From positions 1-28,891 of IMG/VR virus record IMGVR_UViG_3300022928_000093: a stretch of 28,891 nt of DNA, one strand, 5' to 3'. The DNA comes from a virus. This document shows positions 1 through 28,891 of the stretch, in pieces (position 1 is the stretch's first letter; each line of letters begins with the position of its first letter). The translations under genes and the position numbers were made by a program. The notes beneath the pieces were generated by a model. The model was not told the DNA's origin. It did not search any database and was given only the letters and a program-made list of their open reading frames with translations.

Positions 1-44
1 AACGTAGCAAAACTATCAACGAGTTGTAACGATATCGTTGCCAT
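1..44 (-). CDS. 5' end of an unidentified gene running off the left edge
   Basis: An ATG at 44 (minus strand) overlaps the TAA of the small coiled-coil gene in a TAATG joint, the same joint used through the whole operon. The 14 complete codons in the window read MATISLQLVDSFAT. Too little is present to identify a family; its position continues the late structural operon, so a virion or neck protein is plausible but not shown. Confidence 0.6.
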   Translation of the reverse strand, partial: MATISLQLVDSFAT

Positions 45-271
45 TATTTCTTCTCTAATAACTGTTGAAGCAGGGACTTAATTTCAGACATATCTTCTTT
101 TAAATCTTGAACGTCTTGCTTGAGTAATTGCTCTTCTTTCGCCTTTTCCTGCATTCTTTTTTTACGTTCTTTTGCTGCCCGTATCTCATCATTATTTATA
201 TTGATCACCGCATTACTCCTAGGGTCTTTGACCAAGTTGGAGTTACCGCTGACAGGTATATAATTCTTCAT
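44..271 (-). CDS. Small conserved coiled-coil protein of T4-like marine phages
   Basis: 75 aa, no signal peptide or membrane segment. The N-terminal third reads as a short conserved motif (YIPVSGNSNLVKDPRSNAVI). From memory this pattern recurs in small proteins next to structural genes of T4-like cyanophages. The rest is a charged heptad-rich helix (about residues 27-75, RAAKERKKRMQEKAKEEQLL then DLKEDMSEIKSLLQQLL), predicted to form a coiled coil. It starts 2 nt after the stop of the 1692-aa virion gene and ends in a TAATG joint with the next gene, so it belongs to the late operon. Function is unknown. A small virion or assembly component is an inference from context only. A TATAAATA motif lies inside the gene. 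Confidence 0.75.
   Translation of the reverse strand: MKNYIPVSGNSNLVKDPRSNAVININNDEIRAAKERKKRMQEKAKEEQLLKQDVQDLKEDMSEIKSLLQQLLEKK
193..200 (-). promoter_or_regulatory. Possible internal late promoter (TATAAATA)
   Basis: The minus strand reads TATAAATA, an exact match to the T4 late-promoter core recognised by gp55 with RNA polymerase. It lies inside the coding part of the small coiled-coil gene, about 150 nt upstream of the gene that runs off the left edge, and could boost genes further left. It may also be a chance match, as the codons encode a plain Asn-Ile-Asn-Asn stretch. Confidence 0.35.
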
Positions 272-272
272 A

Positions 273-3200
273 TCATACTGTCAGGGCAATCGCGCGTAGA
301 TCTCGGAAGCGAGGAACAAGTAGATTGTTCTGTGTGCGCATCACAATCTTGATTTTAAACTGCACGAAAGGATCCAACGTTCCTTGAGTTCCGCCAATAG
401 TATAACGATACTCCCTGAAGGTAACACCATCGTCGTCAGAAGGCAAAAGGTTATCGACCTCGGCAAGTACCCAGCTATTATCAGCGATAGTCTCATCTAC
501 GCCTGCAGTCTTGTAGTAGACGTCAAACGAAGCGACCGAAGGTTTGTTAGCACCGATAAGAACCTTTAGACCAACTGCTTCATTCTCTAGCGTTACGGTC
601 TTAGTAACATATTTTGCTATAGAAGAACCGCCGTCTGCAGTATTTTCTGCAGTATAGGTCAAGGGTTGATTGCCTCCAAGACCAGCAGAGTCTTGATCGT
701 CGATGATATTCGTGATACAGTGTAGTGAAGTATTTAATGCGTCAACCACTGGTGACACGTACTTGTTAGTGGTTGTCATAATGATACGCAAGTCATCGGA
801 TTCACTCATGCTTTGCGCTGTCTTATTTTGACTATTCACCAACATCTTACGAGCAGAGAAATAATTATTGCTGTTAATCACAATATCTGTATAAGACGTA
901 TCGTAGACATATGCCAGTTCACTACCAGCTTCAGACTGACCGCTTGTCAGTTTAATCTTAGCAGTTGCGTCAGAAGCGTCTGGTCTGTGAACTTGGAATC
1001 CAGTATAGAGAACATCAATCTGTGCTTGCTGAGTTGCTTGCCAGAAGTTTCCACCACCGAATCCGCCACTGGTTGAAGTGCCCGATGAGGTAAATGTGTA
1101 TCCAGTCACATCCTTTGCGGTGATAGTTTGTAGACCTTGAATCTGACCATCGGTTATACCGCGAAGGTGATCAGAGTCAGCAGACGCACTATCGAAGTGA
1201 TTAATGAGTACCTTATCTCCCACCAACATTCCATGGAATGGATGGTAAACTCTTACTGAGTTTGACGCTGAATCAACATAGAATGGATTATTCCGTAAAC
1301 GATAGTTAGGAAAATCATTCATTGCAAATTTTGCTTCGCCGCTCAAACCGCTCCTTGTAAAGTCAGCGATGCTCAAGTCGAATGTTAAATCTTGATTCTG
1401 AGAAGGTTCCCAAGTCGTGCCGTTCTGTGACTTGAACAGTGATCCCAACGTTGGTTGCGATACCACCTTCAAGGTTGTCGAACCGACTAGGAAGTTGCCC
1501 ATAGTAGCAACCCAAACTGTGTAACCAGTAGATTGAGAAAGCAACACGATAGCATATTCTGTTTCTGCCTTCAACTCAATAGGTCTTTCAAAGGTAAAAG
1601 TTGTTTTAACAGTAGCATTTGAAGAAGCAGCACCAGACAACTCAGCGGCAGAAAGCGAAGCGACAGCATGCCGCAATCTTTCAGTTCCAGAAGGATAACC
1701 GTTTACAACTGGTCTTATTTCGCAGGTCAGATCTCTGGTTTGATCTACGCTTCCTAGATACACACCAACGCTCGTAACAAATATGCTGTGCGTTTTATCA
1801 TTATAGAAAGTTTGTGCTAATGGGTCATAACGTCTTATTCTTACTACATCACTCGTTCTTTCGGTGATCGTTTCTTCCAAACCTGTGGAAGTAAATTCCG
1901 CAGATGCTTTAGAGTCTGATAATGATGCGTTATTGGTGTTTATGTTATAGAACGCTAGCGTTTTGGTTCCAGACCTGAAGTTGAGTTCTTCATTACTCGG
2001 CAAGAAGAACGATCCTCTAATTGTTCCGGTCGCATCGCTGGTTAACGTAGTAGCGCCATCCGGATGCGCTGTCAATCCTGTGCTAGGAATAATACGATAG
2101 TCTGGGTTGCTGCGTATATTGCTAAGAAGCGTATTATAATCGCTAGTGTTTAGAGAGCGAACCCAACTGGCCATAGCAACATTATCAAAGAATGCGAAGT
2201 GCTGAGTATTAGGACGCACGTTTTTAACAATGAATGCTACTTCGCGACTACGCATGAAGGGAACAGATATTTGTTGTACTGTTCGCTCAGTCTGCTGACC
2301 TTCGACTTGTATCGCAATTCGCGATAATGTCCTTGTTAACTCTCCTATAGTCGGCGACGATTCGTCAAGCGTTACATTGTTTGCTCTCAAAAATTCTCTA
2401 GTGGATTGGGTGCTTGCTTGACTGCCCAATGTATTGTTTCTGCCAGTACCAGTAAAACCATTTCTACCCCACCAACCCCAATCCCATGTGAGCCAGTTAG
2501 GATCAACTCTATCAAAATTTCGAAATATTTGACCCGTAGTTAAAACCGCAGATGCCGTATCGACCACTTCTTCTATTAATGTGGTATTCACCCAATCGTC
2601 ACGTTCAGGCGTTAGGACCACAAACCCTTCATTGTTTATTACATCAAATGGATTGACGTTGACTAAGTCTGAAGCGAGGGATTGATCAATGTAAACTTCT
2701 TCGTCGTAATTTAAGAATACTGAATTTTTCTTCAATACTACATTACTACTTGAAGCAGAATCATATCCTGGTGAAACATGCACTTGTTTGCCGGAAGGAC
2801 GCATTTCGGATGCTTCTATATCAACTGCTGCGGTATGCTCATTTGAAAGCGTGTCCTGCGAAATATTGTTTCTAAAGTTGTCGACGAAGAAACCAGACTT
2901 GGTGCGATTATTTCCATTCGCATCCAAAACTTCCAAGTTCTCGGTCTGAAGTTCGAGAAGACTTAAACTGATAGACTCTCTATTTTCTTCAATTTTCTGT
3001 TCAAGTCTTCCGATATCCCTCATGGTATATCGTTTGTTGTCCACATAATCGAGGAAGGTATCCCTCACATTCAAAGTGTTTCCGTTCAACTGAATATCGT
3101 AGAGGTTCATAGCGTAAGGTTGCGGAACCAATGGATACTCAGGATTATATCTTGGAGTTCCTCTGTAATACTCTACTTCGCCCAGATAGTTTGCTACCAG

Positions 3201-5351
3201 CCGATCCCTTCGAGGAAGGTAGAATTTCATATCACCGTCTAAGAGTGATGTATTCTCAGGGACTTCGTTTACTACTGCGCCAGTACCAGAGAAACCAGTT
3301 CCAGCATCGTTAATTCGTGAACGAAAATCTAAGACATCTCGAAGGTTCACTAGCTCTCCAGTTTGAAGTCGATGAGCTGGTATATCCTTGTACGCAAATC
3401 CACCGTTATTATAGGATGCGGCATTAAAATAGTTTCCAGTGCCACTGTGCTCGAAGTAGTCAAAGTCTACTGAAATTCTAGCAGCAGGTGGCGTAGTCCC
3501 CGTGTTTAAAATTAATTTGCCGAGGGCATAAAAGTTATCGCGTTGCCCGTTGTCCAAAGTATAGTCAACAGAAACATCATTGCCTGCGCTATCTACTGCG
3601 CTGTTTAAGCGATAGATATCTGCCTCGCCAAGATTCAGATACGCAGTTCCTGTGCCATCGCTCTCGATCAGTAGATCAGCAGTAGAATTGGTGAGAACCT
3701 TGTTTCGCTCAGTGATATTCTGGCGTTGAACGAATGCTTGTACGCTCATCGTTCCGCTAGTATATCCGCCGACCGTAATCGTTTGACTGGTAACTGAACC
3801 TGAAGTTGTAAATGCCAAAGGTTCACTGCTATCTACTGTTACGATCCAGTCTGTAATGTCTGTAAACGCACCGTCACCTGCACCAGCATCAGCGATAGCA
3901 ATAGTGCCTTCGCCCGAACCGTTTACCGTGGTTGTATAACGTCGATGAACCTTCATATCAAGTTGCATCGTGTCAGTAAATGACGGACGGTTATTAGGCA
4001 GATTGAAGAATAAGTTATTATTCGCTATGTCCGTCAGAGTAGTTTGACTTGAGTCAGCAGCAATGTTGACATAATTACTGCTGTCGTTACCGAAAGATTG
4101 GACGTTACGGAAGTTCTTTCCAGAATTCATGTTCACGTCAAATAAGTAATAACGATACTCACTATTCGGCGCATCCGTTACAGCACGAATCCTAGCAGAA
4201 CCAATAGTAGAACCGAGATAAGCAGAATCGCTTCTTAGATCAACAGTAGCAAAGTTATTCGTATCGAAGTCGCCCTTTACTTTATCGGCGAGCAAATAAT
4301 TACCATAGTTTGCCGCAGCAACTGCATCAGTAATAGTAGTTGTATCGGTCGGCTTTTCAACTCTTATTCGAGAAGATAAAGGTTGAACTCGATATCCATT
4401 CACATATGCGATACCAGGATCAACTAAAAGATTTAAATGCGTATTGGCACTATCTTCTTCAAAAGTAGCAACAAAGGGTTTTACTGTATAGTTGCCTGAC
4501 TCTTCATAGGTTCGTTGAGCAACAAGATCTAAGACCTTGTTATAATCGCCTCTACCATTATTGATCGATACAACTTCACCATCAACAATTTTAGCAGTAT
4601 AAACAAAGTTATCACTTGAGGTTACTTTCGATCGAGCCGTCAGAGTAAGTTTAATTTGATAACGATCCGCTCCTGGTGCGGTGATATTTGGCACAGCACC
4701 CTGATTATCGTAAAGCGCAGCATCGTCATCAGTGGTTAATATGCGTTCTTCTACTTTGAACCCAAGATCGTCAGTAGGAGTAGAACTGTACTTGGAGACA
4801 ATTGTTTCTTGCGCTTCACTATAAACGAAGTGACCCTGAACAAAAAATACACCTTCGCCGGTGAGTCCCTTGGTGCTCTTACCAAAAGCATTGCTACCAG
4901 CGATAACTAAACCGCCAGGATTCAGCGTTTCGCCTGCAGTGAACGTCACAGGCGTCGCACCAGGAGTGCCCGAAGAAGTGTCTGTATAATCAACGAGAAG
5001 GGTGTCTGGGTCTCCGTCAGCAGCTGCTATAGTTTCCCGCACTACTGCTACAACACCACTGGTGGCGCCTGTGAGTTCGGTTCCTGCAGCTGGGAGCGTA
5101 CCGGAAGCGAGTTTTACAAAATCGATCTTATTAACAAAGATATTAGAAATTGGGTCAACGGCAGCACCGTCTTTGAATATATTTCTTCCGAATCTTTCAA
5201 TCTCACGTTGAATGATAGTCTGAAGTTGTGTAAGTTCCCTTGCCTGAAGCGCACGACCACTGTTAAAAAGGATTCGATGATAGTTATCGCTATCAAGGAA
5301 ATCATCCTTGTATGTGGTCGCAAATATATTCTTTGATCTATTGCTTGCCAT
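273..5351 (-). CDS. Giant DUF4815-type virion structural protein
   Basis: 1692 aa, the largest gene here. The N-terminal part (residues 1-70, with NYHRILFNSGRALQARELTQ and QREIERFGRNIFKDGA) matches my recollection of the DUF4815 family, large structural proteins of T4-like cyanophages and other marine myophages. The middle is long, Ser/Thr/Asn/Gly-rich and low in Cys, as expected of an extended beta-structured baseplate or fibre protein. The C-terminus (VQFKIKIVMRTQNNLLVPRF then RDLRAIALTV) is a recurring terminal motif of these virion proteins. It lies 14 nt after gp8 in the late operon, so a peripheral baseplate or tail-fibre-attachment role, occupying the position of T4 gp10/gp12, is likely but inferred. 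No enzymatic motif was seen. Confidence 0.8.
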   Translation of the reverse strand: MASNRSKNIFATTYKDDFLDSDNYHRILFNSGRALQARELTQLQTIIQREIERFGRNIFKDGAAVDPISNIFVNKIDFVKLASGTLPAAGTELTGATSGVVAVVRETIAAADGDPDTLLVDYTDTSSGTPGATPVTFTAGETLNPGGLVIAGSNAFGKSTKGLTGEGVFFVQGHFVYSEAQETIVSKYSSTPTDDLGFKVEERILTTDDDAALYDNQGAVPNITAPGADRYQIKLTLTARSKVTSSDNFVYTAKIVDGEVVSINNGRGDYNKVLDLVAQRTYEESGNYTVKPFVATFEEDSANTHLNLLVDPGIAYVNGYRVQPLSSRIRVEKPTDTTTITDAVAAANYGNYLLADKVKGDFDTNNFATVDLRSDSAYLGSTIGSARIRAVTDAPNSEYRYYLFDVNMNSGKNFRNVQSFGNDSSNYVNIAADSSQTTLTDIANNNLFFNLPNNRPSFTDTMQLDMKVHRRYTTTVNGSGEGTIAIADAGAGDGAFTDITDWIVTVDSSEPLAFTTSGSVTSQTITVGGYTSGTMSVQAFVQRQNITERNKVLTNSTADLLIESDGTGTAYLNLGEADIYRLNSAVDSAGNDVSVDYTLDNGQRDNFYALGKLILNTGTTPPAARISVDFDYFEHSGTGNYFNAASYNNGGFAYKDIPAHRLQTGELVNLRDVLDFRSRINDAGTGFSGTGAVVNEVPENTSLLDGDMKFYLPRRDRLVANYLGEVEYYRGTPRYNPEYPLVPQPYAMNLYDIQLNGNTLNVRDTFLDYVDNKRYTMRDIGRLEQKIEENRESISLSLLELQTENLEVLDANGNNRTKSGFFVDNFRNNISQDTLSNEHTAAVDIEASEMRPSGKQVHVSPGYDSASSSNVVLKKNSVFLNYDEEVYIDQSLASDLVNVNPFDVINNEGFVVLTPERDDWVNTTLIEEVVDTASAVLTTGQIFRNFDRVDPNWLTWDWGWWGRNGFTGTGRNNTLGSQASTQSTREFLRANNVTLDESSPTIGELTRTLSRIAIQVEGQQTERTVQQISVPFMRSREVAFIVKNVRPNTQHFAFFDNVAMASWVRSLNTSDYNTLLSNIRSNPDYRIIPSTGLTAHPDGATTLTSDATGTIRGSFFLPSNEELNFRSGTKTLAFYNINTNNASLSDSKASAEFTSTGLEETITERTSDVVRIRRYDPLAQTFYNDKTHSIFVTSVGVYLGSVDQTRDLTCEIRPVVNGYPSGTERLRHAVASLSAAELSGAASSNATVKTTFTFERPIELKAETEYAIVLLSQSTGYTVWVATMGNFLVGSTTLKVVSQPTLGSLFKSQNGTTWEPSQNQDLTFDLSIADFTRSGLSGEAKFAMNDFPNYRLRNNPFYVDSASNSVRVYHPFHGMLVGDKVLINHFDSASADSDHLRGITDGQIQGLQTITAKDVTGYTFTSSGTSTSGGFGGGNFWQATQQAQIDVLYTGFQVHRPDASDATAKIKLTSGQSEAGSELAYVYDTSYTDIVINSNNYFSARKMLVNSQNKTAQSMSESDDLRIIMTTTNKYVSPVVDALNTSLHCITNIIDDQDSAGLGGNQPLTYTAENTADGGSSIAKYVTKTVTLENEAVGLKVLIGANKPSVASFDVYYKTAGVDETIADNSWVLAEVDNLLPSDDDGVTFREYRYTIGGTQGTLDPFVQFKIKIVMRTQNNLLVPRFRDLRAIALTV

Positions 5352-5365
5352 TTATAATTCCACCA

Positions 5366-6754
5366 TTAAAATTGAATAACAATTTTTACGTCTTCGGTTT
5401 GATCTGCCGCTCTTGACACGGTTGCTCTGTTATCGAAGTACAACACCTCACCGCTGTAAATATCTATATCGGGTGCTATGAGTGCACTGTCTGCTGTAGT
5501 GAGCAAAGTAAATCCGCCGCCAGAGAATGTAACTGCTGCGTTTTCTTGGAAGTTAACGAAACCTGTCTCTTCGGTTTGGTGATAACGAATCGTATCAGTA
5601 CCATCAAAGTTATCAACATATGCTGAAGCGCCTGATGAACTTTGGGTTATCAACATATCATTTACGATAGTGCCGGAATATGTTCCTGTATCAAACTTGA
5701 GTCTACGCAAGCAATCGCCTGTTGCGTCTGTAAATAAACCGCTGCTGTCGTATTGAGTAAAGTTCTTAAAGAAACTAATCTGACGGTAATCGTTATCGGT
5801 AATAAAGTCGCCGCCTTCTGCTCCATCAATTTTAACATTGACCATTAAAGATGATGCGCGAAGGTCTTCTCTTGGGTTTGCTCCGATACCAGCGAGCGGA
5901 CCATGAATAGTTCGCGCGGTTGCTCCTGCACCACCGCCGCCGCTGAACTCTACAGTAGCATAACGATAACCTGTACCATACTGGAATCCTGCGGTTCCAA
6001 GTCCATCACTATCCTTTATTTCAATCTTCGTTATCGCGCCGCCAGATACGGTTGCCACTGCAGTTGCACCCGAACCGTCACCGTTAATAGTAACTGTTGG
6101 TGTGCTTGTATAACCTGTACCGCCATTGGTGACAACGATTCCAATAATCTCACCAGAGTCTGCAGCATTTTGAACGCTATACTGTTCCTGAGTCGCGAGC
6201 GGGTCGCCACTGCCAGCGGAATCTACAAAAGTGGCCGGAAGGAAATTAGCAGACAAATACTTGTTGGCATTACCTGATGTCAACGTGAACAAATACTTCC
6301 AAACATAACCATCTGCTGTTTTGAATGGATCGGTAGAAGTTCCTGACGGCAGTACAGTTGAAGTAACAGCCGAACCTGCGCTGTTCTTGCCTTGCTGTAG
6401 ACAAATATAAACAGAATTGTCTGCCGTCAACACATAGTATGGGTTGATCAGTGAGTTGCTTGTATACGCATCGTCATATGCGCTGTAAATTGTACCAGAA
6501 GACCAATTATAGCGAGGTACAACAAACTCGCGGTCAGAAACTTTCTTAATCGATTGCAAGTTTTGACGAAGGTTACGAGTAACTCTAGGACTATTAGAAG
6601 CAGCTTCCGGAACCAAAGAACCGCTTCCGTCACTATCCGTCCAGTCTTGTGACCTACCAATGCCGACGTAATGATTAGTCCCTGAAGAATCTATGTCCTC
6701 AAAGATTTTATCAATAGCAAGGTCTCTAAAATTATATGTTACTGTAGATGCCAT
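5366..6754 (-). CDS. 8: Baseplate wedge subunit gp8 with an inserted Gly-rich domain
   Basis: 462 aa against 334 in T4. In T4, gp8 dimers join gp6, gp7 and gp10 in the baseplate wedge. Matches to T4 gp8 run in order: HYVGIGRSQDW near residue 27 (T4 IFITFGRSEPW), a conserved DGYVWKYLFTL near 147 (T4 DGYVWEYLFEI), RQISFFKN near 323, and the C-terminal SGEVLYFDNR then DQTEDVKIVIQF (T4 SGEMIYMENR then DQTEEINILFTF). The extra length is mostly a Gly/Thr-rich stretch at about residues 205-275 (GGTGYTSTPTVTINGDGSGA and following), which looks like an inserted beta-sandwich repeat common in phage virion proteins. The start follows a GTGGAAT stretch about 7 nt upstream. It is preceded by the small fibre-like gene in the same operon. 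Confidence 0.9.
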   Translation of the reverse strand: MASTVTYNFRDLAIDKIFEDIDSSGTNHYVGIGRSQDWTDSDGSGSLVPEAASNSPRVTRNLRQNLQSIKKVSDREFVVPRYNWSSGTIYSAYDDAYTSNSLINPYYVLTADNSVYICLQQGKNSAGSAVTSTVLPSGTSTDPFKTADGYVWKYLFTLTSGNANKYLSANFLPATFVDSAGSGDPLATQEQYSVQNAADSGEIIGIVVTNGGTGYTSTPTVTINGDGSGATAVATVSGGAITKIEIKDSDGLGTAGFQYGTGYRYATVEFSGGGGAGATARTIHGPLAGIGANPREDLRASSLMVNVKIDGAEGGDFITDNDYRQISFFKNFTQYDSSGLFTDATGDCLRRLKFDTGTYSGTIVNDMLITQSSSGASAYVDNFDGTDTIRYHQTEETGFVNFQENAAVTFSGGGFTLLTTADSALIAPDIDIYSGEVLYFDNRATVSRAADQTEDVKIVIQF

Positions 6755-6771
6755 TATTTTATTCCACTACA

Positions 6772-7266
6772 TTATGGTGAGATCGTGAGCGCAGAAGCAG
6801 AGTCAACATCGCTAAACAAATGCCAGTTACTCCCGCCCCAAATTAATTCGCAAGCGCCATTTTGCGCTAGATTAATTGACGTTCCGTTAGCAAAACTTGT
6901 TGGCGTGATTGTTGCTGTACCTGCTCCAGTAGTTATAAACTTTTTAGAGTGACCAGTAGCAGAAGCATTCGCCAGAGTAAATGACTGCGCGTCAGTATTG
7001 CTAAAGACTGTCAATGGTTTGACTAAACTCGCCGCATTACCTGTGCCGCCAGCAGAGTCAAGAGTTTCAGAACCGTAAACCAAACTGCCGTCAAGAGTGA
7101 CACCAGTAGCACTTACAGATACCAACGAGGATAGTTGATCACTATCGCCGCCAAGATACTGATACAGTTCTACAAATGTCTCATTAATTTTCTCAGCAGC
7201 TTGACGAAGCGTATCGCCCGTCCGATCATTTGCTACTGTTCCTGTAAATATATTTTGTCTGGCCAT
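6772..7266 (-). CDS. Short fibre-like structural protein with phage N-terminal adaptor motif
   Basis: 164 aa. Residues 10-38 (TVANDRTGDTLRQAAEKINE then TFVELYQYLG) form a motif I recognise from many marine T4-like tail proteins, in which NDGTGDxLRxAxxKINxNFxELY precedes variable beta-rich domains; it is probably a virion-attachment segment. The remainder is Ser/Thr/Ala-rich and beta-prone, ending in WGGSNWHLFSDVDSA. No enzymatic residues were noticed. It lies between the LamG/YadA fibre and gp8 and has its own late promoter 26 nt upstream, the only promoter motif between the fibre and gp8. A short fibre or baseplate decoration is the likely role. Confidence 0.75.
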   Translation of the reverse strand: MARQNIFTGTVANDRTGDTLRQAAEKINETFVELYQYLGGDSDQLSSLVSVSATGVTLDGSLVYGSETLDSAGGTGNAASLVKPLTVFSNTDAQSFTLANASATGHSKKFITTGAGTATITPTSFANGTSINLAQNGACELIWGGSNWHLFSDVDSASALTISP

Positions 7267-7291
7267 TTATAAAACCCGTTCGATTTTCATT

Positions 7292-7299
7292 TATTTATA
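7292..7299 (-). promoter_or_regulatory. Late promoter TATAAATA
   Basis: Exact TATAAATA on the minus strand in the 46-nt gap between the large fibre gene and the 164-aa gene, 26 nt upstream of the latter's ATG. It matches the T4 late core, and is one of three exact copies that lie at or next to gene junctions, which supports real use. Confidence 0.75.
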
Positions 7300-7312
7300 G
7301 TCGTTTGTAAAA

Positions 7313-9736
7313 TTATCCTGCCGATACTTTTAAAGTTCCCGAATCATTCCAAAGTTGCCCCGCATTAACAGGATCAGAAGTTGGAAGGTTGTTAAAGACA
7401 ATAGTGGCACCAGTTGAGACTAGATCTGTCATCGTAACGCCAGCACCGAAAACAAAATCAGAATCCTGAGAGTAATGTATAGAAGCAGAATCCGACGTTC
7501 GTATGTCAATTCCGTTCACATTACTATTGGTAAAAGAACTAGTGTCAGCAGAAATGCATATCGAATTGTTCCCGCTTGATAATGTATCAGCGCCTATTGC
7601 TATAGAATAATTGCCGCTGGTGCGCGCGTTGTACCCTAATGAAGTTGAATACGTACCGCTACTATTAGTTATACGACCAATTGCTGTGGTCCCGGTGCCG
7701 GTCGCGTTCGAACTCCCCCCAATAGATGTTGCGCCGCCGCCCGCCGCAGTTGCCTGAGAAGTATGCCCGAAAGCGGTATTTCCACTGCCGGTTGCATCAG
7801 CGTCCCCGCCAACAGCAACCGAGGCACTGCCAGTAGCACTGGCACGCAATCCGATAGCTACGCCACCGATAGATGAGACATTTGAAGAACTTCCAACGGC
7901 AACTGATGCATTTGCAGAGGTAGTGGAGTTGATTCCAACGGAAACTGTTGATGACCCACTAGTACTCGCTCCACTTCCTATTACGATTTTGCTAGAAGAA
8001 CTTCCAATAGTAAGTGTCGTTGGATTCTGCAGATCTGAATCTATAAGTGCGGCAACAGCAGCAGAGTCTAGACCACCACCGCCAGCAGAATTCCATGTAA
8101 CTGTTCCAGCACCGTCAGTAGTTAATACTTGGTTCGCAGTTCCGTCGGTGTTAGGAAATGTGAATGCACCGGCAAATTCAACCGTCTTATCATTATTGAT
8201 TTTGAGTACATCAGCGCCGAGAGGATCTTCTAGTTGTATGTTACCACCAGTACCAGGACGTATTTGCAGACTGGCACCATTGCCAATAATCCTTCCTGCT
8301 AATTGATTGCCAAGCGAGTTTTGAAAATTAATTCCACCGCCTGTTGGTCCTGCTACCGTTATTCCTTTCCAGTTAGCATTGATGTTGTCTGGACTAATAT
8401 CTCTGCCAATAACAACATCACCAACATAGGTCACATACGATGTGTTGTCTGTCCAAGGTGATGCAGAAACAGAGTCCCATGCATAATCAGTTCCGTCCCA
8501 ACTCAAGAACTGACCACTGGTTGCGCTGTCGATGTTTAGATGAGCGTTGACGTCTGAATCGGCGTATCCTGCTGATACAAAATCAGCAGTCGTGTATTCC
8601 GTTAACACTCCTGATTCGTATTGCCTTACTTTGAATAGAGAGTTTGTCTGGTTGCCTGTAACTTCAAGCTCTCCAACTTTGACAGCCCCGCCGCCAATGT
8701 TGTTTGTATTAAATCTCTCTCCCGCAGTAATAGGTATAGTTGTATAAAGCTGAATATCATCATAATCGCCGGTTGCCCTACCTGAGACGTATAGACCGAC
8801 ATTTAAACTATTTTGATAGGTATATGTTCCCGCTAAAGTATCTGTGGCTACAACTGCGCCATTCAAGTAAAGATATAGGCTATTGCCAGATTTCACCATT
8901 GCGTAATGGTTCCAATCTGTCCACGTTGGCTGTATAGAGGCAACAGAGGTAACCCAAGCGCCGTTTTCTGTATGCTTTATTTGAAGCTGTGCCGTAGTAG
9001 AATTTACCGGCGTAGCGCCTATGTGAATTAACTCATTGCCTACGCTATAGGCAGTACCTAAAATAATTGCGTTCGAACCAAATGTTGCGCCGTCTGATTT
9101 ATACCAAATGCCCCAGAAAAAATCGCTATTTGGGCTAGCAGGGCTTGTTACCCAACCTAATGTTGAGCCATTGCCAAAGACATAGGCGTGATTGCTAACC
9201 CCGTCTCTGTCACTTGTATATACCGGCGTAGCACCACTGGTGGCTGGAAGGTTAGCACTCCCAGAGTCATTCATATTGTTGCCAAAATCCATCCAGACGT
9301 AGGGTGTTGGAGCCGTTCCAGCATCTTGGTACATTGATAGGGGGTCAGTAGCGGCTAAATCAGCAGAATCCCATGCATAATCAGTTCCGTTCCAACTCAA
9401 GAACTGTCCAGAAGTAGCACTGATGACGTTTAGATGAGCGCCGACGTCTGAATCGGCGTATCCTGCAGGAACAGAATCCCATGAATAGTCAGAACCGTTC
9501 CAACTTAGATACTCGCCAGATGCAGCAGTGCTTGTGTTTAAGTGCACGTTTACATCTGAGTCAGCATACGATGACGTTGAGGAAGCATATTGTAGTGCGT
9601 TCCAAGCAGTCGATCCGTTACCAATCTTGAACTTGAATGTATCTGTCTCTACGCCCATCTCACCGTTGGCGAGCGTTGGGTTATTGCTAGTCCAATTAGC
9701 GGCAGTATCCCTACGAAGTTGAATTCTAGTTGCCAC
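7313..9736 (-). CDS. Mosaic tail fibre: Mtd-like N-terminus, LamG domain, YadA-type repeats
   Basis: 807 aa, probable host-range fibre. Residues 1-50 (ATRIQLRRDTAANW, NGEMGVETDTFKFKIGNG) match the phage tail-fibre N-terminal segment often called the major tropism determinant N-terminal domain. Three 32-residue repeats (YADSDV...LSWNGTDYAWDS) lie at 57-88, 93-124 and 391-422. Between the second and third is a concanavalin/LamG-like domain (about 135-345; DWNHYAMVKSGNSLYLYLNG is typical), likely glycan-binding. Residues 595-735 hold about nine 14-residue SVAVG/SIAIG units like the YadA head beta-roll. The end, FNNLPTSDPVNAGQLWNDSG then TLKVSAG, is a recurring marine phage terminus. The start is GTG at 9736, fixed by AGGAGGA a few bases upstream, which lies inside the last codons of the gp7-like gene. 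No intramolecular chaperone or catalytic domain is evident. Confidence 0.85.
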   Translation of the reverse strand: MATRIQLRRDTAANWTSNNPTLANGEMGVETDTFKFKIGNGSTAWNALQYASSTSSYADSDVNVHLNTSTAASGEYLSWNGSDYSWDSVPAGYADSDVGAHLNVISATSGQFLSWNGTDYAWDSADLAATDPLSMYQDAGTAPTPYVWMDFGNNMNDSGSANLPATSGATPVYTSDRDGVSNHAYVFGNGSTLGWVTSPASPNSDFFWGIWYKSDGATFGSNAIILGTAYSVGNELIHIGATPVNSTTAQLQIKHTENGAWVTSVASIQPTWTDWNHYAMVKSGNSLYLYLNGAVVATDTLAGTYTYQNSLNVGLYVSGRATGDYDDIQLYTTIPITAGERFNTNNIGGGAVKVGELEVTGNQTNSLFKVRQYESGVLTEYTTADFVSAGYADSDVNAHLNIDSATSGQFLSWDGTDYAWDSVSASPWTDNTSYVTYVGDVVIGRDISPDNINANWKGITVAGPTGGGINFQNSLGNQLAGRIIGNGASLQIRPGTGGNIQLEDPLGADVLKINNDKTVEFAGAFTFPNTDGTANQVLTTDGAGTVTWNSAGGGGLDSAAVAALIDSDLQNPTTLTIGSSSSKIVIGSGASTSGSSTVSVGINSTTSANASVAVGSSSNVSSIGGVAIGLRASATGSASVAVGGDADATGSGNTAFGHTSQATAAGGGATSIGGSSNATGTGTTAIGRITNSSGTYSTSLGYNARTSGNYSIAIGADTLSSGNNSICISADTSSFTNSNVNGIDIRTSDSASIHYSQDSDFVFGAGVTMTDLVSTGATIVFNNLPTSDPVNAGQLWNDSGTLKVSAG
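7532..7954 (-). repeat. YadA-head-like 14-residue repeats in the fibre
   Basis: About nine tandem units with the pattern S-[VIT]-[AS]-[VIL]-G-x5-[AS]-x-[GS], e.g. SVAVGSSSNVSSIG, GVAIGLRASATGSA, SVAVGGDADATGSG, SIAIGADTLSSGNN. In trimeric autotransporter adhesins this pattern builds a left-handed beta-roll, so a trimeric fibre shaft or tip is expected here. DNA copies are diverged. Confidence 0.8.
8471..8566 (-). repeat. Fibre repeat copy 3 (32 codons)
   Basis: Residues 391-422 of the fibre (YADSDVNAHLNIDSATSGQF then LSWDGTDYAWDS). The DNA is close to copy 2, with long identical runs on both sides, which indicates recent duplication. It lies on the C-terminal side of the LamG domain. Confidence 0.85.
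9365..9460 (-). repeat. Fibre repeat copy 2 (32 codons)
   Basis: Residues 93-124 of the fibre (YADSDVGAHLNVISATSGQF then LSWNGTDYAWDS). Copies 2 and 3 are much more alike in DNA than either is to copy 1, and they bracket the LamG domain. Confidence 0.85.
9473..9568 (-). repeat. Fibre repeat copy 1 (32 codons)
   Basis: Residues 57-88 of the fibre (YADSDVNVHLNTSTAASGEY then LSWNGSDYSWDS). It is the more diverged copy and follows the Mtd-like N-terminal domain directly. Confidence 0.8.
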
Positions 9737-9738
9737 TT

Positions 9739-10791
9739 TTATCCTCCTGAAATTGTTTCAACGAAACTCGTTGTTGACGAAACACCGCCATCTATTATTG
9801 TTTCAAATGTTACTGTTGACGAACTGCCGCCATCGTACGACTCCAATATATCATACTTGCCTTGGTCCATGGTCTCCAGCGTATTAGACATTCTAATTGC
9901 TGGTCTAGACGCAGCACTATCATCATCAAAGGTTGGAGACGTAGCAATAGCAATTTCTTGCAACGATTCATACTGATTCTCAACATCACCCAAGGTGAGA
10001 TCAGAGTCAGCAGCAAACCGACCAAGTGTATCTTCAAGGTATACTCGCGCGATACCATCAGAGTCTTCTGACGTTATAATACCTGTCGCGTCAGTCACGA
10101 AACTCTGCGCCAGAACGCTTTCTTGAGTAAGAATACCAACCTCAGGATCTTCTGCAATGACCTCTGGTGTCAGTATATCTAGTTGTCCTATCGAAACGAT
10201 CTGTACTTCGTTACCGAAATAAAACCCAGCAGGGTGGACAAAAAGTTTATATGCCTCACCCCAAACACTTGCAGGCAAGGATACTTTAATCAGCAGAGCA
10301 TAAGTCTGATAAAGTTTATCGTTAATTAAAAACTTATCTGACCCAGCGCCAATAAACGAATCAGTTTGACTTTCGCCGTATACGTGAAAGACTTTGCTTT
10401 TGGTGTAAACAATCTCAGGGTCTACGCCATAGAAAGTTCGAAAGAACTGCTGTATGGAATACTTAGAACCCTTTGACTGATACAGAATGCTGCTGTACTT
10501 TGCCGCTGCCCTTCTATCCGAAAATCCTTTAAAATAGTTTTCTCCAAGAAGGAGTTCGTTCTCGATATATTTTAAAAGCGCCTCGTTGGTCTGCGTTATA
10601 TCACGTATGGTTCTAAAGTCGTCAATCGTCACGTCACCCGTGCCGGACTCCTTTAGATGCTCAAGCGCATACTCAAGAAATTTAATGATGTTAGGATATT
10701 CTTCAACGAAGTAACTCGGTAGAACATCTCGAACAAAATTTCGATTAAATTCTAGATTGCGCCTGTTTATGTCTTTAGTAGTAATATCCAT
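9739..10791 (-). CDS. 7: Baseplate wedge protein corresponding to the C-terminal domain of gp7
   Basis: 350 aa; T4 gp7 is about 1032 aa. Two stretches align with the C-terminal third of T4 gp7: residues about 95-125 (AAAKYSSILYQSKGSKYSIQ then QFFRTFYGVDPEIVY) against the T4 segment containing YSTKGIEASYKFLFKVLYNE, and residues about 178-200 (PASVWGEAYKLFVHPAGFYF) against T4 SSRWKSDVIRFVHPVGFGF. The segment LPSYFVEEYPNIIKFLEYAL near residue 24 also has a T4 counterpart. In T4, gp7 clasps the gp6 ring and links it to gp10 and gp8; its place directly after gp6 in a TAATG joint fits that. The large N-terminal arms of T4 gp7 are missing. Residues after about 210 are acidic and Ser/Thr-rich. The last codons contain the AGGAGGA site of the fibre gene. 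Confidence 0.8.
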   Translation of the reverse strand: MDITTKDINRRNLEFNRNFVRDVLPSYFVEEYPNIIKFLEYALEHLKESGTGDVTIDDFRTIRDITQTNEALLKYIENELLLGENYFKGFSDRRAAAKYSSILYQSKGSKYSIQQFFRTFYGVDPEIVYTKSKVFHVYGESQTDSFIGAGSDKFLINDKLYQTYALLIKVSLPASVWGEAYKLFVHPAGFYFGNEVQIVSIGQLDILTPEVIAEDPEVGILTQESVLAQSFVTDATGIITSEDSDGIARVYLEDTLGRFAADSDLTLGDVENQYESLQEIAIATSPTFDDDSAASRPAIRMSNTLETMDQGKYDILESYDGGSSSTVTFETIIDGGVSSTTSFVETISGG

Positions 10792-12623
10792 TATAGACTT
10801 GTTACAGGAACGCCTCTGCTAATTGATTCGCCTTCGTCGAATTCAATGATATTATTTAGAGTCGGCGAAACAGCACTCTGATTACCAGGAACTGCTTTTA
10901 TCTTAAGATAGTTTACGCCAGCAGTGATAGCAGTTGGCGCAAATCCTACAAGGTTTAAAGTACCTGTGCCTGCTACAAAAGAACCAACGTCATCAACTAT
11001 CACATCGTTAGAAGAATTATTTGCTACGACCTGTAGAATATTAGTTCCGAGTTTATTCTTAATGCTGCAGGCAGAAGTGACGCCAGAGTATCTAAACAAA
11101 GAACTGGTGATGGTATGCGTTTCAGAGTTTGGTGCTTCAATAGGAACTGGATACTTCAAAGTGTATGACTTGCTAGTTGATAAATCAGGAGTAATGCGCT
11201 GCTGTAATTTCACATCACAACGAGAAGAAAGAACAGCGGTGCTGACATCATCTACCAATGCTAGCATATTTGATCTACGGAAAGACTCAAAGAATCCACC
11301 AGTGTTGGTTGTAAAATAATTTCTGACAACTGTCTCAACATCATTTTCGGTTCTGCCGATGGTAAATGTTGTCAAGTTTTGATTAAACTGGAAGAATAGA
11401 TTGGTTTCGAGATATGTGGTAATCGGATCGGCGAAACGTAGTGTAAATGAAACAACGGCAAGGTCGTTCGCTAAGGCAACTATTCCGTCTTTGATGGTTT
11501 GTTGAATACTTGCTTGCACGCCATCCTTAAATTTAATGGACATATAGACGGTGCCAAACTCTGGTTGCAAATTATCCTGTCCGCCCCAAGCTTGTATATC
11601 TTCAATAAAGGAACCATATTCCCGTAGAGCAATCGCACTGTAATCTGCAGCAGTCACCAATCGGTTTTGTGCAGCATACTGATACGGTGCGTTCTTTCGT
11701 ATTGATTCAATGTTTTCTTTTTCAGTACCACCAGATGCCGCTGAAGATGTAGTAACTGATAAGGTATAGTCTACACCATTAACATTTACATCATTTTGCG
11801 GCACGAAGATATTTGATCCGTTTGCTTCTGGTCCTGTAGCACGCAAGTATGAAACTGTGATCTGATTACCAGAAGAGGGCGTAACGCCCAACGTTGTGCC
11901 GTTACTGAAAGAAAGCTCATAGAAACCATTTGGCGATTCGCGCAAGACGTACAACTTTGAGGTTTCGTCGATTGACGTTGCTTCTGTAATGTTAGTATAT
12001 GTGACCGTTTCAGTTGCGGACGGTGAACTCTTTACGCTGACGATAGCAGTTGAAGTATCCATCTGTAAATCAGGAATAACATATATCGGATTCTCTTCAT
12101 ACGATCCGACAAGAAATGTTTTCGTTGCGATCAACCCTTCGTATAGTTTAATGTCAGAAGAACCCAAAACGTCTTTAAAGATGTAGATACCGCTGTCATC
12201 ATTCGCCGTTAATGTTTCTCGTGTTTGAAAAACATAATTCACATTATCAACGCTTCCATTAAATTTGGTGCCAGAAGAAAGTTGAATAATAGAAGGTCGG
12301 TTAACAACACCGGATAAGTCTAAACGAAGATTGACAATAGCAACTGATGCTCGTTTCGAGTGAGCGATATACCCTATGCTAGAAGCAAGCGATACCACGC
12401 TTCCGCGTAATTGTGCTGTTGTCAAGAAAGATTCGTTTAAGGTAAAGTTTGCTAAGAGCGCGTTATAATGCGTGTTATACGCCAAGACGTCAAGGATGTT
12501 AGACAATCCAGATGCCTCGAAGTTATAATCCGTGAACTCCTCCTTCGATTGCAAGAAGGTCTTTAGATTATTTTTAATCGCATTAAAATCTAAACTTGTA
12601 GATTTGATTGTTGTATCGGACAT
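10791..12623 (-). CDS. 6: Baseplate wedge subunit gp6 (baseplate J-like)
   Basis: 610 aa against 660 in T4. In T4, gp6 forms the continuous ring that holds the baseplate wedges together and drives the hexagon-to-star change. The N-terminus (TSLDFNAIKNNLKTFLQSKE, then LSNILDVLAYNTHYNALLAN and FLTTAQLRGSVVSLASSIGY) is the diagnostic gp6/baseplate-J start, and the C-terminal half carries the expected YAAQNRLVTAADYSAIALRE motif near residue 315. It is preceded by gp25 and followed by the gp7-like gene, both in TAATG joints, which matches the physical gp25-gp6-gp7 complex. Length and motifs look complete. Confidence 0.95.
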   Translation of the reverse strand: MSDTTIKSTSLDFNAIKNNLKTFLQSKEEFTDYNFEASGLSNILDVLAYNTHYNALLANFTLNESFLTTAQLRGSVVSLASSIGYIAHSKRASVAIVNLRLDLSGVVNRPSIIQLSSGTKFNGSVDNVNYVFQTRETLTANDDSGIYIFKDVLGSSDIKLYEGLIATKTFLVGSYEENPIYVIPDLQMDTSTAIVSVKSSPSATETVTYTNITEATSIDETSKLYVLRESPNGFYELSFSNGTTLGVTPSSGNQITVSYLRATGPEANGSNIFVPQNDVNVNGVDYTLSVTTSSAASGGTEKENIESIRKNAPYQYAAQNRLVTAADYSAIALREYGSFIEDIQAWGGQDNLQPEFGTVYMSIKFKDGVQASIQQTIKDGIVALANDLAVVSFTLRFADPITTYLETNLFFQFNQNLTTFTIGRTENDVETVVRNYFTTNTGGFFESFRRSNMLALVDDVSTAVLSSRCDVKLQQRITPDLSTSKSYTLKYPVPIEAPNSETHTITSSLFRYSGVTSACSIKNKLGTNILQVVANNSSNDVIVDDVGSFVAGTGTLNLVGFAPTAITAGVNYLKIKAVPGNQSAVSPTLNNIIEFDEGESISRGVPVTSL

Positions 12624-13090
12624 TATCTCAACCTGTTAATGAAAGTGGTGAGGGTTACTGTTTCATTCGTAGAAAGTATTGATAACTCTACTGTCAAGGC
12701 AAGTGTATGAGGACTACTTTCTGATGCCTTGAAAATTATTTTTCTGACTTCTACTCTTGGTTCGTAAAACGGTATATTAATACTAATTTGTCGCTCAATC
12801 TTACGACGAGTTATCGCATCGTTTAGTTCAAATAACTGCGACGTTGCGCCTATACCAAAATCAGGATTAAACGGTTTCTCGCCTTTATCGGTCAGCAGTA
12901 CATTCTTACATGCCTGAAGAACCGCACCGATATTAAACTTTTTATATATGTCGCCTTTCTTACCGCCACCAGGACCTGGTTTCGCTTCAAAGGTGAGGTC
13001 TATATCAGTATACGAAGTCTGCTTGCTTGATACTAAACTTGTACGGTTATTTGCACCGTCTTCGTATGCAACGATTCTTCTAGTGGCCAT
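12623..13090 (-). CDS. 25: Baseplate wedge subunit gp25
   Basis: 155 aa; T4 gp25 is 132. Member of the GPW/gp25 family, which docks on gp6 and starts sheath polymerisation from the baseplate. Visible family features are the TDKGEKPFNPDFGIGATSQL core near residue 86, the ERQISINIPFYEPRVEVRKI strand near 119, and the usual late strand ALTVELSILSTNETVTL. The family's fold resembles the sheath handshake rather than a true lysozyme. It lies between the gp5 needle gene and gp6. A TATAAATA late promoter sits 21 nt upstream of the ATG and overlaps the stop of the needle gene, so gp25-gp6-gp7 can be transcribed separately from the hub genes. Confidence 0.93.
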   Translation of the reverse strand: MATRRIVAYEDGANNRTSLVSSKQTSYTDIDLTFEAKPGPGGGKKGDIYKKFNIGAVLQACKNVLLTDKGEKPFNPDFGIGATSQLFELNDAITRRKIERQISINIPFYEPRVEVRKIIFKASESSPHTLALTVELSILSTNETVTLTTFINRLR

Positions 13091-13110
13091 AAGAAATCAC
13101 TTTTTTCTTT

Positions 13111-13118
13111 TATTTATA
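13111..13118 (-). promoter_or_regulatory. Late promoter TATAAATA overlapping a stop codon
   Basis: Exact TATAAATA on the minus strand, 21 nt upstream of gp25. The TAA of the gp5 needle gene lies inside the motif, so the last codons of one gene form the promoter of the next. Confidence 0.75.
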
Positions 13119-15297
13119 CTGATTGCGGGAGAACCTCAACGAATTCCTTTGCAAGAAGAGTTTGATTAAAGTATGTGAAGATATCATACGTGTCACTCAA
13201 TCCAATAACTCCAGCGAGTGAACCGAGCAAACTTTCTTCTAAAGGATTCGTGCCGATTATAATTTGGCAAGATAATAAACCGTTCGGGTCAAATGTATCA
13301 TAGTCCAATGCTATCCATTCGAATATCGCGTGATCTTTCAGGTAGACGGCAAGGTCAAAGGTCTTCGCCAGATCCATTTTACCTGCAGCATTCAAGAGTT
13401 TATATACAGCAACGCTGCCGTCTTTCTTTCCAGAAGGTATAGCATTCAACACACCATCGTCAAATTCTACTTCGGGCAACAGATCAGCATAACCTTCTGT
13501 TACAACAAAACGTTGGTTTTTAAACGCAGGAGCGTTATTCACCAAATCCACTATCTCTGAGTGTTTGCGCAGATTATCGACCAAGGAAAGTTGATCTACC
13601 TTATTGTTAGATAAATTGCTAGTAGATCTTGGGTCGCCTATGCTACCAAGGTATTCACCAAGTGTCTGCGTATCGGATAGTTTTGTAGCAGCGGTAAATT
13701 CTTTGTGCCAGTCGCGTTGTACATTTTTAGAATAACGCGGATCGCTTAATCTTTCTGGTATGGTTTTTCTTCCAGCAGAAAACTTCTTGCTGCGGTTCTC
13801 TAATGGATTGCCGAGAAGCGTTTCGCCAAGGTATTCACCGACCTCGGCGTTTTCTACACGACCAATCGCTGGCGGCGTTGGGTTATTATAGAACTTTGAT
13901 AGTCGCCCTTCTTTCAGCAGTGTCTGAATACAAGATGCTTGGTTTACGGTTGGCGACCTAAGATTAAATGCTCTGAACGCTGAACGTATTTCATGAATAG
14001 AAGGTTCGCTTCTGAAATAGTGGAAATAATTATCATAAATCGAGACGTTCAGTTGCGAGGTGCTGTCATGATCGACATTTATATCTTTAATACCGTACTG
14101 ACTTGTCTCTAGGTACAATCCGGTGTTGGTTTGTTTTGCCGCTCGGTCAATGGCGCTGTCAATGTACCAAGGCATCGTCATCAACGGATCATAAGTATCA
14201 GGCACCTCGTAATCAGTTGTAGTTACGATGGTGGGGTTTATGCCGGAATTTGTACTTTTTGCTACCACGCATTCCTCAGCTTTGTTTGCCTGAAACGCAT
14301 GATCTGACGTAAATGATCGTCGCGCGAACTTCGACTTTTGGGCGAATTCAGCAGTCCATGCTTCGGTCGCCTTACCAACTAGACTTCCGTAAAAGGTTGT
14401 TTTGTCGCCGGAACCGTTATCAGGTCCGGTGTACAACTTGCCGAAGTGATCAACTGAGTTGCCGCCTATCTTACCAGCAGTCCCAACTGCATAAATTTCT
14501 TCACCTACGATACTCGACTTCTTACCTGATATCGCAACGTTTCTCTTTGATGTCATCTTAACATCATCGCTAGAATGAATTAAGTATTCGCCGTTGGTGT
14601 AGTTCTCGATACTGGTCTTACCTGCATGACGATAGGTTTGCAGGTTGAGTTTGAATTCATTACCGCCAACCGTACTTTGCTTGTTGCCGCGCACCACTTC
14701 ACTGGATGTGCGTGTTACTTCAACACGCTTCATATCGCCCACAAACTCGCTGTAACTAGACTTAGCATTTACGTTATAGTTGCCGCCAACATTTACGTTG
14801 TAGTCGCCTGTTACGTTGAGTGTAAGACTGCCTTCGTATGTTATCTCACCGTTACCACCAATGGTAACTTTCTGATCGCCGGCAGATACTTGTATCGTGT
14901 TCTTCCGAGAATTAATAATCAACGAACCGTCTGGTTTCATTTCAACGCCAGCACCAGTTTCGTGTTTGATTAATATACGCTCGCCACCAGGAGTATCGTC
15001 AATCTCAATGACGTGGCCGCTCGGCGTTTCGTTTACCTGATTAAATGGGTACAGAGATGCTTTCTGTGGTTGTATCTCATAACTGATACCATATGTCGAC
15101 CCCCCATAGTGAAGGTCGTTTATCTTGGCGCCAGTCGCTGCTTTGTTAATAGAAGAATTGAAGAAATAATCCCTGCGCGGATACTCGCCAGTGGGATCGA
15201 CCATGCCATCGATTGGTACACCGAGGGTAAACTCGCGCGGTTCACCAAGGGCATCATTCTGTAGTCGTTTCTGTAAACTGTCTTTATCAGTAGTCAT
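13114..15297 (-). CDS. 5C: gp5 C-terminal part: central spike needle protein with long extension
   Basis: 727 aa from the ATG at 15297. That start forms a TAATG joint with the amidase gene, as at the other hub and wedge joints; an in-frame ATG at 15312 would add five residues. DPTGEYPRRDYFFNSS (34-49) matches T4 gp5 DPTGQYPRR, and NETPSGHVIEIDDTPGGERI (89-108) matches T4 gp5 METESGHIQEFDDTPGQERY at the start of the triple-stranded beta-helix. Repeats such as NVTGDYNVNVGGNYNVN continue the helix to about 270. No OB-fold or lysozyme domain is present; those belong upstream in the operon. About 450 residues follow the needle, far beyond T4 gp5, and are unassigned; 596-682 faintly resembles a decayed M15-type peptidase. 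A role as the membrane-piercing needle at the baseplate centre is expected. Confidence 0.88.
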   Translation of the reverse strand: MTTDKDSLQKRLQNDALGEPREFTLGVPIDGMVDPTGEYPRRDYFFNSSINKAATGAKINDLHYGGSTYGISYEIQPQKASLYPFNQVNETPSGHVIEIDDTPGGERILIKHETGAGVEMKPDGSLIINSRKNTIQVSAGDQKVTIGGNGEITYEGSLTLNVTGDYNVNVGGNYNVNAKSSYSEFVGDMKRVEVTRTSSEVVRGNKQSTVGGNEFKLNLQTYRHAGKTSIENYTNGEYLIHSSDDVKMTSKRNVAISGKKSSIVGEEIYAVGTAGKIGGNSVDHFGKLYTGPDNGSGDKTTFYGSLVGKATEAWTAEFAQKSKFARRSFTSDHAFQANKAEECVVAKSTNSGINPTIVTTTDYEVPDTYDPLMTMPWYIDSAIDRAAKQTNTGLYLETSQYGIKDINVDHDSTSQLNVSIYDNYFHYFRSEPSIHEIRSAFRAFNLRSPTVNQASCIQTLLKEGRLSKFYNNPTPPAIGRVENAEVGEYLGETLLGNPLENRSKKFSAGRKTIPERLSDPRYSKNVQRDWHKEFTAATKLSDTQTLGEYLGSIGDPRSTSNLSNNKVDQLSLVDNLRKHSEIVDLVNNAPAFKNQRFVVTEGYADLLPEVEFDDGVLNAIPSGKKDGSVAVYKLLNAAGKMDLAKTFDLAVYLKDHAIFEWIALDYDTFDPNGLLSCQIIIGTNPLEESLLGSLAGVIGLSDTYDIFTYFNQTLLAKEFVEVLPQSV

Positions 15298-16625
15298 TAA
15301 TATGGCACCCAATCATTTCTTGTTACGCCTGTGCTCGTCACGAAGTTGTTAATTTCTGCAGTGGTAAAAGGTTCTTGAGTGAACGTGTCAGTAAATAAAT
15401 TCAATTTGTTAAACTTACTATAAACATACTCTATGACATCAAACCCAGGATCGGTTTCATTATCATCAATATCATTATGACCCAATATCTGCATTCCTGG
15501 GTAATGTAAAAAGACCACCTTCAAGAACTGATAGAAAGTATTGAACTGTTCCCGTGTCAATGAAGATGCAGAAGAAAACTCTTCAACCAAAGAATCGCCA
15601 GTGGAAACATTTACACCACCAACAAAAGCAAGTCCTATGCTGCGCGAGTTATGCGAGTTAATTGGAGCATGCTCACCATCCAAGTCCGCAGGTCTGCCTC
15701 TCTGTAAAGAACCGTCTCTACGAATTATATAGTGGTACCCTATACCTTCATGACCCAACAATCTATGCGTCTCATCAATCTGCTCGGCGATTAAATTAGC
15801 ATTGGTGTACGTTTCGGTAGAGTGAACAACCACCTCGGTCACTTCTCGAGTGATATTTCTTATCTCAGCATGTAACTCTTCCAACGAAGAAATAAAGGTA
15901 AACTGAGGATCGCCATTTTCCCAGTCGAAGAGGTTATTGCCTATTTCGTATTTCTCTGGGAAAATACCAACCGTGCTGTTTAGAACAATGGTTCCGGCAA
16001 TCGTCACATCAAGTTGCCCGAGTAACTGTGCGAGGACGCTCGCTGGTTGATCTGAATACTCTGCTAGTATTTCCGCAGCTGCCTCGTCGTTGCCCTTCTG
16101 CAACTCTGCTGCTATTTGTTGTTGCGCTTCTTCAGGAATAGGCGAAGTTGCTAAACCCTGTATCACCTCGTTAACACCACCGCCTGTGGTTGCAATGATA
16201 TTTTCTAAGTAACCAACCTGTCCGCCAAAACTAGAGAAAAGATCATCAGCGTATCCTGTGATAAACGAACCATAGTCGCCGAGGTCAGAAAGAAATCCAG
16301 CAAGAGCATCTCCAATATTACCAAAGTCCAGAGAAGCAAATAACCCTGATTCGCTGAGCAAAGTCGCTAATATATCAGCAGGAAATTCAGTGAACTCGCT
16401 GAGCACAGCAGCGATAGCATCAAAGTCAGTTTCGAAATTACCTGTTAAGAGGTCAACTGGAGAAGGCAATAAATCTTTCAGTAAATCGAGCAAATTATCA
16501 GGTATGAGACTGGTTGCTATTCCTGATATGTCGGATATTTTATCCGTCACTGTATCTTGTGTTGCGTCGGTTACGACACCAGTCGCAATATCAGTTAGGT
16601 TGCTTGGCGGTTGTAGTAAACTCAT
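15297..16625 (-). CDS. Baseplate-associated N-acetylmuramoyl-L-alanine amidase protein
   Basis: 442 aa. Residues 1-245 are acidic, helix-prone and Leu/Ala-rich with no family I recognise; they may anchor the enzyme in the hub. Residues 262-405 are an Amidase_2/PGRP domain of the T7 lysozyme and AmpD type: EVVVHSTETY places the first zinc ligand at H268, GYHYIIRRDG gives the conserved Tyr at 297, SIGLAFVGG is the core strand, and LGHNDIDDNETDPGFDV supplies H383 and D392 as remaining ligands. The catalytic Lys of AmpD (HSDIAPGRKTDPG) appears replaced by E390 or by nothing, so activity is uncertain. No signal peptide is seen. It lies between the unknown protein and the gp5 needle gene, so it probably supplies the cell-wall-cutting function held by the lysozyme domain inside T4 gp5. 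Confidence 0.85.
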   Translation of the reverse strand: MSLLQPPSNLTDIATGVVTDATQDTVTDKISDISGIATSLIPDNLLDLLKDLLPSPVDLLTGNFETDFDAIAAVLSEFTEFPADILATLLSESGLFASLDFGNIGDALAGFLSDLGDYGSFITGYADDLFSSFGGQVGYLENIIATTGGGVNEVIQGLATSPIPEEAQQQIAAELQKGNDEAAAEILAEYSDQPASVLAQLLGQLDVTIAGTIVLNSTVGIFPEKYEIGNNLFDWENGDPQFTFISSLEELHAEIRNITREVTEVVVHSTETYTNANLIAEQIDETHRLLGHEGIGYHYIIRRDGSLQRGRPADLDGEHAPINSHNSRSIGLAFVGGVNVSTGDSLVEEFSSASSLTREQFNTFYQFLKVVFLHYPGMQILGHNDIDDNETDPGFDVIEYVYSKFNKLNLFTDTFTQEPFTTAEINNFVTSTGVTRNDWVPY

Positions 16626-17509
16626 TATAATCCGATTATCTGTAAACCAATTAAGGATTTAATGGCGGCACTATCTGTACTGTAGTTATTAGTGATATTG
16701 GTGATATTCACGTCTGGATCAAGTGTTGCTTCCTCGATTATATCTCCGGTAACTTCTGCAGCAGCAATCGCTGTAATCAAGTCAGCGGCATCTGCTGCTT
16801 CTTCAAACGTATCCGCTGTTGCCTTATTAATTACAGCAACGATATTCGCAACATCGACTGGGTCGGTAAATGATATTCCGTTTTGTATATCCATTCCAAC
16901 AGTCTGCAAGAAAGAATCCAGCGATTCAGTCCAAGTTCCGTAGGGACCTTCTTTTCCTTCTAATGTATTTGCCAAGTTCCAAAGTGCATAGGGCGCACCT
17001 GATGAAAAATAGCGATAAGGATAATCGCCATTCAACTCCCTGCCGCAAAACACTTTTCCTAGGTGTTGACCGATTGGTTCTGTTGACGAAGTTTGAGTCA
17101 CCACTGGATTACAACCGACGTTTGCAGAATAATTCAGTTCATGAGTATTGGTGACTATATTGCTTACACTCTTACCGGCATAATCATAGTTGGAGTTGTT
17201 TTGTATGCCTCCAGATATAGGACGGTCGTGTAAGAGATGAGAAGTCCCAAACACATACGCTGCTTTACTGAAGTTGGTTATCTTCGTTTTATCGTTACGA
17301 TTTATTGGGTCTTCAAAGTCAGGGTTAACATCTTGCGTCAGAGTTAAGAATGCGTTTGCAAATCTAAACTCTTCTTTCAATCCAACGTATGTCAAGACCT
17401 GACGCAGATAAGCAGCAGGTATCGGAACTGTTGTCTTGTTGTTATACGCATCGAGCAGCGCATTGTTTAGAGATTTCAGTTTTCGATTGATTACATTAAT
17501 AGTTGCCAT
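16625..17509 (-). CDS. Unidentified hub-operon protein
   Basis: 294 aa, not recognised. It has no signal peptide or membrane segment. Residues 1-60 are helix-prone (NRKLKSLNNALLDAYNNKTT, AAYLRQVLTYVGLKEEF); the middle (80-200) is aromatic and Asn/Gly-rich with two Cys (near 132 and 154); residues 210-265 are Ala/Asp-rich helix (KATADTFEEAADAADLITAI). The C-terminus (NITNITNNYSTDSAAIKSLI) resembles a short fibre-attachment or trimerisation stretch. It begins 1 nt after the gp5 OB-fold gene and ends in a TAATG joint with the amidase gene, which ties it to the central hub and cell-wall-degradation module. A virion protein that connects the OB-fold part and the amidase is a guess from position only. 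Confidence 0.8.
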   Translation of the reverse strand: MATINVINRKLKSLNNALLDAYNNKTTVPIPAAYLRQVLTYVGLKEEFRFANAFLTLTQDVNPDFEDPINRNDKTKITNFSKAAYVFGTSHLLHDRPISGGIQNNSNYDYAGKSVSNIVTNTHELNYSANVGCNPVVTQTSSTEPIGQHLGKVFCGRELNGDYPYRYFSSGAPYALWNLANTLEGKEGPYGTWTESLDSFLQTVGMDIQNGISFTDPVDVANIVAVINKATADTFEEAADAADLITAIAAAEVTGDIIEEATLDPDVNITNITNNYSTDSAAIKSLIGLQIIGL

Positions 17510-17510
17510 G

Positions 17511-18428
17511 TTATGACCAAATCGTATTATATGCTAGTTCGGAATTACTTTCTGACGTTGCTTTATCGGTATACTTATCCCTCGTTATACTCGAGAAATA
17601 ATATCTTCGAAACAACTCTGAGGAACCAAGACCTCTAACAGTGTTGCCGATACGAATACCATTATATGTTCCTTTTATTTCGCTCGCCTTCAACAATTTA
17701 GATGCCGCCAATCCTTGCGTTGTACGCAACTCTAATAGTATGTAGTTAAGTTGTACTTCAAAGTCTAGGTAAATTGCTTGCTGAAAGAACCTGCCTGCAA
17801 AGTTTAAATATCGTTTCCAACGATCGGATAGTTTTGACCATCCCGCGAGACCAGCAAGTTGTTGATCGTCGAAGGCAGAATCTAAACCGCTCACTGTTTC
17901 TAGGTTGCCCACTATGCCAGCAGATACAATATCGCTATAACCATTGTCGATAAAAAATTTCATCGCGATTTCACGTTTGCGTTCTAGCGGTTGGTCGTTG
18001 ATATTTTCGTATCCTGTTCGCTGAAAACCAAACTTGTTTTGTTGTAATACATCATAGGCACTTGGATTGGTCGAAGGATCATCCCTTCCCTGTGCTTGTA
18101 CTGACGTTGGATATTCAATCTTTGGAACCGACCCAAGAATAAAAGGCAACTGAGACATCTTACCATCAAGGAACACGCCAAATACTAATGCTCCTGGCAA
18201 CAGTTGAGGATTACCGCCGAGACCAGAAACGCCAAACATATTTCCTGGCATCATGACTTGCGCCCAAGGTAAATGCGACTGCGGTATATCATTGACGTCT
18301 TCGCTGTGTATGCCGTGAATACGAATCTTCACGCGTCCCTCAAACCCTGCCGGTGGACTGCCGTCGATGACCGTTGCCATAAACCAACGGGTCTGATCGC
18401 CATAATACTCTGAATGAAACTGATTCAT
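17511..18428 (-). CDS. 5: gp5 N-terminal part: OB-fold hub protein with decayed tail-lysozyme domain
   Basis: 305 aa. Residues 14-110 match the OB domain of T4 gp5: RWFMATVIDGSPPAGFEGRV then KIRIHGIHSED against T4 NWFVGVVEDRMDPLKLGRVR and VRVVGLHPP, followed by IPQSHLPWAQVMMPG against T4 IPTEKLPWMSVIQP, and a shared GALVFGVFLDGK strand. Residues 150-290 look like the phage tail lysozyme fold (Phage_lysozyme2 type): AMKFFIDNGYSDIVSAGIVG then NLETVSGL, LAGLAGWS, and VQLNYILLELRTT. In active members the second part reads GNLxxESG and GIAQW; here V179 stands at the catalytic Glu and G196 at the Gln. The gene stops before the needle, which is encoded further downstream. It overlaps the hub gene upstream by ATGA. 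In T4 this part binds the gp27 torus. Confidence 0.85.
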   Translation of the reverse strand: MNQFHSEYYGDQTRWFMATVIDGSPPAGFEGRVKIRIHGIHSEDVNDIPQSHLPWAQVMMPGNMFGVSGLGGNPQLLPGALVFGVFLDGKMSQLPFILGSVPKIEYPTSVQAQGRDDPSTNPSAYDVLQQNKFGFQRTGYENINDQPLERKREIAMKFFIDNGYSDIVSAGIVGNLETVSGLDSAFDDQQLAGLAGWSKLSDRWKRYLNFAGRFFQQAIYLDFEVQLNYILLELRTTQGLAASKLLKASEIKGTYNGIRIGNTVRGLGSSELFRRYYFSSITRDKYTDKATSESNSELAYNTIWS

Positions 18429-19798
18429 ACTGGCACGTTTTTCTTACTATTGAGTTTCGTTATTTTCACGGAAGCATTGTGCAGTCTTTCCTTAAAGGTA
18501 TGCCGCACTGAATAGATCAAATACTTGCCCGACTTCGCTTTATCATATTTTCCGTTCTCATCGTCTTCGTCAGAACTAGAACTGCTGTTGAGGAAATTTA
18601 CTTCAACCGTGTCGCCGACTGTTACGTTTCTTACGAACAATCCTGTTCCTGGTATTTCTATTTCTACCTGATTTCGTTCTAGCATTGATCTAATAGACAC
18701 GGACTGAATACGCTGTAAAGATTCTGCTTCTGTAAACGCATCATGATAACTTCTATTATAACCATACGTGCCATATGAAGATACCGTATGAAATAGTCTA
18801 GCATCTAGGTCATCGAGGAATACTGGATTTTCTTCGTCATCGACAACGCGATACTCTGGATCAAATACCTGCTGCTCTGACCCATCAGGTATCACGCCAT
18901 TTGCTGCTAACTGCTCGAGCGTGTTTCGAACCGTATGATGTACTGCGATTCTACTCGAACCGGAAATATCCTGCGTAGTCATCTGCGCACCAATCGCACC
19001 ATCAAAGGTCATCTTCATGGTTTCTTCAAGTTGCTGTAGTCTTACATTCTTAACGACGAATGCTTTTTTATCTTCGGTCAGATCTACCGTATCGTTCGTT
19101 GATGCTGCCGAGTAAGTGTACGGCAGCTTGGCATTGAACGCATCTTCCGCCAGCATTGTTTCTAAGTCACCGATGCGTATATTCGAGTCATACATGGTAG
19201 CATATATAAAATAGGGTGCTCCGTTCCTTGTAGTTGCCCTGTTCAGCAACCATTTACTTGCATTCAACGGACTCATGTATGGAACGATGATCCTAGTAGG
19301 AGGTTGCACCGAAACTTCCCTTGCGTAAGATATATCTACCTGTTTATTCAGTTCGCTGATGATAATACCAGTCGCGATACTTTCAAGTTTACCGGTGTAA
19401 GACTTGCTAAATCTTATGGTAGCATCCTGAAACGCATGCTCATCGACCAAGGAGATGAGATAAACTTCCGTCTTATCGCTGGTGCGTTCAAGTCTTTCGA
19501 TTGATCGCATAATAAAAGTATGCTCAAAACCTACATTCAATCCTTCGTCAACGCTGGAGACTTCAAAAGAAAAACGTTCGGTTCCTTTGAACTTTATCTC
19601 ACCCATGATATTACCGTCATCGACAAGCATGAGCATACCTGTTAAATACGGTTTCTCTAGATGCTCAAAGACGTTCAGTTCTGCAATCTGTTTCGTGACT
19701 TCTATTTCCAAGTCGCCGAATCGGTCCGCAGTAATGATAGCGTTCGTAATCTTATATTGTTGCCCGCTATTCTGGGGATTCTTAGCAAATTCTGCCAT
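18425..19798 (-). CDS. 27: gp27-like baseplate hub protein
   Basis: 457 aa; T4 gp27 is 391. Similarity to T4 gp27 is weak but collinear: YLTGMLMLVDDGNIMGEIKF near residue 51 against T4 [20 protein letters not shown], a central NASKWLLNRATTRNGAPYFI stretch near 179, and the end GKYLIYSVRHTFKERLHNAS against T4 [20 protein letters not shown]. T4 gp27 is a trimeric torus that connects the gp5 spike to the tail tube. The gene lies directly before the gp5 OB-fold gene, which overlaps it by ATGA, as expected of interacting hub partners. A Ser/Asp/Glu-rich loop (SSSSSDEDDENGKYDK near residue 415) is extra. Identification depends on position as much as on sequence. Confidence 0.75.
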   Translation of the reverse strand: MAEFAKNPQNSGQQYKITNAIITADRFGDLEIEVTKQIAELNVFEHLEKPYLTGMLMLVDDGNIMGEIKFKGTERFSFEVSSVDEGLNVGFEHTFIMRSIERLERTSDKTEVYLISLVDEHAFQDATIRFSKSYTGKLESIATGIIISELNKQVDISYAREVSVQPPTRIIVPYMSPLNASKWLLNRATTRNGAPYFIYATMYDSNIRIGDLETMLAEDAFNAKLPYTYSAASTNDTVDLTEDKKAFVVKNVRLQQLEETMKMTFDGAIGAQMTTQDISGSSRIAVHHTVRNTLEQLAANGVIPDGSEQQVFDPEYRVVDDEENPVFLDDLDARLFHTVSSYGTYGYNRSYHDAFTEAESLQRIQSVSIRSMLERNQVEIEIPGTGLFVRNVTVGDTVEVNFLNSSSSSDEDDENGKYDKAKSGKYLIYSVRHTFKERLHNASVKITKLNSKKNVPV

Positions 19799-20520
19799 TA
19801 TGATACCAAGAGTCTTTTGAATTCACTCACGATGCTAGTCAATGCTGCTGGTTTCAATATCTTAATCAGCTTCAGATCATCGTTTCTGTTTCGCAGTCTA
19901 TCAAGGTGAGTTACTGATACTAAGTCTCCAGGAGTCTGAAGCGCTGGGTCAATGTCTGTCCATACCTTATCAGAATTTTCATAATGGTGCACCGAAAGAT
20001 ACTGTAACGTGTTGGTAAAAACAACTGCTGTTTGAGTCACTTCCTCAGTGTTGTAGATCACCTCTCCATTAGAAAAACCATTTACCGAATCGACTATTAT
20101 CTGCCCAAGGTCTAGGTTTCTGGAGATAATCGTTCCAGTAGAACCTGAGGATGTCCCTTCTATGGTTTTACCAGGAGTCAACGTGCTAGCAATAGAAGTT
20201 TTGGTGGTAATCGTACGATAAGGGTAATACTTCTTCGCTAATGATACAACTTCCAAATTAGATGCCGGCCATCCGCTTTCGCGTAAATGATCGTTTAATA
20301 AAAAGAACGTCCAGTGATAACTGGGGTTTCCGTAGAGTTTATTTGATAGTTGATCCGGTCTTTCATCTTCGAAGATGCTATACTTTTCAAAGAAAGATGC
20401 GTCGTCCTTTATTTGGTCAATGATGTCAACATAAACAGAAAGGTTGTTGAAACGATTCGTGTTGATATTATCGCCGAACCTGTAATCGACTACTGGAAAA
20501 TTTCTAAAGAACTTAGACAT
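19798..20520 (-). CDS. 53: Baseplate wedge subunit gp53
   Basis: 240 aa; T4 gp53 is 196. In T4, gp53 sits between wedge and hub and helps join six wedges around the hub. The diagnostic stretch is ERPDQLSNKLYGNPSYHWTF then FLLNDHLRESGW near residues 53-83, against T4 RPEELANAIYGNPQLYWVLL then MCNDNYDPYYGW. Later HHYENSDKVW (T4 NPYVWYDKG region) and the basic end RNDDLKLIKILKPAALTSIV match the T4 C-terminal helix. About 60 residues in the middle (TSIASTLTPGKTIEGTSSGS onward) are a small beta-rich insert not found in T4. It lies between the tube-cap gene and the hub gene with TAATG joints on both sides. Confidence 0.88.
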   Translation of the reverse strand: MSKFFRNFPVVDYRFGDNINTNRFNNLSVYVDIIDQIKDDASFFEKYSIFEDERPDQLSNKLYGNPSYHWTFFLLNDHLRESGWPASNLEVVSLAKKYYPYRTITTKTSIASTLTPGKTIEGTSSGSTGTIISRNLDLGQIIVDSVNGFSNGEVIYNTEEVTQTAVVFTNTLQYLSVHHYENSDKVWTDIDPALQTPGDLVSVTHLDRLRNRNDDLKLIKILKPAALTSIVSEFKRLLVS

Positions 20521-21413
20521 TAATAACCTTCCCTAATACGTTCTTTCGATAGTGCTTTAGATTCTAGGAATTCCATTTGTACATCCACCTGATGAAAATT
20601 ACCATCTGTGTGCATGGACATACCACCGGAGTTATAAGTTGTTGAAAAAGAGGTCAGATATGAATGCTGTACTTTCGTGGCAACATCCTTTCCGTTGTAT
20701 AAGAAGTCAATAGCAAAACGGTTTGGAAACTTGTAACCGATTGAAAAATCAAATCCTGCGGCAGATGTCTTTATCTCTTCAGGATACAGTTCGTCTCGAA
20801 AGAAGTATATGATACGTTTAATCTCTTCTGCTTCCTCGGCGCTCTGTGCAATCATGGTAAACGAAAAGGAAAATGACCGCAGTGGCACCGACTCGAATAG
20901 TGCTCGAGTGTTTGGGTTTGTTGTTACTCTTGATTGTGATTTAACTGCAGCGCCTATACCATCACCACCAAGATTCGCGGCGATTTTATTTGCTGCGAGT
21001 TTGCTTGTGTCATTTGGTGCGCCGGATTTAAAAGAATCAATGAAAGAACCAACTTCACCTTTCGCCGCACCCATGATACCGCCGAGCGCTGAACCTCCTC
21101 CAACCATTGCTGCTTCTGCCGCACCGCCCATCGTACCAAGGTCAACGTTGTTATATGTAACACCGTCAGCGATCGCCAGCGAACTTGGAAGGTATAATAT
21201 ACAACTCCTTTCGCCTTCTGTTACTTTCGCGCCACCGCCTGTTTGTGTTTGTTGATCTGATCCGCCACCCTGAAATTCCGCATCACCCGAAGTAGCATTT
21301 GCGACTGAATTGGAAAGTTCCTCGGCACCGACAGGTTGCTCTATCAATGGAGTGAAGACTATCTGTCCAGGATAATCTATATTCTTTATCGGGTATCTTA
21401 GATCTTCTGCCAT
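20520..21413 (-). CDS. 48: gp48-like baseplate tail-tube cap protein
   Basis: 297 aa. Residues about 160-297 contain NPNTRALFESVPLRSFSFSF then TMIAQSAEEAEEIKRIIYFF, and a final NFHQVDVQMEFLESKALSK. This strand-helix-strand order is that of the tube-like fold shared by gp48, gp54 and gp19, and matches proteins annotated as gp48 in T4-like cyanophages as I recall. The middle (about 75-150) is Gly/Ala-rich and may be a flexible loop or membrane-like segment. In T4, gp48 and gp54 cap the hub and start tube assembly. It is the first gene of the minus-strand late operon, behind a TATAAATA promoter, and is joined to gp53 by TAATG. The exact T4 counterpart, gp48 rather than gp54, is less sure than the family. 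Confidence 0.7.
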   Translation of the reverse strand: MAEDLRYPIKNIDYPGQIVFTPLIEQPVGAEELSNSVANATSGDAEFQGGGSDQQTQTGGGAKVTEGERSCILYLPSSLAIADGVTYNNVDLGTMGGAAEAAMVGGGSALGGIMGAAKGEVGSFIDSFKSGAPNDTSKLAANKIAANLGGDGIGAAVKSQSRVTTNPNTRALFESVPLRSFSFSFTMIAQSAEEAEEIKRIIYFFRDELYPEEIKTSAAGFDFSIGYKFPNRFAIDFLYNGKDVATKVQHSYLTSFSTTYNSGGMSMHTDGNFHQVDVQMEFLESKALSKERIREGY

Positions 21414-21429
21414 GGAAACTATTGGTCCT

Positions 21430-21437
21430 AATAAATA
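21430..21437 (+). promoter_or_regulatory. Possible late promoter AATAAATA for the plus-strand block
   Basis: AATAAATA on the plus strand, 31 nt upstream of the gp4 start. It differs by one base from TATAAATA but fits the NATAAATA late motif reported for T4-like cyanophages. With the minus-strand motif at 21453-21460 it makes this 54-nt gap a divergent late promoter region. Confidence 0.5.
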
Positions 21438-21452
21438 ATAATCCTATTCACC

Positions 21453-21460
21453 TATTTATA
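21453..21460 (-). promoter_or_regulatory. Late promoter TATAAATA of the minus-strand operon
   Basis: Exact TATAAATA on the minus strand, about 40 nt upstream of the first gene (gp48-like) of the long baseplate operon. It is the natural start point for the transcript that runs through hub and wedge genes. Confidence 0.8.
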
Positions 21461-21467
21461 GCGAATT

Positions 21468-21971
21468 GTGAAAACATATAGCGGAAAGTACAAAGTAAAG
21501 AATAAGAAGAAATATCGTGGCGATGCCGAGAACGTAGTCTACCGATCCATGTGGGAGAAGTGGGTCTTTAAATGGTGCGACGATAATAGCAGCATAAAAG
21601 AGTGGTCATCAGAAGAAGTGGTCATTCCTTATTATTATGAAGTCGATAAAAAATATCACCGATACTTTGTAGATGTATTTATTCGCTTCGACAACGGAAA
21701 AACACTGCTAGTAGAAATCAAACCAGACAAGCAGACCCGTCCTCCGGAATCCAAACGCAAGACCAAGAAGTATATTCGCGAAGGTCTTGAGTATGTAAAG
21801 AATATGAACAAGTGGCATGCCGCAAACCAAGTCGCAAAGGACAACGGATGGACTTTTGAAGTTTGGACTGAGAATACGCTGCGCAATATGGGTATCATGC
21901 CTAAAGGAAATAAACCGATGCCAGGAAAACTCAAACCGCTCAAACCGTTTAAGAAAGGAAAAAACCATTGA
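21468..21971 (+). CDS. 4: Head completion protein gp4 (nuclease-like fold)
   Basis: 167 aa; T4 gp4 is 150. The match runs along the whole protein: TYSGKYKVKNKKKYRGDAEN against T4 AYSGKWVPKNISKYRGDPKK, YRSMWEKWVFKW against YRSNWEKFFFEW, VVIPYYYEVDKKYHRYFVDV against AVIPYFCNAEGKKRRYFMDI, and LLVEIKPDKQTRPP against FFIEIKPKKETQPP. The residues E50, D69 and E83-x-K85 are in the order of a PD-(D/E)xK nuclease core, which gp4 is thought to resemble; in T4 it finishes filled heads before tail joining. The start is GTG at 21468, chosen because it aligns with the T4 N-terminus; no ribosome binding site is obvious. A basic tail (KLKPLKPFKKGKNH) follows the conserved part. It opens the plus-strand block. 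Confidence 0.93.
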   Translation: MKTYSGKYKVKNKKKYRGDAENVVYRSMWEKWVFKWCDDNSSIKEWSSEEVVIPYYYEVDKKYHRYFVDVFIRFDNGKTLLVEIKPDKQTRPPESKRKTKKYIREGLEYVKNMNKWHAANQVAKDNGWTFEVWTENTLRNMGIMPKGNKPMPGKLKPLKPFKKGKNH

Positions 21972-21988
21972 ACTCTAAGGGGTAAGAA

Positions 21989-22651
21989 ATGAGTGATTTT
22001 GATATATGGATGATACGAGTTAAAGATAATGAGACGTCTGAAATATATGCGAAGTATTGCGCAAAGAGTTGGACTAACGCTGGATTTGAAGTAAATTTCT
22101 TTGATGCTGTCACACCTGATACGCTTCATTTAGGCAAGCATCTCGACTTTGATGTCAAGCACAAACCCGCAGAAAAAGGTTGCTTCATCAGTCATTATCT
22201 CCTATGGAAAAAGTGTTATGAAGAAGGCAGACCTATTCTTGTTCTTGAACATGACGCATATCTTACAAACCCAGAAATGATCATCTACAATCCAGGATTA
22301 GCAATGCAGTATCTAGGTCAGCATTGTATGGAAGCAGTTCTCTATAACCCATGGTGGGCAAAAGAGATGTGTAAACTTGCGGAAGGTATAAAATGCTTAA
22401 GAGGACCGTTCGGTATGGTTGAGCATTTTCTAGGTATCCCTGTATCGGGTTACTCTCGATATGGTCTTTTATCTAGACATGGAGTTCCTCATACTCGCTT
22501 TCTAGGACCAAAGGCTCCTGTCAAACACGTCATTATACCTGAACTAGGAACATCATTAGAACACAGCAGGGGTAAGACTTCTGACAGAATTATGACAGAT
22601 CAAGAAGATTTATTTAAAATAGTTCCATTAAGTGTTGCTACAAAAGAATAA
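21989..22651 (+). CDS. Family 25-like glycosyltransferase
   Basis: 220 aa. Residues 5-45 (DIWMIRVKDNETSEIYAKYC then FEVNFFDAVTPD) and 64-91 (GCFISHYLLWKKCYEEGRPI then LVLEHDAYL) follow the glycosyltransferase family 25 pattern seen in LPS beta-galactosyltransferases: a GxxGCxxSH loop and an acidic LVLEDDA motif that binds the sugar-nucleotide metal. Here the second motif is EHDA (87-90), with His in place of the first Asp. The C-terminal GTSLEHSRGKTSDR resembles the family's closing Ser/Arg segment. It is cytoplasmic, with no signal peptide. A strong AAGGGGT ribosome binding site precedes the ATG. It sits between gp4 and other morphogenesis genes, so a virion protein, phage DNA base or host surface glycan could be the acceptor; which one is not shown. 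Confidence 0.82.
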   Translation: MSDFDIWMIRVKDNETSEIYAKYCAKSWTNAGFEVNFFDAVTPDTLHLGKHLDFDVKHKPAEKGCFISHYLLWKKCYEEGRPILVLEHDAYLTNPEMIIYNPGLAMQYLGQHCMEAVLYNPWWAKEMCKLAEGIKCLRGPFGMVEHFLGIPVSGYSRYGLLSRHGVPHTRFLGPKAPVKHVIIPELGTSLEHSRGKTSDRIMTDQEDLFKIVPLSVATKE

Positions 22652-22659
22652 ATAAGAGT

Positions 22660-23247
22660 ATGGCAAGTAACTTATTCAAAACCTTAGAATACGAAGCATT
22701 TCGGGCAGGAATCAATCCTAGGACCAAGCAGTCAAGAGATTGGTTTCGCAAGAAAGCGCAAGAGATCACTTCTGTAAACCGCAGAGGGATCGTCCGTGAC
22801 GAGCCGATAAAGAGCAAGTCTAACTTTATTATCGGCGAGATGTATATGTACTTCTACGACCCGAAACATAAAGAAACGCTTCCGTACTATGACAAGTTTC
22901 CACTGACGATCATCGTTGATTTCGCGAAAGACGGGTTTTATGGATTGAATCTGCATTACTTGCCGATGACTTTGCGCGCGAAGTTCCTTGACGGACTGCT
23001 CGATACTGCGACCAATGAAAAATATGACAAGAGCACACGGTTCAGAGTAACTTATAACATGCTAAAAAGATCGAGCAAGATGCGTTACTTCAAACCTTGC
23101 TTCAAACACTATCTTGGCGATCATGTCAGAGGCAACTTTGCTTATGTGCCACCAGCAGAATGGGAGATAGCAACCTTCTTACCAACTGCTGACTTTAAAG
23201 GTGCTACAGAAAATAAAGTATACAGAGATTCTAGGAAAGCAATTTAA
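22660..23247 (+). CDS. Conserved T4-like phage protein, possible gp2-like
   Basis: 195 aa. I recognise the central block (FIIGEMYMYFYDPKHKETLP then YYDKFPLTIIVDFAKDGFYG and LNLHYLPMTLRAKFLDGLLD, residues 56-115) as conserved among T4-like phages but cannot name it with confidence. The N-terminus (KTLEYEAFRAGINPRTKQSR then DWFRKKAQEI) is basic and helical, suited to nucleic acid binding. In T4 the neighbour of gene 4 is gene 2 (DNA end protector), so gp2 is the best positional guess; this is weak. It begins 8 nt after the glycosyltransferase gene and ends in a TAATG joint with the gp54-like gene. No membrane segment or catalytic motif was noticed. Confidence 0.85.
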   Translation: MASNLFKTLEYEAFRAGINPRTKQSRDWFRKKAQEITSVNRRGIVRDEPIKSKSNFIIGEMYMYFYDPKHKETLPYYDKFPLTIIVDFAKDGFYGLNLHYLPMTLRAKFLDGLLDTATNEKYDKSTRFRVTYNMLKRSSKMRYFKPCFKHYLGDHVRGNFAYVPPAEWEIATFLPTADFKGATENKVYRDSRKAI

Positions 23248-24032
23248 TGACCTACAACATAGAACAGTTCAAGGCGCACATCTCCAAAGAACGCGGACTC
23301 GCGATGAGCAACCTGTTCGTTGTCGAGTTGCCTTCTTTAGCAGGCAAGAAACGCGCAGACGGCGGTGTCATATACAATTACCCGAGTAAAGAGTTCAATC
23401 TACTCTGTACTACCGCTGAACTTCCTGGTCGCCAAATACTCACAGCGGATCGACAGATTGGCATACCATTGACCAAGAATGCCTATGGATATGCGGTCAG
23501 CGATATCAATCTAACATTCTACGTGTCCAACACCTACAAAATAAAATCATACTTTGAAGACTGGATGGGCATCGCAGTTTCTAATGCTGCGCCGTATGAG
23601 ATTGGTTACTATGACGACTACGTGCAGGATATAAAGGTTCACCAGTTGAGAAAGGGTGAGTTATTTAAAGGACTAGATATTGACTTGGGGTTTGATCTAG
23701 GGTTGCCTCAGGGTGTAGAGGATGCGCTTCCTACTATTGGAGGCATAGACTTGGGCGAGTTGTCTGAAGGCAATCTAAGTATTGATATAAGAAGTGCAGA
23801 GAACACGGTTTATACCTGTTCATTGTTTGAAGCATTCCCGACTTCAATGACAGCGATACCTTTGTCGAATCAACAAAACGCATTGGTAGAATTTAGTGTA
23901 TCATTGAGTTATAAGAATTGGAGAGGAGAGTTTCCTCAGCAGAGTAAGACTACATCTGACACTGTGGAGGATACGGTCCGTGACATTGTCGATGCCGGAA
24001 CTGATATTGTGACTGATGTTTTAGGTTTGTAA
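23247..24032 (+). CDS. 54: gp54-like tail-tube initiator protein
   Basis: 261 aa; T4 gp54 is 320. The start TYNIEQFKAHISKERGLAMS then NLFVVELPS follows T4 gp54 YSLEEFNNQAINADFQRNNM then FSCVFA. ELPGRQILTADRQIGI (about 58-73) and SDINLTFYVSNTYKIKSYFE then DWMGIAV (about 86-112) correspond to T4 MPENRLSYETDWNY and DPLVISFRMDSEACNYRAMQ then DWVNSV. NALVEFSVSLSYKNWRGEF near 214 matches the final strand. This is the tube fold shared by gp54, gp48 and gp19. In T4, gp54 is the last baseplate protein and the template for gp19 polymerisation. A Gly/Leu/Asp-rich insert (about 138-170) is not in T4. gp19 itself would be an alternative, but the N-terminus favours gp54. Confidence 0.75.
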   Translation: MTYNIEQFKAHISKERGLAMSNLFVVELPSLAGKKRADGGVIYNYPSKEFNLLCTTAELPGRQILTADRQIGIPLTKNAYGYAVSDINLTFYVSNTYKIKSYFEDWMGIAVSNAAPYEIGYYDDYVQDIKVHQLRKGELFKGLDIDLGFDLGLPQGVEDALPTIGGIDLGELSEGNLSIDIRSAENTVYTCSLFEAFPTSMTAIPLSNQQNALVEFSVSLSYKNWRGEFPQQSKTTSDTVEDTVRDIVDAGTDIVTDVLGL

Positions 24033-24049
24033 TTTTATAGGAGAATATA

Positions 24050-24769
24050 ATGGCTTTACCAAAGTTAAATGAAGTACCGATGTATGAAATGACTATTCCT
24101 TCAACAGGAAAGATGGTCAGATATAGACCCTATCTTGTGAAAGAAGAGAAAGTCATGATGATGGCATTTGAATCTGGCGAAACACGTGCAGCGTTGAGGT
24201 CAGTGATTGATACCATTGAAAAATGTCTTGAGGAAGGCGCTTCTATAAACATGAACGATTTGACTTTATTTGATATCGAATACATGTTTATTAAATTACG
24301 TTCCAAGTCGGTCGGCGAAGTTTCTAGTTTAGTTTCCCCATGCACCAACAGTGAGTGTAAACATAAAAATCCCATCGACGTTGACTTAGATTCCCTAGAA
24401 GTGATGGTCCCTAAAGACTCAAATGTTATTACGTTGACAGATAACGTGAAGGTTGAGTTCAGGTATCCTTCTTATAAGTCGATGTCTGAGACTAACATGG
24501 ACAAGGTAGAAGAAGACCCCGAAGTTGCCCTGGAAATGATATCAAGGTGTATCGTGGCAGTCTTACATGGTGATGAGAGAATTAGCAGCAAAGATGAAAG
24601 TCTTGAAGAATTGAAATCCTTTGTAGAAAGTTTAACTTCTTCTCAGTTTCAAAAGGTATCCAAATTCTTCTCAGATATGCCAAGGTTGGAAAAAGAAATA
24701 ACGTATATTTGCGAAAAGTGTAGCACGCAAAATACTATAATGCTGAAAGGAATTGATAGTTTTTTTTAG
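24050..24769 (+). CDS. 26: Baseplate hub/assembly protein gp26 (T4_baseplate family)
   Basis: 239 aa; T4 gp26 is 208. Family pattern: an N-terminal VPSxG-like strand pair (MYEMTIPSTGKMVRYRPYLV, 11-30), KEEKVMMMAFES, then an INMNDLTLFDIEYMFIKLRS block (66-85). A zinc ribbon is suggested by C98-x4-C103 and C221-x2-C224. The layout also resembles tail assembly chaperones of other tailed phages. In T4, gp26 is needed to build the hub. A good AGGAGAA ribosome binding site precedes the ATG. The end is unusual: eight T residues (24760-24767) include the heptamer T_TTT_TTT in the correct phase, followed at once by TAG, and the next ORF continues in the -1 frame. Frameshifting would yield a 302-aa fusion. 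Confidence 0.85.
   Translation: MALPKLNEVPMYEMTIPSTGKMVRYRPYLVKEEKVMMMAFESGETRAALRSVIDTIEKCLEEGASINMNDLTLFDIEYMFIKLRSKSVGEVSSLVSPCTNSECKHKNPIDVDLDSLEVMVPKDSNVITLTDNVKVEFRYPSYKSMSETNMDKVEEDPEVALEMISRCIVAVLHGDERISSKDESLEELKSFVESLTSSQFQKVSKFFSDMPRLEKEITYICEKCSTQNTIMLKGIDSFF
24760..24766 (+). promoter_or_regulatory. Candidate -1 ribosomal frameshift site T_TTT_TTT
   Basis: In the gp26 frame the codons are AGT TTT TTT TAG, so the heptamer T_TTT_TTT has exactly the X_XXY_YYZ phase and the stop is the next codon. A -1 slip reads TTA GTG TGC onward straight into the 62-codon ORF, with no stop between. The downstream sequence has only a weak 4-bp stem (TCAC/GTGA at 24780-24796), so any stimulator is not obvious. 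Confidence 0.6.
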
Positions 24770-24957
24770 TGTGCCTTTCTCACGATAACCTTGTGAATCA
24801 TTATAAAACCAACTTTGCCTTGATGCAGCATCATAATTATTCGTTAACTGAGTTGGAAAATATGATGCCGTGGGAAAGGGAAGTTTACGTGACTATGTTG
24901 ATTGAGTATATTAAGGAAGAGAACGAAAGAATAAAACAAAAAAACGCATCAAACTAG
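24769..24957 (+). CDS. Small ORF downstream of gp26, probably the frameshift extension
   Basis: 62 codons if started at GTG 24769, which overlaps the gp26 TAG by one base. No ribosome binding site lies near it; the nearest purine run (AAAGGA) is about 19 nt away and inside gp26. The product has KTNFALMQHHNYSLTELENM then MPWEREVYVTMLIEYIKEEN, a helical, amphipathic segment that I recognise as conserved next to gp26 in T4-like phages, though its name is uncertain (gp51 is possible by position). It lies in the -1 frame of gp26, and a slip at T_TTT_TTT would fuse it to gp26. It is in the same frame as the tape-measure-like gene, separated by one TAG and three sense codons. Independent translation from ATG at residue 19 is the alternative. 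Confidence 0.75.
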   Translation: MCLSHDNLVNHYKTNFALMQHHNYSLTELENMMPWEREVYVTMLIEYIKEENERIKQKNASN

Positions 24958-24966
24958 AGTTGCCGT

Positions 24967-26907
24967 ATGTCCGAATTAAAAACAGTCATAACCGAACTAC
25001 AAGACGAGAATATACAAGATAAATTAGAGGTAATTGCCTACTCTAATCTTGAGATACAGTATTGCCTTGAGTCTATAAAAGGTGTTATGAAAGAAATTCA
25101 TAACGTCTTGTCCGATACGTTATCTTTCAACATCGATGTTAAGGATAAAAAGGATAGAGCTGAACGGTTAGGGGAAGGCGATCGAGAAGAAGATCGGAGG
25201 GAAAGTAGAGAATCGCCGGAGAAAAAAGGTAAAATAGGCGATGCGTTTGCTGCCGGTAAAGAAGACTCTTCTTTTGGATACGGTTCTATATTTAGTAATT
25301 TGAAAGGAAGCATCACCGGAGTCCTAGCAGGAGTTGCTGGGTTCGCTGGTATGTTGACAGGGTTTACCGTTAGTCTAGCGAATCTTGTCGCAGGTCCTTT
25401 TATACTACTCGGCAAAGCAGCGTTTGCGGTGGGTTCCACATTAATAAAATTATCTGCTGGGTTGTTTAAGTTTGTCGGACAAATGGCGTTCAAGGGATTG
25501 GGGTTGCTCATAAACGCAGCGAAAGCAATTCGTTTGTTTATGTTGGGAACGTTTATTCCCGGAATGATTGGTGCTTTCAGTTCTATAATAACTGCTTTAA
25601 CGCCAGTTGTAGTCGCAGCGGCACCGTTCGTTCTGATAGGTTTAGCGATAGGTGCTGCATTGTTTGGTCTTTATAAACTATTAGAATCTGTGACAGAAAA
25701 CCTAGGATTTGATAGCATCGGGGATACTTTAAAATATGCTGTTTTAAAGTTGAAAGATGGATTATTCTCAGTAGTAAACTCTATACTCGGAATGTATAAC
25801 GCACTCATAGGTTTTGTAAAAAAGGTTATAAAACTTGCGCCTGATTTTTTAGTACCCCCCTCCTTGAAAGAGTTTGCTAACAGCGGTGCCGGTGAAGCGA
25901 AAATGCTGGATACTAATTCGGCAGAAAGGTTTAAGGAATCAAAAAACAAGGAAAAGGAAGAAAAGGAAAAAAAGGAAAGGGAAGAAAAGGAAAAGGAAGA
26001 AGAAGATACCAACAAGCCAATGAATGCATATGAACGTGCAAAGGCAAGGGAAAATCGCGCAGAAGCAATGGCAGCAGGTGCTATGGCAGTGGACAAAGAC
26101 GGCAATCCTGTTGATACTGGTGCTGCAGCAGCAGTTGATGCCGCTGCCGCGACGATATCTGACGAACGCGCTGCTCTACAAGAACAGATACGTGCACTTG
26201 ACGCAAAGGTATATGACAGAGCGACTTATGAAGGTCTAAGCAAAGAAGAAAAGATTGCCAAGCGCAATGCGTTGATGGCAGAACTATCAGAACTCAGCGC
26301 GAAGAATAAAGAACTGCGCAATAAAGAAAATGCGGCATTTGCTGAAGTTGAAGCTGCTGAAAATTCTATGACCTTTGGCGGTGGCGATAATTTCTATGCT
26401 GGTACTGATGGCGATCTAGAAGATACCAGCGGCATGGTATTGAAGAGTTCTACTGGCGGAACTACTGTTACGGGTGGAGAAGAAACAACCACTGCCGTCA
26501 GTGCTGCTCAGTTAGAGAAGGATAAGAAAGATGTGTCCGCTGAGCAAGCACGCTTCAAAGCAGGGCAAGAAGCGTTCAAGCAAATGGCGCAAGAAAGATT
26601 AGTCGGTGCCAATGAGTTTATCATGGACGACGATCCTAGATATGCTGAACTGCAGAAACGAACTGAAGCAATAATGTCAGGAAAAAATCTGCAGGGTGTT
26701 GGTAAGATCGCTTCTTTGACGGGTCAACTGCAAGACGTAACTGCTCAGATTAAAGCAGCGACCAGCGCGGCATCTGGCGGAACATCAATCGTCGCCGCAA
26801 CAAATAATAATGTGTCTAATGCTACCATCACCAATCAGACTACGATGCCGATGCCTCCATCAACTGATACTTCTGATCGGTACGCAAGTCAGTTTGGCGC
26901 GAGATAA
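24967..26907 (+). CDS. Tape-measure-like hub protein (gp29 position)
   Basis: 646 aa. N-terminal 1-55 is a coiled-coil-prone helix (VITELQDENIQDKLEVIAYS); 58-90 is highly charged; 108-290 is strongly hydrophobic with Gly/Ala-rich helices (GVLAGVAGFAGMLTGFTVSL, VVVAAAPFVLIGLAIGAALF); 319-350 is almost pure Lys/Glu (KESKNKEKEEKEKKEREEKE); then long helical segments to about 590 and a Ser/Thr/Asn-rich tail (NATITNQTTMPMPPSTDTSD). Long helices with central hydrophobic blocks are the hallmark of tail tape-measure proteins, and the position directly after gp26 and its -1 ORF is where tape-measure genes sit. T4 gp29 (590 aa) is the likely functional equivalent; I see no convincing linear match. The last codons abut the terminator hairpin. 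Confidence 0.7.
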   Translation: MSELKTVITELQDENIQDKLEVIAYSNLEIQYCLESIKGVMKEIHNVLSDTLSFNIDVKDKKDRAERLGEGDREEDRRESRESPEKKGKIGDAFAAGKEDSSFGYGSIFSNLKGSITGVLAGVAGFAGMLTGFTVSLANLVAGPFILLGKAAFAVGSTLIKLSAGLFKFVGQMAFKGLGLLINAAKAIRLFMLGTFIPGMIGAFSSIITALTPVVVAAAPFVLIGLAIGAALFGLYKLLESVTENLGFDSIGDTLKYAVLKLKDGLFSVVNSILGMYNALIGFVKKVIKLAPDFLVPPSLKEFANSGAGEAKMLDTNSAERFKESKNKEKEEKEKKEREEKEKEEEDTNKPMNAYERAKARENRAEAMAAGAMAVDKDGNPVDTGAAAAVDAAAATISDERAALQEQIRALDAKVYDRATYEGLSKEEKIAKRNALMAELSELSAKNKELRNKENAAFAEVEAAENSMTFGGGDNFYAGTDGDLEDTSGMVLKSSTGGTTVTGGEETTTAVSAAQLEKDKKDVSAEQARFKAGQEAFKQMAQERLVGANEFIMDDDPRYAELQKRTEAIMSGKNLQGVGKIASLTGQLQDVTAQIKAATSAASGGTSIVAATNNNVSNATITNQTTMPMPPSTDTSDRYASQFGAR

Positions 26908-26909
26908 AA

Positions 26910-26929
26910 AAACCCGCCGAAGCGGGTTT
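26910..26929 (-). terminator. Rho-independent terminator with UUCG loop between convergent genes
   Basis: An 8-bp stem (AAACCCGC / GCGGGTTT) closes a four-base loop that reads TTCG on the minus strand and CGAA on the plus strand. On the minus strand the stem is followed by a run of seven T, an excellent terminator for gp32. On the plus strand the T-run is only TTTATAC, so it is weaker for the tape-measure transcript. It fills most of the 39-nt gap. Confidence 0.88.
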
Positions 26930-26946
26930 ATACTACAAAGTGCCGA

Positions 26947-27849
26947 TTAGTCTGCTTGCGCTAACTTTTGGAAGTAAGACATGGTATCGTCTTCATCTTC
27001 CACCTCAGCAATATCCTCAACGGACTTGGATACAGTAGGAACCTCAGGTTCTGCTGACTTTGGTTCTGGTGCCAACTCCTCTTCGATTTCTACTTGGTTC
27101 GAACGTGCCGTGCTTTCGCCAAGAACGTCCAGAAGTTTACGGTTCAGTTCAGCATAAGTCTTATATGCTTTGGGGTCAGTAAACTCGGCGAGAGAATAAA
27201 GTGCGTCTGCTACTTTCTCTTGCTTGCCTTCATCACCATCGAACAGAGCAGAGGAAGAACGGAACTCACTCTTATCATAGTTACGATAACCTTCTACCTT
27301 GCGAATCTTCAACACGAAGTCAGCGCCTCGGTCAAGGTCGAAAGGATTTACTGGTTGCTCATCGGGGAACGATGGTTGCATCAGATCCATGATCTTATCG
27401 AAGATCTTCTTACCGAACTCATAGAGAAATACTTTTCCATCATTATCAGGATTAGCGGGGTCGCTAACAACCATAATGTTGGAGACATAGTGCAGTCGAC
27501 GCTTGCGCTGACGAACGATTTCCTGATTTTCTTTGGTTCCCGTTGCCCAGAGTTTGCTGTTCATCTCACCAAGCGGATCAGTTTGACCGATAGAAGTCAG
27601 AGACTTCTCGATATACCACTTACCAGTTGGTCCTTTGAACCCATGGTCCCAGTAACGAGTCCATGGAACTTCTGAGTCTGGCGCAGGAAGGAAACGAATA
27701 ATAGCATAACCATTACCTGCCTTGTCGACGGTGGGTTTCCATTGGCGCTCATCGCTACCTGACTTCTGTTCGCCGCCAGATACCTTTTGCGCTTCTTCTA
27801 CGAGTTTAGAGATGTCGAAGGACTTCGACTTGAGTTTAGAAAGATCCAT
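26947..27849 (-). CDS. 32: Single-stranded DNA-binding protein gp32, zinc-ligand-free
   Basis: 300 aa from ATG 27849, which has AAGGA about 8 nt upstream; an in-frame ATG at 27888 would add 13 residues without a ribosome binding site. The OB core is clear: RRLHYVSNIMVVSDPANPDN then DGKVFLYEFGKKIFDKIMDL matches T4 [20 protein letters not shown] then VFKYRFGKKIWDKINAMI, and ADFVLKIRKVEGYRNYDKSE matches T4 [20 protein letters not shown]. Where T4 has the zinc-binding HxnC...CPVC segment, this protein has TSIGQTDPLGEMNSKLW; I find no Cys in the whole protein. The C-terminus is acidic (SVEDIAEVEDEDDTMSYFQK), the usual protein-recruiting tail. It coats ssDNA in replication, recombination and repair. 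It is driven by its own sigma70-type promoter and ends at a strong terminator. Confidence 0.95.
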   Translation of the reverse strand: MDLSKLKSKSFDISKLVEEAQKVSGGEQKSGSDERQWKPTVDKAGNGYAIIRFLPAPDSEVPWTRYWDHGFKGPTGKWYIEKSLTSIGQTDPLGEMNSKLWATGTKENQEIVRQRKRRLHYVSNIMVVSDPANPDNDGKVFLYEFGKKIFDKIMDLMQPSFPDEQPVNPFDLDRGADFVLKIRKVEGYRNYDKSEFRSSSALFDGDEGKQEKVADALYSLAEFTDPKAYKTYAELNRKLLDVLGESTARSNQVEIEEELAPEPKSAEPEVPTVSKSVEDIAEVEDEDDTMSYFQKLAQAD

Positions 27850-27910
27850 ATATTTTTTCCTTGTATACAGTGTGTAAGTTTTGTCCACGTAATCATAACG
27901 AACATCATAT

Positions 27911-27938
27911 ATTATACTGATTTAAAATCAGACGTCAA
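27911..27938 (-). promoter_or_regulatory. Sigma70-type early promoter of gp32 with palindromic spacer
   Basis: Minus strand: TTGACG (27938-27933), 16-nt spacer, TATAAT (27916-27911), about 60 nt upstream of the gp32 ATG. The spacer holds the 15-base palindrome CTGATTTTAAATCAG (27931-27917). The second promoter at 28465-28493 has nearly the same spacer core TGATTTTAAAT. Confidence 0.8.
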
Positions 27939-27942
27939 TACT

Positions 27943-28170
27943 TTAGTCAAGGGGGAGTTCGTCCTCCTTTGGCATGAAGTTGAGGTTCATCGCTTCTACT
28001 CTAAGTTTCTCGCGAATGACATTAGAAGTGTATTTCTTGCAGTCCTCTACTTCAAGATTCACTTTATCACACAGATAGATGATAGCATCCATGTATGACA
28101 TATTCTTATCAAGAACAGCGTCCTCTATCATCTTAGAGAATCGCTTTTTGTTTAAGAAGTTATCGCTCAT
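27943..28170 (-). CDS. 33: Late transcription co-activator gp33
   Basis: 75 aa; T4 gp33 is 112, and marine T4-like versions are shorter. The sequence (NFLNKKRFSKMIEDAVLDKN, MSYMDAIIYLCDKVNLEVED, VEAMNLNFMPKEDELPL) fits the cyanophage gp33 pattern, notably the MSYxDAxxxxC helix and the EAMNLNFxP end. In T4, gp33 bridges the sliding clamp gp45 and the RNA polymerase flap so that gp55-directed transcription from TATAAATA promoters is activated; such promoters are present in this window. Its ATG overlaps the TGA of the preceding gene (ATGA), so translation is probably coupled. It ends just before the gp32 promoter. Gene order gp33-gp32 is that of T4 (33, 59, 32) without 59. Confidence 0.8.
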   Translation of the reverse strand: MSDNFLNKKRFSKMIEDAVLDKNMSYMDAIIYLCDKVNLEVEDCKKYTSNVIREKLRVEAMNLNFMPKEDELPLD

Positions 28171-28442
28171 AGGAGTTTCTTGATTCCATCATAAGATTTG
28201 AGTTTCGAGATATTAAAAGAGCGCCACTCCTTAATCTCAACGTCAAAGCAACGTATAACGTCAGGGTGTGATTTAGCAATCGCATTATAATCAGTCTGCG
28301 GTATCTTATCTTCAGGCATGACTTGATTAACCAGTGTTGCTCTCATCTCACGCAGTTCGCCGTCTTTCTTTTCAAATGAAAACTCGACGATACCTTTGCG
28401 CATCTCCTTGATGATCCACTCACGTGTTGGTTTATGATTCAT
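28167..28442 (-). CDS. Small SH3-like beta-barrel phage protein (WYL_2/DUF2693 type)
   Basis: 91 aa from ATG 28442, chosen because GGAGGA lies 5-10 nt upstream; an in-frame ATG at 28454 contains that same site and has none of its own. The core KGIVEFSFEKKDGELREMRA then TLVNQVMPEDKIP and VIRCFDVEIKEWRSFNISKL matches the widespread small phage family described as SH3-beta-barrel fold-containing, in which K(K)DGxxRxMxxTL and VFDxxxxxWRSF are the marks. Function is unknown; binding to nucleic acid or to a host protein is often assumed. It lies directly behind a very good sigma70 promoter with a leader of about 16 nt, and overlaps gp33 by ATGA, so it is the first gene of an early or middle unit that may read on to gp32. 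Confidence 0.85.
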   Translation of the reverse strand: MNHKPTREWIIKEMRKGIVEFSFEKKDGELREMRATLVNQVMPEDKIPQTDYNAIAKSHPDVIRCFDVEIKEWRSFNISKLKSYDGIKKLL

Positions 28443-28464
28443 AGTTTCCTCCATAATTTATCAT

Positions 28465-28493
28465 ATTGTATACTATTTAAAATCAAATGTCAA
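28465..28493 (-). promoter_or_regulatory. Sigma70-type early promoter of the small protein-gp33 unit
   Basis: Minus strand: perfect TTGACA (28493-28488), 17-nt spacer, TACAAT (28470-28465), start expected near 28458. The -35 box overlaps the stop codon of the upstream gene. The spacer core TGATTTTAAAT and the following AGTATA are shared with the gp32 promoter. Confidence 0.85.
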
Positions 28494-28891
28494 ACACTAT
28501 TTCTAACGGCAACATTCTCGGGAAGATTAATCTTTGAGTTCGCGTGTTTATGGTAGAGAACAAACTGAACGTCCGGAAACTCTTTAAAGATATGAAACCA
28601 TATAGGTCGCCAGTTGTTTAGAAGACGGTGGTTGTTATTATTACTGCGATCGCTAGAAAGGACAACGTCAGTATATGACCGCATGTTGTGATCGAATATG
28701 GAATCGAAACCATACATATGAATCTCTGTTCCCTTCAACCTGTTGGCGGCATAATGCGTTGCCATGTGACCGCAGTTGAAGTTGGTTGCATTACCTGCAT
28801 ATTTAGGCACAGTCAAATAGAACTCTTTTATCAGCGGTGCCTTCTTGAGATAGAGCATAGGGTGGTTATCCATCCACACCTTTGGACGATT
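28490..28891 (-). CDS. 3' part of an unidentified gene, possibly sugar- or nucleotide-related
   Basis: The frame is open to the right edge, so the N-terminus is missing; 133 codons are visible before the TGA. Recognisable pieces are NCGHMATHYAANRLKGTEIH then MYGFDSIFDHNMRSYTD, whose pattern (G-x2-A-x2-A-x5-G-x-EI-x-x-x-GxD) resembles the region found in sialyltransferase-like (GT42) and DUF115/MptE-like proteins, where a GD/GFD motif follows a helix. This is a weak pattern match, not an identification. It ends inside the -35 box of the promoter for the small SH3-like gene. A glycan-modifying role would pair with the family 25 glycosyltransferase in the plus-strand block. Confidence 0.65.
   Translation of the reverse strand, partial: NRPKVWMDNHPMLYLKKAPLIKEFYLTVPKYAGNATNFNCGHMATHYAANRLKGTEIHMYGFDSIFDHNMRSYTDVVLSSDRSNNNNHRLLNNWRPIWFHIFKEFPDVQFVLYHKHANSKINLPENVAVRNSV

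Follow-up and report, generated by a model that had tools for sequence, protein, structure and literature searches.

Genes and features at the locus

The window, by which we mean the whole 28,891-nucleotide stretch of viral DNA analysed here, carries on its plus strand a homologue of T4 gene 26 (24050–24769), whose 239-residue product corresponds to the short chaperone form (TAC-N). By sequence, this protein is a member of the T4_baseplate family (PF12322, E 4.6e-52; 177 bits against a cut-off of 24.5), and it also matches phrog_150 (E 2e-58). On the same strand, a gene for a tail-tube-like protein (23247–24032; phrog_45 tail tube, E 1e-34) lies upstream, and a 646-residue ORF downstream (24967–26907) probably encodes the tail tape measure protein. 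The earlier note had described this last gene as tape-measure-like. Its position and the annotation of relatives fit that description, since HTVC008M (L013) and Cr30 (L094) each have an annotated tape measure gene at the equivalent site, after one further small ORF, but recognition by sequence failed, the ORF giving no match in Pfam-type and phrog family searches and no tape measure homology by BLAST. The gene order of tube, gp26, extension and 646-residue ORF is common to the relatives, and the tape measure identity is positional.

Read directly, gene 26 ends in AGT (24758–24760), TTT (24761–24763), TTT (24764–24766) and TAG (24767–24769), giving the slippery heptamer T_TTT_TTT at 24760–24766 in the X_XXY_YYZ phase, with the zero-frame stop as the very next codon. 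A TAG at 24757–24759 closes the −1 frame, which is open from 24760 and reaches its stop at 24955–24957; fused to gene 26, this frame specifies a product of 302 amino acids. The extension itself (24766–24957 on the plus strand, 63 residues plus the stop) corresponds to a TAC-C domain. The only start codon near the beginning of this frame is a GTG at 24769, which has no Shine-Dalgarno sequence. The gene ending, the phase of the heptamer, the adjoining stop, the 302-residue fusion and the lone GTG without a ribosome binding site had all been described in the earlier note, and direct reading of the letters and translation of the joined frames bore them out.

The T8 run at 24760–24767 is the only run of eight T on the plus strand of the window. 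Among the 9,317 codons of its annotated genes, heptamers of the general slippery type occur in phase 26 times and T_TTT_TTN three times, and only the T_TTT_TTN at 24760 stands at the end of a gene.

The small ORF matches phrog_634 (baseplate hub assembly catalyst, E 7.7e-30) and, within phrog_150, aligns to C-terminal columns that immediately follow those matched by gp26. Its reading as the C-terminal domain of a gp51-like product, and not as a gene of its own, is supported.

Two other genes upstream of this locus were observed. A glycosyltransferase family 25 gene (PF01755, 21989–22651) is flanked by a gene for a TnsA-type nuclease, which is probably gp4-like, and by the gene for the DNA end protector; in C48C1 and HTVC008M, no gene separates head closure from end protector. 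Among the baseplate genes, a 442-residue protein (15297–16625) contains an N-acetylmuramoyl-L-alanine amidase domain (PF01510) and is encoded near a gp5-like OB/lysozyme protein (17511–18428).

Conservation of the slippery heptamer

We assembled a family of 92 sequences, including the window, from two scans of viral contigs and from phage records, and reduced it to a non-redundant set of 78, again with the window, sharing less than 80% identity with one another. The earlier note had proposed aligning the junction across T4-like relatives, and in this alignment T_TTT_TTN is present in the same phase in all 78 sequences while the preceding codon varies. That codon is GAT, AGT, TCT, AAT or GCT (Asp, Ser, Asn or Ala), always with T as its third base, and the heptamer may end in any of the four bases, the final codon being TTT in 47 sequences, TTC in 24, TTA in six and TTG in one. 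A zero-frame stop follows the heptamer after zero or one sense codon in 76 of the 78 (none in 35, one in 41), with three and nine intervening codons in one sequence each. Of the 231 codon columns, only those of the two slippery codons have a completely conserved third base; conservation of the third base reaches 97% at the start codon, about 86% at the next best column and 49% at the median. The heptamer is also kept in six distant T4-like lineages (Cr30, phiM7, ACP17, Aeromonas 65.2, Yut2 and a Schizotequatrovirus). This comparative evidence is decisive in showing that the junction is more than a chance arrangement, because the heptamer is in phase in every non-redundant member.

Two Phe codons before a stop might also reflect a constraint on the protein together with AT-rich codon use, with no recoding at all. 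The Phe pair is indeed conserved in the protein, and TTT makes up 76% of Phe codons in these genomes, yet the observed codon choices would arise with a chance of about 1e-26 under pooled codon use, with the sequences treated as independent. Even the GC-rich ACP17 retains GAT TTT TTC, whereas the gp26 genes of T4 and Klebsiella phage PWKp16, which have no such −1 frame after them, keep both Phe residues but write them TTC TTT. Protein-level constraint also leaves the conservation of the −1 frame unexplained, and we regard it as exceedingly improbable.

Individual relatives depart from the common arrangement in other ways. In L061 (2205–2260) the heptamer is kept as AAT TTT TTC and the zero-frame stop comes nine codons further on, not zero or one. 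Vibrio phage D528 (L100, 3570–3770) reads TCA CTT TTC AAG TAA, without the full heptamer; its −1 frame is still open and contains a domain with the motif MPWH.

Relation to T4 gp26 and gp51

Genes 26 and 51 of T4 lie next to each other on opposite strands and diverge. Both products match PF12322 (gp51 with E 3.9e-52), and gp51 matches phrog_150 over its whole length as well as phrog_634. A profile that we built from the small domain matches T4 gp51 at residues 207–244 (E 5e-9) and also PWKp16 gp51, and gave no match to the gp26 of either phage. Judged from these sequences, T4 gp26 and gp51 are paralogues. Because of the PF12322, phrog_634 and phrog_150 matches and the profile match at residues 207–244, T4 gp51 is a contiguous counterpart of the putative frameshift product, with a gp26-like domain and a C domain that meet at the equivalent point. 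The homologue of the window phage's short form is T4 gp26, and the corresponding T4 junction, GAG TTC TTT GAG, has no slippery site. T4 does without a frameshift because its two forms are encoded as separate, divergent genes. The earlier note's statement that T4 is not known to frameshift therefore holds, with the correction that T4 encodes both forms, as genes 26 and 51.

Expression of the C-terminal frame

Conservation of the −1 frame sets in at the slip site, and the first eight codons of this frame include a conserved LSHDxL stretch. Even so, none of these eight codons is ATG, GTG or TTG in 64 of 83 relatives, and a Shine-Dalgarno-like site precedes the first possible start in only 3 of 83. 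The GTG of the window is thus not a feature of the family, and a clear ribosome binding site with an ATG for the small ORF, which the earlier note had named as evidence against a fusion, is not general among the relatives.

Public records list the extension in relatives as a separate gp51 or as a hypothetical CDS, and none joins it to gp26. All seven inspected records of frameshift-type phages that annotate the extension list it separately (L011, 3783–3887; L012, 3720–3893; L013, 3753–3890; L094, 3702–3875; L095, 3714–3875; L098, 3729–3893; L099, 4816–4983), with some of the annotated starts lying well inside the conserved domain. In those seven records, a joined product should replace the separate small CDS.

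Such annotations, together with the GTG that overlaps the stop right at the junction of the window (TAGTG, with the stop TAG at 24767 and the start at 24769), would suit a separate small gene translated by termination and reinitiation. The general lack of early starts and of Shine-Dalgarno-like sites speaks against this, as does the finding that in several relatives an ATG closely follows the stop but is out of frame, for example in the TAATATG of L002. Reinitiation would further leave the invariant third bases of the slippery codons without explanation, and it sits poorly with T4 gp51, which is one contiguous fusion. The window phage taken by itself, with its GTG, might reinitiate; on the evidence of the family we consider this very unlikely, and favour a frameshift into the C-terminal frame.

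A Shine-Dalgarno-like element upstream of the heptamer

In the window, a Shine-Dalgarno-like element, AAAGGA (24746–24751, plus strand), ends 8 nt before the heptamer. Across the family, core 4-mers of this kind cluster with their starts 12–15 nt before the heptamer. Their mere presence is explained by the encoded amino acids, since 68 were observed against 66 expected from amino-acid content. The strength of pairing tells a different story: the anti-Shine-Dalgarno pairing energy is −6.14 kcal/mol, compared with −5.01 kcal/mol under synonymous codon sampling, a family-wide z of about −7.8 in the direction of stronger pairing, which does not translate into a strict probability as the sequences are related. 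The same test in 67 control windows elsewhere in the gene gave z values between −2.6 and +4.2. The element, 8–10 nt upstream, is thus a possible stimulator of recoding, and it may be a detail that has not been reported before. On the downstream side, a single-sequence fold was no better than shuffled sequences (z 0.29). Downstream RNA structure was rejected as a candidate stimulator, the alignment fold having yielded no more than a weak stem of which the T-run itself forms part.

T-runs can cause transcriptional slippage, and the T8 of the window could in principle let RNA polymerase slip and produce mRNAs of mixed length. T6 is too short for efficient slippage of this kind, which moreover needs no codon phase, whereas in 31 of the 78 family members the run is no longer than T6 (T_TTT_TTC, TTA or TTG) and the codon phase is invariant throughout. 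The Shine-Dalgarno-like element likewise points to ribosomes. Slippage during transcription is, in our judgement, highly improbable, and slippage of the ribosome remains the preferred reading.

Predicted structures

A comparison with viral models matched the confident AlphaFold2 model of gp26 (pLDDT 91) to T4-like hub proteins. When the gp26 model was compared with the PDB using Foldseek, the only match with appreciable probability was the HK97 tail assembly chaperone (2ob9; probability 0.60, with a weak E of 0.67), at most a suggestive likeness between a predicted fold and a solved one. A sequence search of solved structures found no relative. The C domain is predicted, with moderate confidence, to be helical, and a fold search with it returned no significant match. 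For T4, gp26 and gp51 have been listed as hub assembly chaperones, with gp51 absent from the final particle, in PMC3004832, which also cites studies that place gp26 in the hub.

Discussion

The anatomy of the junction, its conservation, selection at the level of codons and homology to T4 gp26 and gp51 are direct observations. From these we consider it very probable that the window phage makes both chaperone forms from one gene by a −1 ribosomal frameshift; T4 has its counterparts of the two in the separate genes 26 and 51. The earlier note's proposal that gp26 and the small ORF are the G/GT pair of a T4-like phage is supported, because the heptamer is in phase, the second ORF lacks usable starts and the fused product is homologous to T4 gp51.

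According to this model, most ribosomes would terminate at the end of gene 26 and release the 239-residue short tail-assembly chaperone. A minority, we infer, would slip back by one base while tRNA-Phe is paired with the final two codons within T_TTT_TTT, probably aided by the Shine-Dalgarno-like element 8–10 nt upstream, and would then read the −1 frame to give the 302-residue form with its additional, predicted helical C-terminal domain. If the roles follow those of lambda gpG/gpGT, coating of the tape measure protein would fall to the short form, and recruitment of tail tube subunits to the long one. Lambda is likewise our guide to the presumed slippage efficiency, stoichiometry and binding partners, and to the chaperone role itself.

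The slippery heptamer of lambda is G_GGA_AAG. The window differs from lambda both in its heptamer and in having the stop directly after it; the likeness drawn here is one of scheme. As here, lambda produces a short form and a −1 frameshifted long form, which act with the tape measure protein (PMC5009743), and the same earlier review lists T4 as the exception.

Our statistics, obtained independently, indicate frameshifting of the chaperone pair throughout a branch of T4-like phages, while T4 has two genes, and this provides a testable evolutionary contrast. It is possible, and we put it forward tentatively, that the frameshift signal forms a two-element cassette, in which a codon-selected internal Shine-Dalgarno stimulator 8–10 nt upstream of T_TTT_TTN is combined with a stop that usually follows within one codon. 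Such a cassette, kept by T4-like phages whose hosts differ widely, would tune the ratio of the chaperones in a dnaX-like manner, and it may be undescribed for this family.

The earlier note had suggested that the pair would bring the hub assembly genes of T4 under the chaperone scheme known from other phages; the suggestion fits but is not new, having been published in 2022. The abstract of that study reportedly states that frameshifting is apparently conserved in several T4-like groups and that T4 uses genes 26 and 51. The study (Vladimirov, Gautam & Davidson, Virology 566:9–15), which both PMC10885494 and PMC12846349 cite by title, seems, as far as these citing papers convey its content, to describe T4-like chaperones with a gp26-type short form and a frameshifted long form, as in the window phage, which would then be a new marine member. 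Poly-T sequences are described as frameshift signals in T4-like TAC-N genes in PMC12846349, which attributes this to Vladimirov et al. 2022. According to PMC10885494, certain T4-like phages do not frameshift but have a short gene alongside a longer one that is a fusion. A conserved −1 frameshift at the end of TAC-N is also found in the TAC locus of the Vandenendeviridae phage Adele (PMC12846349), which belongs to a different phage family and has a GTTTTT motif where the window has T_TTT_TTN.
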